From the NCBI GenBank assembly GCA_029007985.1, contig JAQXIW010000031.1, positions 1 through 64,000 on the forward strand: 64,000 nt of DNA. Direction: 5' to 3'. A program made the translations under genes and the position numbers. This stretch comes from Oscillospiraceae bacterium. Its GTDB lineage: Bacteria > Bacillota > Clostridia > Oscillospirales > Ruminococcaceae. The notes under the pieces are model-generated. The model was not told the DNA's origin, made no database searches, and worked only from the letters and a program-made list of their open reading frames with translations. Positions 1 to 64,000 of the stretch are shown here, piece by piece; within the stretch, counting starts at the first letter, position 1; each line of letters begins with the position of its first letter.

Positions 1-140
1 TGATTTTAATTCGATTATTTCTTTTTCATACTTGCTTATGTTTTTGTAACTTCTTGCCATAAAAAATCCTCCTGATGTAGTTTATATTCTACACCAGGAG
101 GGTTCTTATTTTCTATGTCCGTTTTTTACGGACTTGTGCA
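1..140 (-). mobile_element. Left-edge fragment of an insertion sequence (probable IS3-like): N-terminus of an HTH transposase ORF (ATG at 60, reads off the window) plus IS end
   Basis: Minus-strand translation from 60: MARSYKNISKYEKEIIELKS..., resembling an IS HTH OrfA start; SD AGGAGG; hairpins 68-101 and 117-133 (GTCCGT/ACGGAC) followed by TTGTGCA, which looks like an IS terminal sequence. Confidence 0.6.
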
Positions 141-234
141 GTCGGCTTTTCGTATTTTTTAATTTGTGGAATATGTTATAATGTATTATAGTAATATATA
201 TTTTATATGATGTTTGTGATTTGCGGAGGTTTTT

Positions 235-465
235 ATGAAAAAGCTTTTTGAAATGGGCGACAAATACGCAAAACAAAGCGATTGGACGGATTTTGCTCTG
301 GTAAAATTTTGTCTCTGCGCTATCGGTATCATCATCGGTTTGCACATTCCGGAAAAATCTAAAAAGCCCGCCGAAAGAGGCGCGGCAGTCGTGTTTTTAG
401 CGACATATATTGCGCTTATGGCAAGATTAGTTAAGGTTATTGTCAATATGATAAAGGATAACTGA
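235..465 (+). CDS. Small two-TM membrane protein (often annotated 'permease of phosphate ABC transporter')
   Basis: 76-aa ORF MKKLFEMGDKYAKQSDWTDFALVKFCL..., GGAGG upstream, hydrophobic segments. Confidence 0.7.
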   Translation: MKKLFEMGDKYAKQSDWTDFALVKFCLCAIGIIIGLHIPEKSKKPAERGAAVVFLATYIALMARLVKVIVNMIKDN

Positions 466-523
466 GCAATCATTTTAGAAAATAACCGCACCCGTTTTTC
501 AGGGTGCGGATTTTATTTGAATA

Positions 524-904
524 TTATTCCATTTCCTCAAACCGTTTCGGCATTGTCATCATTTTGCAAACCGGGCATCTGTAAACTCTTTGAATGATTT
601 CGTTCTTCTTTTCGTCGGAAATATCGGCGTCAATTACGATTTTTCTTTTGAAAGTGAGCAATTCCGGGTTGTCTCTGTCCATATCGAGATACACCGTAAC
701 ATCATTGTAGGCGATGTTTTCGGCGTCAAGCAGAGTTCTTGTGGTTATGTTCATACATGCGGCAAGGCTTGAAGCAAAAATCGAGCCCGGGCGCTGTGCC
801 GTGTCGCCGCCGCCTGAGGCAACAGGTGTGTCGGATATAAACTCGTGCTTACCGTCGGAAAGAATCGTCCTGTAATTATCTTTTGTGCTTTTAGCTGTAA
901 CCAT
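524..904 (-). CDS. OsmC/Ohr family protein
   Basis: Internal start MVTAKSTKDNYRT with GGAG upstream; ...PGSIFASSLAACMNITTRTLL... and CPVCKM motif typical of the OsmC family. Confidence 0.8.
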   Translation of the reverse strand: MVTAKSTKDNYRTILSDGKHEFISDTPVASGGGDTAQRPGSIFASSLAACMNITTRTLLDAENIAYNDVTVYLDMDRDNPELLTFKRKIVIDADISDEKKNEIIQRVYRCPVCKMMTMPKRFEEME

Positions 905-996
905 AAATGTCTCCTTGTGCTGAATTGTAAATATGCTAACACTACAAAAAATAAAAGTCAATACTAATATTTTTAATAGCATTGACTTTTGTTATG

Positions 997-2172
997 TTAG
1001 ATTCTCGCTATACCGAGCTTAACGGCTTCGTCGGCGACGGCCTTTGCGACAACATCCGCCACTCTCTTGTCGAAAACGTCCGGGATAATGTACTCCGGGT
1101 TGAGCTCCTCGTCGGTAACAACGGCGGCAAGACCTTTTGCGGCTGCTATTTTCATCGACTCGGTGATGGCTGTTGCTCTTACCGCCAGAGCGCCCTTAAA
1201 AATGCCCGGGAAAATCAAGACATTGTTAATTTGGTTAGGGTAATCACTTCTGCCCGTGCCGATTATGTACGCGCCTGCCCGCTTGGCGTCATCGTATGAA
1301 ATTTCAGGAACAGGATTTGCCATTGCAAAAATAATCGGATTTTCGTTCATTGAGCGCACCATATCCTGTGAGACAAGGTTGCCCTTTGACACGCCGATGA
1401 AAACATCAGCGCCTACCATTGCGTCCCGCAAAGTGCCGGCGAGTTTGCCTTTGTTTGAAATTTTTGCCATTTCTCTCTGGGCGTCGGTTAAAGCCGGGCC
1501 GCCTTCATATATTGTGCCGAATACATCGCAGAGAATTATGTCGGTAAAGCCTATTGAAATGAGCAGCTTGGCAATAGAAATGCCTGCCGCGCCTGCGCCG
1601 TTGAGAACGACTTTCAGTTCTTCCGGCTTTTTGCCTTTCAGCTTTGCAGCGTTCAGCAATGCGGCGCTGACAACTATGGCAGTACCGTGCTGGTCGTCGT
1701 GGAAAACCGGAATGTCGCACAGTTCTTTAAGCCTGCGCTCAACTTCAAAACACGCCGGGGCGCCGATGTCCTCGAGATTTATACCGCCGAAGCTCTTTGA
1801 GATCTTGTAAATGATGTTTACAAGCTCATCCGGGTCTTTTGAATCCACACAGATAGGGAATGCGTCAATGCCGGCAAATTCCTTGAAAAGTGCACATTTG
1901 CCCTCCATTACAGGCATACCGGCGGCAGGGCCGATGTCTCCCAGACCGAGAACCGCCGTGCCGTTTGTGATAACCGCCACAAGATTACCCTTTCTTGTGT
2001 ACTCGTAAGCAAGGCTTTCGTCCTTTTGTATTTCAAGACAAGGCTCGGCAACGCCCGGTGTGTATGCCACCGTAAGCTCATCCCTGTTTGTAACCTTCGC
2101 TCTGGAGATTACTTCGATTTTCCCCTGCCAATCCTTGTGGGCTTTCAGGGCTCTCTTATCATTATCTGTCAT
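997..2172 (-). CDS. NAD(P)-dependent malic enzyme
   Basis: 391 aa; [40 protein letters not shown] motifs. Confidence 0.95.
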
Positions 2173-2359
2173 ATCGTTACCTCTGAATAAAATATATTTG
2201 TGAAATCCTTGATTTAATTATATATTATTTTTTCTAATAAATACAGCAAAAAATACTTTACTTCTATAGAAATTCACTATAATATATAGTTAAATAATAT
2301 TTCTTATTTAATTATGAATTATTTATAATTATGACATTATACTCAAGCGGAGGGAAGAA

Positions 2360-3250
2360 ATGAAACTTGCACAGTTAAGATATTTTGTTGCGGTCGTGGA
2401 CAGCGGCAGTCTGTCGGCGGCGGCAAAACAGCTCAACATCTCTCAGCCTACAATTTCCGTTACGATAAAAGAACTGGAGGATGAGCTGGGCGTAATGCTT
2501 TTTAACCGTGAAAAAAACAGGCTTGTCCCGACCGGCGCCGGCACATATTTTTACTCAAAGGTCATCTCTGTTTTACAGCAGCTCGACAGTGCGGTCATGG
2601 GTACGAAAAAAATGTCCGCCGACTCAAAAATCGTCACCGTGGGCATACCGCCTATGATAGGCTCTTTCTTTACCCCGATGCTGCTCAGTGCCGTAAACAA
2701 AAAGATATACTCATTTGATTTGAATATTGTGGAATACGACTCAGGTACTCTGAAAAATATGCTCAACAACAATCTCATTGATTTTGCGGTACTTCTTTCG
2801 TCTTATGCCGATACTCTTGAAGCAAAAATGCTTTTTGTTGAGGAATACAAAATGTTTTGTTCGCCTCAAAACATCCTGCGGTCTATGAGCGAAGTCGCTT
2901 TTGATGATATTAAAGATGAGCCGTTTATAGTTTTTGACAGAATATTAGTCAAGGGCAACAGCGGATTGGCAACGCGGTTCAGAGAAAACGGTGCAAATCC
3001 TGTCATACCTATTATGACGAAACAAATATCCGCCATAAAAAACTATGTCAGAGAAAACGTGGCGTCGACCGTGCTGATGAACCATTGCGTAGGCGAGCGA
3101 GACGGTCTTGTCCGGGTTAATTTGGCAGATAATCTGAAAACAATCAGCTCTATTTGCCTATGTCACAACAAGGGCAAAGCTCTGAGCGAAAACGAAAAAG
3201 AAACGGCAAAATTTATCGCCGAGGTGGCGAAAAAATTAGACACAAATTAA
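2360..3250 (+). CDS. LysR family transcriptional regulator
   Basis: N-terminal HTH MKLAQLRYFVAVVDSGSLSAAAKQLNISQPTIS; RBS GGAGGG. Confidence 0.93.
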   Translation: MKLAQLRYFVAVVDSGSLSAAAKQLNISQPTISVTIKELEDELGVMLFNREKNRLVPTGAGTYFYSKVISVLQQLDSAVMGTKKMSADSKIVTVGIPPMIGSFFTPMLLSAVNKKIYSFDLNIVEYDSGTLKNMLNNNLIDFAVLLSSYADTLEAKMLFVEEYKMFCSPQNILRSMSEVAFDDIKDEPFIVFDRILVKGNSGLATRFRENGANPVIPIMTKQISAIKNYVRENVASTVLMNHCVGERDGLVRVNLADNLKTISSICLCHNKGKALSENEKETAKFIAEVAKKLDTN

Positions 3251-3251
3251 T

Positions 3252-3283
3252 AAAAATCTCTCGGCTTTAACCGAGAGATTTTT
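3252..3283. terminator. Bidirectional terminator between convergent lysR and yfcC-like genes
   Basis: AAAAATCTCTCGG-CTTTAA-CCGAGAGATTTTT. Confidence 0.8.
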
Positions 3284-3290
3284 CAGTGTT

Positions 3291-4676
3291 TTATCCTACA
3301 TATCCTATGCTTGCGAGGAAGGATACAAGCACAATAGAAATTATTGCAAATATACCCATAAGCGGTGCGGAATATTTAATCCACTGGTCGTAGCTTACAT
3401 CGGCAAGGCCGAGAGCGCCTACGAGCGGGCCTGACATAGGAGTAAGCGTGTTGGAAATAGAGTCGCCGTACTGATATGCCAGCGCAACAACCTGTCTGGA
3501 AAGACCGCAGACGTCGCCGATAGGAATGAGTACCGGGAACATAACCGCCATCTTTGATGTTCTGGACGGGATGAAAAGGTTGAATATAAGTGTGAATATG
3601 AACAAGCCTGCGCCCGCCATTGCAAGACCCGAACCACCGATAATGTTGGCTGCGGCGTTTGCGAGTGTGTGCATAATGTGGCCTTCTGTAAGTGTGAAGC
3701 CGATAACGCGGGCACAGCCCATTACAAGAGAGATACCGCCCATTGAGCAGGCACCGTTAAAGAAGTTCTTTGAAACCTTGTTGAGATTCTGGCCGTAAAT
3801 AATACCGGCGGCATAGGCGAGAACTATCTGAAGGGCGACGAGATAGGACTGATCCCAGCCCCATTTCTGATTGGCTATTGCGTAGAAACCGTAGATACCG
3901 AACATAACGAGAACTACAATTATACCGCGCAGAGGGAATTTTGCCTCTTTGATTTCTTCCATATCCTCATCAGGCGCAAGACATTCGCCGCAGAGAGATT
4001 TTGATGGGTCTTTTGTTATTTTCTTTGCGTATCTTGTACACCACCAAGCGTTAAGGGCTACAAACATAGCCCAAACTATCATTCTGACGCCCATACCTGT
4101 CATAGGCTCGACGCCCGCCATAAGCTGCATGGTAATCATGCCCGTAAATGTGGCGCCCATACCGACGAGATAGCCGAGGTAGAACATGCCCATGGCGCAA
4201 ATTCTGTCAAGTTTAAGTCTTTTACAGATGACAAGACCTACGGTAACGAAAGCAATCATTGAGTCTGTGCCGGCGAAGGAGCCGAGAAGACCCATCAATA
4301 CTACTATACAAGGTACCAATACCGATACCGAACGGTCGGAGAGTTTGTAAACGCCGTAGTTGAGAATGTCGTCAAACGCGCCGGTGCCGACGATACATGC
4401 GATTGAGCCGCCGCCGATGAGCATGAGAGAAATCATTGACGCGGCGTTTTCAATACCTTTCTTTACCCACAGCAGCGCCTGAAGAGGAGAAACCGTGGTT
4501 CTTTCGACAAGGTGGTATGTGCCGGCGATGGCGTTGCCTTTGGCGTCGACATCAAATACGCCGGCCGGAGCAATGTATGTGAGCAAGCAGGCAAAGAGTG
4601 TGATGCCCGCAATAATCAAAAGTATGTGAGGGACTTCAAATTTTTTTTTCGGAGTCCGCTTTTTTGTGGCAGCCAT
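3291..4676 (-). CDS. YfcC family (basic amino acid / carboxylate) transporter
   Basis: 461 aa polytopic; KKKFEVPHILLIIAGITLFACLLTYIAPAGVFDVD, NLFIPSRTSKMAVMFPVLIPIGDVCGLSRQVVALAYQYGDSISNTLTP. Confidence 0.88.
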   Translation of the reverse strand: MAATKKRTPKKKFEVPHILLIIAGITLFACLLTYIAPAGVFDVDAKGNAIAGTYHLVERTTVSPLQALLWVKKGIENAASMISLMLIGGGSIACIVGTGAFDDILNYGVYKLSDRSVSVLVPCIVVLMGLLGSFAGTDSMIAFVTVGLVICKRLKLDRICAMGMFYLGYLVGMGATFTGMITMQLMAGVEPMTGMGVRMIVWAMFVALNAWWCTRYAKKITKDPSKSLCGECLAPDEDMEEIKEAKFPLRGIIVVLVMFGIYGFYAIANQKWGWDQSYLVALQIVLAYAAGIIYGQNLNKVSKNFFNGACSMGGISLVMGCARVIGFTLTEGHIMHTLANAAANIIGGSGLAMAGAGLFIFTLIFNLFIPSRTSKMAVMFPVLIPIGDVCGLSRQVVALAYQYGDSISNTLTPMSGPLVGALGLADVSYDQWIKYSAPLMGIFAIISIVLVSFLASIGYVG

Positions 4677-4689
4677 AGTAACCTCCGTT

Positions 4690-5874
4690 TTATTTCAATT
4701 TATAGTCGTCCATTATGCCGAGCACAAGGCAGAAAAGTCTTGTTCTTCTCTCAATGGAGGCTATGCTCATGTGTTCATTTGTCGAGTGGATTTCATACAT
4801 ATACGGACCGAGGGCGTCTACCGACGGAATGCCCATATAGTTGAGTTTGTTTGCGTCCGAGCCGCCGCCCGTTGACTGTTCCGGCAAATCGTAGCCGATA
4901 AGCGAGCCGGCAAACTTTACCATCTCATAGACAGCCGTGTTTTCAGGAGTCTTTTCCATAGGTACCGAAAATCCGTCTACCGTGACCTTTGTGACTGTGT
5001 CCGGGATATATGCCGGGGCGTCGTTTACTCTCTTTACAATTTCTTCGACAGTCGCCATATCGGCTTTATTCTTTACGCGGACGGATACCTTTGCCTGTGC
5101 GTGACCGGAAACCACATTGGTCGGGTCGTCGTTGATGACAGGGCCGACATTGAACTGGATTCCCCTGTCGTCGAGATTGGATTCATACAAAAGCATCATT
5201 CTGTGAGCGACTTCCATAATCGCGCTTCTGCCGTCGAGATAGTTTACGCCGGAATGAGCTCTTTTTCCCACTACGTCGATCGTGATTGAGCCGGATCCTT
5301 TTCTCGATGTAAGAATACCGTCGTCAAGTCTTGACGGCTCGAATACGAACGCCATTTCAGAGCCCGGGCCTTCTTTTTCAAAAATCTCTTTGCCCGTCGG
5401 CGAGCCTATTTCCTCATCGCAGTTGAATATAAAGCAGATTTCCTTGTTAGGAAGCATATTCCGTTCCTGCATAATTTTTACTGCGTGAATTGCGACAACG
5501 ATACCGCCCTTGCAGTCGATGATGCCCAAACCGTAGGCGTCGTCGCCCTCAATTCTAAACGGATGTTTTTCACAGTCGCCTTTTTTGAACACCGTATCCA
5601 TGTGGGCGTTAAGGATGATTTTGCCTGTCGGGTTTTCAGGCGTGAGCTTTGCCACAATGTTGTAGCCGTAGCCTTCGTAGAAGAATTTTTCAATTTTGAT
5701 GCCCTCGATTTCCGAAAGCATCTCCTCTACAATCGCCGTAACCTTTGCATTGCCCTCCACATCTCGCGAGCCCGAGTCGATGCCGGCAAACTTTTTGAGA
5801 ATGTCCAGCCCTTTGTCCCGATATTTTGCTGCGCCCTCTGTAGCGACGGCAATCAATTTTTCTTTTTCGTACAT
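4690..5874 (-). CDS. M20 family metallopeptidase
   Basis: Start MYEKEKLIAVATEG with GGAGG upstream; ILNAHMDTVF, GIIDCKGG, CDEEIGS motifs. Confidence 0.9.
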   Translation of the reverse strand: MYEKEKLIAVATEGAAKYRDKGLDILKKFAGIDSGSRDVEGNAKVTAIVEEMLSEIEGIKIEKFFYEGYGYNIVAKLTPENPTGKIILNAHMDTVFKKGDCEKHPFRIEGDDAYGLGIIDCKGGIVVAIHAVKIMQERNMLPNKEICFIFNCDEEIGSPTGKEIFEKEGPGSEMAFVFEPSRLDDGILTSRKGSGSITIDVVGKRAHSGVNYLDGRSAIMEVAHRMMLLYESNLDDRGIQFNVGPVINDDPTNVVSGHAQAKVSVRVKNKADMATVEEIVKRVNDAPAYIPDTVTKVTVDGFSVPMEKTPENTAVYEMVKFAGSLIGYDLPEQSTGGGSDANKLNYMGIPSVDALGPYMYEIHSTNEHMSIASIERRTRLFCLVLGIMDDYKLK

Positions 5875-6108
5875 ATTGACCTCCGATACTTTTTTGGATT
5901 TCACAATTATATGATATAGCCTAATAATTCTCATTACAATTATTAAAAGTAAATAGTATATAGTTTTTTTCAATAGATTGGATAAATTTCAGCTATAATA
6001 TTAGTTTTTGACTATAAACTATAACTAAATTTTATATACGATAACATTGACATTGAGAATGACTGTATTGTTTAATTTAAGTATATTACAATTTAAGGAC
6101 GAAATTTT

Positions 6109-6321
6109 ATGAAAAAAGAGAAAAAATCCGGGATTTCAAAAGTTATAGCCTATCTGGTTTTTGCCGCCGTGTTTCTTTTGTCGGCTGTAGTGGATTTCAA
6201 AGAGGGCAACGCTAAGCTGGGCATTGTTTTTTCGGTTTTGACCGTCGCTTATATCGGACTTGCCGCAGCATTTTATAAAAAAGTAAAAAACGGCGAAAAC
6301 GACACGGATTATTTTATTTAA
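6109..6321 (+). CDS. Small hypothetical membrane protein
   Basis: 70 aa, two predicted hydrophobic helices, GGA upstream. Confidence 0.55.
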   Translation: MKKEKKSGISKVIAYLVFAAVFLLSAVVDFKEGNAKLGIVFSVLTVAYIGLAAAFYKKVKNGENDTDYFI

Positions 6322-6417
6322 GCGAAAAATCAACATATACTTTTCAAAGTACAATTCCATAACACAAAAAGCCGCAGAACATCTGCGGCTTTGATTTTAT
6401 AAAGTTGTGCGCTGTTG

Positions 6418-7167
6418 TCAAACGCCTCTTTTTTGATTTGCGTACGGGTCTGTACGAGGCAGCCAGTCAAGAAATCTCTCTATTTCAAGATTCCAGAATC
6501 TCCACTCGTGAGCGTATCCGTCGACAAATTCCGCCGTAATGTCGGCGCCGGCGTCGGCAAAAGTTTGGGCCAGTTCTCTGTTTGCGTCAATGAGGAAATC
6601 GTCGTTTCCGCAGGCAATGTATACCGGCGGGAATTTATCGCCTTTCTCCGCCTTTTCTTTGACAATGTCCTTGATTATCGGCATATTGTCATAGTTAAAC
6701 ATACCGGCAACCGCCCCGGACAAACCGCCGATTGCGCCGTATTTGTCGTCCGTCAGTCCGTGATACAACGCACCGAAGCCGCCCATGGACAGCCCACAGA
6801 TAAATGTGTCTTCTTTTCTGTGAGAGACATTGAAATTCCCTTTAACAAACTCGTGCAGCTCATGTGAGATAAAGTCGTAATAGTTGTCGTCACCGCCGTG
6901 GTTGACATAGTTTTTGTTCTCGGCGGAAATCATAACAACGGCTATCTGCCTTTCCTCCGCATACATTTCCACATTTGAATATCCGCCCCATGTGGCGTGG
7001 TTGTTGCCGTAGCCGTGTAACAGATACAACACCGGGACAGGCTCTTTTATGTGAGAATGTACTTTGCCGTCCATTGATTCCGGTATGGTAACGGTCGGCA
7101 TGATCACGGTAATGTCGACAGCCCTTTTCAATGTGTAGGAAATAAAATTACAGGTGAATTTTGCCAT
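6418..7167 (-). CDS. Alpha/beta hydrolase, esterase D / putative esterase family
   Basis: VLYLLHGYGNNHATWGGYSNVE; CGLSMGGFGAL nucleophile elbow (GxSxG). Confidence 0.88.
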   Translation of the reverse strand: MAKFTCNFISYTLKRAVDITVIMPTVTIPESMDGKVHSHIKEPVPVLYLLHGYGNNHATWGGYSNVEMYAEERQIAVVMISAENKNYVNHGGDDNYYDFISHELHEFVKGNFNVSHRKEDTFICGLSMGGFGALYHGLTDDKYGAIGGLSGAVAGMFNYDNMPIIKDIVKEKAEKGDKFPPVYIACGNDDFLIDANRELAQTFADAGADITAEFVDGYAHEWRFWNLEIERFLDWLPRTDPYANQKRGV

Positions 7168-7426
7168 GTTGCGCCCTCTTTTCTTATTCTTAGTAATTTG
7201 ATTATATATAATATATCCTATACTTTTTTGAAAAGCAATACCGTTTAATTTTTCCGTTTGTTTGACTTTGATAGATTTGCGTCTCTTATTGGCGCAGTTT
7301 TTTCAACAAATTACAAAAATGTCAATATTACTTAATTTAATAAATATTTTTGTTGACAGACTGTATTTTTTGACTTAAAATCTTTTAGGGTTTGCCCCGA
7401 AATTGATTTATTAAGGGAGAATTTAT

Positions 7427-8773
7427 ATGTCAAGTGTACAGAAAAACGATGCACAATCTAAATTCGTGCGCAATATGTTTATAGCTCTTGTAGCCGGTGT
7501 TGTGTGCGGTTTCGGATTGGTACTGCTCAGAGAAAATGTAACCGCCGAAAGTTCTGTTTGGACAACAGTTTACAATCTGCTTTTCCGGGATATCACGGCT
7601 CGGGGCAACGAAAAAGCTCTCGGTCTTTTCTACATTGCCGGTCAAATGTTTATCCGCTCGCTTCAGCTCATTATCGTGCCGATGGTTTTCACATCCATCA
7701 TTTTGGCTATTTGCAGAATTTCGGATATGAGCCGGCTTAAAAGAATTTCGGTAAAGACGCTGTGTATGTTTCTGCTCACATCTGTGCTGGGTCTTATCGT
7801 AGCCTGTGTATTCGGTTACATGGTATACAGAATGGGTATGTTCAACATTGCTTTTACAGGTCTTGAAGGCGCTGTGGGCAAAACAAGCTCTAACCCGATG
7901 GCAATTATTCTCAACATCATTCCGTCAAACATCGCCGCCGTATTCTCTACAAACAGCTCTGTTCTTTCTATCGTATTCCTTGCTGTTGCGGTCGGCGTTT
8001 CAATGAATATTCTCGGTCACGAAAAAACCGCCGCAATTAAAAAACTTGTACAGGAAGTAAACGACATCATTGTTGTTTTTCTCAACTATGTCGTCACAAA
8101 ATTCGGCCCTGTCGCAATTTTTATGCTTCTCACCAGAACATTCGCCTCTTACGGCGTTACATATATCAAGCCAGCCGCCACATACATGGCTGTGACAACC
8201 GTTTTGCTCTTTGCATATCTGCTAATTGTCTATCCGATTCTTGTAGCTGTAATCGCAAAAATCAACCCGATGACATTTGTAAAGAAAATTTCAAAGGTTG
8301 CCGTTTTCGGCTTTTCTACATCTTCATCGGCTGCCGTTTTGCCTCTCAACCTGAAAACTAATGTAGAGGATTTCGGCGTAAACGACGAAGTTGCGTCTTT
8401 CGTTCTCCCTTTGGGTATGACAATCAACATGGACGGTACAGCCATCATGCAGGTTGTCGCCACACTCTTCATCGCCGGCTGTGCAGGATATGAAATCACC
8501 GTACCGCAGCTCGTTACTATCGCCGTACTCGCCCTTGTCGCCTCGGTGGGCACACCTGCCGCTCCGGGTGCAGGCGGTGTTATCCTGTTCACTATTCTTT
8601 CCGGTATCGGTCTGGTCACAGAGCCGGCTCTCGCGGCTTACGCTCTTATCCTTGCAATCAACAGACCGATTGAAATGCTTGTCACCGCTCTCAACGTCGT
8701 TGGCGACGCAGTCGCATCTATTGTCGTGGCAAAGAGCGAAAACAAGCTTGACACAGACATTTACAACAAATAA
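7427..8773 (+). CDS. Dicarboxylate/amino acid:cation symporter (DAACS family)
   Basis: GFSTSSSAAVLPL, PLGMTINMDGTAIMQ, GTPAAPGAGGVI motifs. Confidence 0.93.
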   Translation: MSSVQKNDAQSKFVRNMFIALVAGVVCGFGLVLLRENVTAESSVWTTVYNLLFRDITARGNEKALGLFYIAGQMFIRSLQLIIVPMVFTSIILAICRISDMSRLKRISVKTLCMFLLTSVLGLIVACVFGYMVYRMGMFNIAFTGLEGAVGKTSSNPMAIILNIIPSNIAAVFSTNSSVLSIVFLAVAVGVSMNILGHEKTAAIKKLVQEVNDIIVVFLNYVVTKFGPVAIFMLLTRTFASYGVTYIKPAATYMAVTTVLLFAYLLIVYPILVAVIAKINPMTFVKKISKVAVFGFSTSSSAAVLPLNLKTNVEDFGVNDEVASFVLPLGMTINMDGTAIMQVVATLFIAGCAGYEITVPQLVTIAVLALVASVGTPAAPGAGGVILFTILSGIGLVTEPALAAYALILAINRPIEMLVTALNVVGDAVASIVVAKSENKLDTDIYNK

Positions 8774-8780
8774 TTCGATA

Positions 8781-8808
8781 AAAAAGGTGCCCGGCGGGCA
8801 TCTTTTTT
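8781..8808 (+). terminator. Rho-independent terminator
   Basis: AAAAAGGTGCCCGGCGGGCATCTTTTTT. Confidence 0.7.
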
Positions 8809-8925
8809 GTATGTACCGGATCAGGTTTTAATATTTGATATAAATATCATATTTATCCGATTGTGTTCTTGAAATTATCCACTATTCGATATATTATAAA
8901 ACCATAAATATATCGGAGGTTTACC

Positions 8926-9756
8926 ATGGCTTTTACTCGGAAAATACTGTCGGACGAAAAATACATTGACCGCGCCTGTGAAGTGGAAAAACGGGCAATG
9001 AACAAGGGACCTTATCTGCGCGACGCATGGAACTATTACAAAAACGGCGACGGCGCGCTGGTGGGCATATTCGACGGCGAATTGCTTGTCGGCATAGGCA
9101 GACTGTCTGTAATGCCGGATAAAATCGGCTGGCTGGAATGCCTGAGAGTCCACCCCGACTATCAGAGAAAAGGGTGCGGCAAATTGATTTACGAAAAATG
9201 GCTCGAAGTCGCAAAAGAATATGATTGCAGAGGTCTGGCGATGTTCACCTCCACAGACAATCGGGCTTCATCGGGTCTGCGGGAAAGATACGGCCTGTTT
9301 ACGACAAGTGAAAACATTGTATATCGGACAAAAGATTTTAAGGCGGATTACCGCGGCTCTTTTAGACAGGTGAACTGGGAAAGAGCTGTGGAATTGATTG
9401 TGCCGAAATTCGACGAATACGGCGGATATATGACAACAAACCGCACTTTTTACAGAATAAACGCGGAAAACGCAAAGTATTTCGCCGATATGGGTTTTGT
9501 GTTTGAGGACGAAGCAAACGGCGACTTTGCGGTATTGGGCTCAAGATTTCGGCACAGCAGCGGTCTGAACATTCTTATGGTGGGCGGCAATGCCGACAAC
9601 TGTATTCGGTTTTGCAAATCTATGGCCGGTCTGACAGGCGTTTCGGATTTAACCTGTACGGTCACAGCGGAAAATAAGCGGCTAAAAAATATATTGCTTG
9701 AAAACGGCTTTTCGGTGTCAAGCCCTGTATTTATCACAAAGGAAAGAATATTCTGA
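8926..9756 (+). CDS. GNAT family N-acetyltransferase
   Basis: WLECLRVHPDYQRKGCGKLIYEKWLEVAKE acetyl-CoA binding motif. Confidence 0.88.
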   Translation: MAFTRKILSDEKYIDRACEVEKRAMNKGPYLRDAWNYYKNGDGALVGIFDGELLVGIGRLSVMPDKIGWLECLRVHPDYQRKGCGKLIYEKWLEVAKEYDCRGLAMFTSTDNRASSGLRERYGLFTTSENIVYRTKDFKADYRGSFRQVNWERAVELIVPKFDEYGGYMTTNRTFYRINAENAKYFADMGFVFEDEANGDFAVLGSRFRHSSGLNILMVGGNADNCIRFCKSMAGLTGVSDLTCTVTAENKRLKNILLENGFSVSSPVFITKERIF

Positions 9757-9761
9757 AATAA

Positions 9762-9788
9762 AAATCTCGGAGAGTATCTCCGAGATTT
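9762..9788. terminator. Bidirectional terminator
   Basis: Perfect 12-bp stem AAATCTCGGAGA-GTA-TCTCCGAGATTT. Confidence 0.75.
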
Positions 9789-9812
9789 ATCTTTATATTT
9801 TGATTTTCGGCA

Positions 9813-10943
9813 TTATTTTTTTGTCAGGTTTACGCTTCTCAAATAGGCCTGTCTGCTGATTTCGTATGAGCAACGCCGAATGTTTTCATAGTAGTCGTCC
9901 TCTAACTTTTCGCCGCAGAGAGATTTGCTTACCCCGTCTTTTACGGTTTTTGACACATCGCTGAGATAATATTCAATACCTCTTTCCAAAATGCCACCTT
10001 TTGTAGCGGCGTTTTTTGTGTCCTGCCGCAGTTGCCGTCTGCTCTCGTGCCGAATCGGGAATACATTGAGCGCAAATGAGCACATATCCGTATGCCGAGC
10101 CTCGTCAAACGACACCCTGTCGGCATTTTCCGTCGTAAACTTTCTTATTCCCTGAAACCACGCGCTCATAAAAGGAGCGAAAAAATCTCTGAGATTTTCC
10201 GGGATTTTGCTGTCGTCACCGGCCTCGCTGAGTACCGGCATTTGCGGCAAAATTTTGTGCTGTGCGTTTATCATTGCATTGCCTATATCGTTTATCTCGA
10301 CATCAAAGCCGTTTTGGGCGCAGACATCGGCTATATCGTATGAGACTTCATAGCACACATGAGATGTGATTTTACCGGTGAGCAGTACCAGAGAATCCCT
10401 GTCGTTTATCTGTACGGTAAAGCCGTACGGAGCAAGGAATTTTTTTAGTATTTGCTTTCTTTCTTCGCTCCAATTATCCGCCCGATAGGACGCATAGTTA
10501 ATGCCCACCGGTGACATATCGTAACCGCAGACTTTGTCCATAATGTTCGGCAGTATTTTGACAACATTTGAGTCTGAGCCCAAATCGTTGTAAATGCTAA
10601 CTGCCGACGGCGACGGTATAAAACTGTACAAGTCCGGCAAGACGCCGTTTTCATTTCTTATTTTTTCATAATACGGCTTCAAGTCGCTGTCGACTATGCC
10701 CTGTGCCGCCTCCGGCGAACAGCATAGCACAATTATTGTAGGTTTTTGGCGGCAGAGTACACCGTAAGTACCCCCGACCGATACGGGAAACCCCAGCTGC
10801 TCTGCCCTTTTTTCGACATCTGTGTCGGTGCCCTTTATACCGTGCACCGATGTGTGTAAATCCAAATTTTCACACACCGCCCTCATGCCGTTTCGCATAT
10901 ATTCACATATAAAACCTGTGCCGATTACTGTAATTTTTTCCAT
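9813..10943 (-). CDS. NAD(P)-binding protein, pyrroline-5-carboxylate-reductase-like Rossmann fold
   Basis: MEKITVIGTGFICEYMRNGM; 376 aa; ProC-like organisation but divergent. Confidence 0.5.
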   Translation of the reverse strand: MEKITVIGTGFICEYMRNGMRAVCENLDLHTSVHGIKGTDTDVEKRAEQLGFPVSVGGTYGVLCRQKPTIIVLCCSPEAAQGIVDSDLKPYYEKIRNENGVLPDLYSFIPSPSAVSIYNDLGSDSNVVKILPNIMDKVCGYDMSPVGINYASYRADNWSEERKQILKKFLAPYGFTVQINDRDSLVLLTGKITSHVCYEVSYDIADVCAQNGFDVEINDIGNAMINAQHKILPQMPVLSEAGDDSKIPENLRDFFAPFMSAWFQGIRKFTTENADRVSFDEARHTDMCSFALNVFPIRHESRRQLRQDTKNAATKGGILERGIEYYLSDVSKTVKDGVSKSLCGEKLEDDYYENIRRCSYEISRQAYLRSVNLTKK

Positions 10944-11001
10944 AAATACTCCTATGCAAAAATGACACGCCGTTATGGGCGTGCCATATTGATGTCAATT
11001 A

Positions 11002-11571
11002 TTACTTTGTCTCTTTCTGAAAGAGGTTTGCTCTTTTCAGCGCCGGTGCGATAAGTGTATAGAGCGCAACGGATACCAAAACGGCGATAACCGCATTGAT
11101 GAACGATGTGATAGCTTTTGTCATAAGCACTGTCTTGATTGCGTCCGGGGCAGAGCCGAGAGCAACCTGTTGAAGATATGACTTGCCGAGGTAAAGAACA
11201 TAGTATGAAAGAGCGCCGAGAATAGCCGCAACTATATTTTTTCCGGTTGTTCTGTTTTTGCCCAGGTTTGCAACAACGCCGCATACACAACCCATGATGA
11301 ACTTGTTGATAAAGCTGATCCAGAATTCAGGGGCCCAAAGCGGGTCTGTAAGGTCAACGATGGCTGTGCCTATGCCGGCAGCCAAACCGCCCGGAACGCC
11401 TCCGAAAAGCAAGCCCGCCAAAAGACACATGGAATTGCCCAGGTGAATCTGAGTTTTGCCGCCTACGCCGACAGGAATAGGAATTGCAAAGAATTTCGTT
11501 GTCACAAATACAAGTGCAGACATCAAACCGATAGCTGCGAGAAGCTGAGGTGTGAATTTAGTTTTCTTCAT
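11002..11571 (-). CDS. ECF transporter S component
   Basis: 189 aa; LGNSMCLLAGLLFGGVPGGLAAGIGTAIVDLTDPLW typical of ECF-S proteins. Confidence 0.85.
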   Translation of the reverse strand: MKKTKFTPQLLAAIGLMSALVFVTTKFFAIPIPVGVGGKTQIHLGNSMCLLAGLLFGGVPGGLAAGIGTAIVDLTDPLWAPEFWISFINKFIMGCVCGVVANLGKNRTTGKNIVAAILGALSYYVLYLGKSYLQQVALGSAPDAIKTVLMTKAITSFINAVIAVLVSVALYTLIAPALKRANLFQKETK

Positions 11572-11770
11572 TTTTATTTTCTCCGTACATTACATTTACT
11601 TTGTATCTTCATTATATCACCGTTACCGAATTTTTAGTTAACTGAATATTAATTATGAAAAATTAAGAAAAAATTTTGTTCATAATTTATTCATAATTTT
11701 GCTCGGCGATATAATTTATACATAAAACGGCGGGCCGCCGCATTTGCAACAGCCCGCTGTGTACAGCCGA

Positions 11771-12202
11771 TTATTCAATGGCAATATATTTGGATTCTAT
11801 CTGCTTTGGCTTTTCTTTCTTCGGTACAGACAGCGTCAAAACACCGTCTTCGTATTTTGCCTTGATGTCCTCACGCGTAATGTTGTCGCCTACATAGAAG
11901 CTTCTCTGCATTGTGCCGTAGTATTTTTCCTGTCTGATGAGCTTGCCTTCTTTGTTTTCATCTTCCTTGTTGAAACCCTTTGCGGCGGAAATCGTAAGAT
12001 AGCCGTTTTCAAGGCCCACTTTGATTTCGTCCTTCTTAAAGCCCGGCAGGTCAATCTCTACATCATAGCGGTCGTCGTGTTCCTTTATATCGGTGAGCAT
12101 TTCTCTGTTGGCGTGCTTACCGTAAAGTCTTTTGTCAATGTCATTAAAATCGTTAAAGAAATCGTCGAAAATAGAGTCTGTAAAAATTCTTGGTGCTAAC
12201 AT
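11771..12202 (-). CDS. Hsp20/alpha-crystallin small heat shock protein
   Basis: DIKEHDDRYDVEIDLPGFKKDEIKVGLENGYLTISA; RQEKYYGTMQRSFYV. Confidence 0.95.
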   Translation of the reverse strand: MLAPRIFTDSIFDDFFNDFNDIDKRLYGKHANREMLTDIKEHDDRYDVEIDLPGFKKDEIKVGLENGYLTISAAKGFNKEDENKEGKLIRQEKYYGTMQRSFYVGDNITREDIKAKYEDGVLTLSVPKKEKPKQIESKYIAIE

Positions 12203-12298
12203 AGTCTAAACCCCCTTTTAATTCATTATGTGTAATGAACTATGTATTCCAAGCGGAAAGGTTAAGCTGTTTGCTTTATCTTTTCTCTTTACGACCAC

Positions 12299-12341
12299 AT
12301 TATACAACCAATAATTAGCAACGTCAATAGTGGATTGCTAA
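12299..12341 (-). promoter_or_regulatory. hsp20 promoter (-35 TTGACG, 17 bp, -10 TATAAT) overlapped by a CIRCE-geometry inverted repeat
   Basis: Minus strand TTGACG-N17-TATAAT (12327-12299); plus strand 12315-12341 TTAGCAACG-TCAATAGTG-GATTGCTAA, 9-9-9 geometry like CIRCE TTAGCACTC-N9-GAGTGCTAA. Confidence 0.7.
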
Positions 12342-12454
12342 TTATCACATTACTTTCACAGTTGTATCCCTATTCAATTAGCAGTTACCTATATTTAACT
12401 GATAATATACTGTTTTGACATAATAGATATTGACTATTTACAAATATTTGTCTT

Positions 12455-13405
12455 TTACGAATTATTAACTATGTTTTTAGGATTTCCGCTCATAAAGCCG
12501 TCTATGTTGTCTTTCAAAATCGACAACAGTCTCTGTCTTGTTTCAAGACCTTTCCAGCCCATGTGCGGCGTGAGAATGACATTTTCAAGGCTGAAAAGCT
12601 CGTTGTCCTCCGCCGGCGGCTCTGTTTCGAGTACGTCTAAACCGGCTCCTGCAATGACATTGCTTTTCAGGGCTTTAATCACGGCTTTTTCGTCGACGAG
12701 CGCGCCTCTCGAGGTGTTAATTAAAAATGCGGTCGGCTTCATTTTTGCCAAGGTCTCTTCATTTATAATATGGTATGTGTCCTTTGTCAGCGGGCAATGC
12801 AGAGAGACAAAATCGCTCTCTTTCAGCAATGTCTCCAGCGGTACATATTTCACATACTCTGTATCCTGTCTCGGCGTTCTGGTGTAGGCGAGTATTTTCA
12901 TATCAAGGCCCAGCGCCGCTTTAATCACGGCGTTACCGATGTGCCCGGCGCCTATTACACCGAGAGTTTTGCCGTTCACCTCAATGTGCGGTACTTTCAG
13001 ATATTGTGTAAAATTCGACCTATCCCCTTTTTTAAGCATTCCTATCTGTGTTTGCATCGTCGAGGAGAGATTGAGAATCAGCATCATTGCCGTTGCGGCG
13101 ACTCTTTCGGATGAATAAGACGGCACATTGCACACCGCTATACCCCTTTCTCTTGCGGCGGCAATGTCGATATTATTGTAGCCTGTGCCGGCCTCCGCAA
13201 TGAGCTTTACGCATTTCGGGAATTTCCTTATTGTGTCTGCGCCGACCGGCATCTCCTTTGTCACAACTACGTCGGCGCCCTGTATTCTGTCAATAATATC
13301 TTCTTCCAGGGTGTCGTCGTATACCGTTACCTCGTCCCCCAAAACAGAATAGTCCAAAGACGAGTCGTAATTCATTTTGAATCCGTTACATACTACTACT
13401 TTCAT
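12455..13405 (-). CDS. D-isomer specific 2-hydroxyacid dehydrogenase
   Basis: TLGVIGAGHIGNAVIKAALGLDMKILAYTR; FLINTSRGALVDEKAV; TPHMGW. Confidence 0.93.
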   Translation of the reverse strand: MKVVVCNGFKMNYDSSLDYSVLGDEVTVYDDTLEEDIIDRIQGADVVVTKEMPVGADTIRKFPKCVKLIAEAGTGYNNIDIAAARERGIAVCNVPSYSSERVAATAMMLILNLSSTMQTQIGMLKKGDRSNFTQYLKVPHIEVNGKTLGVIGAGHIGNAVIKAALGLDMKILAYTRTPRQDTEYVKYVPLETLLKESDFVSLHCPLTKDTYHIINEETLAKMKPTAFLINTSRGALVDEKAVIKALKSNVIAGAGLDVLETEPPAEDNELFSLENVILTPHMGWKGLETRQRLLSILKDNIDGFMSGNPKNIVNNS

Positions 13406-13406
13406 A

Positions 13407-14156
13407 TTATATCAATTCCTTCAAAAATTCTGTAAAACATTCGGCGGCGCTCTTTATATCATCGCCCTCAAAACCGTGTTCTCTGCCCGGGAAAACCGTC
13501 AAAAGCGCGTTGTCAAATATTTCTACCGCCTTTTTTGAATACTCAATCGGTACGACCGAGTCGGCGTCGCCGTGGATAATATAGACCGGGTTTTTGAATT
13601 GTTCAATCATAGACCACACATCTATATCGTACAAGTCCCTGTAATATTTTGCCCCCACATCCATTCGGGATGTTTTGCACACCCGAGGTATTGAGTTTTT
13701 GTCCGGGTACAGTCTTTTTGCCATATCCGGCATGGAATAGCCCGGGTAAAGCAGCATTAAACCCCTGAAAGCCTCCGGGCTTTCGCACGCCGCCATTGTC
13801 GCCACCATACCGCCCATGCTCTCGCCGAGCAAAAATACCTTTTCACCGTCGACAAAGTCCAGGTCTTTACAATATTCCAATACGGCTTTTGTGTCCTCCG
13901 CTTCGGACACCACCGATAAATCCAAAGACGAACCGCTTGAACGCCTTTCCTCCTGTGAGCCGCCGCAAAAATCAAAAATTGCCGCAACACAGCCGGCATC
14001 GCAAAACTTACCTGCATATTCCTGCATCCATTCATACTTTGAGCCGAAACCGTGACAGCACACAACCAACGGAAATTTCTTTTCGCTTATTTCGGGGATA
14101 TAAAGCAAGCCTTTTATCACTTTGCCGCCGTATTCCACCGTCATTTCGTTTACCAT
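13407..14156 (-). CDS. Alpha/beta hydrolase (dienelactone hydrolase-like)
   Basis: VVCCHGFGSKYEWM; LLGESMGGMVA; IIHGDADSVVPIEYS. Confidence 0.88.
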   Translation of the reverse strand: MVNEMTVEYGGKVIKGLLYIPEISEKKFPLVVCCHGFGSKYEWMQEYAGKFCDAGCVAAIFDFCGGSQEERRSSGSSLDLSVVSEAEDTKAVLEYCKDLDFVDGEKVFLLGESMGGMVATMAACESPEAFRGLMLLYPGYSMPDMAKRLYPDKNSIPRVCKTSRMDVGAKYYRDLYDIDVWSMIEQFKNPVYIIHGDADSVVPIEYSKKAVEIFDNALLTVFPGREHGFEGDDIKSAAECFTEFLKELI

Positions 14157-14255
14157 ATATGCACCTCTATTATATTTACTGTAAATATACTATCAAATAC
14201 ACCCGAAATTGTAAACAAAAATCCCCGCCGTTTAAGCGGGGATTTATGCGGTTAT

Positions 14256-15308
14256 TTATTGTTTGCCGCGTCTTTTCTTTGCAAATTTATATACGGTATA
14301 AACCGCGGCGGCGATAATTGCCAGTACAAAGCCGTATTCGGCAATGTAGAGCACGATGCCCTCGGCCATATCCGCCACATGATTTAAGCCGTCTGCGAAT
14401 GCGGCAGAGAGCTTTTCAAAAAATGAAGGCTCGGTGTAGGTGACGGATTTGTCTGTGTCTACGGTGATAACAACTGTGCAGTAGCTGACTTTGTTGTCGT
14501 ATGTGCGGATAATGCTCTCATAGTATTCTATGTCCGCCTGAACATCCGCGAGCTTGTCCTCTATCTGAATTATATCCCGCATAGTGTCGGCTTTTTCCAA
14601 CAGCTGCGTCAGTCTGTCTCTTTCGCTTGTTTTGGAATTGAGCCTGGACTCGTAGTCTTTATAGACATTTGTAATGTCCTCGCTCTTTTCGCTGAGATAT
14701 GTCACTTTACCGTAATTCGGCATGCCGTCCAAAAATGCCCTGTAAGCCCCGGCCGGCACTCTGGCGGTTATTTCCGTGTGTGAAGAATAAGTATATGAAT
14801 TTTGACTGAGATTTTCGATATATCCGCCCGTCTCCGAGACCTGCCGTTTTATCCGAGAAATTGTGTCGGCATAGTCTTCGCTCTTTACATTGAGATGTAA
14901 ATCGGCGGTGTATATGATTTTTTTGTCCTCCTGCGGCTCGACGAGCAGCTTATCTGACGGCGTGCCTGCCTTGTCGCTAACCGTTCCGCCGTCCGTAACC
15001 GAATAGCCGTTTTCAGTTTCCGCGGCTGTATCCATTTTGCCAAAGGACATATAGTCAAAATCAATTGATGTTAATGTCTCCGCCGAATCCGCCGATTTCA
15101 TGCCGCCGCCGGACAGAAACTTAGGCACCCGCGTCAGCACTATTGCCGCGACGGCAATGCTTGCGGCTACGGACAGATACTTTTTGAGTCCCGGATATTT
15201 TATCGTTTTTACTTTCGGCTCTTGTGCGTTTCCGATATTGTCGACTATGCGATTTTTCATATCCCTGTCCACATTAAGCCTGTCCATTATTTCATTGTAT
15301 TTACTCAA
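14256..15308 (-). CDS. DUF4349 domain-containing membrane protein, probable partner of the ECF sigma factor
   Basis: YTADLHLNVKSEDYADTISRIKRQVSETGGYIENLSQ; C-terminal TM; start overlaps the stop of the sigma factor gene. Confidence 0.8.
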   Translation of the reverse strand: MSKYNEIMDRLNVDRDMKNRIVDNIGNAQEPKVKTIKYPGLKKYLSVAASIAVAAIVLTRVPKFLSGGGMKSADSAETLTSIDFDYMSFGKMDTAAETENGYSVTDGGTVSDKAGTPSDKLLVEPQEDKKIIYTADLHLNVKSEDYADTISRIKRQVSETGGYIENLSQNSYTYSSHTEITARVPAGAYRAFLDGMPNYGKVTYLSEKSEDITNVYKDYESRLNSKTSERDRLTQLLEKADTMRDIIQIEDKLADVQADIEYYESIIRTYDNKVSYCTVVITVDTDKSVTYTEPSFFEKLSAAFADGLNHVADMAEGIVLYIAEYGFVLAIIAAAVYTVYKFAKKRRGKQ

Positions 15309-15897
15309 AATCGTACTCCTCCTTTAATATCCGTTTCAGCTTTTCCCTTGCTCTTTTCAAATCCGAACGCACCGAGCTCTCATTCCTCGACAGGATTTTT
15401 GCCACTTCCTTTGTTGAATAGCCCTCATAATAGTACAGGTGGACAACCGCCCTGTAATTAGGCGAAAGACTTTTTACGGCCTCCCAGACAAACGACAGGT
15501 CGTGTCTGTTCTCCCCCACCAAACTCTCGTTCAGCTCATCGGCCTCTCGGTATTTGTTGTACTCTATTTTATTTTTTGAAAGGTTGGCACATACTCTCAA
15601 CAGCCATGCCTTTTCGTGCCGAGCCGATTCAAAAACCGGGGCGGACCGAATGTATTTTATCATTGTGTCCTGTAAAATATCCTCGGCGTCGGATATATTG
15701 TGCAGGTAGGAATACGCCATTCTCAAAACGGAATTGCCGTATCTGTCCATGGCGTTTTCCGCCCTGTATCTTTTATCGCTTGCCGCCGAATCCGTTTTCT
15801 CTTTTTTTAATTCGTTTATCGCCGATTCGGCAAAATATTGTATTCTGTTTATAAAGTGAATAATTGTCAGCCTTTCAAGCCGCATCGATTTGTTCAT
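15301..15897 (-). CDS. RNA polymerase ECF sigma-70 factor
   Basis: YSYLHNISDAEDILQDTMIKYIR (region 2), EGYSTKEVAKILSRNESSVRSDLKRAREKLKRIL (region 4); exact start uncertain. Confidence 0.88.
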   Translation of the reverse strand: MNKSMRLERLTIIHFINRIQYFAESAINELKKEKTDSAASDKRYRAENAMDRYGNSVLRMAYSYLHNISDAEDILQDTMIKYIRSAPVFESARHEKAWLLRVCANLSKNKIEYNKYREADELNESLVGENRHDLSFVWEAVKSLSPNYRAVVHLYYYEGYSTKEVAKILSRNESSVRSDLKRAREKLKRILKEEYDFE

Positions 15898-16110
15898 ATT
15901 TCACCTTTTTATTCTTTTGTACCGGTATTTCAGTCTAAAACTGTGATTTTGCTTTCTGTCTTATATACAGATAAAAGATAATATTTGTTGCAATTTCTTA
16001 CTAAATTATATCATATTGCTATCTAAATACAACGAAAATGCATTTTTGAAAGAGAAATAATTATACTATAAGTAATATATAAATCTATTATTTCAAAAAG
16101 TATATAAAAT

Positions 16111-16130
16111 AACCGCCTTTTCGGGCGGTT
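16111..16130 (-). terminator. Terminator of the MscS gene
   Basis: AACCGCC-TTTTCG-GGCGGTT with AT-rich flanks. Confidence 0.65.
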
Positions 16131-16136
16131 AAGTTA

Positions 16137-16964
16137 TTATTTATCGGAAGAAAGATGCACATCGAGCTGATTGTACGGTATTGTAATACCCGCCTCGTCA
16201 AAGGCTTTTTTCATCTGTTCCAGCATATCAAAGTACACATCCCAATAGTCAGCATTGTTTACCCATGCTCTGAGCGTGAAAACCAACGCCGACGCGTCCT
16301 GTTTTGTCATTCTGGCGAACGGCAGAGGGTCTTTGAGAACTTTGTCATGGGCAAGTGCGGTTTTGAGAATTGTGTTTTTCACTTTTTCGATATCGCTGTC
16401 GTAGCCGACGGAAAAATCAATGTCTACTCTTCTGTTTCCGCTTGTGGAATAGTTTGTAATTTTGCCGCTTGTGACATTGCTGTTAGGTATTAAAATAACC
16501 TTTGCGTCAGCGGTGTTGATGTGGGTATGGAAAAGGCTTATCTTTGTCACGGTGCCTGTTGCGCCGCCGGCCTCGACGAAATCCCCGGATTTGAACGGTT
16601 TGAGAACATAAATCATAATGCCGCTGGCGACATTGCTCATTGTGCCCTGTAAGGCAAGACCTACCGTAACGCCCAAAGAGGTAAGCAAGGCAATAATAGA
16701 GCTGGTCTCAATGCCCAAAATGCTGGTCATTGTGATGATTAGAACAGACCACAGGGCAGCCTTGACCGTTGTTAAGGTAATCGACTTTACATTGTCGTCG
16801 GTCTTATTCAGTAATTTTGAGTTTTTAAGTTTTTTGTTTACATAGGAAATAATTTTGCTGCCGATGAGGTATGCCAAAATACAGCCTACGATTTTATATC
16901 CGAAGTTCACGAGCAGCTCATAAATTGTGCCCATGACCTGTGCAAAAAGTGTTTCGTTATTCAT
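16137..16964 (-). CDS. Mechanosensitive ion channel, MscS family
   Basis: 275 aa; SLGVTVGLALQGTMSNVASGIMIYVLKPFKSGDFVE. Confidence 0.93.
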   Translation of the reverse strand: MNNETLFAQVMGTIYELLVNFGYKIVGCILAYLIGSKIISYVNKKLKNSKLLNKTDDNVKSITLTTVKAALWSVLIITMTSILGIETSSIIALLTSLGVTVGLALQGTMSNVASGIMIYVLKPFKSGDFVEAGGATGTVTKISLFHTHINTADAKVILIPNSNVTSGKITNYSTSGNRRVDIDFSVGYDSDIEKVKNTILKTALAHDKVLKDPLPFARMTKQDASALVFTLRAWVNNADYWDVYFDMLEQMKKAFDEAGITIPYNQLDVHLSSDK

Positions 16965-17103
16965 ATTTTCCCTTTCTTAAATTACAATAATTAACGAATA
17001 TTATATCACATAAATTCATATAAAAAAATAATCAATTTGATTTATTTTGTGAAATCCAAAATATCTTTCGTCCGTTATCTCCCGACACGTTATATAAAGC
17101 ATA

Positions 17104-17136
17104 AAAAGGCTCTGACCTTTGCGGTCAGAGCCCTTT
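17104..17136 (-). terminator. Terminator
   Basis: GGCTCTGACC-TTTGC-GGTCAGAGCC followed by CTTT. Confidence 0.65.
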
Positions 17137-17145
17137 GTTTAAGTA

Positions 17146-18078
17146 TTATTTGCCCGGGTGAACGACAAGCTGGTTGAATGGGATTTCCACACCCTTTTCG
17201 TCAAAGAGAATTTTGATTTCCCTGTTGAGTCTTCTCTTTGCAACAAAGTAATTGGATTCGTTGCAGTCAACGGTAATTCTGAGAACTACCGCAGAGTCGC
17301 CGAGCTCCTGTACGCCCTTGTACTGCGGAGCGGCAGAGAAAACATCCTTGTTGTTTTCATACATTGCAGGCAGAGCCGGAATGATGATTTCTTCGAGTTT
17401 TCTTATGTCTGCGTCATAAGAGGTACCCACATCGCAAACGGCGAGAGACAGGTTTTTAGAGCGGTTTTGAATGTTTCTGATGTCGGAGTTATTGACAATT
17501 TTCAGGTTGTGGCCGGTGTCCTCGATAACCGTTGTTCTGACGCCGATTTTCTTTACTTCGCCTCTGAAATCGTCCAGAATGATGATGTCGCCGACGTTGT
17601 AGTGTCCCTCAAATATGATGAATATACCTGTAATTGTGTCTTCGATAAGGCTCTGTGCGCCAAAGCCGACAATCAATGAGAGAATTCCGAGCGATGCGAA
17701 TATGCCGGCAAGGTTCACGCCGAAAATGCCCAGCACCCATACGACAGTGATAAGCACAGCCGCATATTTGGTGATGCTCATCATAAGGCCGCCGACTGTC
17801 TCTTTTCTGCCGCCCTTCATGCATGTCTTTTGCAGAATCCAACAGATGACCGTCGCAACAAGCCACATAAGAATTATTACAACCAGCGCCGTAATAATAT
17901 TAGGCCACGAGAACGCCGATGCGGAATTGCTGCCGGCGAGTGCGCCGAAGTTTGACTGCAGCTGCGAGCTTATTGCCGCTTTTGTGCCTGCGTCAAAGAA
18001 TGGAATGATTGCAGGATTCAAAAGCAACAAGAGAATCGCCGCAAGTAATACTATTTTGATAATACCGTTCTTTTTCAT
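17146..18078 (-). CDS. Mechanosensitive ion channel, MscS family (second copy)
   Basis: LGILSLIVGFGAQSLIEDTITGIFIIFEGHYNVGDIIIL. Confidence 0.92.
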   Translation of the reverse strand: MKKNGIIKIVLLAAILLLLLNPAIIPFFDAGTKAAISSQLQSNFGALAGSNSASAFSWPNIITALVVIILMWLVATVICWILQKTCMKGGRKETVGGLMMSITKYAAVLITVVWVLGIFGVNLAGIFASLGILSLIVGFGAQSLIEDTITGIFIIFEGHYNVGDIIILDDFRGEVKKIGVRTTVIEDTGHNLKIVNNSDIRNIQNRSKNLSLAVCDVGTSYDADIRKLEEIIIPALPAMYENNKDVFSAAPQYKGVQELGDSAVVLRITVDCNESNYFVAKRRLNREIKILFDEKGVEIPFNQLVVHPGK

Positions 18079-18115
18079 ATTATTCCCCTTTTAAAATCAT
18101 TTGTGCTGATTGTTT

Positions 18116-20110
18116 TTACTGTGTTTGCCAAAGCGTTACATTAGAGCCTTCAAATGTCATTTTTGCCACATAATAAAACGTATATCCGTCGGTGGCGATC
18201 TCCAATTTATACCCATTCAGAGATCCGTTCTTGTACAAATCCGTAATTTGCCGAGAGCCTGCTTCCTGGGTTTCTTGGTAGATATGTCTAACCGTGAGAT
18301 CGGTCATCGTGACATTATCTTTGTCAGCGCCGTCCAGCGCAAATGTGAGAGTCAATACGCCGTCGCCCACGACGATTTCCGACTTGCCCAGATTGACATC
18401 CGGCACTTTAATTTCCTTGGTGAGCGTGACTTCTTTTTTCTCCCCTGTCTCAATGACGGTGTAAGGCATGGTGACCTCCAAAGTCAGGGTAGATCCCGGT
18501 ATGCACCTGTATACCTCAACGAATACCCGCAGATTGCCGTCGTTGTCTCCGTTAAGACCGCCTTCAACTCCGAGATCCCGAGCCTCAGGGTTTGACGTGA
18601 CATTGATAACAGGGTCTATCGCATCGGATGTGCCCAACCTTACATCATAATTATTAACCGTAATCGGTATCATGACTGTTGTGTAGAACACGCCGCTGCC
18701 GTCACTTTCCATTTCTACCGAACCGACGGTCAACACCGGCTCATCCACTGTGTAAGTAAACTTATCGCTTGACATGGACATCGCCTGAGCTCCGTCGGTG
18801 CTGTTCGGCATTGTGTAGCCCAATTCGAAGGTGGCCTCAAATGTGCTGCCTATCTTGACTTCCGAAGACGGAATGTACGCCGTCAAGGTGCTGTCGGCGT
18901 CGGCGTTTTCACCCTCTTCTGTTTGCACACTATTTCCGTTTATATACAGCGTCGGTGTAATCTCTTTTGCTTCATTTCCTCTGAATGTGGCTGTAACTTT
19001 AATCGGCCCTCCCAGAGTTGTGTCGGTGTTCTTTTCAATCTTAACAGAGAGTATTTCAGGCTTGATGTAGTCGATAAGGATATTCATATCCTTTGTCGCC
19101 GTACCGGTTGTGCCGTCAGGCAAGGTGTAATCGGCCGTAAATGTGATTGTGTATTCCGTGCCTTTTAGCATACCTGACACCATCCCGCTGATAAAGCCGT
19201 CAGTATAGTTCGGTCGTAAAATTTCTGCGGTGCTTTGAGGGCCGCCGTCAATTGTTATGTTTGTTGCGGTTATTGTGCCGTCGTTTGTCGTCACTCTTGC
19301 CTCTATATAAGCGGAATATGACCCGGTGGTATCGTCGCCCGACAGCTCATAGTATTCGTCATACAAAGTCGGCGCAATATATTCGATCGGCCGGCTTTCC
19401 GACGATGACCGAGTGGAAGAACTCGCCGTGCCTTGAGATGTCGGCGGCGTCACAACAGCCGCGGAAGACGACGGGCGAATGTACGAGGACGACGGTCTTG
19501 TGCTCTGTGATGACCGAGAGCTCCGAGACGACTGCAAACTGTCGGAGCTTTGATAAGACGATGAGCCGGAGCTCTGTGAGTTGTAAGAGTTTGCCCCGCC
19601 TGAATTGCCCACCGGCACAACAGGCATGCTGTTTTGCCGCGGCGGTGAACCGGTGCTGTCGGTGACAAAGAGATATGAGCCCACATACGGGTCTTTTCTG
19701 CCGTCGGTAGCTCTGAATACCGCAATATATTCCGTGGACGGCGAAAGCCCGTCTACCGTCAACGCGGTGTCCTCACAGTCAATGGTGCCCCATTTTATAT
19801 AGTCTTTATCGTTCTGATAGTCTTTCTTCGTCTTGCTTTTATCGTACTTATAAATGAAATAATCCAAAGGAGAGTCCGTGTCTTCGTTTACCACATTGAC
19901 ATTGAGTACGGCATTGCTCGGCGACATTGCTATCGTTGACACTTTTACATACATTTGCATAGTCAAAACCGTTGTGGCGACTATTGCCGTTGTGGCGACA
20001 AGTGTGGCAAACGCCGGAAAAGCTACTTTATGTTTTTTCGTCGCGTTATACGAGGCGAAAAATTCTGACCGGTCATCGTGATATTCCTGAAAACTGTAAT
20101 CTTTCCGCAT
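18116..20110 (-). CDS. Membrane-anchored extracellular protein with fibronectin-III-like regions and Ser-rich linker
   Basis: Single N-terminal TM (AFPAFATLVATTAIVATTVLTMQMYV), Ser-rich low-complexity segment, beta-rich repeats. Confidence 0.7.
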   Translation of the reverse strand: MRKDYSFQEYHDDRSEFFASYNATKKHKVAFPAFATLVATTAIVATTVLTMQMYVKVSTIAMSPSNAVLNVNVVNEDTDSPLDYFIYKYDKSKTKKDYQNDKDYIKWGTIDCEDTALTVDGLSPSTEYIAVFRATDGRKDPYVGSYLFVTDSTGSPPRQNSMPVVPVGNSGGANSYNSQSSGSSSYQSSDSLQSSRSSRSSQSTRPSSSYIRPSSSAAVVTPPTSQGTASSSTRSSSESRPIEYIAPTLYDEYYELSGDDTTGSYSAYIEARVTTNDGTITATNITIDGGPQSTAEILRPNYTDGFISGMVSGMLKGTEYTITFTADYTLPDGTTGTATKDMNILIDYIKPEILSVKIEKNTDTTLGGPIKVTATFRGNEAKEITPTLYINGNSVQTEEGENADADSTLTAYIPSSEVKIGSTFEATFELGYTMPNSTDGAQAMSMSSDKFTYTVDEPVLTVGSVEMESDGSGVFYTTVMIPITVNNYDVRLGTSDAIDPVINVTSNPEARDLGVEGGLNGDNDGNLRVFVEVYRCIPGSTLTLEVTMPYTVIETGEKKEVTLTKEIKVPDVNLGKSEIVVGDGVLTLTFALDGADKDNVTMTDLTVRHIYQETQEAGSRQITDLYKNGSLNGYKLEIATDGYTFYYVAKMTFEGSNVTLWQTQ

Positions 20111-20264
20111 AGTACCTCCTTTTTACATATGTTTTTTTCATTATAAACTATCGAAAAAACGGTTGTCAATGATTTTTTCAGGTTTAGTGATGTATTGATA
20201 AAGAAATAATTTTTATTTTTTCAATTATTTTTTTCAACCATCAAAAAAGTTATATTTGTTATAT

Positions 20265-20552
20265 TTATTCGTCGTCAACTCCGTACCTTATAACTCTGTT
20301 GATGACCGACTGATTGTATTCTAAATTCTTTTTTGCCTTTATTTCGTCTCTCTCGGCTTTTATCGAGAGCATTTCGTCTGCGACCTCCCGCATGGGTAAA
20401 TATCCGCTTCTCAATATGTAAGCAATCATTCTGTCGGCGGTGTAGTCTGTGTTCATCTCCGACGCGATAAGGGTTGCAAACTCTTTGGAATACCCCTCTC
20501 TTTCCATTATGTCGACCAGCTCTTTTGATTTTTTATTCAGTTTAATATCCAA
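20265..20552 (-). CDS. Hypothetical 95-aa protein; TTG start with an iteron over the RBS region
   Basis: ORF MDIKLNKKSKELVDIMEREGYSKEFATL...; AGGTG within the iteron precedes TTG. Confidence 0.6.
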   Translation of the reverse strand: MDIKLNKKSKELVDIMEREGYSKEFATLIASEMNTDYTADRMIAYILRSGYLPMREVADEMLSIKAERDEIKAKKNLEYNQSVINRVIRYGVDDE

Positions 20553-20667
20553 AATCCTTCACCTTTACAATGCGTATAATTCCAAAACTATTCACCTTTA
20601 CAGGTGATTGAAAGCCCAAAACCATTCACCTTTTTCCGAATGTAAAATTCCAAAATCATTCACTTTT
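20548..20667 (-). repeat. Left iteron cluster: 4 direct repeats (minus orientation AAAGGTGAATGATTTTGGA)
   Basis: TCCAAAATCCTTCACCTTT 20548, TCCAAAACTATTCACCTTT 20581, CCCAAAACCATTCACCTTT 20615, TCCAAAATCATTCACTTTT 20649; start-to-start 33/34/34 bp. Confidence 0.9.
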
Positions 20668-21246
20668 CAAATTTCCAAGCTCTATATGTTTTTTGATAAT
20701 TTTGTCCGTTATCTCATAGAGTTTTTCTGAGCCCGGTTTTGTCCTTATCTGTCTTGCATACACTTTGTCGGCGCTCACGCCGTGCTCTCTCCAATCACTG
20801 CCGCCGTTTGAGTCGTTGAGAATCAGCGGCTGTAAGTTATCCATGGCTCTGGCAAACTTTGCTTCGGCTGTTTTAGATTCTTCAAATTCGTCGAATATGG
20901 CGATCAGTTCTGCTTTCTGCTCCTCTGGCAAAATTGAGAATATTCTCTCTTTGGCTTTTTCTTCTCTTTCTTTCTGTGTTTTCTTTGCCTCTTCGTCATA
21001 GGCGTAGGTGTCGCCGGCGTCAATCTCGACTATGTCGTGAATAAGGCACATTATCATTACTTTTGCTATGTCGACCGGCTCGTTCGAGTACTCTTTCAAC
21101 AGATATGCCATGACAGCCATGTGCCACGCGTGCTCGGCGTCGTTTTCTCTTCTGCCGTGGCCTGTCAGGTGCGTCTGTCTGAAAATATTTTTCTCTTTGT
21201 CTATTTCACATGCAAACCGCAGTTGTTTTGTAAGTCTTTCGTCCAT
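20656..21246 (-). CDS. HD-domain hydrolase (YfbR/HDDC2-like)
   Basis: ENDAEHAWHMAVMAYLL ... CLIHDIVEIDAGD: HD motif. Confidence 0.87.
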   Translation of the reverse strand: MDERLTKQLRFACEIDKEKNIFRQTHLTGHGRRENDAEHAWHMAVMAYLLKEYSNEPVDIAKVMIMCLIHDIVEIDAGDTYAYDEEAKKTQKEREEKAKERIFSILPEEQKAELIAIFDEFEESKTAEAKFARAMDNLQPLILNDSNGGSDWREHGVSADKVYARQIRTKPGSEKLYEITDKIIKKHIELGNLKSE

Positions 21247-21425
21247 TTTCGTTTTCCTTTCTATTTATAATTTATATCTTATACTTTTTTAGCTTCTCAG
21301 TCAACCGCAAAAATAACCGCACGGACAATTGTCCAAAACCGTGAAATTGTCTTTTGTCTTATTGATATTTTACAAAAGACGGGGTATAATATTAAAAAAT
21401 AACCGCATGGACATTTGTCTTGATT

Positions 21426-21441
21426 TGTTCCACGTGGCACA
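21426..21441. promoter_or_regulatory. parS-like partition site
   Basis: TGTTCCACGTGGCACA, near-palindrome with CACGTG core; compare Firmicute parS consensus TGTTNCACGTGAAACA (2 mismatches). Confidence 0.65.
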
Positions 21442-21442
21442 G

Positions 21443-21459
21443 TCCAAAACCGTTCACTT
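21443..21459 (-). repeat. Isolated iteron upstream of parA
   Basis: TCCAAAACCGTTCACTT, same motif and orientation as the left cluster. Confidence 0.7.
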
Positions 21460-21503
21460 ATAAAAATAACCGCACGGACAATTGTCTAAAAAAGAGGTAT
21501 GCT

Positions 21504-22349
21504 ATGTCCAGGATAATCGCAATAGGAAACAACAAAGGCGGCTCTGCAAAGACGACGACAGCCGTCAATTTTGCCGTGGCTTTGGCGGAAAGAAATTTCA
21601 AAGTCTTGCTCATCGACACCGACCCGCAGGGCGACGCTACTTTCTTTCTGACGGGTACAAGACAGCAAAAAAGAGGGATTTACGAATTTTTCAAGGGCTG
21701 GGACAGAGATGCCGAATACAACACCCCTTACAGGAGATTTGTACAGCCTTCTTTGCAGGATAATCTGTGGATTATCCCGTCGTCCGCCAATTCCAAAAAT
21801 ACCACAGAATTGATAAAATCCATGTCCGGCGACGATTGGGAGCCCGTTGACATCTACGACGCCAGAATAGTTGAGGCGTCGGCGGATTTTGACTTTACAA
21901 TCATCGACACACGCCCTACCGACGTGACCGACACAGAATGGTCCATCGAAATATGCAACTATCTTTTAGTCACTTCAAAACGGGATGCTCTGTCAATAAA
22001 CGGTGCAAAGCGGACAATGTCAAAATGCTTTTCCTACATCGACACAGGCAATTACGAAATAAGAATTGTCGGTGTTTTGCTGTGCGACATTGATAAAAAC
22101 TCATCCGCTTACAAGCAGAATAAAACTCTGCTCACCGAGAGCGAATTTTCGCACTACCTTTTTCAAACGGAAATCCGCCGTTCAAACAGCATAGACAGCA
22201 ACGCAAACGAAGCTCTGCCTATTGTTCTGGGCAACAAGCGCACAAACCCGGCGATAGACTATGAGAATTTTACCGACGAATTTTTACAGAGGCTGCGGCG
22301 ACTTGAGTTTGTCGACGAAATCAAAAGTAATTTTACAGACGAGGAATAA
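21504..22349 (+). CDS. parA: ParA family partition ATPase
   Basis: ATG with RBS AAAGAGG; deviant Walker A NNKGGSAKTTTAVN; LLIDTDPQGDAT; FTIIDTRPTD. Confidence 0.92.
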   Translation: MSRIIAIGNNKGGSAKTTTAVNFAVALAERNFKVLLIDTDPQGDATFFLTGTRQQKRGIYEFFKGWDRDAEYNTPYRRFVQPSLQDNLWIIPSSANSKNTTELIKSMSGDDWEPVDIYDARIVEASADFDFTIIDTRPTDVTDTEWSIEICNYLLVTSKRDALSINGAKRTMSKCFSYIDTGNYEIRIVGVLLCDIDKNSSAYKQNKTLLTESEFSHYLFQTEIRRSNSIDSNANEALPIVLGNKRTNPAIDYENFTDEFLQRLRRLEFVDEIKSNFTDEE

Positions 22350-22352
22350 CAC

Positions 22353-23534
22353 ATGGCAAAAATAAACAAGAAATTTCGGGGGCACAGACAGGACGACCTG
22401 GTGTCGACAGAATCTTTTTCGATACAGCGTCAAATGTATGAGGAGAGCAACCGCACTCAAACAGCCCTCTCAAACGAAAATATAAAAAACATCCGGCTGG
22501 ATAAGATTAAACTGCACGAGGACAACATTTTCAACTACCGCGATAAAGACAATAATTCCGAGGGCATAAAAGAACTGGCGGACAACATCGAGTTGGAGGG
22601 CCTTGTACACAACATCGCTGTCACTCAAAGGCCGGGTGAGAGCGAATACATCATTCTTTCCGGCGAAAGAAGATATCTGGCTTACAAATATTTGAAAGAC
22701 AAATTTTTAGCGGCAGGCGATATAGAAGCGGCAAAAAAATACAGACGGATACCTTGCCGTGTGATTGAAATAAAAGTAGACGATGAAAGTGTGCGCCGCA
22801 ACGCCGAGCAGATTTATATAGATTCCGCCAACGCTTTTACCCGCGAGGGTATATCCGACGGCGAGCTTTTTGAAAAAGTCGCCGTCAGATTTGTAAAAAA
22901 TCTGACTCTCGTATATAAAATGAGTGAAAAAGAGGCTCGCCGGACTTTGATTTATCACCTGAACGAAGCGTCCGGCCGGGACAAGACCAGGAAGGTCGAC
23001 CGCTCGCTGGAGATATACAGAAAAATGATACCTGAGCTTTACGAGCTGTACCGGAAGGACAATTCCGATATGACCCGCGAAACCGCAAAAAAAATATCCT
23101 CTTTGAACGCCGACCGGCAAAGAGCCGTTCTCGACGCTGTAAAAGAGCTGACCCGGGAAAAGAAATCTCTCGGCTCTGTCTATCCTCTTATTTACGGAGA
23201 CTTTCAGAAAAAGATATCCTCATGTCGGGACGGTCTTTCGGATAAAACCGCAGAGGATATATGCAAAGAGATAAAACGGAAAATCGCCTCAACAAAAGCG
23301 GCGGCAAAAAAAATAGCCGACAAAAAAGAAAACTTGTCGGCGTCGGAAACGGTGTATACAAAAAACTACGACGCAATGGTAAAGGCAAAAAATCTCATTC
23401 AAAAAATGAACAAAAAGACAATTGTTCTCGCTATGAAGGACGCTCATAAAAAACACAGCGACAAGGATGTGTTGCCTGAAATTGACGCGATGATTCGGCT
23501 GTTGAACAATTTGAGAGCGGAAATAGAGGGATAA
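22353..23534 (+). CDS. parB: ParB family partition protein
   Basis: ParB N-domain: SEGIKELADNIELEGLVHNIAV...YIILSGERRYLAYKYL (GERR motif); directly downstream of parA. Confidence 0.9.
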   Translation: MAKINKKFRGHRQDDLVSTESFSIQRQMYEESNRTQTALSNENIKNIRLDKIKLHEDNIFNYRDKDNNSEGIKELADNIELEGLVHNIAVTQRPGESEYIILSGERRYLAYKYLKDKFLAAGDIEAAKKYRRIPCRVIEIKVDDESVRRNAEQIYIDSANAFTREGISDGELFEKVAVRFVKNLTLVYKMSEKEARRTLIYHLNEASGRDKTRKVDRSLEIYRKMIPELYELYRKDNSDMTRETAKKISSLNADRQRAVLDAVKELTREKKSLGSVYPLIYGDFQKKISSCRDGLSDKTAEDICKEIKRKIASTKAAAKKIADKKENLSASETVYTKNYDAMVKAKNLIQKMNKKTIVLAMKDAHKKHSDKDVLPEIDAMIRLLNNLRAEIEG

Positions 23535-23535
23535 T

Positions 23536-23898
23536 ATGTCGAGACCGAAAAAGGGCGAAACCTGGAATGCCGAAAAACACTACGGATGCAGGGTATTAAA
23601 ATACCCCATCGGTGAACGGCTGGCGGAAATATCCGCCAAACAGGGCAAAAAGTTCGGCAATCTATGCAACGCCGTTGTTAAAAAATACCTGGCGGAAACA
23701 GAGAGTGAGTTTGAGTTTTCTCCCGAAACCGCATCAATAATGCTTGATAAGGTGACGGAGAATAACCCGAAAATAAACTTTACTTTGTACCTTACGGACG
23801 AAGAACATGTAAAACTGAAAACCATAGCCTCAAATATGGGCATCAGTATGAATCGGCTTGCTGTTTGCTTTTTGCGGGAATTTGTAAAAGAAGTATAA
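23536..23898 (+). CDS. Small third protein of the par operon, probable tandem ribbon-helix-helix DNA-binding protein
   Basis: Starts 2 nt after the parB stop; C-terminal NFTLYLTDEEHVKLKTIASNMGISMNRLAVCFLREFV resembles RHH; IGERLAEISAKQGKKFGNLCNAVVKKYL may be a second RHH. Confidence 0.6.
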   Translation: MSRPKKGETWNAEKHYGCRVLKYPIGERLAEISAKQGKKFGNLCNAVVKKYLAETESEFEFSPETASIMLDKVTENNPKINFTLYLTDEEHVKLKTIASNMGISMNRLAVCFLREFVKEV

Positions 23899-23901
23899 AT
23901 T

Positions 23902-23926
23902 AAACGGATGGCGTAGCCATCCGTTT
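23902..23926. terminator. Bidirectional terminator between the convergent par operon and rep
   Basis: Perfect 11-bp stem AAACGGATGGC-GTA-GCCATCCGTTT. Confidence 0.8.
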
Positions 23927-23927
23927 T

Positions 23928-24992
23928 CTATTCTTTATATACCGGGACGCTCTCAAAAAAGCTTTGCTGCAAAGCGTCCTCGGCGTCAAAGGCGATCCCC
24001 GATTCAACCAATTCAGGCACATCGCTCGGCTTAGTATAGCCTTTTTCATTCCACGCCAGCAAGACAGCGTTACAGTATCTGACGCTCGCCTTGTCGGCGG
24101 CATATTCAAAACAGGCTTTGACCAATTCTTCCGATATGTTTTTTTCTATCCACCCGTTTATCAATGTAGTTTCGGATTTGTTCGGCTGTCTGTTCAGCGC
24201 AAGGGCTATATATCCCTTTATTTCGTCGCCGGAATTAAACTCGGCGTTTTTGAAATCCACATCTACAACTTTATTGACCTTGAATTTGTTAAATTTGAAT
24301 GTAACAGATGTGGTTTGTCTGCCCTGTCTTGTATACTCCACGGTCAGGTTCATATCCGGGAATTTTTCGTTTATCTCCTTTACCGCCTTTTTAATGTAAT
24401 CTCTGTTAAATATTTTGAATTCTTCGTAAGACTTTCTGTGGGCCTCGTCCAGCATTATGTCTTTTAAGTCCTCAATGCTGATTGTGTAGACGCCGACGGA
24501 TTTCCATTGCATGAGCTGTCTGTAAAGGATAAGTGAATATGCGTGTTTCAACTGTGAAAAATCAGCCATCGGGAAAGAAGTGAACTCACGGGCAATGTTG
24601 TTGAACATATAAGACGCGTCCTCGTGTACCTGGACTTTGAATGTTTTCCGATTCGGGTCAATCTCTGTACTGGAAACCATGGCAGTGGTACGGATAACAC
24701 CGTTTTCATCCACCGTTCTGAATATAGATGATTTCATAATCGGGATAACCGAATTGTCCAGCAATGCTACAATTTCACCGTAGGTTCTGCCGGTGTTGTC
24801 GGATATCAATGCTTTCAGATTTTCAAAAGGTATTAAAACTTCGCTGGTACCCTGGTCTTTTATCTGTGAGATAATTGCGTGCAGCAACTTAATTTCGATA
24901 GGGTTCAGCGATGAAAGAGAAGACTCGTTAAATTTATTATCATATTTTACCAAGGCTTTTGAACTTTTTATTTTTTTTGATTTTCTTGCCAT
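23928..24992 (-). CDS. Plasmid replication initiator, Rep_3/RepB family
   Basis: LSSLNPIEIKLLHAIISQIKD (WH1), FPMADFSQLKHAYSLILYRQLMQWKSVGVYTISIEDLKDIM (WH2); adjacent to iterons; ATG at 24992 with GGAG. Confidence 0.9.
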   Translation of the reverse strand: MARKSKKIKSSKALVKYDNKFNESSLSSLNPIEIKLLHAIISQIKDQGTSEVLIPFENLKALISDNTGRTYGEIVALLDNSVIPIMKSSIFRTVDENGVIRTTAMVSSTEIDPNRKTFKVQVHEDASYMFNNIAREFTSFPMADFSQLKHAYSLILYRQLMQWKSVGVYTISIEDLKDIMLDEAHRKSYEEFKIFNRDYIKKAVKEINEKFPDMNLTVEYTRQGRQTTSVTFKFNKFKVNKVVDVDFKNAEFNSGDEIKGYIALALNRQPNKSETTLINGWIEKNISEELVKACFEYAADKASVRYCNAVLLAWNEKGYTKPSDVPELVESGIAFDAEDALQQSFFESVPVYKE

Positions 24993-25019
24993 ATATATCT
25001 CCAAAAACAGTATAGGTAA

Positions 25020-25071
25020 ATAATAGCACAGTTTAGCCGTATAATCAATGGTAAATTTTCACCTAAGTGAA
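25020..25071 (-). promoter_or_regulatory. rep promoter and inverted half-iteron operator
   Basis: Minus strand -35 TTGATT (25048-25043), 17 bp, -10 TATTAT (25025-25020); inverted half-iteron TTCAC-CTAA-GTGAA at 25058-25071. Confidence 0.75.
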
Positions 25072-25175
25072 CCCGAATATATTTTTGGTTTAATTATTTT
25101 AATATAATTATTTAATATTTTATATATTTTAGACAGCCGATTTTTGCCTGAATTACGGCAAAATTTAGGCATATT

Positions 25176-25697
25176 AGTGAAAGGTTTTGGACAAAAGGTG
25201 AACGGTTTTGTAATAAAGGTTAAAACCTTTGGATTTTGACGGTGAACAATTTTGGATTAAAAAGTGAATGAATTTGGAGAGGCAACCGTTAAAGTGAACG
25301 GTTTTGGAACTCGAAAAAAAGGGGGAAATTACAAAGAGTCAAATCCCGACAGGTGAAGAATTTTGGGATTATACAGACGGTAAAATCAAGTTATAAAGTG
25401 AATGATTTTGGAGATAATACATAACAATGTTTCTTAATAAATCGACGGAGGCGGACGAAAATTATACGAAATGTAAAGGGCAATACAAGGATTGAAGGTG
25501 AAGGATTTTGGAATTTTTCAAAATTTACAATCTGTAAAAGGTGAATTATTTTGGAAAATAAATACAATAATGTTTTACTTAATAATTGAAGAGTTTTGGA
25601 CTTTCTCCAAAACAATATTATATTATTATTGTTGGACAGATTAACGGTTTTGCAGATATATCCGTCAAAAATAATATTTAAGGTGAACGGTTTTGGA
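25176..25697 (+). repeat. Right iteron cluster / putative replication origin, ~12 copies of GGTGAANGNTTTTGGA
   Basis: Copies starting near 25176, 25197, 25241, 25263, 25293, 25352, 25397, 25497, 25540, 25584, 25639, 25682; degenerate copy at 25217. Confidence 0.92.
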
Positions 25698-25758
25698 ATT
25701 ATGCTGTTCGTAAATCAGTAAAATAAAAGCCGCCTTTGCGGCGGCAAAATTTTATATG

Positions 25759-26064
25759 TCAAACAAGAAAAAGCTCTGTGATAAAAATCGTAACACAGGA
25801 TATAACGGCAACAGGGAATATTGCCATTCCTTTCCATGCGGCAAAAATTGCTACTGCCAAAGCGATAGCCCCCGAAACAGGGGATTGAGTGGTCTCCAGC
25901 ACAGCCGGAAAGGACATAACCGCCAAAGTGACATACGGCACATAATACAAAAAAGATTTTATGAATCTGTTTGTAATCGGTTTTCTCAAAAACAGCAGAG
26001 GTAAAACTCTGATTGCGTAAGAAACGGCGAACATTATAAAAATATAAATCCATATATTATTCAT
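25759..26064 (-). CDS. azlD: AzlD family branched-chain amino acid export subunit
   Basis: 101 aa, 4-TM; YAIRVLPLLFLRKPI; overlaps azlC. Confidence 0.88.
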   Translation of the reverse strand: MNNIWIYIFIMFAVSYAIRVLPLLFLRKPITNRFIKSFLYYVPYVTLAVMSFPAVLETTQSPVSGAIALAVAIFAAWKGMAIFPVAVISCVTIFITELFLV

Positions 26065-26797
26065 TCGTGTTTTCCTCCTTTACCGGAAACATCATTGCCG
26101 AGGCGGCAGATATGCCGACCGTCAAAATTATGGTACGCGTGCCGGACGAAATAAACGAAAATACCGGCAAAACAGAAAAAGCATAGCTCAATATAAAGGA
26201 TGCGCAGATAAGATATAAAACTATCCTGTTCTCTTTTGCGGTCGGAATAATAATGGCCATAAACATACCGAACAGCGACATTGAAAACGCGCTGACAAGG
26301 CCCGGAGAAAGCGCCGAGCCGGTGACAATACCCAATGCTGTTGCAACAGCCCATAAAGGGATGGATGTTGAAAAAGCCCCGTAGGAATAGTACGGATTAA
26401 GCTTGCCCGGTCGGTTTATAGCAATACCGAATAATTCATCAGTGAGATAAAACCCGACAAAAAGTCTGTGAAAAACAGATTCTTTCTCACTAAATTTCTG
26501 GCTGAGCGCACAGGACATAAGCAAATATCTGGCATTTGCTATAAAAATCATTACCGCCATCTGTAAATATGTGGCGCCGTCCCTTATCATGCTGAAACCG
26601 GCGTATTCACCGGCAGACGCGGCAACAAGGGCGGAGGCGGCAAAGCCTTGAAACGGGGTCAGCCCCGCGTTGTTAGCGGCTATTCCGAGAGAGAACGCAA
26701 CGGCAAAATACGCCATACCTATCGGCAAGCCGTCGCGCACTCCGTCAAAGAAAGCTTGTTTGTTTTCAAATACTGTCATATAAATTCTCCTCTGCAA
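26057..26797 (-). CDS. azlC: AzlC family branched-chain amino acid export permease
   Basis: FFDGVRDGLPIGMAYFAVAFSLGIAANNAGLTPFQGFAASALVAASAGEYAG. Confidence 0.92.
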   Translation of the reverse strand: MQRRIYMTVFENKQAFFDGVRDGLPIGMAYFAVAFSLGIAANNAGLTPFQGFAASALVAASAGEYAGFSMIRDGATYLQMAVMIFIANARYLLMSCALSQKFSEKESVFHRLFVGFYLTDELFGIAINRPGKLNPYYSYGAFSTSIPLWAVATALGIVTGSALSPGLVSAFSMSLFGMFMAIIIPTAKENRIVLYLICASFILSYAFSVLPVFSFISSGTRTIILTVGISAASAMMFPVKEENTNE

Positions 26798-27100
26798 ATA
26801 TTACTTATTATATAAGTAAAAAAGATGAATTTCAATACTTATTATAAATCAATTTGAAAAGTAATAAAAGTATGACAAAAAAGTAATAAAAATCCAGAAT
26901 TAAGCCCGCATAAAAACTGTTTTTTTGATTATTATTGAAATATTTATGCATCTATGTTATAATGATTACAACTTAGAAAACAAAAAGTGTAAGAAAAAGA
27001 CAAAATTTCGGCTCTCGTCTTGAATATGTGTCGGGAAAACCGAAAATATTGTCATTATTCTGTTTGCTTTTTGAAAATTTTAACGAAAGAGGTAAAAATT

Positions 27101-27757
27101 ATGACAAAGAAATGGGTTTGCACAGTATGCGGATACGTACACGAAGGCGACACTCCTCCGGCAATTTGCCCGCTCTGCAAACAGCCGGCAGAAAAATTCA
27201 AACTCGTTGAGGAAGAAAAGAAAAATCCTTACGCAGGCACTCAGACAGAGAAGAACCTGTGGGAAGCCTTTGCAGGTGAATCACAGGCGAGAAACAAATA
27301 CACATACTTTGCGTCGGTAGCCAAAAAGGAAGGCTACGAGCAGATGTCGGCTCTTTTCCTTAAAACAGCGGACAATGAAAAAGAACACGCAAAAATGTGG
27401 TTTAAGGAGCTGAAAGAGCTGGGTGACACACCGGCAAACCTTGCCGCCGCCGCAGACGGTGAAAACTATGAGTGGACGGATATGTACGACGGCTTTGCAA
27501 AGACGGCGGAAGCAGAGGGCTTCCCTGAGCTTGCCGCTAAATTCAGAGCTGTGGCCGCCATTGAAAAGCACCACGAGGAAAGATACCGCGCGCTTTTGAA
27601 GAACATCGAAACGGCACAGGTATTTGAAAAGAGCGAAGTAAAAATCTGGGAATGCCGCAACTGCGGACATATCGTAGTAGGCACAAAGGCCCCTGAAGTC
27701 TGCCCTGTATGCGATCACCCGAAGGCTTACTTTGAAGTAAACGCAGAAAATTATTGA
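27101..27757 (+). CDS. Rubrerythrin with N- and C-terminal rubredoxin-like domains
   Basis: Start [26 protein letters not shown]; ferritin-like [23 protein letters not shown]-terminal [29 protein letters not shown]. Confidence 0.93.
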
Positions 27758-27788
27758 TTTGGTAAACCGATAAAATATTGCACAACAG

Positions 27789-27816
27789 ACGGCGCAGGTA
27801 ACTGCGCCGTATTTTT
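27789..27816 (+). terminator. Rho-independent terminator
   Basis: ACGGCGCAG-GTAA-CTGCGCCGT-ATTTTT. Confidence 0.8.
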
Positions 27817-28231
27817 ATCGGAAATCGGGAGAAATATTTGACTGTGAGATGAAAGCGAAAGCCACTCTGGCGAGGGAGACGGGGCGAAGCAAGACGAGCC
27901 GGAGAGATAGAATTAAAACAATACTGTAAACCGAACAAAATTATTCAGTGCAACAGTATATTTTACAAATACTGCTCCTCAGTCGCCTGCGGTGACAGGT
28001 CTTGCCTGTCGGTTCGGTCGCCGCTTTTACTACGCAAAGGTGTAGGACGGACACTGTCACCCAAGTACAATTTGATACATTAACAATTTTCTGTCTATAA
28101 GTCCCGATGCAATCCGTACGCAAAATAACACGAATATTTCACCGCTTTGATATTTACATTGTAATACATATAATGTATATTTAGTGGTAGACAGTAAAAA
28201 TGCTAATGCATTTTATAAGGTAGGAGTTATT

Positions 28232-29956
28232 ATGAACAAAAAAATCAGAAAACCGATAAACTCTAAAATCAAGAGTTTGATTTTTACTTTCATTGTCGGT
28301 TTTATCTATTTCTATTTTGCCTTGCCGGCAATAAACTTACAGGATGAATCTTTTTACGGATTCTTTTTCATTATGGCGTTTGTGTATTGCCTGAGTTATT
28401 TTGTATTTGAAGGCTTTACAAGACTTGTTGGCAGAAATGTCCCGGGTGCCGCCGAAGAAAATAAAAGCATTATGTCGGAAACACTGAAAACCGTAAAAAT
28501 ACCGGCGTTTCTCTGTGTCGCATTGGTTATTATCAATCTTGGCGGCGCGCTTTTGTCGTCGGTAGTCTTTCGCTCACGGGCTTATACAAAACTTTTGCCG
28601 ATAGAAGAAGGCGATTTTACCGAGGATGTAGCGGAAATTTCCTTTGATTCGATTCCAATGCTGGATAAGGCATCAGCCACGAGACTTGCCACAAGAAAGC
28701 TGGGCGAATTGTCTGATTTAGTCTCACAGTTTGAGGTGGTGGAAGATTCCGCTCAGATTAACTACAAAGGCAAGCCGGTGCGCCCGTATATGCTCAGATA
28801 CGGCGACACTATCAAATGGCTTAACAACTCTAAACAGGGTATTCCGGGCTACATTCTGACGAATATGATAACACAGGAATGTACCCTTGTCCGACTTGAC
28901 GAAGGTATCAAGTATTCGCCTTACGACTATTTCGGCAGAAACCTAACGAGACATCTCAGATTCAATTATCCGACCTTTATTTTTGACGAAGAGATATTTG
29001 AAATAGACGAGGACGGCACGCCGTATTGGATTTGTCCTCGAATTGTCAAGACCATCGGTCTTTTCGGCGGTATTGATACAAAGGGCGCAGTACTTGTGAA
29101 CGCAGTTACAGGCGAATGTGAATACTATGAAGAAGTGCCGCAATGGGTTGACCATGTGTATTCCGCGTCACTTATTATGCAGCAGTATAACTACCACGGC
29201 AAGTACACCAACGGTTTCCTTAACTCCATTTTCGGCCAAAGAGGCGTAACCGTCACAACAGCCGGCTATAACTACATTGCGATAGACGACGATGTTTATG
29301 TATACACAGGCGTCACATCTGTGGGCTCCGACGAATCCAACATCGGTTTCATTCTGTCAAACCAGAGAACAAAAGAAACTAAATTTTACTCGATAGCCGG
29401 TGCGGAAGAATTTTCTGCCTGCTCATCGGCGGAAGGCGTGACACAGGACTTGGGCTATACAGCCACATTCCCGATTCTTTTGAATATCAACAGTCAGCCG
29501 ACATACTTTATGTCGCTCAAAGACAATTCCAACTTGGTGAAAATGTATGCTATGGTAAACGTTCAGCAATACCAGCTGGTCGCAACCGGCGTTACGGTGG
29601 CTGAATGTCAAAACAACTATGAGAGACTTCTCTTGCAGAGCAATATTATATCCGAGGAAGAAATCGAGACGACCGGACTGACCGGCATAATCACAGATAT
29701 CAGAAGCGCGGTTATAAACGGCAACACATTCTATTACTTCCGGCTTGACAACGCCGGCAAATACTATATGATATCGGCGCAAAACAGCAACTATGCGGTG
29801 CTTTGCAGCGTAGGGGATAAGGTAAACATCAACTATGACGAATCCTCAAAAGACTCTGTAATTGTCACGGCTATGTCTGTGGAAATCCTGGAAAAAGCCG
29901 GCACGGTAACGGAAAATCCGTCGACGGAAATACCGCTAACAACCCCGACAGAATAA
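28232..29956 (+). CDS. Hypothetical membrane protein with large soluble domain
   Basis: Start MNKKIRKPINSKIK; three N-terminal TM stretches, then ~450 aa soluble; RBS AGGAG. Confidence 0.65.
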   Translation: MNKKIRKPINSKIKSLIFTFIVGFIYFYFALPAINLQDESFYGFFFIMAFVYCLSYFVFEGFTRLVGRNVPGAAEENKSIMSETLKTVKIPAFLCVALVIINLGGALLSSVVFRSRAYTKLLPIEEGDFTEDVAEISFDSIPMLDKASATRLATRKLGELSDLVSQFEVVEDSAQINYKGKPVRPYMLRYGDTIKWLNNSKQGIPGYILTNMITQECTLVRLDEGIKYSPYDYFGRNLTRHLRFNYPTFIFDEEIFEIDEDGTPYWICPRIVKTIGLFGGIDTKGAVLVNAVTGECEYYEEVPQWVDHVYSASLIMQQYNYHGKYTNGFLNSIFGQRGVTVTTAGYNYIAIDDDVYVYTGVTSVGSDESNIGFILSNQRTKETKFYSIAGAEEFSACSSAEGVTQDLGYTATFPILLNINSQPTYFMSLKDNSNLVKMYAMVNVQQYQLVATGVTVAECQNNYERLLLQSNIISEEEIETTGLTGIITDIRSAVINGNTFYYFRLDNAGKYYMISAQNSNYAVLCSVGDKVNINYDESSKDSVIVTAMSVEILEKAGTVTENPSTEIPLTTPTE

Positions 29957-29969
29957 CATAATAAAAATT

Positions 29970-29994
29970 CGCTCACAGACAGTCTCTGTGAGCG
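29970..29994 (+). terminator. Terminator
   Basis: CGCTCACAGA-CAGTC-TCTGTGAGCG then ATATTTTTT. Confidence 0.75.
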
Positions 29995-30052
29995 ATATTT
30001 TTTGCCTTTTATTATGTTTGTATATGGGCGCCCCAATTACTCTTGACCGATA

Positions 30053-30283
30053 TTAACCCTGCCGCAAAATCCAATTTGCAGCCTCTTGCCGAGGGTCGTC
30101 ACACTCTACATCCGGGCTTATTGGGTCTCCACAAAAGACTTCGCCGGTTCGAGCCACGGTTTTACCGATTGTCACAAGCAGTCGTGCGCCGTCGTAAAGT
30201 TTCAAAATGTAATAGCCTGTGCCTGCCGACAAAACAATGAATACGGCAAGAAAACCGACAATAACCTTTTTTAATTTTTTCAA
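30053..30283 (-). CDS. Small secreted/membrane-anchored hypothetical protein
   Basis: 76 aa, MKKLKKVIVGFLAVFIVLSAGTGYYIL. Confidence 0.45.
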   Translation of the reverse strand: MKKLKKVIVGFLAVFIVLSAGTGYYILKLYDGARLLVTIGKTVARTGEVFCGDPISPDVECDDPRQEAANWILRQG

Positions 30284-30485
30284 TTTTAACCACTCCCGAT
30301 ACTGTTATAAATAAATTATAACACGAAAAGAGGCGGCACGATATTAAAATACAGTTAACGCAGTATAAATATCAATTAAATCCGACCACGAAAAAAGGAC
30401 CGCTTTTGCGGCCCTTTCCGGGTGGTTATTAAATTTACTGAGTTTTAGCGACAGTAAACAATTTATTCGTGTGAATCCTTGTAGA

Positions 30486-31841
30486 TTAAGCGAGTTCGTA
30501 GTTAGCTGTAACATGAACTTTGCCGGACTTAAGCATAGCACCTGAGTAGAACCATGCGAAGATGAACATACATGCGTTAGCGATGAGAACCCATGTAGGC
30601 TGACCTTTACAGTTCATGTAAGCCTGCATAGCAAGAACTGCGAGTGTGCAGCAAAGTGAACCCTTGAGAACGGCGTCAGATACGTGGAACGGTGACTTAG
30701 CCCATGCTTCAGGGAAGAGCTTAGGAAGTTTCATTGCGCCTAAAACAAGGATGAAGGAGTTAACGTTACCGATGAAGAGAACGAGCTTACCGAGCATTGA
30801 GATGTTCATGCCGGAAACAAGAGCTACAATGTTAACTGCAGCGAATGTAAGAATCCAAGCATAAGGAACCTTGTTCTTGTTGAGCTTTGTGAAGACAACA
30901 GGGAACCAACCGTCAGCAGCAGCAGCGAACAACGGCTTAATAGCAGAACCGATTGAAGAGTTCAATGTTGTACCGAGAGCGAAGCAAGCGCCGCAGATGA
31001 TGAAGAAGTAGTAGCACGGAGCTGGCATGATTTCCAAAGCGATAACTGAAAGGTTGCCGGCTTCCATAACCTGAGGAGCAGGAAGGATACCGCCGATACA
31101 TGTAGCCATGAAAGCGTAGAGAACAGCAACAGCTACTGTAGATACGATAACAACAATAGGAATATCTTTTGTCGGGTTTACACATTCAGACGAGAACGAA
31201 ACAACAACTGTAGCGCCGCCTGTAGCGAATGTGAGGTAAGAAGCAGCTTCGAGAAGACCGGAGATGCCGTTTGAGAACAGCGGGGCGTCAAAGAGCTCGT
31301 TGCCGAAGTAACCTGCCCAGTGAACCTTTGGAAGACCGAAAGCTGTGAACATGATAAGAGCGATAACAAGCAGATAGAACATGAACTGCTGTGCTTTAGC
31401 CATCTTATCTGTACCCATGAGGTTGAGGATAACAAAAGCAATGTAGAAGAGAATGCCGAAAATAAGCTGATTATCTCTGACTACAGGAACGAGAGAGCCC
31501 AGGTATGAAGCAAGACCTGTTGCGAACATAGCCTGTGACATTGATGAGAATATCTGAACTACCGAGTAGTAACCAGCAAATCTTTCACCAACGAAGATAG
31601 CAGCCTGAGAGTAGATACCGCCGAGAAGACGGATTGTTGAGCCGAGATAGATTGTCGGAAGTGCGCCGAAGCAAGTGAGAATAGCCGCTATAACGAAAGC
31701 GATATTAACAGAACGACCTGTCATACCGAGAGCGACGATAGACATAACCATAACGCCCGAACCGATGATCTGACCTACAGCGATGGACATAAGATCGCCA
31801 CGTTTAAGAGTACGTCTTAAATCTTGAACTGTGTTTGCCAT
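30486..31841 (-). CDS. APC family amino acid permease
   Basis: Start MANTVQDLRRTLKRGDLMSIAVGQIIGSGVMVM; GGAG RBS. Confidence 0.9.
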   Translation of the reverse strand: MANTVQDLRRTLKRGDLMSIAVGQIIGSGVMVMSIVALGMTGRSVNIAFVIAAILTCFGALPTIYLGSTIRLLGGIYSQAAIFVGERFAGYYSVVQIFSSMSQAMFATGLASYLGSLVPVVRDNQLIFGILFYIAFVILNLMGTDKMAKAQQFMFYLLVIALIMFTAFGLPKVHWAGYFGNELFDAPLFSNGISGLLEAASYLTFATGGATVVVSFSSECVNPTKDIPIVVIVSTVAVAVLYAFMATCIGGILPAPQVMEAGNLSVIALEIMPAPCYYFFIICGACFALGTTLNSSIGSAIKPLFAAAADGWFPVVFTKLNKNKVPYAWILTFAAVNIVALVSGMNISMLGKLVLFIGNVNSFILVLGAMKLPKLFPEAWAKSPFHVSDAVLKGSLCCTLAVLAMQAYMNCKGQPTWVLIANACMFIFAWFYSGAMLKSGKVHVTANYELA

Positions 31842-32241
31842 AAAATTTCTCCTTATAATAACTTGAACGAGGCACCACCGTACCTCTTTATGTAAATGAT
31901 TATACGCCGTTAATATATTATTCACAATTTATAGTTTGGTATAAAGTGTAAAGTTATATACATTTCTATAAATCTGTAAATATAAAAGATTTCGATATAA
32001 TGTTGTATATATTGACAAAAAACTCAATTTCTTAATTTTTGAGTCTTGTTTCAGCGGTTTTTTAATAATGATTTCAAATCAGACGGCATATTGCGACTGA
32101 ATTGTCACAAATCGGGCAGCGCTAATATTATATGTCAAACATCATGACAGATTTTTGTCAGAATTGACAAATTTACAAAAATGTCTACTTTTTGATGCGT
32201 TAATATATTATAATAGTATTGTACGGTAGGGGGTGTTTTTT

Positions 32242-32796
32242 GTGAAAAAGCAGTGCAGAAGCGACATTGCCTTTTACGAAGCTGTGATGGATATGCTGGC
32301 GGAAAAAGATTTATCCGAAATCAGGGTGGAGGATATATGCGAAAAGGCCGGTTACAGCAGGGCGGCATTCTACAAAAAATATAAAGATAAATATGATTTT
32401 TGCTATCAGATTATCGAGAGAGAGGCTCAAAAGTATTCCGAAGTAATAAAGTATATATTATATGTATATACAGATGACAGGGACGCAGAGATTTTGAAAA
32501 AAGCCGTTAAAGAATATGCACAATATGTGCGCGATAACAAATGCTTATACAGGTACATATATTTGAACAAGTTCGGAACGCCGTCGGACAATGTTTTTTC
32601 CGTAAACTGCAAAGAAAAAATATTGGAGATGTTCGAGTCAAAACCGGGTGACGAAAGGTTCAAGCCTTATCGGGAGAGCTTTTGGCTTTACAGACGGGGG
32701 TATCTGTATGTCGCCATAAAAAAATGGACAATGTCAAACTTTCGGATTACCGAGGGCGAATTGCGGGATTGTCTGGTCGACTTGATGTCGGAATAG
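32242..32796 (+). CDS. TetR family transcriptional regulator
   Basis: GTG start after GTAGGGGG; VEDICEKAGYSRAAFYKKYKDKYDF HTH. Confidence 0.87.
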   Translation: MKKQCRSDIAFYEAVMDMLAEKDLSEIRVEDICEKAGYSRAAFYKKYKDKYDFCYQIIEREAQKYSEVIKYILYVYTDDRDAEILKKAVKEYAQYVRDNKCLYRYIYLNKFGTPSDNVFSVNCKEKILEMFESKPGDERFKPYRESFWLYRRGYLYVAIKKWTMSNFRITEGELRDCLVDLMSE

Positions 32797-33022
32797 CAAA
32801 AATGCCGCCGGGGCGACTTGTGTATGAGCCGAAAGAAAAAGAAATTCAAAGCAGTATTTTGGTTGGGCTTCTACAGCGTTACTGGGTTATTTTTATGTGT
32901 ATGTTGCACATATTTATACAAAATTATTTATATTGACTTTATTGTAAAAAAAGTGTATCATATTTTTGATAAAATGTTATTGATAAAATAACTATTTTTA
33001 TAAAAGACGGGAAATTAAAAAA

Positions 33023-33619
33023 ATGATTAAAAAAACATCCGAAAAACCGACACGCTCAATGTTGGCTTTTCGCAAGACATTGGTGGAAATTTGTCGAAAT
33101 AAAACCGTAGACGAAATTGCGCTGAAAGATTTGTGCAAAGCCGCCGGTTTTACGGCTATGGCCTTTTACTATTGCTATGACGACAAACACGATTTGGCAA
33201 AGGACATAATCGACAGTGAAATAATAAACTTAAAAAATATCGGCGTCGAGTCGGTTTCCGTTTCGGATTCGGATAACCCGGAAAAGAGCTATCTATCTTC
33301 ACTCGCGTCCTTTTATGAATACATAAAAGAGAACGCCGACCTTTACAGATGCATTATAAAAAATAAACTTATGCCCAACACTCTCGGATATGTTATCGAC
33401 GAGCTTGTATCTTATTTCAAAGAGAATATGCACTTCACAAAAGACATCGGCGAGGAAAATCCGGGTTACAGCGATTTGATGGTGAAAATCAGATACACCG
33501 AAATGTTTACCATCATCGGCTATTGGCTCGACAGAGATTGCGACATATCCGCCGCAAAGCTGGCCGAGCTCACAAACGATTTATTGAGACTGCAAGTAAA
33601 TCTTATTTCATTGAATTAA
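33023..33619 (+). CDS. TetR family transcriptional regulator
   Basis: LKDLCKAAGFTAMAFYYCYDDKHDLAKDII HTH; promoter TTGACT-N17-TATCAT upstream. Confidence 0.86.
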   Translation: MIKKTSEKPTRSMLAFRKTLVEICRNKTVDEIALKDLCKAAGFTAMAFYYCYDDKHDLAKDIIDSEIINLKNIGVESVSVSDSDNPEKSYLSSLASFYEYIKENADLYRCIIKNKLMPNTLGYVIDELVSYFKENMHFTKDIGEENPGYSDLMVKIRYTEMFTIIGYWLDRDCDISAAKLAELTNDLLRLQVNLISLN

Positions 33620-33920
33620 AGACGGCACCTTCGGGTGCTGTTTTGATTGTGGGGCAAATTACCCGATAAAATATACAACTTGTGATTATTGCTAATAATA
33701 TTACCAATAGTATTAACATTATGACTTTTATTGTTAGAAAGGCTTTTTGTTGTACACAAACCTGTTTATCAAAAAATGCTTTGACGGTTTCTATTCACGG
33801 AGATTTGTCCTAAAAATATCAAAAAAACACCGATTTTGCCGCAAAATTATTATTTGAAAAAAATAATAATTAGTGTTATAATGTTTTAGTTATAAAAAAA
33901 TGAAAAGGCAATATAGATAC

Positions 33921-35069
33921 ATGAAAAATATTTCAACGGTACGGGAACTCATTGATTACGGCAAAAAGAACGGAAATAAACTTTCTTCAACGGAAATCAA
34001 TGAATTTCTTGACAATACGGATTTTGCGGATGACGAAATCGAAAAACTCTACGACAGTCTGAAAAACGCTCGCATTGATGTGGACAATTCGGAAGAAGAG
34101 ATCATCACACAGAACAATATAGAAAAATTTGAAAAAACTCTTGCCAGCGAAGGAGTCAGCGTTGACGACCCGGTAAAAGTCTACCTCAAAGAAATAGGAA
34201 ATATTCCTTTGCTCACATCACAGGACGAGGTCGATATTTCAAAAGAGGTAGAGCGGGGCAGATACGCTGAGGAAATGCTGCGGTCTGACGGCGACAGTCT
34301 GCCGGAGGATGTAAAAGCCGAATACAAAAAGATGGTCAGAAAAGGCGAGACGGCGAGAAAACGCCTGACCGAGAGCAACCTGCGTCTGGTTGTATCCGTC
34401 GCAAAAAGATATGTAAACAGAGGCATGGGCTTTTTGGATTTGATTCAAGAGGGAAACATCGGTCTTTTGAAAGCTGTTGAGAAATTCGACTATTCAAAAG
34501 GCTATAAATTCTCCACATACGCAACCTGGTGGATAAGACAGGCTATCACGAGGGCCCTTGCCGACCAATCGAGAACAATCAGAATCCCTGTTCACATGGT
34601 TGAGACCATCAACAGAATCAAAAAGATACAGGGCCAGCTCATAGCTCAAAACGACACGGAGCCGACGCCGGAAGAAATAGCCGAGGCCGCCGGGCTCTCG
34701 GTTGAAAAGGTCAATGAAATTCTCAAAGTAGGCCTTGACCCGCTCAGCCTTGACGCCACCGTGGGCGACGAAGACGATACCACTCTCGGCGATTTCGTAT
34801 CGGATTCCTCTGTTGAAACGCCGGATGGCACGGTGGAAATATCCCAGCTCAGAAGCGCAATTGACGAAGTGCTCAGTGCTCTGAACGAGAGAGAGGCTTT
34901 CGTTCTCAAACTGAGATTCGGTCTTGACGACGGCGAGGCAAAAACCCTCGAAGAAGTCGGCCAGGTGCTCGGCGTAACAAGAGAGAGAGTCAGACAGATT
35001 GAAGCAAAGGCATTGAGAAAAATCAGACATCCGCAGAGAAGCAAAATTTTAGTCGATTTCTACGAATAA
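33921..35069 (+). CDS. RNA polymerase primary-type sigma-70 factor (RpoD/SigA family)
   Basis: Regions 1.2-4.2: [86 protein letters not shown]. An in-frame ATG also at 33900. Confidence 0.93.
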
Positions 35070-35080
35070 TTGAATATGCA

Positions 35081-35106
35081 AAAACACCTGCCCCCGCAGG
35101 TGTTTT
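35081..35106 (+). terminator. Terminator after the sigma factor gene
   Basis: Perfect 11-bp stem AAAACACCTGC-CCCC-GCAGGTGTTTT. Confidence 0.85.
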
Positions 35107-35218
35107 TGTTTGCTGTTTTCATCGCATATATATTTCCATATATAATATGTAATTATATTGTCATTGTTATTAGAATAAATCACAGGATGTATATACAGCC
35201 GAGAGCCGTTCACAAAAA

Positions 35219-35242
35219 AATCCTGTGCTTTTGCACAGGATT
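35219..35242 (-). terminator. Terminator of the ABC permease gene
   Basis: AATCCTGTGC-TTTT-GCACAGGATT. Confidence 0.75.
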
Positions 35243-35246
35243 ATTA

Positions 35247-35963
35247 TCAGTTTTTGAGTTTCTTTTCGATTACGCCGACCAGCTTTGTCAATATGACAAC
35301 CAATGCCAGATAGATTAGAGCGACGGCAAAAAGCGGCATAAAAGCGGACATCGTGCTGCCGCGGATAAGGTCACCGGCACGGGTTAAATCCGTAACCGCC
35401 ACATATCCGGCGACAGAGGTCTCTTTAAGAAGGGTTATAAATTCGTTGCACAAAGTCGGAATGATTGTGCGCACGGCCTGCGGCATTATGACCTTTACCA
35501 TTGTCTGCATATAGCTTAACCCCAAACTTCTGCCGGCTTCAAACTGCCCATTGTCGACGGAAAGAAAGCCCGAGCGGAATATTTCCGAAACATAGGCGCC
35601 GGAATTGATGCCGAATGTCAGGGTTGCCACCAGCTGACCGTTTTTTGATGACGCCATTATTACAAAGAACATTATCAAAAGCTGGACAATGACAGGGGTG
35701 CCCCTGATGACCGTGACATAGAATTTGCAAAGGGCGTTGCCGACTTTAAGCATAAAGCCCGGAAAACCGAATACCTTTTTTCCGTTCTGTTCGTAAGACA
35801 GACGGATGATTGCGGTCACGGCTCCCAACACGGTACCGATGATTACGGCGACAAGGGCAATCTGCAAAGTGACGCCCAGGCCTTTTACCAGCCATTTCCA
35901 CTTTGCACCCTTTATAAAGTTCAGATAAAAAGCCGCTTTGAATGAAGTGATGAATTTTTCCAT
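35247..35963 (-). CDS. Amino acid ABC transporter permease
   Basis: FYVTVIRGTPVIVQLLIMFF; YVSEIFRSGFLSVDNGQFEAGRSLGLSYMQTMVKVIMPQA. Confidence 0.93.
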   Translation of the reverse strand: MEKFITSFKAAFYLNFIKGAKWKWLVKGLGVTLQIALVAVIIGTVLGAVTAIIRLSYEQNGKKVFGFPGFMLKVGNALCKFYVTVIRGTPVIVQLLIMFFVIMASSKNGQLVATLTFGINSGAYVSEIFRSGFLSVDNGQFEAGRSLGLSYMQTMVKVIMPQAVRTIIPTLCNEFITLLKETSVAGYVAVTDLTRAGDLIRGSTMSAFMPLFAVALIYLALVVILTKLVGVIEKKLKN

Positions 35964-36026
35964 GATTTCTCCGATACAGCATAAAAGTGAGAGCATTTTG
36001 CTGCTCTCACACTATGACTTTTGTGA

Positions 36027-36809
36027 TTATTTTGCGCTGATGTACTTGTCGATGACCGCCTGAATAGAACCGTCAGACAAAAGGTCCGACAGAGCCGCAT
36101 TGACCTGTGATATCATTTCGTCGTTGCCCAGCTTTGTACATACGGCGTATTCTTCCGTTACATATTCAGTTTCAAGAATTTTAAGACCTTCGTTCTTCGC
36201 CACAAATTCCTGTGCAGGAGCGTTGTCGATGATGATACAGTCGATTTTGCCTGTTTTGAGAGCCTGTACAAGATCTGTTGCTTTTACATATTCCATAATT
36301 GAGCATGTTGTCAGCTCGTTGGCGATGTCGTCGCTGAAATAAATGTCGCCTGTTGTCGAAAGCTGTGTGCCCACAACATATGTTGCGCCCTCTGCGTAAA
36401 GGTCGTCGACGGATTCGATGTCGCTGTCTTCGGTTACGATGACAACCTGCTGTGCGGTTACATAGCAATCAGAGAAAAGAACGGATTCTTTTCTGTCCTC
36501 TGTGATTGAGAAGCCCGACATACCCAAATCGTATTTGCCCGTGGCGACAGCCGGAATGATTGAGTTGAAGTCCATATTTACGATTTCAAGCTCATAGCCC
36601 ATTTTATCTGCGATAAGACCGGCGACTTCAACATCGATACCGGAAAAGTTGCCGTCGTCGTCGACAAATTCGTAAGGCGGAAAGTCGGCAGAAGTGGCGA
36701 CTGTCAAAACTTTTTTGTCTGTGTTTGTATCTTCGGTTTTATCGCTTGAACAAGCAACAAGCGAGAACGCCAAAACGGCGATTAAAGCTATTGAAAGTAA
36801 TTTTTTCAT
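36027..36809 (-). CDS. Amino acid ABC transporter substrate-binding lipoprotein
   Basis: Lipobox MKKLLSIALIAVLAFSLVACSSDK; SBP_bac_3 ADFPPYEFVDDDGNFSGIDVEV. Confidence 0.94.
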   Translation of the reverse strand: MKKLLSIALIAVLAFSLVACSSDKTEDTNTDKKVLTVATSADFPPYEFVDDDGNFSGIDVEVAGLIADKMGYELEIVNMDFNSIIPAVATGKYDLGMSGFSITEDRKESVLFSDCYVTAQQVVIVTEDSDIESVDDLYAEGATYVVGTQLSTTGDIYFSDDIANELTTCSIMEYVKATDLVQALKTGKIDCIIIDNAPAQEFVAKNEGLKILETEYVTEEYAVCTKLGNDEMISQVNAALSDLLSDGSIQAVIDKYISAK

Positions 36810-37105
36810 TTTCAAATTCTCCTGTGTGTATTTACAATAAATGTTATACACCCAAAAAGAGATTATGTCAACAGTAAAATGCATAAAAATACTAAAATGT
36901 AATATATTTGTTAATTATTTATTTAAGAATATGCAGATTTTTTAGTTAAATATACCATAAAATCAAAATACTGTTCCAAGTGGCGATTTTTGAGTGTTTA
37001 TTTACATCCGTAAAAAAGGGTAACGCCCAAAGCAAACGAAAAACCCGGCGCGGAATATCCGCGTCGGGTGGTGTTTTCGGTTTAACCGTCAATTAAGCCT
37101 GTTAA

Positions 37106-37813
37106 TTATTCCGGCTTAGCAAATTTAATCATTGTTGCACCGGCTGCTGCGTCTTCTGAAAGAAGGCTGATCGGAGCTACTTCGTTGTGAAGTGTGTCGA
37201 ATGAACCTGTGTAACCTGATTCTGTTGTGAATTCGAGAACGAGAGCAAAGTCAACTGCGCCTTCCTTCTTGAGTTCTACTGAAGCAGCGTCTGCAAGGCC
37301 TTCGCCTGCAAGGTTTTCACCCTTGTCTTCTGAGCCTGCTTCATAGAGGTAGAGCTCTGTAACTGTTTCGCCTGTTGTGTTGTAAACTGTGTAAACGCCT
37401 TCTGCCGTAGGTACTTCAAATTTTACCGGTGTTGCGCCTGCTGCAGCGTCTGTTGAGATGAGAGCGACCGGAGCTTCTTCGATGTGAAGTGTATCGAATG
37501 AACCTGTGTCACCGTTAGCTGTTACCCATTCGAGTGAGAGAGTTGTATCTTCTGCGCCTTCGAATGTGAGAACTTTTGAACGGTAGTTCTTCATGCCGTT
37601 TTCACCGGCAAGGTTTTCGCCCTTGTCTTCAGAGCCTGCTTCGTGGAGGTAGAGCTCTGTGATTTTGTCGCCTGTTGTGTTGTAAACTGTGTATGTACCT
37701 GTTGCAACTGTCGGTTCTTTAACTTCTTCGGATGAAGAATCCTGCTTTGATGAGCAAGCAGCGAAAGAAAGAACCATTGCAGCAGCCATAGCCATTGCAA
37801 GAATCTTTTTCAT
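37106..37813 (-). CDS. Lipoprotein with two tandem ~100-aa repeats
   Basis: Lipobox VLSFAACSSK; duplicated YTVYNTTG..TELYLxEAGSEDKGENLAGE...TGSFDTLHxExAP...DAAAGAT. Confidence 0.8.
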   Translation of the reverse strand: MKKILAMAMAAAMVLSFAACSSKQDSSSEEVKEPTVATGTYTVYNTTGDKITELYLHEAGSEDKGENLAGENGMKNYRSKVLTFEGAEDTTLSLEWVTANGDTGSFDTLHIEEAPVALISTDAAAGATPVKFEVPTAEGVYTVYNTTGETVTELYLYEAGSEDKGENLAGEGLADAASVELKKEGAVDFALVLEFTTESGYTGSFDTLHNEVAPISLLSEDAAAGATMIKFAKPE

Positions 37814-37942
37814 TGTTTTTACTCCTTTTTAATTTAAATATCTTATCAAGATTTCGTGTTGATTATATTACATTTGTGTTATATAATAATTACATAATTC
37901 GTTATAAAAGTTCTATGTTTCTTTATTTTAGGTTACAATTTT

Positions 37943-38857
37943 ATGTCAAAACCGTTACTAAATAAGCTGAAAATACAAAATGATGAAATATCCGATATTA
38001 TTACCTCCTTTGACTTGAGGGCGGTGGAGTGCGGCGAGATACTGACGGATACCAACGACTCTCATGGCGAGGTTTTTTCTCACTATTTCAGAATAAACTA
38101 TATAGAAGACGGCAAGGCATATTACAGGTACGAGGGGCGGACGATTGAGCTGGAGACGGGCTCGGTGGCTTTTTTAGAGCCTAATGTCACGCTTTCGGTT
38201 GACGAGGGCAAGCCGGTCAAAATTCTCTTTGTCAATTTCGAAATAAAAGCGATAGATAAAAGGAATCTATTTATCAAAGAGATGAATGTGGCGTTTCCTT
38301 TTCTTCACATACACGACGAAGATAACGTTATACGCACGATAATGCACATCATCTTGAAGCTGGCGAAGGAAAACAAAACGGGAGCCGGTCTTGAAATTCA
38401 AAACAACTTTTTGAATTTGATTGTAAGACTTGTCAGACAGAACGGAAGTCATCACCATGATTTGCTCGACAAACCGTCAAACAGGGCGGACGACTTATTC
38501 AATGACGCAGTAAAGTATATAAATGAAAATATCGGCAGAAATTTCAAACTCGCCGAGTTAGCGGAATATCTGAATATCAGCAACAACTATCTTTACAAGA
38601 TATTTACCGCCCATATCGGCAAATCGCCGTCGGAATTCACGGCGGATATGCGAATTGATATTGCAAAGAGCTATCTTTCCAACCCGAATATTCAGATAAA
38701 ATCCATTGCGGCGAATCTGGGGTACGACACGGTTGCTCACTTTTCGCGGACATTTAAGAGAATCACCGGTATATCGCCGGGCGAGTATCGAAAACAGACG
38801 GTAAATCGGCTGAAAGAAAAAATAAAAAGAGAAGCCGAGCTACACGGCAATACATAA
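37943..38857 (+). CDS. AraC family transcriptional regulator with cupin-like N-domain
   Basis: LAEYLNISNNYLYKIFTAHIGKSPSEFTADMRIDIAKSYLSNPNIQIKSIAANLGYDTVAHFSRTFKRITGISPGEYRK. Confidence 0.92.
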   Translation: MSKPLLNKLKIQNDEISDIITSFDLRAVECGEILTDTNDSHGEVFSHYFRINYIEDGKAYYRYEGRTIELETGSVAFLEPNVTLSVDEGKPVKILFVNFEIKAIDKRNLFIKEMNVAFPFLHIHDEDNVIRTIMHIILKLAKENKTGAGLEIQNNFLNLIVRLVRQNGSHHHDLLDKPSNRADDLFNDAVKYINENIGRNFKLAELAEYLNISNNYLYKIFTAHIGKSPSEFTADMRIDIAKSYLSNPNIQIKSIAANLGYDTVAHFSRTFKRITGISPGEYRKQTVNRLKEKIKREAELHGNT

Positions 38858-38861
38858 GACA

Positions 38862-38889
38862 AAAACAGCGGGTATGTACCCGCTGTTTT
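38862..38889 (+). terminator. Terminator
   Basis: Perfect 13-bp stem AAAACAGCGGGTA-TG-TACCCGCTGTTTT. Confidence 0.8.
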
Positions 38890-38921
38890 CGTTTAGAGAA
38901 GATAATATATGTTAAAAAATG

Positions 38922-40295
38922 TCACTTTTCGTCTTTTGATTTGACCGTGTTTACCACGAGAGCCGTGAGAGCAAACAGGGCCAAGGCATTAGGGATAACC
39001 ATCAGCTGATTAAACATATCCGACAATTCCCAAACCAAGTCGTTTTCCGCCAATGTGCCCATAAATATAAAAGCCATTGCTATTATTGTGTATATCTTTG
39101 TCCGCTTTTTGCCGAAAAGGTATTCCACATTTATTTTGCCGAATAAATTCCAGCTGAGAATGGTTGAGAAGGCAAAGAAGAAAAGACAGACAGCTACGAA
39201 CATAGAGCCTACGCTTGCGCCGAAAGCAACTCCGAATGCCGTCTGGGCGAGATTTGCCTTACCTATTCCGTCCGGAATAACGCCGCTTCCCAAAATGCCA
39301 TCGCTCGTGTAGAGAGTAGAGATTATTACAAGGGCGTTCATTGTCAAAACTACAAATGTGTCGAGAAATACGCCCATCATGGCGACGACGCCTTGGTCAT
39401 GAGGGTTCTCAACTGTTGCAAGAGCGTGGGCGTGCGGCGTAGAACCCATACCGGCCTCATTGGAGAAAAGACCTCTCTTTACGCCCTGAGAAACCGCTGT
39501 TTTTATCGCATAACCGAATCCGCCGCCGATAATTGCCTGGGGCTTGAAAGCGTATCTGAAAATCATTGCGAAGGTTTCCGGTATGTACTTCGCCCTCATA
39601 GCAAGCACACCGAAGCCGCCGACTAAGAATATCAAAGCCATTACCGGCACTATTTTTTCCAAAACGGAAGCCAAACGGCTGTTGCCACCGATGAAAATTA
39701 CAAAGCAGATAGCCAAAAGAATTAAGCCCGTAATCCAATTCGGAATACCGAAAGCCGTGTTCATTGTCGAGCCGATGGAGTTGGACTGTACCATACAGCC
39801 GAAAAAGCCCAGAGCAAGTATTGTCGCCACGGAAAAGAATCTTGCCAGCGCCTTGCCGAAGCTTCCCTTAAAAGCCGTAGTGATGTAATATGCCGGGCCG
39901 CCGGAAACAGAGCCGTCGGCGTTTTCAATTCTCGTCTTTTGAGCGAGCACGGCCTCGGAATAAATTGTAGCCATGCCGAAAAAGGCGATAATCCACATCC
40001 AGAAAATTGCGCCCGGGCCGCCGGTCAGTATTGCACCCGACGCACCGACAATATTACCTGTGCCGACCTGTGCGGCGACGGCGGTTGCAAGAGCCTGAAA
40101 GGACGACATACCGCTTTGCTGCTTTTCGCCGTTGAGATTGATATTGCCGAAAACTTTTTTCCAACCCTCGCCGAAATATCTTATCTGGACAAACCTTGTT
40201 TTAATGCTGTACCAAAGACCGACGCCGATAAGCAAAATAATCAAAATATAGTCGGATAGATAAGAATTGATTTTTGAAACAATAGACAGTAACAT
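38922..40295 (-). CDS. Sodium:alanine/glycine symporter, AGCS family
   Basis: ATAVAAQVGTGNIVGASGAILTGGPGAIFWMW; GLFSNEAGMGSTPHAHA; glycine riboswitch upstream. Confidence 0.95.
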   Translation of the reverse strand: MLLSIVSKINSYLSDYILIILLIGVGLWYSIKTRFVQIRYFGEGWKKVFGNINLNGEKQQSGMSSFQALATAVAAQVGTGNIVGASGAILTGGPGAIFWMWIIAFFGMATIYSEAVLAQKTRIENADGSVSGGPAYYITTAFKGSFGKALARFFSVATILALGFFGCMVQSNSIGSTMNTAFGIPNWITGLILLAICFVIFIGGNSRLASVLEKIVPVMALIFLVGGFGVLAMRAKYIPETFAMIFRYAFKPQAIIGGGFGYAIKTAVSQGVKRGLFSNEAGMGSTPHAHALATVENPHDQGVVAMMGVFLDTFVVLTMNALVIISTLYTSDGILGSGVIPDGIGKANLAQTAFGVAFGASVGSMFVAVCLFFFAFSTILSWNLFGKINVEYLFGKKRTKIYTIIAMAFIFMGTLAENDLVWELSDMFNQLMVIPNALALFALTALVVNTVKSKDEK

Positions 40296-40328
40296 ATTTT
40301 CCCCCTTATGCTGTCATCATATTTTTTG

Positions 40329-40362
40329 TAAACTAAAAAGAGAGCCGCCGCCGACGCGGACG
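40329..40362 (-). terminator. Riboswitch expression-platform terminator
   Basis: Minus strand GAGAGCGTCCGCGTCGGCGGCGGCTCTCTTTTT between aptamer and symporter. Confidence 0.75.
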
Positions 40363-40415
40363 CTCTCCGGAAAATCAAAATTCGTACATCAAAACAATAT
40401 AACAATAATAAATGT

Positions 40416-40520
40416 AAGGATGTAAAATTTCTCCATTCTTTTGCCTGAGAGATTGAGCGGCGTACCGCCTTGCCCCTTCGGCACCTGATTTAACAGGATT
40501 CTCCGGAGTGTCCTCTGTGT
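40416..40520 (-). ncRNA. Glycine riboswitch (apparently a single aptamer)
   Basis: Minus strand AGGACACTCCGGAGAATCCTGTTAAATCAGGTGCCGAAGGGGCAAGGCGGTACGCCGCTCAATCTCTCAGGCAAAAGAATGGAG...ACATCCT; GCCGAAGGGGCAA and CTCAGGCAAAAG cores. Confidence 0.88.
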
Positions 40521-40735
40521 ACAGTCTTAATAAAAATTCAGCACACTTCACAGGACTGTTTACTTATATAGAATACAAAATCTGTATGACTTGATGTTAT
40601 CACAGCAGGGGTGAATATGCAATAGTGTTTACACGGTCTGAAAAAAGTTTGGATATTGTAACAATAAGCAACGAAAATGCGGGTGCGGTTTTGTAAAGAA
40701 TACATACAATAATCCATACAATTTTCAAATAATAC

Positions 40736-41062
40736 TCAATAATCTGTGCTGTACGGGTCCCAGCGGCATATTTTCATATCCACAAATCCCGGTTTTTTGA
40801 ATATTACGCCCTCGCTTTTCAAAAGGTTTTCCTGTTCCGTCCATCCGGGTGCTGTCCTGCCGGCGCCGTTTACGACGCGATGACAGGGAAAATCGCCGTA
40901 CATTCCGGACACGCTCAACACTTTGCCGACAAGGCGTGCGTTTTTCTCTCTGCCTATCAGTTTTGCTATCTGACCGTAGGATGCCACTTTGCCGCAGGGT
41001 ATCTCCTCGACAACAGCCAATATTTCGTATATTATGTCTTCGTTTAACTCGGTTTTGGTCAT
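40736..41062 (-). CDS. MGMT family (methylated-DNA cysteine methyltransferase-like) protein
   Basis: IPCGKVASYGQIAKLIG...GDFPCHRVVNGAGR (PCHR active site). Confidence 0.88.
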   Translation of the reverse strand: MTKTELNEDIIYEILAVVEEIPCGKVASYGQIAKLIGREKNARLVGKVLSVSGMYGDFPCHRVVNGAGRTAPGWTEQENLLKSEGVIFKKPGFVDMKICRWDPYSTDY

Positions 41063-41203
41063 GTATTTGTCTCCAAATAGTTTTTACTATCCTATATTAT
41101 ACCACATTTTATATTTTTTGTTATTGAATTGATCATATATTACATGTTATAATCAAAATTAATAAGTATATGTTCATAAATTATTATTGTAAGGCTTGAT
41201 TTA

Positions 41204-44200
41204 ATGAGAAAAAATATTCTTTCACGATTGATAAAATCGGTTTTGCCGCTTGTGACAGCGATGATGTTTATTGCCGTATCACCGGGATACTGTAATGTTT
41301 ACGCAGATGACAATGAAGATAAAACTGTTCGCATAGGCTGGTATGAAAGCACGCTTTTCCAAGAGGGAATGTCCGATTCCGAAAAGAAAAGCGGATACTG
41401 TTATGACTATATACAAAAAGTGGAAGATTACACCGGTTGGGAAACCGAATATGAGTACGGCAGTTGGACAGAACTGCTTGCAATGCTCCAAAACGGGGAA
41501 ATAGATTTGATGGGCGGAGTGTCGGCATCGCTTGAAAGAAAAAAGACATTGCTTTTCCCGGATTTCGCCATGGGGAACGAGAGATACTGTATATATAAGC
41601 ATTCGGGAGACGGCAGTACAAACAGCGGCGATATTTCCTCATTAGACAATGCGAAAGTGGGCGTTGTTTCAGACAGTATGATGGAATACTGCACAGCAAA
41701 ATGGGCAAAAGAAAATAATATATCATTCAGTTTCTCGTTTTATGACAGCATAGAAAGCGTGAACGCCGCATTTGACAACAGAGAGATAGATGTGATGGTG
41801 CGGACGGACACAAATGTCATTCAAAAAAAGAATGTTGAATATGTGGCAACGGTAGGAGAAGAACCATACTATTTTGCTGTCAGCGGGAAAAGGCCGGATT
41901 TGCTTGAAGAGTTGAACGCGTCCCTTTCCGCTATTATTTCAGTAGACCCGTTTGTTTTTCAAAACTTGCAATATCAGAATTACCGTTTGCGGATAGTTTC
42001 CGGTATATTGTCCGAGCATGAGACAAATTGGTTAGATTCCCATGACACGATTACGGTGGGCTACTTGAACAATTATTTGCCTTACTGCGACGAAGATGGC
42101 GGCAGAGCCACAGGTCTTATTACCGATGTTATGCCCGGTATACTTGACGCTCTTAATATATCCGACAGGGTTAAGGCGGTGTACAGACCATACGACAATT
42201 ACGAAGAAATGGTGGAAGCGCTAAAAGCGAAAGAAATCGATGCGGCTTTCCCGGTGTACGGGGACCGGTGGGAGCTTGAAAAGTCAGGGATTAACGCTAC
42301 AACGGCGGTGGTAGTATGCGGTGAAGCGTTCTTTTACACCGGCTCTTATGATAAAGATAAGATAAATAAGATCGCAGTCAATAAAAATAACAGCATTCAA
42401 ATACTCTACTGTACTAAAAATTTTCCTGACGCCGAGCTTTATTACTGTGACTCTATCGAACAATGTCTTGAAAGTGTTTCTCTCGGAGTTGCCGATGGAA
42501 CGATAGTCAACTCACTGCGTACAGAGCTTGTAACCGGCAGCAACAAATATAAAAACCTATCGTATGTTCAACTCGGCGTTCGGGACAAAAGATGTCTGGG
42601 TATAAATGAAGACGAAAAAGATCTTTTGCTGTTGCTTAACAGAGGCTTGAACCTGATTGGGGACTCCTACGGCATAGATAACTCGTATAAGTACATGGAC
42701 CGTTTTTTTCAATATACAAGTATTGATTTTATAAAAGATAATATTATTACTTTATCCATTTGTGTTTTTTTTGCGATCGGCCTCATCATTTATTTGCTTG
42801 TGTCCTTGGTTATACGAAAAGAGAAAAGTGTAAAAGAAAAAGAAGATCTGAACAAGCAGCTTCAAAACAGTACCGCTTTGTTGGAAAATCAAATAAATAT
42901 CATAGGCGGTTTGGCAAACGCGTTTATAGCCTGTTATGAAGTGGATATCAATAAACAGACATTTGCACCGATAAAGGAAGTAAAACATATAAGCGAATTA
43001 TTGCTAGGTATAAATGATATAAACCAAGCATTTGATAGGTATGCCAAAGAACGAGTAAACAAAGAAAGTATAGAAGAATTCAGAATATTTACCGATTATC
43101 AAACGCTGACCGAGAGAATGAAATTCACTGACACGATTTCATTTGAATATTTGGGCGGAAAAGACGCTCACAGATGGTATCAAGCAAGCTGGATTGTAAC
43201 AAAGAGGTCAGAATACGGGAAACCTGAAGTTTTCATGTTCGTTGTTCGGGAAATAACCGGCAGCGTTCTTGAAAGAAAAAAGAGAGAACAAGAAAAACTA
43301 AACGAGCAACTGACAAACGAATTGCGTATGAGAACAATGGCAGAGGCAATTCACGGCGGTTTCAAAATAAGCCGACCGGATTTTACCTTGTCATTCAAAC
43401 TCGTTTCACGGCAGCTGTCTCGGCTGTTGGGGTATAACTCGCCGGAGGAAATGCTGGAATTAAACGGAGAAAGTATGTTTAACCGGATTCATCCCGACGA
43501 TATGGATGATGTAAAAAGCCGGTTGTACGAAGCTTTTACAAAGGATGAAATGGCCACCATGAAATACCGTATGAAATGTAAGGACGGTACTTGGAAAAAT
43601 GTAGAAGACAAATCCAGATTGATTGAAAATATTGACGGCGAAAAAGAAATTTGGAGTTTTATAGTTGATGTGGACGAGCTTGTTTCCGTAACGGAGGCTC
43701 TTGAAATCGCCAACCACGCAAATGACACCCTTGAAAAAACTCAGAGAGACCTTGTTGTCGCAAATGAGGAGGCAATGCGGGCCAGCAAGGCAAAATCCGA
43801 TTTCTTGTTTAGTATGTCTCATGATATACGCACGCCGATGAATGCGATAATCGGATATACCGAACTGCTCGATAAATATCGGGACAACCCACAAAAGCAC
43901 AAATATTATTTAGATAGAATTAAAAGTGCAAATTACTTTTTGCTTTCGCTTATAAACAATGTGCTTGAAATGGCAAGAATTGAAAGCGGTAAAACAACAC
44001 TTGAAGAGCAAACAGTCAATATTGATGAAGTCTTTAAGGAAATAATTTCAGTCTACCATCAGCTTATGGCGGAAAAAAACATTGAATTCACTTATTTGGA
44101 GGAATTCAAAACAAAAGCCGTATATTGTGACCCGTTGAAATTTAAGCAAATAATGATGAATATTCTTTCCAACGCTTGTAAATATACAATGCCGGGAGGA

Positions 44201-44920
44201 AAAGTAACGGTACACACATCTGAGTTGCCGTGTGAAAGAGCCGGATATACTGTTCTCAAAACCACGATTTCAGATACGGGCATAGGAATATCGAAAGAAT
44301 TTTTGCCTAAAATTTTTGATGAATTTTCAAGAGAGCGCAGTTCAACCGACAGTAAGATCGAAGGTACAGGTTTAGGCATGAGCATTGTTAAGCGATTTGT
44401 CGATATTATGGATGGCGACATCTCAGTTGAAAGCGAACTTGGAATAGGTACCACATTTACGGTTATTATCCCGTTAAAAATTGCCGAATTAAACGAAACA
44501 GCCGAATTAAGGGCTGACGAAGTCGATACCGGTATTTTGATCGGCAAAAAAATACTTATGGCCGAAGACAACGAAATGAATACCGAAATAGCCGGTGAAA
44601 TACTTTCGTCAATGGGTATCATATACGATACGGTAACCGACGGTCAAGAATGTTTAGACAGAATTATTGAGAAACCGGCAGGGTACTACGATTTGATTTT
44701 GATGGATATTCAAATGCCTAAAATGAACGGATATGAGGCGACGAAAGCCATAAGAATGTTGGACGATAAATCAAAAGCAAGCATCCCTATTGTTGCGATG
44801 ACCGCAAACGCATTCAAAGTTGACAGACAAAATGCCGAGCGGGCGGGAATGAACGGCCATATTTCAAAACCTATAGACATTAAAAAAATGAAAGAAACAC
44901 TGATTGATGTTTTGAAATAA
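41204..44920 (+). CDS. Hybrid sensor histidine kinase: two SBP_bac_3-like domains, TM, PAS, HisKA, HATPase, REC
   Basis: 1238 aa; SHDIRTPMNAIIGYTE; DTGIGISKEFLPKIFDEFSRE; REC KILMAEDNEMNTEIAGEIL...DLILMDIQMPKMNGYEAT. Confidence 0.93.
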   Translation: MRKNILSRLIKSVLPLVTAMMFIAVSPGYCNVYADDNEDKTVRIGWYESTLFQEGMSDSEKKSGYCYDYIQKVEDYTGWETEYEYGSWTELLAMLQNGEIDLMGGVSASLERKKTLLFPDFAMGNERYCIYKHSGDGSTNSGDISSLDNAKVGVVSDSMMEYCTAKWAKENNISFSFSFYDSIESVNAAFDNREIDVMVRTDTNVIQKKNVEYVATVGEEPYYFAVSGKRPDLLEELNASLSAIISVDPFVFQNLQYQNYRLRIVSGILSEHETNWLDSHDTITVGYLNNYLPYCDEDGGRATGLITDVMPGILDALNISDRVKAVYRPYDNYEEMVEALKAKEIDAAFPVYGDRWELEKSGINATTAVVVCGEAFFYTGSYDKDKINKIAVNKNNSIQILYCTKNFPDAELYYCDSIEQCLESVSLGVADGTIVNSLRTELVTGSNKYKNLSYVQLGVRDKRCLGINEDEKDLLLLLNRGLNLIGDSYGIDNSYKYMDRFFQYTSIDFIKDNIITLSICVFFAIGLIIYLLVSLVIRKEKSVKEKEDLNKQLQNSTALLENQINIIGGLANAFIACYEVDINKQTFAPIKEVKHISELLLGINDINQAFDRYAKERVNKESIEEFRIFTDYQTLTERMKFTDTISFEYLGGKDAHRWYQASWIVTKRSEYGKPEVFMFVVREITGSVLERKKREQEKLNEQLTNELRMRTMAEAIHGGFKISRPDFTLSFKLVSRQLSRLLGYNSPEEMLELNGESMFNRIHPDDMDDVKSRLYEAFTKDEMATMKYRMKCKDGTWKNVEDKSRLIENIDGEKEIWSFIVDVDELVSVTEALEIANHANDTLEKTQRDLVVANEEAMRASKAKSDFLFSMSHDIRTPMNAIIGYTELLDKYRDNPQKHKYYLDRIKSANYFLLSLINNVLEMARIESGKTTLEEQTVNIDEVFKEIISVYHQLMAEKNIEFTYLEEFKTKAVYCDPLKFKQIMMNILSNACKYTMPGGKVTVHTSELPCERAGYTVLKTTISDTGIGISKEFLPKIFDEFSRERSSTDSKIEGTGLGMSIVKRFVDIMDGDISVESELGIGTTFTVIIPLKIAELNETAELRADEVDTGILIGKKILMAEDNEMNTEIAGEILSSMGIIYDTVTDGQECLDRIIEKPAGYYDLILMDIQMPKMNGYEATKAIRMLDDKSKASIPIVAMTANAFKVDRQNAERAGMNGHISKPIDIKKMKETLIDVLK

Positions 44921-44923
44921 TCA

Positions 44924-44954
44924 AAAACAGCCATGTAGTATGTATGGCTGTTTT
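44924..44954 (+). terminator. Terminator after the hybrid kinase
   Basis: AAAACAGCCAT...ATGGCTGTTTT. Confidence 0.75.
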
Positions 44955-45071
44955 ACTCATTATTATGTAAACGATTTTTTTGTGAAAGATTTTTTTAATA
45001 TTTTCATATTTATTTCATTGTGATATAATATAATCAATATATTATAAAGGATACTATGCGAGGTAATATTT

Positions 45072-45482
45072 ATGGAATTATTGACAAGAATGCCGTCGGG
45101 TGTAGAAAAATTAGTGGAATATTCCGATGAGCAGGTGGCGGAATTTGTAAAACAGGCGGAAGGCTGGACATCTTTCATCAAAGATGTAATGAGAGGCGGC
45201 GAAAACACATTTGACAACGGCCAGTGGAATGCAGGCGAAAGAATGATTGAGGTACCGCTGGAAATCAAGGACTATGTCATTAAAGACGGTGCTCTCTGGG
45301 GCTTTATGCCGCACGATTTTCTCATCTGGGTGGAAGACGAGTGGATGGTATGCCCGGATACTTACGACGGACACCTGTACAAAATCGAAGGCATGCACAA
45401 CTGGACATTGCTGATGGATTCGCCGTCGCCTGAGTTGTCACACAGATATTACAGAAAAATTAAAAAAGTCAAAAAAGACTGA
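45072..45482 (+). CDS. Hypothetical protein
   Basis: 136-aa ORF MELLTRMPSGVEKLVEYSDEQ... with upstream GAGG. Confidence 0.6.
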   Translation: MELLTRMPSGVEKLVEYSDEQVAEFVKQAEGWTSFIKDVMRGGENTFDNGQWNAGERMIEVPLEIKDYVIKDGALWGFMPHDFLIWVEDEWMVCPDTYDGHLYKIEGMHNWTLLMDSPSPELSHRYYRKIKKVKKD

Positions 45483-45606
45483 CAACAAATATGCGCTCCT
45501 TTGCGAAGAGGGGCGCATTTTTTAAGGTTTAGTTTTTAATATGTGATTATGATTGTATAAAGACGGCGTATGTGATATGATGAATAAAAGATATCAGAGG
45601 TGTAGT

Positions 45607-46245
45607 ATGGAGTATTTATTATCGTCGGCTGTGGGATATTTGCTTGGTTCGGTCAATCCGGCATATTTGATAGGCAGGCTGAAAGGCTTTGACATCAGAG
45701 AAAAGGGTACGGGAAACGCCGGTGCGAGCAACGCCAAACTTGTCATGGGCTGGCCATACTTCTTTATTTGTGCGGGCTACGATATTCTCAAAGCCATAAT
45801 TGCCTACGGCATAGTCAATTTAATATATCCCGGTGACAGAATGTTATGTGTTATTGCCGGATGCGGCGCCGTAATCGGCCATTGTTTGCCGTTTTATCTC
45901 GGTTTTAAGGGCGGCAAAGGCTTTGCCTCTTTTATCGGGCTGTCTTTTGTGATAAATCCGAAAGTTGCGGTTATTGTTTTGGTGTGCGGTCTGGCATTTG
46001 CTCTTCCGTTAAAATACATTGTCATTGCCACATTTAATCAATTCATCGCTTTCCCGGTGTATATGGTTGTTTCGGGGCAATATCCGCCGCAAATGTGCGC
46101 CGCCGTTGTAATTACGGTCGCTGTTTGCCTTTACAAGCACAGAATCAACATTGTGCGCTTTCTCTCAAAACAGGAGATTAACACCGACGGCAAACATATC
46201 GGAATAAACATACTGAATAAGAGAGAAAATAAGGATGTCGGCTGA
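45607..46245 (+). CDS. PlsY family glycerol-3-phosphate acyltransferase
   Basis: YLLGSVNPAYLIGRLKGFDIREKGTGNAGASNA; GCGAVIGHCLPFYLGFKGGKGFAS. Confidence 0.9.
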   Translation: MEYLLSSAVGYLLGSVNPAYLIGRLKGFDIREKGTGNAGASNAKLVMGWPYFFICAGYDILKAIIAYGIVNLIYPGDRMLCVIAGCGAVIGHCLPFYLGFKGGKGFASFIGLSFVINPKVAVIVLVCGLAFALPLKYIVIATFNQFIAFPVYMVVSGQYPPQMCAAVVITVAVCLYKHRINIVRFLSKQEINTDGKHIGINILNKRENKDVG

Positions 46246-46250
46246 CACCC

Positions 46251-46430
46251 TTATTTTTTATCTTTTCTTTTTATTGATTTTCCCACAAACCAGCCTATCG
46301 CCATGCCGAGAACGGCGGTGTATTCAAGACTGATGCCATCGACAATAAAAGACACGACAGCGCCTGATATAAAACCGAATACAATTCCGTACATCGCAAA
46401 ATTTGCAGGCTTTTTATTTTGATTATCCAT
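46251..46430 (-). CDS. Small membrane protein (59 aa, not in the ORF track)
   Basis: Translated by hand: MDNQNKKPANFAMYGIVFGFISGAVVSFIVDGISLEYTAVLGMAIGWFVGKSIKRKDKK*; GGGAG upstream of ATG. Confidence 0.7.
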   Translation of the reverse strand: MDNQNKKPANFAMYGIVFGFISGAVVSFIVDGISLEYTAVLGMAIGWFVGKSIKRKDKK

Positions 46431-46554
46431 AGTAACTCCCGTTGTTTTTGTATATGTTAACCCATTAATTCAAAAAAGTAAATAAGTAAACCGTTGAAAA
46501 GGCGGCTTAATATGTGATATTATTTTGATAATAAATATTTTTACAGAGGTCATT

Positions 46555-47313
46555 ATGAATTACACAAGCGAGATACTCTACACCCACAACAAAGACGAAA
46601 AAATATTCGGCGTGATGTACAAACCGTCGGGAGAAAACAAAAAATACCCGGTGTGCGTGCTCGGCCACGGCTTTAACGGCAAAAAAGACGAAATGAAACC
46701 CTATGCAGAATACCTGGCTCGGCATGGGATATGCGCATACTACATTGATTTCAGGGGCGGCTGCGAAACATCGAGAAGCGACGGTGACACGCTGAAAATG
46801 TCCATCGTCACCGAGGCGGAGGACTTCGTATGCGTCGTTGACGAAATATCAAAACTGGATTACATCGACGAAAACAACATTTTTCTTTCCGGCGTAAGTC
46901 AGGGCGGCATAGTCACATCGGTGGCGGCGGCTAAAATCCCGGATAAAATCAGGGGAATAGTGCCGATGTACCCGGGCTATATGATACCTGAAATGTTCAG
47001 AAGACAGTACCCGGACAGAGACGCAATAGGCGAAAAGCAATTTCACTTTGTTATGGAAATCGGCAGAATATATTTCGAGCACGCTTGGGCAATGGATGTT
47101 TACAAAGAAATCTCCGCTTACGAAGGGCCTGTGCTGATTTTGTGCGGCGACAAAGACGAGTTTGTTTCGATAGAGGACTGTGAAAGAGCCGTTGCGGTTT
47201 ATAAAAATGCCCGGCTCCATGTATACCCGGGCCAGCCTCACGGCTTTACAGGCGAATATTTCACAAAATCCTGTGAAGAGCTGACGGCTTTTATAAAGGA
47301 GAACTGCGTTTAA
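46555..47313 (+). CDS. Alpha/beta hydrolase (serine aminopeptidase-like)
   Basis: VLGHGFNGKKDEM; FLSGVSQGGIVTSVAA; ILCGDKDEFVSIEDCE. Confidence 0.88.
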   Translation: MNYTSEILYTHNKDEKIFGVMYKPSGENKKYPVCVLGHGFNGKKDEMKPYAEYLARHGICAYYIDFRGGCETSRSDGDTLKMSIVTEAEDFVCVVDEISKLDYIDENNIFLSGVSQGGIVTSVAAAKIPDKIRGIVPMYPGYMIPEMFRRQYPDRDAIGEKQFHFVMEIGRIYFEHAWAMDVYKEISAYEGPVLILCGDKDEFVSIEDCERAVAVYKNARLHVYPGQPHGFTGEYFTKSCEELTAFIKENCV

Positions 47314-47416
47314 CCGATAAATTTTTCCCTTGCTTTTTTCAATATTGCAAAACAAACAAAAAAATAAGGGACTTCGCTTCCCTAATTCGGATTTAATTTT
47401 ATGACAGACAACATAT

Positions 47417-47533
47417 AATAAACATTAAAATAATAAATGTTTATTAAAAATTATTAAATACCATTTATTAAATAATAATAATCATATTGCTAAAATTTAC
47501 AAATTTTTGTATTTTTTTGGCAATATGATTATT
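47417..47533. promoter_or_regulatory. Two inverted repeats upstream of the molybdopterin oxidoreductase operon
   Basis: AATAAACATT (47417-47426)/AATGTTTATT (47436-47445); AATAATCATATTGC (47477-47490)/GCAATATGATTATT (47520-47533), both perfect. Confidence 0.6.
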
Positions 47534-47607
47534 TTTTCTTGTATATCAGAGTGAAATATATTAGAATATTCATAAAAAGGTCGTAAATTTATAAAAAGAG
47601 GTATGTA

Positions 47608-49731
47608 ATGAACGAATACGATGCGATTAAAGCAAAAATTCCTGGCGAAGAAACAGGTATTGAAATCAAACATTCGATATGCGCGATTTGTTCGCCTGCG
47701 CCGCACTGCGGCCTCACATGTTATGTAAAGGACGGCGAGCTGATTAAGGTCGACGGCTGGAAAGAACATCCCGACTCAAAGGGCGGTATGTGTACAAAAG
47801 GTCGCTCCAACAGGGAATGGCTGTACAGAAAAGACAGAATACTCTATCCGCTGAAAAGAGTGGGCGAAAGAGGCGAGGGAAAGTTTGAAAGAATATCCTG
47901 GGAGGAGGCCTACGATATAATCGCCGAAAAATTGAACGGCGTCAAAGCCGAATACGGTGCTGACAAGGTGGCGTTTTACTCCGGATACAACAAATGGTAC
48001 AGAAGTATGCTGGCAAGATTTGCCCATTCGTTTGGCTCGCAGTCCTACGGCACGGAACATTCCTCATGTTTTGCGTCGGGGCTTATGGCCTGGCAATGCG
48101 CCACTGGTATGGAAATGGGTATGAATCTGGGAGCAAAATTGGTAATAGGCTGGGCCTGCAACGGCTACTATTCAATGTATAAATTGCCGATGGGCATTGA
48201 AATGCTGAAAAAATACGGAATGAAATACATTGTTATCGACCCGAAAATCACCCCGGCGTCCGCAAGATTTGCCGATTTGCATCTGCGCCCTCGTCTGGGT
48301 ACCGACGGCGCTCTTGCGCTCACAATGGCAAACACCCTTATTCAAAACGGCTGGATTGACAGAGAGTACATTTCAAAATATGTACACGGTTTTGAAGAAT
48401 ATCGGGAGAGTGTAAAGGACTACACGCTTGAAAAGGGCGAAGAGCTGACAGGCGTGCCGGCTCGGGATATTATGAAGGCTGTGGAAATGATAAGAGACGC
48501 CCGGTCTGTTTCTATTACCGAATCCTCCGCCCCGTTGGCACATCACCACAACGGCATGCAAAACTATCGTTGTATTATGTCTTTGCTGGCTATCACCGGC
48601 AATATTGACACGAAAGGCGGTCAGTCGCCGAGTGAATCATCCTTTGCCGAAAGAAGCACGGGCTATATGACCGGCGAGCCGAAATTTATGGCGGAAACCT
48701 ATCCTCATAATGCGGCAAAAGCCGTCGGCGCCGATGTGCACCCGCTTTGGTATGCGCTCAGACACGATATGCAGGCAAACGATTTGGCTGACAACATTCT
48801 TGCACAGGACGGCAATTCAATAAAGGCTCTCTACGCCCACGGCATGAACTACCGTATGTTTGCCGAGGACAAAAGATGGCTTGAAGCCTTCAAAAAGCTG
48901 GATTTCTTTGTGGATGTCGATTTGTTCATGACGGACTCGGCAAAGTGGGCTGATATTGTATTGCCGTGTTGTACTTCGCTTGAAAGAAGCGAATTCAAGG
49001 GCTATCCGGGTATGTATATAATGTACACCCACCCTGTCGTGCAGCCTCTCGGCGAGTCAAAGCGAGATGTGGATATTATCACCGAACTTGCCAACGCGAT
49101 GGAAATAGACGATGAGCTGCTGTGCTCCGGCTATGAGAACTGCGTAAAATATATGTTTAAGGACATACCGGTAGACCTTGACGATGTCATGCGGAGAGAC
49201 GGCGAGGTAATTAAAATTGAGGGCATTGCCCCATACGAAACCGGCACTATGCTGAAAAACGGCTGGCCTACCACCACCGGCAAAATTGAGCTCAAAAACG
49301 AGATTATAGCCGCTCATCCGGAATGGGGGCTGGACGCTTTGCCGACCTATGTGCCGCCGATAAATCCAAACCCGGAAAAATATCCGCTTTTGCTGTGCTC
49401 CGGGGCGAGAAAACCTAATATGCTTCATTCAAGACTGCACGATTCACCGTGGGAAAGAAGCCTGACGGGCGACCCGGTTTTGGAAATAAACAGCGTCGAC
49501 GGCAAGAGACTCGGCATTGAGTCGGGCGACGAAGTGGAACTGACTACATCCATAGGCTCTCTTGTATTCAAAGCGGAGCTCACCGGCACAGTCATGGAGG
49601 GTCAGGTCAATGTTTACCACGGGTACAGAGAAAAAGATATTAACAGCATTATTCCGTACAAAGAGCTTGCCGACCCGTATTCCGGCTACCCGGCGTACAG
49701 AGAAGCATATTGCAGCGTAAGGAAGGTGTGA
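47608..49731 (+). CDS. Molybdopterin-dependent oxidoreductase (DMSO reductase superfamily) catalytic subunit
   Basis: 707 aa; Cys motif CAICSPAPHCGLTC...GGMCTKG; DKVAFYSGYNKWYRSMLARFAHSFGSQ; GHxG/C-terminal MoCo domain LEINSVDGKRLGIESGDEVEL. Confidence 0.92.
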   Translation: MNEYDAIKAKIPGEETGIEIKHSICAICSPAPHCGLTCYVKDGELIKVDGWKEHPDSKGGMCTKGRSNREWLYRKDRILYPLKRVGERGEGKFERISWEEAYDIIAEKLNGVKAEYGADKVAFYSGYNKWYRSMLARFAHSFGSQSYGTEHSSCFASGLMAWQCATGMEMGMNLGAKLVIGWACNGYYSMYKLPMGIEMLKKYGMKYIVIDPKITPASARFADLHLRPRLGTDGALALTMANTLIQNGWIDREYISKYVHGFEEYRESVKDYTLEKGEELTGVPARDIMKAVEMIRDARSVSITESSAPLAHHHNGMQNYRCIMSLLAITGNIDTKGGQSPSESSFAERSTGYMTGEPKFMAETYPHNAAKAVGADVHPLWYALRHDMQANDLADNILAQDGNSIKALYAHGMNYRMFAEDKRWLEAFKKLDFFVDVDLFMTDSAKWADIVLPCCTSLERSEFKGYPGMYIMYTHPVVQPLGESKRDVDIITELANAMEIDDELLCSGYENCVKYMFKDIPVDLDDVMRRDGEVIKIEGIAPYETGTMLKNGWPTTTGKIELKNEIIAAHPEWGLDALPTYVPPINPNPEKYPLLLCSGARKPNMLHSRLHDSPWERSLTGDPVLEINSVDGKRLGIESGDEVELTTSIGSLVFKAELTGTVMEGQVNVYHGYREKDINSIIPYKELADPYSGYPAYREAYCSVRKV

Positions 49732-49734
49732 ACT

Positions 49735-50247
49735 ATGGCAAAGAAAATAGAACTTGATATTTCCAGGTGCTGTGCTTGCGGCGCCTGTACAATCGCCTGT
49801 CTTGACCAGAACGACATCGACCTTTCAAGCGGAATAAGGCCTTTCAGGTCGGTTTTCACCCAAGAGCCCAATCTCGACGGCAATGTGCAATACTATTCCA
49901 TAGCATGTATGCATTGCACCGACGCGCCGTGCGTTCGGGCTTGTCCTTCGGGATGCCTCTACAAAGACAGCGCGACCGGTCTGACTCTCTACAACAACAC
50001 ATATTGCATAGGCTGTCATTCCTGCGCTATGGCTTGTCCTTTCGGTGCGCCTACATTCGCCCGGGATAACAAAATGCGCAAATGCGACGGTTGTATTGAC
50101 CGACTCAAAGCGGGCTTGGAGCCGGCATGTGTTTCGGCGTGCTATTTTAAGGCTCTGTATGTTGTAGACACAGAGGAAGAGAACGGTATTTCGGCGGAAA
50201 ATTCGCTTATTGCCATGTGCGAAGAGCTCGTCAAAAGTCAAAAATAA
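49735..50247 (+). CDS. 4Fe-4S dicluster ferredoxin-type electron transfer subunit (DmsB-like)
   Basis: CCACGACTIACLDQND; CMHCTDAPCVRACPSG; CIGCHSCAMACPFGAP; four Cys clusters; 3 nt after the upstream stop. Confidence 0.93.
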   Translation: MAKKIELDISRCCACGACTIACLDQNDIDLSSGIRPFRSVFTQEPNLDGNVQYYSIACMHCTDAPCVRACPSGCLYKDSATGLTLYNNTYCIGCHSCAMACPFGAPTFARDNKMRKCDGCIDRLKAGLEPACVSACYFKALYVVDTEEENGISAENSLIAMCEELVKSQK

Positions 50248-50327
50248 ATTATAATATCCTATTAAATATCCGGCTTTCGATTGAAAAGCCGGATATATTT
50301 TTGTATTATGTTTTTGGAGGTAATACG

Positions 50328-51098
50328 ATGAAAAAGAAAATATTTGCAATTTTTCTCGCTTTGCGGTCATTGACATTGTTTGTGCGGTGCTCAAAAAAGG
50401 CCCCCGAAAAAGGGATTTTTCTGAAAGTGAACGGCGACGGCGTGTACAGAATATCAATAGGCACGGATTCTTTTGAATCAAATATTATAAACGCCGACAG
50501 CTCTGTGATAAAAAAGGGTGAACAGATAGAGCTTGTTGCCGACACATCGGAAATTTTGAAAGATTCTGCGAAAACAGAATATGCCGTATCGGTTTACGAT
50601 ACAAACGACGACTTGATTTGTAAAAAATACTTTGTTCTTACAAAAGACGATGCACTTGTCATTCACGAATTAAACGGCGACGAACTGAGCGGAGGAAAGG
50701 AATCCGATAAAAACGGTGAGTTGACGGTGAACTGCGTTTTCCTTGACGACAGTGAGAAATCAGAGGCCGTGCTGTCAAAGGCCGTTATTCTCAACGAAAA
50801 CAACGAAGATTATTCACAATGCGTATGCGTCAACATCAGCCAAAAGGTTAAAACCTTTGAATACTATTCGCTCGTGTGCGATGTTGAAGACAACGGGGAT
50901 ATTAAAGTAATCGAAAAAACACTTTTAGCGGCGGCGAAAAAAGTCCCGCAGATGAAAAATGTGGTTTTCTACGGAGAATTGGGCGAAACTCTGCCGACAA
51001 AAGGATTTTCCTTTACAACTGCCGACGGAAATACCCACAACTATTATGTAATGCTTTCCGGCAAAGACGGCAGCGCAGTCTTAACAGAATATAAATAA
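50328..51098 (+). CDS. Putative secreted/lipoprotein of unknown function
   Basis: MKKKIFAIFLALRSLTLFVRCSKKAPEKG: signal-like N-terminus; TTTTTGGAGG RBS. Confidence 0.65.
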   Translation: MKKKIFAIFLALRSLTLFVRCSKKAPEKGIFLKVNGDGVYRISIGTDSFESNIINADSSVIKKGEQIELVADTSEILKDSAKTEYAVSVYDTNDDLICKKYFVLTKDDALVIHELNGDELSGGKESDKNGELTVNCVFLDDSEKSEAVLSKAVILNENNEDYSQCVCVNISQKVKTFEYYSLVCDVEDNGDIKVIEKTLLAAAKKVPQMKNVVFYGELGETLPTKGFSFTTADGNTHNYYVMLSGKDGSAVLTEYK

Positions 51099-51257
51099 AC
51101 AGCAAAAAGCCACCGATTTCGGCGGCTTTGCTTTATGACACAAAAACAGCGCAAAAGATTACTGTCTTTTACGCTGTATTTTAATTATCGTCGGATAAAT
51201 ACTATTTATCCACATTATTAGACGATGAAAACGGTCGGTTTTGCAATGCGAAAAGCC

Positions 51258-52637
51258 TTACTTTGAAAGTGAAAGCTTAACATCGCCGTTTTCCGAATAT
51301 TCAACAACATCCTTGTCGAGCATAAGGTCGGAAATGGATTCGAGATATTCAGGGATAGATGCAAAGAGAGGTTTGTAGTTGGCAATAATGCTCTTTGCCT
51401 TTGCCGCGTCATCAGAGAGAAGCTTATCCGCAACAAGAAGCTGTGCCTTTATCGAGTTGATAAGCAGTCTTTCAGGCTCCGGCAGATAGTAGTCGATACC
51501 GTGGCCCGTACCTATTGCGCCGCCCGCCTGGAACTGAACGCCCGGCATAACGCATGTTACATCGCCGAAGTCGGACGAGCCCGTAGACCAGCTTGTGTAA
51601 TCAAATCTGACTCTGTCTTTGCCCACCAGTTCTTCACAGCACTCCTGAACAAGCTCCATGTACTCTTTGTCGTGTACCTCAGGTGAATAGCCCGGCTTGT
51701 CGTCGATGTGCAATTCACATCCGATAGCCGCCGCAGCACCGGCGAGGGCACGGTTAAACTTTTTGTTTTCGCGCTTCATGGCCTCGATAGTCTTGCCTCT
51801 GACATAGCTCTCGATAACCATTTCGTCAGGAATGATGTTTACGGCACAGTTTACGCCCTTCATAATCGGGTGGAATCTGACCGTGTCTTTTTCTTGCAAT
51901 GTTTCTCTTAAATCGTTACATGCCTGTAAACCGAGCATTGCGGCGTACTGGGCGTTTACGCCGAGATGCGGTGCGCCGCCGGCGTGTGAAGACTTGCCCT
52001 TGTATGTGATGACCTTTGACATACAGCCGTTGTTGCCGTAGCCGCATGTAAAATCGAGCTTGTCGCCCATATTCGATGAGTGAACCATAAGAGAAATATC
52101 TACATCATCGAAATAACCTCTGTGCAAAAACTCAACCTTGCCGCCCATGTAGCTGACAACGCCGTCTTTAATGAGCTGTGAACGGTAAGCAAGCTGAATC
52201 ATCTCTTCGGCAGGTACCAGCATAAGTCTGATTTTGCCGGACAGACCTTCCAAAATAGCCGGCTCATTTTTCAGAGCAGCGGCGATCCCCAGCATTGTGG
52301 CAGCCTGTGCGCAGTGGCCGCAGGAATGGCACATACCGTTGACGGATTCAGGGTGGTTTGCGATGTCGAGAGCGTCGAGCTCGCCCATAATACAGAGAGT
52401 CGGGCCCTCTTTACCTGTGTCAATATCCGTGTAGAAGCCCGGAATCTTGCCGTATCTTTCGTCTTGGTCGGCTCTGACGAGCTTATAGCCCATTTCCTCG
52501 AATTTCTCAATGAGATATTCGTTTGCCTCCCATTCGGTGTAGCCTACCTGTGGGTGTTTCCAGATGTAGTCCATTGCCCGTGCAGACAGTTCTCTTACAG
52601 ACTCCGCCGCCTTGATAATCAATTCTTTCTTTGACAT
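51258..52637 (-). CDS. M20 family amidohydrolase (AbgB/aminobenzoyl-glutamate hydrolase-like)
   Basis: IWKHPQVGYTEWEANEYL; CHSCGHCAQAATMLGIA; STGSSDFGDVTCVMPGVQF. Confidence 0.9.
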   Translation of the reverse strand: MSKKELIIKAAESVRELSARAMDYIWKHPQVGYTEWEANEYLIEKFEEMGYKLVRADQDERYGKIPGFYTDIDTGKEGPTLCIMGELDALDIANHPESVNGMCHSCGHCAQAATMLGIAAALKNEPAILEGLSGKIRLMLVPAEEMIQLAYRSQLIKDGVVSYMGGKVEFLHRGYFDDVDISLMVHSSNMGDKLDFTCGYGNNGCMSKVITYKGKSSHAGGAPHLGVNAQYAAMLGLQACNDLRETLQEKDTVRFHPIMKGVNCAVNIIPDEMVIESYVRGKTIEAMKRENKKFNRALAGAAAAIGCELHIDDKPGYSPEVHDKEYMELVQECCEELVGKDRVRFDYTSWSTGSSDFGDVTCVMPGVQFQAGGAIGTGHGIDYYLPEPERLLINSIKAQLLVADKLLSDDAAKAKSIIANYKPLFASIPEYLESISDLMLDKDVVEYSENGDVKLSLSK

Positions 52638-52831
52638 TTTGTTTACCTCTTTCTGTGTAATACAGTTGTTATATTAAGTATAACATATAATGTTTATATA
52701 TAATAGAGTTATTTGGAGAAATATATTGATTTTGGAAAATATAACAATATAACTTTGACTTTCCGTCATAACGGCAATTAAGAAAACAAAGTAAAAATCC
52801 TCTCTTGCGAGAGGATTTTACAGGGGTAATA

Positions 52832-54223
52832 TCAGAATTCTTCAGGTTTCATCGGTGCAGAGTAGACATCTTCGTATGCCGGGATGTCAAGTGAGTGGAA
52901 TTCTTCCCACATCTTTGCGATTGTCTCTTCATCTCCGAAGAGGTCGAGAGCGCCCTGGGCAAGTACCTTACCGGCTCTTACAGCGCCTTTCATACCGACC
53001 TGTGTGCCGGAACAAGCTGTAACTGTCCAGTGGTGGCCCGGCAAGCCTTTGATTTCGCCGCCGCCGTGTACATGGGCAGTCGGGCAGAAATAAGACATAT
53101 CCGAAGCGTCTGTGGCGGTGAGCTCTTTCATGAGGCCTTCGTATGTCTTCTTTGCGGAAGGGAGAAGATCTTCCGGGTCTTCAGGGGCGTTTTCGGCGCC
53201 GAAATAGTTTTTGTACAAATCCTTTGCCCATTGGATTTCTTCTTCGGTGTATTCGATGTCAGGCACTTTCAAAGACGCCTCATAGAGCTTCTTTGAAAGA
53301 GTGTCGTTTGTATAGAAATAAGGGATAAGGAAGATTACACCGTAGTCAAGTTCTGTTTCTGTCTGCATAGCGGCGCCCTGTGCGCAAAGAACAACTCTTC
53401 TGAGCAGGTCCTTTGTAGTCTCGGTAGAGGCGGAGCGCAGGAAGTATTTGACGGAAGCAAAGTCAGGGACGATGTTAGGTGCCATACCGCCGTTTGTGAT
53501 CTGATAGTGGTAGATGCAGTCTTTTGTGACATGCTCTCTCAAAAATTCAGCACCCATGTTCATGAGCTGAACCGCGTCGAGCGATGAACGGCCGGCCCAA
53601 GGTCTTGTGGCATGGGCTGTCTTGCCGTGGAATTCAAAGTTGACGCCCATCATACACAGGCCGTGCTGAGGCTCTGTGTTAAATTCAGCCGAGCCCGGAT
53701 GCCACATGATACATGCGTCGCAGTCGCTCCACATGCCGTCAAATGCGAGCAGCGATTTGCCGCGGCCGACTTCTTCGCCCGGGGCTTCTACAAGCTTGAG
53801 AGTGCCTTTTACGCCCTCTTTTTCCATGGCGTATCTGAGAGCACAGGCGGCGCCCATACAGGAGCCGGCAATCAGGTTGTGGCCGCAGCCGTGTCCGGCG
53901 CCTTCGATTTCATCTTTGTAAGGCGAATCCGACTGACCCAAACCCGGCAGAGCGTCCAGCTCGCCGACGATGGCGATAACCGGTTTGCCCTCGCCGTATG
54001 TGGCGAAAACGGTGTTAGGATTGTCGCTCGGCTTAATACCCTGACCTGCTCTCATAAGCATTGCGTCCGGGAAACCGTGTGTTTTTGCAAATTCGGCGGC
54101 TCTCTTTGCGGCGTATCCGTTTTTCAGACCTGTTTCAGGATGTGCCCAGATATCGTGCATCATCTCGTCAAGTTCTGCTTCGTAGAGGTCGTACCATTCT
54201 TTGATCCATTTGTTAAGACTCAT
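52832..54223 (-). CDS. M20 family amidohydrolase (AbgA/AbgB-like)
   Basis: DIWAHPETGLKNGYAAKRAAEF; IEGAGHGCGHNLIAGSCMGAA; FHGKTAHATRPWAGRSSLDAVQLM. Confidence 0.9.
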   Translation of the reverse strand: MSLNKWIKEWYDLYEAELDEMMHDIWAHPETGLKNGYAAKRAAEFAKTHGFPDAMLMRAGQGIKPSDNPNTVFATYGEGKPVIAIVGELDALPGLGQSDSPYKDEIEGAGHGCGHNLIAGSCMGAACALRYAMEKEGVKGTLKLVEAPGEEVGRGKSLLAFDGMWSDCDACIMWHPGSAEFNTEPQHGLCMMGVNFEFHGKTAHATRPWAGRSSLDAVQLMNMGAEFLREHVTKDCIYHYQITNGGMAPNIVPDFASVKYFLRSASTETTKDLLRRVVLCAQGAAMQTETELDYGVIFLIPYFYTNDTLSKKLYEASLKVPDIEYTEEEIQWAKDLYKNYFGAENAPEDPEDLLPSAKKTYEGLMKELTATDASDMSYFCPTAHVHGGGEIKGLPGHHWTVTACSGTQVGMKGAVRAGKVLAQGALDLFGDEETIAKMWEEFHSLDIPAYEDVYSAPMKPEEF

Positions 54224-54442
54224 TTTATAATTCTCCTTTTCCCTTATCGGTTTGTTGTAATGCTAAGTCTATTATATGTGTAAGTTGAACAAATTACAAT
54301 AAAAAATCTTAGTGTCACTCTAAAGTCAAATATTGAATAACAGCAATTCGGATAGAATTAACCGTACGACCTTTCAAAAATTCACTATGAAAAACTCTAA
54401 AACGGTGCTATAATTTTATATATCAATCAGAGGTCGGTATAT

Positions 54443-54769
54443 ATGATAGACATCAGGAATTTTTATTTTTACACAAACAGCAAGGACGGAATAGGCAATT
54501 CATTTTTGGGCAGCCACAGAGGAATGAGATTTGCCGTCGAGCCGAAAAAGGGCGAAGAAAAAAACTATTTTGCGGTTGATATATGGCCGGAGCCGTGGGC
54601 GAGAGAAATAACCCCGGATGACAGACACATAAAAGCCGAATTTGATTTAACGCCCGACGGCTTTGACCGGGTGAAGAACTTTTTGGAAAAGACATACTCG
54701 GACAATGAGACCGAATATAAAGAGGCCGCCTCAATGGGATTTTCCGAGGCACTGAAAAACCGCAAATAA
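54443..54769 (+). CDS. Hypothetical protein
   Basis: 108 aa MIDIRNFYFYTNSKDGIGNSFLGSHRGMRFAVEPKKGEEKNYFAVDIWPEPWA. Confidence 0.65.
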   Translation: MIDIRNFYFYTNSKDGIGNSFLGSHRGMRFAVEPKKGEEKNYFAVDIWPEPWAREITPDDRHIKAEFDLTPDGFDRVKNFLEKTYSDNETEYKEAASMGFSEALKNRK

Positions 54770-54884
54770 AATAAAAGGCAGAGTTTTGACAAGACCGGGG
54801 CGCTATGAGCCCGCGGCTGTCAATTTCTCCGCCGTATTTTTTTCACAAAAAAGGCTGTCGTGCTGACAGCCTTTAATTTTTTGA

Positions 54885-56081
54885 TTATCTGAAGATTGTC
54901 GGAGCAACAAGACCTGCAAATGCAACGGATGCGATTGTAACAGTTGTGAAACCGCCGACAAGCATCTTAGGCAGCAAGTAGCCTCTGATCTTTTCTCTTT
55001 CTTCATCTGAGCATTCCAAAGCTCTGCAAACATCGTCTGTAACGATCTGTGTTGACGGATAGCCAAGCATAGCGCAAGCGCCGATAGCAAAGCCGAGAGG
55101 TGCTTCGTAGTGGAATACAAATTTACCGACAAGCATACCGCCGATACCGATTGAAACGATACCGAAGATAAGCATAGCAGCGATAGGGATAAGCATAGCT
55201 TTGAGAGATTCCGGTGTGAGAGCACCCATAGAGTTAGCTGTGAGTGAGAACAGAGAAATCATAACGAAGCCGTAAGCGTTAGCTTTTGTGAGGTGCTGTT
55301 TGTCAAGGAAGCCGAGCTCTGTGAATACAACACCGGCGATGAGGTAAGCAATGTTGGCGTTGAGAGTGCCTTTTGTAAGACCGGAAACAACGTTAGCAAC
55401 AACTGCAACAGCAGCAATTCTCATAAGTGAGAAGAAGTATGACTGAATCTTTGCAGGGAAGCCCTTGATAACTCTGATGTTGATGTTGATGTTTGAAGAA
55501 CCGCCGAGATGGTCGAGGTCTGCCTTTTCCTTGATAAGCTTATTGCCGACCATTCTGAGACATGCTGCAGCACAAGGCATAGCGACAAGACCCTGGAGAG
55601 AAACCAGAAGCATGGCGTAAGCGCCGAGTTCAGGTCTGCCTGCTTCAACACAAGCTTCCTGAGCGATAACACCGGCTATTGTACCGCCGGAAATAGGACA
55701 TGCACCTACAAGTGCATATTCTCTGCCGAGAAGGGCGCAACCGATTGTGTATGCAAAAATTGCAAGTGTTACGAAACCTGACAGAGCTGTAAGAATTGTT
55801 TTCCATTCCTTGAGCATGTCGTTGAGGGAAATCATTGTACCCAAGTTAACGATAAGCATCGGGATGAAAAGTTTTGAAAGCATTGCTACAAGACCTGTGT
55901 TAGCGACAGCGTCTGTCGGCATAATGCCTGTCCAGTAAAGAGCGATGAAGATGATAGCACCAACAAAGCCTGTACCGAAAATACCTTTAGTTAAGTTTGA
56001 TACGCATTCGCCAACGAAGAACACGCCACAGAAAACCATGAATGTGAAGATGGCGGATGACCATGATAAATATGCTGACAT
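54885..56081 (-). CDS. Polytopic membrane transporter, possibly Na+/glutamate-symporter-like
   Basis: 398 aa, about 10 hydrophobic segments, duplicated-looking halves; family assignment uncertain. Confidence 0.6.
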   Translation of the reverse strand: MSAYLSWSSAIFTFMVFCGVFFVGECVSNLTKGIFGTGFVGAIIFIALYWTGIMPTDAVANTGLVAMLSKLFIPMLIVNLGTMISLNDMLKEWKTILTALSGFVTLAIFAYTIGCALLGREYALVGACPISGGTIAGVIAQEACVEAGRPELGAYAMLLVSLQGLVAMPCAAACLRMVGNKLIKEKADLDHLGGSSNININIRVIKGFPAKIQSYFFSLMRIAAVAVVANVVSGLTKGTLNANIAYLIAGVVFTELGFLDKQHLTKANAYGFVMISLFSLTANSMGALTPESLKAMLIPIAAMLIFGIVSIGIGGMLVGKFVFHYEAPLGFAIGACAMLGYPSTQIVTDDVCRALECSDEEREKIRGYLLPKMLVGGFTTVTIASVAFAGLVAPTIFR

Positions 56082-56518
56082 ATTTTATCTCCTCTCTGAT
56101 GAATAAAAAATGTAATTCTTATTATACACGGAAAAGAGTAAAAATCAATATCAAACATTAGAGTGGGTATAAAATTTTTGATGAAAATAGTAAAAAATAA
56201 GGCAAAATCAGGGTGAAAAAGTATACAAAAATACATAATTTGTATACTGTTTTTCCTGTAATAAATCTTATTTTTTATACATAATTCTAAAACAATGGCG
56301 GTAAACAGCAAAGTGATTGTCAATTTGCACAAATTTTAACAAATTGTTAAAAATTTTGATAAATTTTGAATTTTTGTAAAAAAAAGGGCAAAAAATGCCG
56401 TTTTTCAAGATTTTAATAAGTCTTAAACAGCCAAAAAGTCTTTTTTACATCTATTATTGACCTTATAATTGATATGGTGTTATAATTTTAGTACAAATTA
56501 CACAGAGAGGTGAATAAC

Positions 56519-57694
56519 ATGCTTATTTTGAAAAACTGTAAGTTTATCCCGTTTCTCACCGAGGGCACAGACCTTGTCGAAGGCGATGTTTTGGTAAACG
56601 GCGATAAAATCGAAAAAATCGCTCCGCTCGGTACGGATTTCGGCGTTGATGCCGAGGTCATGGATTTGGCGGGCAAAACGCTTATGCCTGGCCTCATAGA
56701 CTTGCACATGCATCTTTTCTATGAAAACATTAACGCTTTGATGAACACTCTGCCTGCTCCGCAGTGCGCGATTAACGAGCTGCGCTATGCACAGGAGATG
56801 CTCAACGACGGCTACACCACAATCAGAGATGTGGGCGACTACCATTGCAGAGCCGCAATGTATCTGCGCAATATGATAAATTCCGGCAAGGTACAGGGCC
56901 CGCGCATCACAACCTCCGGCCCGATTATATCGTCAAACTGGACAAAGCTCGACACCATCGACACTTTCACGGTGGGCAAAGACGGTTTCAGAGACACCTG
57001 CAGAAAAAACTTTGCCGACGGAGCCGACTTTATCAAGCTATACGGCTCGGGCTCACTGCTTCTCCCGTCCAACGAGCCGGGCTATCCTCTGCTCGAGCCT
57101 GAGGAAATCGAGGCTTCTGTTCTCGCCGCAAAGAGAAATTCGTCCTATGTATCTGTACACGCCCACGGCAAGACCGCGATTGACATGTGCGTAAAGGCCG
57201 GCGTTCACACTATTGAGCACGCCTCAATGATTTCCGAGGAAACTCTCAAATACATCGACGAGCACTCACCGGATACGGCTTTGGTCTACACAATGTTTGC
57301 CATTGACGAAATATTGGAAGAGCCGGATACCTATAACGGCAAGAGAATGTGGGCTCTTTGGGATACAATTAAGTCTTCTCTCAAAAATGCCTATGATAAT
57401 CACAAAAACATTCTCATCGGCTGGGGCACAGATGTAGGCCTCGACCTTTTCAAAACCGACCCGATGAGAGAATTCCGCCTCAGAAAAGAATATCTCGACA
57501 TGACAAACGAGGATATTCTCAAACAGGCCACAATCAATTCCGCAAAGATTATTTACAAGGACAACGAAATCGGCTCAATCAAGGAAGGCAAGCTGGCCGA
57601 CTTTGTGGTAGTTGACGGCAACCCCGTTGAAGACCTTTCGGTTATGTACAAAATACCTGCTCATGTCATCAAGGGCGGCGAAATCATCAGATAA
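56519..57694 (+). CDS. Amidohydrolase family protein (imidazolonepropionase/prolidase-like)
   Basis: GKTLMPGLIDLHMHLF; VSVHAHGKTAIDMCVKAGVHTIEHASM; GWGTDVGLDLF. Confidence 0.92.
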   Translation: MLILKNCKFIPFLTEGTDLVEGDVLVNGDKIEKIAPLGTDFGVDAEVMDLAGKTLMPGLIDLHMHLFYENINALMNTLPAPQCAINELRYAQEMLNDGYTTIRDVGDYHCRAAMYLRNMINSGKVQGPRITTSGPIISSNWTKLDTIDTFTVGKDGFRDTCRKNFADGADFIKLYGSGSLLLPSNEPGYPLLEPEEIEASVLAAKRNSSYVSVHAHGKTAIDMCVKAGVHTIEHASMISEETLKYIDEHSPDTALVYTMFAIDEILEEPDTYNGKRMWALWDTIKSSLKNAYDNHKNILIGWGTDVGLDLFKTDPMREFRLRKEYLDMTNEDILKQATINSAKIIYKDNEIGSIKEGKLADFVVVDGNPVEDLSVMYKIPAHVIKGGEIIR

Positions 57695-57700
57695 ACATAT

Positions 57701-57722
57701 ATACCCCGAGAAATCGGGGTAT
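57701..57722 (+). terminator. Terminator
   Basis: ATACCCCGA-GAAA-TCGGGGTAT. Confidence 0.75.
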
Positions 57723-57841
57723 TATTTATGTAAAATTCTTTACACGGATTTTACATGCCGCAGATTTTGGATTTTACATCTATCATATAGAATTATTATC
57801 GCAAGAAAGATAATAATACAAATATGATTAAGAGGTAAAAA

Positions 57842-59566
57842 ATGGATATTTTCGATTTCCTGACTTTGATAGGCGGCTTGTCCCTGTTCTTATTCGGTAT
57901 GAATATAATGGGTGAAGCTTTGGAGAGAAGCGCGGGCGACAAGCTGGAAATAATGATAGGGAAACTCACAACCGGCAAGCTCGCCGGCCTTTTGACCGGT
58001 ATGGGCGTAACTGCGGTGATTCAAAGCTCCTCCGCTACAACCGTTATGGTGGTCGGCTTTGTAAATTCAAAGCTTATGAGTCTGTCACAGGCCATAAATG
58101 TAATAATGGGCGCAAACATAGGTACGACGGTAACGGCATGGATATTGAGTCTTGCCGGCATTTCAAGTAAAAATGTGTTTATCAGGTTGCTTAAACCGTC
58201 CTCCTTTACGCCTATACTCGCTCTTATCGGCGTAATTCTCTACATGTTTATGAAGAGAAAAAAGGAAAAGGACATCGGTCTTGTGCTTTTGGGATTTGCA
58301 ACGCTGATGTTCGGTATGGAAACGATGACCGGCGCGGTATCCGGGCTGAAAAACGTACCTCAGTTTACGGAGATGTTTTTGATGTTCAAAAACCCGATTT
58401 TGGGCGTATTGGTCGGCGCGGTCCTAACGGCAATTATTCAGTCCAGTTCGGCGTCGGTGGGTATACTCCAAGCTCTCGCATCTACCGGGGCGGTTTCCTA
58501 CGGGGCGGCGATACCGATAATCATGGGCCAGAATATCGGTACTTGCGTCACGGCGCTGATTTCTTCAATCGGTACCACAAAAAATGCAAAGAGAGCCGCA
58601 TTTGTACACCTTTCATTTAATGTAATAGGCACGCTGGTTTGCCTTACGGCGTTTATTTTGATAAATGCTGTTTTTAAGCCGGCATTTTTGGCAGAATCGG
58701 CGGGCTTTTTAGGCATTGCGGTGGCGCACTCTGTGTTCAATGTAATATGTACGCTTCTGCTGCTGCCGATGTCAGATATTTTGGAAAAAATCGCATACAG
58801 ATTTATTCCGGAGGACGCCGAGCCGGACGAGGCGCAGATGCTCGACGAGAGATTCTTGGCTACACCGGGCGTTGCGCTGGATATTGCTAAAAATATAACA
58901 TTCGAAATGGCAAAGGTTTCAATGAAGGCTTTGAACACCGCCATAGACTGTCTGGACGAATTTTCCGAAAGCAAAGCCAATGAAGTCAGAGAATGTGAAG
59001 ACAAATCCGATCACTATGAAGATATTATAGGCAAATATCTTGTAAAACTAAACGCGCGGCAGCTGGGCGAATACGAGGGTAAGCTTTCCGGAGTATTGCT
59101 GAAAGCCATAGGTGATTTTGAGAGAATATCCGACCATGCGGTCAACATTCTTGAGTCGGCGGAGGAAATGAGAGACAAGGGTATCACTTTCTCACAGGGG
59201 GCAAGAGCCGAGATGAGCCTTTTGTGCGAAGCCACAAAAGAAATAGCGGACAGGACATATATGTCTTTTCTTTCCGACTCTCCGGAATATGTCAATACGA
59301 TTGACGCCCTTGAAGGCACCATCGACCTTATGAAAGAAAAAATGCGCGAAAAGCACATCGAAAGACTGCAAAAAGGCGAATGCGGCATTGAGGAGGGCTT
59401 TGTCTGGTGTGATTTGATAACCGATATGGAAAGAGTGGCAGACCATTGCACTAATATTTCCGACAGCGTCATCGAATTGCAAAAACAGGATAAACCGTAT
59501 AAGGACAGGGAAAGTTATCAGGCTCAATACAAGAAATATTCCGACAAATATCTGTCATTCACATAA
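57842..59566 (+). CDS. Na/Pi cotransporter family protein with C-terminal PhoU-like domain
   Basis: TAVIQSSSATTVMVVGFVNS and TAIIQSSSASVGILQALAS duplicated QSSS motifs. Confidence 0.94.
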   Translation: MDIFDFLTLIGGLSLFLFGMNIMGEALERSAGDKLEIMIGKLTTGKLAGLLTGMGVTAVIQSSSATTVMVVGFVNSKLMSLSQAINVIMGANIGTTVTAWILSLAGISSKNVFIRLLKPSSFTPILALIGVILYMFMKRKKEKDIGLVLLGFATLMFGMETMTGAVSGLKNVPQFTEMFLMFKNPILGVLVGAVLTAIIQSSSASVGILQALASTGAVSYGAAIPIIMGQNIGTCVTALISSIGTTKNAKRAAFVHLSFNVIGTLVCLTAFILINAVFKPAFLAESAGFLGIAVAHSVFNVICTLLLLPMSDILEKIAYRFIPEDAEPDEAQMLDERFLATPGVALDIAKNITFEMAKVSMKALNTAIDCLDEFSESKANEVRECEDKSDHYEDIIGKYLVKLNARQLGEYEGKLSGVLLKAIGDFERISDHAVNILESAEEMRDKGITFSQGARAEMSLLCEATKEIADRTYMSFLSDSPEYVNTIDALEGTIDLMKEKMREKHIERLQKGECGIEEGFVWCDLITDMERVADHCTNISDSVIELQKQDKPYKDRESYQAQYKKYSDKYLSFT

Positions 59567-59711
59567 TATGTACGCCGTCCGACAGGGCGGCGTTTTGTCA
59601 TATATATAATAAATATGTATAATATTCTACATATCGTATATAGATAATTAAATTGAAAATGTGATAAAATGTTAACATGAGAAAATATGCAAAACTATAT
59701 GGAGGTATATT

Positions 59712-61406
59712 ATGACATATAAAGAAAGATATCGGCAATGGCTCGAAAAACTCGGCGAAGACAGCGAACTGAGAGCCGAGCTTGTAGCGTTGGAAGGCAA
59801 CGAAGCGGAAATAGAAGACCGTTTTTATCAGGATCTTTCATTCGGCACGGCGGGCTTGCGCGGAAAAATGGGAGCCGGCACAAACAGAATGAATGTCTAT
59901 ACGATAGCGAGAGCCACTCAGGGCGTGGCGGATTACATCGCGCGGCACGGCAAAGAAGCGATGGAAAAAGGCGTTGTCATCGCCCACGATTCCAGACATT
60001 ATTCAAAGGAATTTTCCCGTCTCACCGCAAGAATCCTCGCCGCCAACGGCATAAAGGTCTATACCTTCCCGGATTTGAGACCTACGCCGGAGCTTGCGTA
60101 TATGGTGCGCCGTTTGGGATGTATTTCCGGTATTAACATCACGGCTTCCCACAACCCTAAAGAGTACAACGGATATAAAGCATATTGGGAAGACGGCTGT
60201 CAGGTCTCGTCGGAAATCGCCGACGGCATGCTGAAAAAAATGAACGAGGTCGACCTTTTCACAGGCGCAAAGGGTATGGATTTTGACGAGGCGGTCGAAA
60301 AGGGAATAATCACCGTTTTAGGCGCGGCTTACGACAGAGAGTATCTGGATTTGATTGAGGGGCTGGCAATTCATTACGGCGACGAGCTCGACCTTTCCAT
60401 ACCGATTGTGTACACACCTCTCAACGGCGCGGGCGCAATACCGTTCACAACCATGCTCAAAGACAGGGGCTTTACAAACTGGGCAATAGTTAAAGAACAG
60501 GAAATGCCGGACGGTGACTTTACAACGGTCGGCTATCCTAACCCGGAGGCTCCTCGGGCTTTCGCAATGAGCGAGAGACTGGGCAAAGAGCTGGGCGCGG
60601 AGCTGCTAATGGCCACCGACCCGGACGCAGACAGATTCGCCATTGAAATCAGAAACGACGAGGGCGAGTATGTATGGCTCAACGGCAATCAGACCGGATA
60701 TATCATTGTAAACTATCTGCTCGAAGGCAAAAAAGACGCCGGCACATTGCCTGAAAAGGGCGCAATGGTAAAATCCATAGTCACATCGACAATGTCCACG
60801 ATTATGGCGGAAAGCTACGGCGTCAAAATGTTTGAATCCCTCACCGGATTCAAAAACATCTGCGGCAGAATCCCGGATGTCGAGGCACAGGGCTACGAGT
60901 ATATGTTCGGCTATGAGGAATCCGTCGGCTATGCCTGCTGTCCGTATATCAGGGATAAAGACGGTATTTCCGCCGGTATGATGGTGGCGGAGGCTGCTGC
61001 CTACTATAAAAAACAGGGCAAAACTCTCTGGCAGGTACTTGAAGGTCTCTATGAAAAGTACGGCTTCTTTGCAGAGGACGAGCCGAATCTTGTGCTGGAA
61101 GGGATCGAGGGCGCAAACCGCATAAAGAGAATGATGACCGCCGTCAGAGAAAATCCGCCGACGGAAATTGCCGGCGCAAAGGTAGTAAAGCTTGTGGATT
61201 ACAAAGACGGATATGAGGATATACCGGCGTCGAATGTTCTCAGATTCTATCTGGACAACAATTCCTGGTTTGCTATCAGACCGTCCGGCACAGAGCCGAA
61301 AATCAAGTTCTATTTCTACACCTGTCAGTCGAGCCGTGAAGAAGCTCTGCGGACAAACAAAAAGATTAAAGACGATATCCTTGCTATTGTAAATGCGGTG
61401 GAATAA
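59712..61406 (+). CDS. Phospho-sugar mutase (phosphoglucomutase/phosphomannomutase)
   Basis: FGTAGLRGKMGAGTNRMN; ITASHNPKEYNGYK; ATDPDADRFAI; RPSGTEPKIKFY. Confidence 0.96.
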   Translation: MTYKERYRQWLEKLGEDSELRAELVALEGNEAEIEDRFYQDLSFGTAGLRGKMGAGTNRMNVYTIARATQGVADYIARHGKEAMEKGVVIAHDSRHYSKEFSRLTARILAANGIKVYTFPDLRPTPELAYMVRRLGCISGINITASHNPKEYNGYKAYWEDGCQVSSEIADGMLKKMNEVDLFTGAKGMDFDEAVEKGIITVLGAAYDREYLDLIEGLAIHYGDELDLSIPIVYTPLNGAGAIPFTTMLKDRGFTNWAIVKEQEMPDGDFTTVGYPNPEAPRAFAMSERLGKELGAELLMATDPDADRFAIEIRNDEGEYVWLNGNQTGYIIVNYLLEGKKDAGTLPEKGAMVKSIVTSTMSTIMAESYGVKMFESLTGFKNICGRIPDVEAQGYEYMFGYEESVGYACCPYIRDKDGISAGMMVAEAAAYYKKQGKTLWQVLEGLYEKYGFFAEDEPNLVLEGIEGANRIKRMMTAVRENPPTEIAGAKVVKLVDYKDGYEDIPASNVLRFYLDNNSWFAIRPSGTEPKIKFYFYTCQSSREEALRTNKKIKDDILAIVNAVE

Positions 61407-61451
61407 TTCTTTAATCTAAATATCAAACAATATAGTATAGTAATATTATAT

Positions 61452-61486
61452 AAGACGGCGTGCGACAAAAAATCGCACGCCGTCTT
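61452..61486. terminator. Bidirectional terminator
   Basis: Perfect 14-bp stem AAGACGGCGTGCGA-N7-TCGCACGCCGTCTT. Confidence 0.85.
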
Positions 61487-61517
61487 TTTTCTGTATCACA
61501 GTTTAGTAATTTACGGT

Positions 61518-62297
61518 TTATTTAATTTTGTTGTATACGGTTTTTGCAAAGAGCGCATAGCATACAGATGTCGCAAATACAATTATTTCAAGAGTTCTTA
61601 TATTTACAATACCCGACGCATACAGCGCAATCTCAAAGTCCGCCAAAGTGTGCAACAGTATTGCCACAAGCAAAAGATGTTTGCAACCTTTTCTGTTTAC
61701 CGACGCAAAAACGAGTACCGACAATGACACATGCAGAATGATTGCCGACAGTCTTTCAAAAACCGCCAAAAATGCCGTAAAGCCGGTGACAGCCGACAGC
61801 TGAAGCACTACCGCATTTTCGGTTGCGGCGTCAAGACCGAGAGCCGACGCGCCGCCGTTGTTTATCGCAATGCCTATATAGAGCAAATTTATAACCGACA
61901 AAGCCATTATTACGGCTTCGATTCCGCCGTGACCTAAACCGTAGGAAATACCGTTTTTTGCCTCGGTGTTGTTTTTGAGCAAAAACTTAAATCCCACAAA
62001 CCTGCCGATTTCCTCGAAAACACCGGCGCACAGAGCCGCGACGAGATAGTATAAAATCGGGTTTGACAGTATTTTCAAAGACAGAGCGTTTGTGCCCGTA
62101 AAGAGAAGCTGTTTTGGCAACGATTCAAGCCCCAGGGCAAAGACCGGGAAAATAATCATACCGACTATTAACGGCTTTAACGGAGCTCTGTTTTTGATTT
62201 TCCATATCACAGCCGCCGATGCCGGCAACAAAATCATCAATGCCGCCTGTATAATGAGCCATGTGATGTTATTTTGCGATATCAGAGCTGTTGTCAT
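61518..62297 (-). CDS. YhfC family putative intramembrane metalloprotease
   Basis: Start MTTALISQNNITWL; GVFEEIGRFVGFKFLL and GLGHGGIEAVIM (EExxR, HGGIE). Confidence 0.85.
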   Translation of the reverse strand: MTTALISQNNITWLIIQAALMILLPASAAVIWKIKNRAPLKPLIVGMIIFPVFALGLESLPKQLLFTGTNALSLKILSNPILYYLVAALCAGVFEEIGRFVGFKFLLKNNTEAKNGISYGLGHGGIEAVIMALSVINLLYIGIAINNGGASALGLDAATENAVVLQLSAVTGFTAFLAVFERLSAIILHVSLSVLVFASVNRKGCKHLLLVAILLHTLADFEIALYASGIVNIRTLEIIVFATSVCYALFAKTVYNKIK

Positions 62298-62940
62298 TTG
62301 CGGATGCCTCCTTTTTGAATTCCAAATACGAATAAACCATAGGGATAACGACAAGAACTGCCAACAAAGCAAACATAACAGCCGATGTCCGAGACGGTTT
62401 TAAGAATATGCCGGATACGGCTAATGCAATGCCGCCGACCACCCAAATAGGCCCCGCCATTCTGTGAGTTTTGTTCCATACGGTTTCGCTTGCCAATGTC
62501 CACGGGGTTTTGATACCCATTGTGTAATTGTGTTTGAATGTAGGCATATAGTTACCGATAACGGTGAACATCACGCCGACGCCTATTGTCAAAAACGAGC
62601 TTACATTGAGGCTCGGTTTGAAGGTTACCGATGTTGTTATCACTATTAAACCCGCCATAAAGAGTGTGAATATCAGCTTGAAAATCTCAAAGGCGGATTC
62701 AAATCGGTCATAGTTTTTTGACTTAGGGTCGATTTTGCGCGCCACATCAAAAATGATGTTGCAAAATACCATAGTGCCGTAGAGAAAGAAAACCGTCTTT
62801 TTTGAGCCGTATCCGTCAATTTCACCGCTTATGCCCCAGTGAGTCGGTATAATATCCGGCAGTTTAGGGTAAATATAGATAAGCCACCCAAGACAAATTA
62901 ATAAAACCAAAATATTTACAATTTTAACCGTTTTTTTCAT
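62269..62940 (-). CDS. SdpI/DUF1648 family immunity-like membrane protein
   Basis: KLPDIIPTHWGISGEIDGYGSK (DUF1648); NYMPTFKHNYTMGIKTPWTLASETVWNKTHRMAG (SdpI). Confidence 0.92.
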   Translation of the reverse strand: MKKTVKIVNILVLLICLGWLIYIYPKLPDIIPTHWGISGEIDGYGSKKTVFFLYGTMVFCNIIFDVARKIDPKSKNYDRFESAFEIFKLIFTLFMAGLIVITTSVTFKPSLNVSSFLTIGVGVMFTVIGNYMPTFKHNYTMGIKTPWTLASETVWNKTHRMAGPIWVVGGIALAVSGIFLKPSRTSAVMFALLAVLVVIPMVYSYLEFKKEASANDNSSDIAK

Positions 62941-63214
62941 CGGGATTTTCCTCCGTACCGTTTGTAATTGAAGTCAGCCACCGCAATACGTCCTCAATCA
63001 CGGTAGTGTTGATTTCGTAATAGACAAAGGTGCCGACCTTTGTGTCCTGTACAAGCCCCCGCTTTTTTAATATGGACAGATGATGAGATAAGGTGGCGCC
63101 GGTCATATCAAAATACCGCAATATCTCACCCCGAGTCATATTTTTCTTTTTGAGAAGTTCAAGTATTTTTCTTCTCGACGGGTCGGACAGCGCTTTAATT
63201 GTGTCTTGAATCAT
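62924..63214 (-). CDS. ArsR family regulator (SdpR-like autorepressor)
   Basis: IQDTIKALSDPSRRKILELLKKKNMTRGEILRYFDMTGATLSHHLSILKKRGLV. Confidence 0.94.
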   Translation of the reverse strand: MIQDTIKALSDPSRRKILELLKKKNMTRGEILRYFDMTGATLSHHLSILKKRGLVQDTKVGTFVYYEINTTVIEDVLRWLTSITNGTEENPDEKNG

Positions 63215-63235
63215 AAGAGCCCTCCGAATATTTAA

Positions 63236-63322
63236 TTAGACAAATGTCTAAATACTTTTTGACTTTATTATATCACTATTTAGACAAATGTCAATAGATA
63301 TTTAGATAATTATCTAAATATC
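63236..63322. promoter_or_regulatory. Cluster of ArsR-type operator palindromes upstream of the sdpRI-like operon
   Basis: TTAGACAAATGTCTAA 63236-63251; ATTTAGACAAATGTCAAT ~63278-63295; perfect 26-bp palindrome GATATTTAGATAATTATCTAAATATC 63297-63322. Confidence 0.8.
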
Positions 63323-63663
63323 GAAAAAAAAACAGCGGCTTTCAAATGCCGCCGTTTTCTTGGAGAAAAAAGTAGAAAAATGTTTTATCGTTTTCGCATA
63401 TGATTATAACCCCCCAATGTGAATTCTGTTTGAACGGCGTGTGCATTTTTTGTAAAATTCAAACCGTTAATATTTTTTTGAATTTTTGCTTGTTCAAAAA
63501 GTCTAATATTCTTAAAAATATTTATTTTAATTTATATTGTATGCAATTGTGAACTGTGGTATAATCAAAATGAAAATATATAAGAAAATGTAATTATTAG
63601 TTTTGATATAAATATTTATTTATAATTAAAATCATAAACCATATATTTACAGAGGGGAAGGAT

Positions 63664-64000
63664 ATGAAACTTTTTAAGGGGCTTACGCCGGAAGAAAATG
63701 CGTGGGTACTGTACGATGTAGGCAATTCCGCGTTCACAATGCTGTCTTGCTCGCTGATTCCGATTTGGTTCAAGTCCTTGGCGATAGGTACTGCGCCGGG
63801 CCAGATTTCTTCCGATAAAGCGACGGGTATGTGGGCGCTGTCAATAGCCATCGTCACGGTGGTAATCGCATTGATTGGTCCGTTCTGCGGCGCAATAGCT
63901 GACCACAAGGGCGTTCGTAAAATCATTTTCACAAGCGCCGTTTCGATAGGCTGTATTCTTTGTATGCTGACGGGCTTTGCGACCTCGTGGGTTATATTCC
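63664..64000 (+). CDS. MFS transporter, UMF1/Atg22-like family (truncated by window end)
   Basis: Hand translation MKLFKGLTPEENAWVLYDVGNSAFTMLSCSLIPIWFK...ALIGPFCGAIADHKGVRK; runs off at 64000 (not in ORF track). Confidence 0.85.
   Translation, partial: MKLFKGLTPEENAWVLYDVGNSAFTMLSCSLIPIWFKSLAIGTAPGQISSDKATGMWALSIAIVTVVIALIGPFCGAIADHKGVRKIIFTSAVSIGCILCMLTGFATSWVIF

Follow-up and report, generated by a model that had tools for sequence, protein, structure and literature searches.

The gene pair A–B in the window, that is, in the whole stretch of 64,000 nucleotides that was analysed, probably encodes a soluble NAD(P)H-linked reductase that operates in Moco auxotrophs and is fed by Moco salvage. 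Likewise, it seems likely that the gut Bacillota carrying such genes (MAGs labelled Oscillospiraceae and Erysipelotrichaceae) are Moco auxotrophs with a dedicated riboswitch-controlled uptake and salvage pathway, encoded beside the molybdoenzyme that it feeds. The computed basis is gene content, co-location, the riboswitch, the lack of MoaA and MoeA, a retained cofactor pocket and purifying selection. The main point overlooked by the original prediction is that the hosts of the clade show neither MoaA nor MoeA.

The catalytic subunit A (type 1) is encoded at positions 47608..49731 of the plus strand, has 707 aa and an ATG start, and is preceded by the ribosome-binding site AGAGG (47597..47601, plus strand), seen in the sequence. 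It is a bis-MGD protein of the MopB/DMSO reductase superfamily, as the Pfam domains Molybdop_Fe4S4, Molybdopterin and Molydop_binding all score above their cut-offs. The start codon of the electron-transfer subunit B (49735..50247, plus strand, 170 aa) lies 3 nt past the stop codon of A, and hence the predicted layout of two genes on one strand is real. B is a DmsB-like ferredoxin for four [4Fe-4S] clusters; it has four Cys clusters and is conserved next to A in relatives. The A–B transcription unit ends at an intrinsic terminator found by a pattern scan (50266..50296, plus strand), with a 12-bp stem and a T tail. Past it, on the other strand (51258–54223) and convergent with A–B, lie two M20-family amidohydrolase/peptidase genes in tandem, for which no link to A–B was found. 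The window also contains a glycine riboswitch (RF00504, 58 bits, 40423–40516, minus strand) upstream of the same-strand ORF 38922–40295. The Rfam scan of the window yields no Moco riboswitch, so A–B itself is not seen under one.

The catalytic subunit had been described as lacking a Tat signal and retaining an Fe–S Cys motif, and this is borne out: residues 1–40 contain no RR motif, the protein has neither a signal peptide nor a hydrophobic or transmembrane segment, and the motif C25-x2-C28-x5-C34-x27-C62 is present, its four Cys being invariant in an alignment of 12 sequences. The proposed check of the metal ligand near EHSSCFASG points to C154, the counterpart in the alignment of the Cys that binds the metal in acetylene hydratase, NapA and PsrA. 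Anchor and chaperone genes, noted earlier as missing from the neighbourhood, are also missing from the whole 96%-complete genome, which has no NrfD and no NarJ/TorD/DmsD, and no FdhD either. With neither a Tat signal, nor an NrfD/DmsC anchor, nor a TorD/DmsD chaperone, A is a soluble cytoplasmic-type MopB enzyme and not a respiratory one of the DmsABC/PsrABC type, as originally suggested. Orthologues 78–80% identical to A are present in ruminant-gut MAGs; the genes flanking type-1 A are not conserved. The predicted model of A, built on 12 sequences, resembles the folds of FDH and acetylene hydratase; its confidence is moderate (pLDDT 70.5), and hence we base no argument about the active site on it.

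The pair is not alone in its genome. Contig C26 carries a gene for a 422-aa flavoprotein C, followed by a second MopB gene, 68% identical to A, and by its own B. In the PDB, C comes closest to 8c0z_E, which carries the annotation of a ferredoxin:NADH oxidoreductase-like subunit of an aldehyde oxidoreductase, and its NCBIfam match is PadH; these matches make C an NAD(P)H flavoprotein resembling AorC and PadH. Most of the 30 sequences of one clade belong to such a C-A-B unit, whose genes overlap or nearly touch. Thus the term "two-subunit" in the original prediction is right in that A and B are adjacent and incomplete in that, in relatives, an NAD(P)H flavoprotein is encoded as a third subunit. 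Since the window's genome has a single C, and none beside the window A–B, the window pair would share in trans the C of the paralogous unit. At locus L232, one C stands between the two A–B pairs in an unbroken series of genes. The ferredoxin beside A and the flavoprotein in relatives speak for redox chemistry, but in two Solobacterium MAGs (L016, L024) type-1 A stands alone with no adjoining B or C, the C-A-B unit being located elsewhere.

Twenty-four genomes were searched with HMMs for two families of the Moco pathway, MoaA (PF06463) and MoeA (PF03453). Twelve of them carry the close clade of A (defined by a threshold of at least 58%) and ten hold remoter members. MoaA was found in none of the 12 close-clade genomes, which are MAGs and not independent of each other, and in all ten genomes with remoter members, and MoeA showed the same split (0/12 vs 10/10). 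The close-clade genomes include one of the same genus that is 100% complete (G102), one that is 99% complete (G062) and the window's own genome (96%). Since the same two families are missing in 12 of 12 MAGs, one of them 100% complete, an assembly gap is not the cause. Further, a tblastn comparison of E. coli MoaA–E with 1.35 of the 1.63 Mb of the window's genome yielded only a 26% partial match of MoaA (E 4e-4). In the control loci, MoaA, MoaB and MoaC were matched strongly, and a positive control was lacking for MoaD and MoaE. Hosts of the clade thus appear unable to make Moco. MoaA and MoeA are also absent from two other genomes, 99–100% complete (G146 and G087), where different MopB genes adjoin an unfused MobA; no ECFS, PruR-like gene or Moco riboswitch is seen beside MopB–MobA at these loci (L075 and L233, respectively).

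Matches to PF12804 beside C-A-B led to a conserved block of three genes, encoding an S component (ECFS), a small protein and a kinase–MobA fusion. The block lies by C-A-B in ten of the 12 MoaA-less genomes and beside A in none of the ten MoaA-positive loci, inspected in the vicinity of A; as the genomes are related, the Fisher p of about 1e-4 for this association is inflated by shared descent. The usual order is C-A-B-ECFS-small protein-kinase–MobA, with a convergent arrangement in L017 and L018. The operon is split over two contigs in one genome (G550), its fusion gene is broken by a frameshift in another (G553), and a third close-clade genome (G547), with a short contig, has neither the operon nor the fusion.

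ECFS belongs to the S-component family, with PF09819 found in nine of nine proteins and several hydrophobic segments. The small protein has PF00174 (9/9) and one N-terminal transmembrane helix. Its AlphaFold model (pLDDT 81) matches the pterin-binding PruR (7kom, E 3.5e-6) in a Foldseek search, as well as the Moco domains of sulfite oxidases, with E of about 5e-5 for sulfite dehydrogenases. No true relative of the small protein or of the S component emerged from profile searches of the PDB, and the former is placed by the fold search only; going by the model, it is a membrane-anchored protein of the PruR/sulfite-oxidase fold, pterin-binding-like. In eight of eight fusions, the C-terminal half is MobA, scoring 122 bits vs 70 for MocA, a score below the curated cut-off for whole-protein MobA (164), and it contains the MobA motifs LAGG..RMG..K, GP, PCDxP and NxNTP. 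The N-terminal half is kinase-like, with the canonical kinase residues K14, E25, D95, N100 and D112-F-E invariant.

In each of the eight loci examined at first, the Moco riboswitch RF01055 immediately precedes ECFS (57–74 bits, threshold 36). The same holds for further loci, and the riboswitch stands before the operon in every example with that stretch assembled; all hits, including the one on contig C2 of the window's genome, score 56–76 bits. All the folded examples are predicted to have a hairpin at the place of P3, with arms that differ between examples and are mostly complementary, and the form of the Moco riboswitch with a P3 stem has been tied to Mo rather than W (PMC2408646). The P1 helix of the operon riboswitches (L108 4596–4726, L073 6501–6636 and others) is a variant one, AUUUCGA...GAAAAGAAAU against the usual CUCCGA...GGAAAGGAG, with compensatory changes.

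In the window's genome, an RF01055 riboswitch lies at the very end of contig C2 and faces outward (56 bits with the Rfam model, 79 bits with a model built here). Contig C40 begins with a 47-residue MobA-like C-terminal tail, which fits the kinase fusion and an ordinary MobA alike. In the 83% of this genome that was read, neither ECFS nor the small protein turned up. On the simplest reading, the operon falls in the assembly gap at the edges of C2 and C40, and it would be intact in this genome.

The hosts might still synthesise Moco de novo through diverged or non-homologous substitutes of MoaA and MoeA, the S component being accessory and importing, for example, another pterin or a precursor. 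New biosynthetic components are indeed among the options given by Peng et al. (PMC6147048); moreover, the HMMs covered two pathway families in all genomes, and the window's genome was read in part. However, two unrelated enzymes, of the first step and of metal insertion, are missing together in 12 of 12 genomes, the same models do match in genomes of the same family (G064, G085), and the S component, the pterin-binding-like protein and the kinase–MobA fusion make sense as uptake and rebuilding. Hence we regard de novo synthesis as unlikely.

Several features indicate that A still uses the cofactor. Thirty-five outside Moco enzymes share 67 conserved columns, of which 88% are retained in the close clade and 90% in the MoaA-positive members, compared to 51% in the Moco-less NuoG. 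The ligand Cys is present in 18 of the 18 close-clade proteins. The dN/dS of A, for pairs with unsaturated dS, is 0.02–0.15, demonstrating strong purifying selection. From its sequence, A looks still Moco-dependent. The alternative is that A has become Moco-independent, keeping the fold but binding no molybdopterin and serving as an Fe–S electron-transfer scaffold, in the manner of NuoG, a known MopB-fold protein without Moco. The absence of MoaA and MoeA is in line with this, and Mo-independent forms are one option for orphan molybdoproteins in the BMC Genomics 2018 paper (PMC6147048). Still, Cys154 and the superfamily positions are kept as well as in the MoaA-positive relatives, NuoG retaining only half of them, and the adjacent Moco riboswitch, the MobA domain and the Moco-fold/PruR-like protein in relatives would be needless for a cofactor-free protein. 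We thus consider the loss of the cofactor very improbable.

The riboswitch operon could also import other cargo, molybdate or an unrelated vitamin, and adjoin the enzyme genes by chance: PF09819 includes S components of other specificity, and molybdate transporters are also found under the control of Moco riboswitches (PMC2408646). But molybdate is useless without MoaA and MoeA, the substrate of MobA is molybdopterin, the small protein has its matches among folds that bind pterins and Moco, and the block stays intact also in the two loci where it is inverted relative to C-A-B (L017, L018). There is little chance that this is the case.

We then consider the relationship of A to known enzymes. 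In a maximum-likelihood tree (quick mode, SH-aLRT, with long branches), the window protein belongs to a 30-row clade with support 100, whose sister group has Tat-type proteins among its members; the clade excludes FDHs, NapA, PsrA, DmsA/TorA and acetylene hydratase. Clustering with characterised formate or polysulfide/DMSO enzymes, named in the original prediction as counter-evidence, was looked for in this tree and not seen, nor does A group with characterised TMAO or nitrate enzymes. FDHs form a separate branch; together with the score of A far below the Fdh-alpha cut-off and the genome without FdhD, this sets A apart from formate dehydrogenases. All 18 close-clade proteins have L instead of P in the PGTD motif (position 230 of the window protein) and lack the PYP motif near 402–404, common to the MoaA-positive members.

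The three kinships proposed originally are not supported. Acetylene hydratase is the best PDB profile match of A, but only tied with PsrA (272.9 vs 272.5 bits), and the second match in the fold search with the model; in the tree, with the reservation of quick mode and long branches, it groups with L050/L058/L059 outside a fully supported 34-row clade. Pyrogallol transhydroxylase (large subunit of 4v4c) is far lower, 111 bits vs 273 for acetylene hydratase and PsrA. Catechol dehydroxylases were compared by their descriptions in PMC7028382. In the soluble Gordonibacter type, the catalytic subunit is described as devoid of the canonical 4Fe-4S motif, which, set against the four-Cys motif of A, speaks against this type; the E. 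lenta-type enzyme has a Tat signal and an anchor, whereas A has neither RR nor a hydrophobic segment and the genome no NrfD. The idea of an ordinary soluble two-subunit enzyme of the acetylene hydratase, transhydroxylase or catechol dehydroxylase type, its cofactor genes merely unassembled, agrees with the soluble layout, the genome being a MAG and the acetylene hydratase matches, but deserves hardly any credence, given the position of acetylene hydratase in the tree, the redox chemistry suggested by the flavoprotein and the lack of the same two families even in the complete MAG. No characterised enzyme is close to A. The uric-acid pathway enzymes XdhD/YgfK were considered and set aside, as they belong to other families. 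A plasmid collection yielded only distant matches of MopB and MobA. Genes for TRAP, DASS or Na+/H+ carriers and UbiD/fumarate-reductase-like genes occur close to remoter members of the family and hint at an organic acid as the substrate, though at none in particular; nitrogenase-like genes (NifH-type and related) are close to three remoter members (L025, L060, L064).

Returning to the preferred reading, a reductase of Moco auxotrophs fed by salvage, we propose the following scheme. Outside the cell, the anchored protein of the PruR/sulfite-oxidase fold would capture a compound, presumably of the molybdopterin type, that would then be imported by the ECF-type S component. For this route to yield MGD in cells lacking MoaA and MoeA, the metal must already be in place in the compound taken up. 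The kinase domain would re-phosphorylate the imported compound, its putative substrate, and the MobA domain would attach GMP, yielding MGD for A. This order of steps is suggested by the domain functions and by the parallel with CobU, the kinase/guanylyltransferase of cobinamide salvage, which phosphorylates and guanylylates a salvaged cofactor. Electrons would pass from NAD(P)H to FAD in C, through the four [4Fe-4S] clusters of B to the [4Fe-4S] cluster and Mo-bis-MGD of A, and on to an organic substrate, the flow probably running in this direction; A would reduce this substrate in the cytoplasm, with NADH as the probable driver.

According to PMC9793310, Moco is generally held to be made by every cell that needs it, and the crossing of membranes by Moco is unexplained. 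Peng et al. 2018 (PMC6147048) report about 300 bacterial genomes with molybdoenzymes but without the Moco pathway and call for tests of Mo/W use. We found no precedent of bacterial Moco salvage, uptake or ECF import among open-licence PMC papers. In the present case, a clade that lacks MoaA and MoeA throughout has, under a Moco riboswitch, candidates for the transporter, the receptor and the rebuilding enzyme; this makes the question testable with named genes. If the prediction is true, Moco joins the cofactors traded in gut communities.

Acetylene hydratase of Pelobacter acetylenicus (2e7z) resembles A in being soluble, with bis-MGD, one [4Fe-4S] cluster and a Cys metal ligand, and the alignment of the two covers the full length (identity 25%; TM-score against the model of A 0.77); it is a stand-alone, non-redox hydratase, whereas A has a ferredoxin partner and, in relatives, a flavoprotein one. 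The Gordonibacter-type catechol dehydroxylases share with A–B solubility, a small 4Fe-4S partner, the lack of a Tat signal and gut bacteria as hosts (PMC7028382). The tungsten aldehyde oxidoreductase AorABC (8c0z) and the phenylglyoxylate dehydrogenase with PadH have the electron path proposed here, through an NAD(P)H flavoprotein and a multi-cluster ferredoxin, but their catalytic subunits are from the AOR or 2-oxoacid oxidoreductase families, whereas A is from the MopB superfamily. The close clade is similar to the orphan molybdoprotein organisms of PMC6147048 in having Moco enzymes without the biosynthetic pathway, and the proposed salvage to dietary Moco uptake in C. elegans (PMC9793310), where ready-made Moco is acquired; the available parts of both papers name no transporter or salvage genes, whereas a candidate gene set is given here. 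Finally, the putative operon follows the plan of ECF vitamin salvage and cobinamide salvage, with an S component, phosphorylation followed by guanylylation, and riboswitch control, and differs in its predicted cargo, molybdopterin, in the guanylyltransferase, MobA, and in the added anchored protein of the PruR/sulfite-oxidase fold. Hence the parts, the ECF S component, the kinase, MobA and the riboswitch, are familiar, and what would be new is the predicted uptake and salvage of Moco in bacteria.
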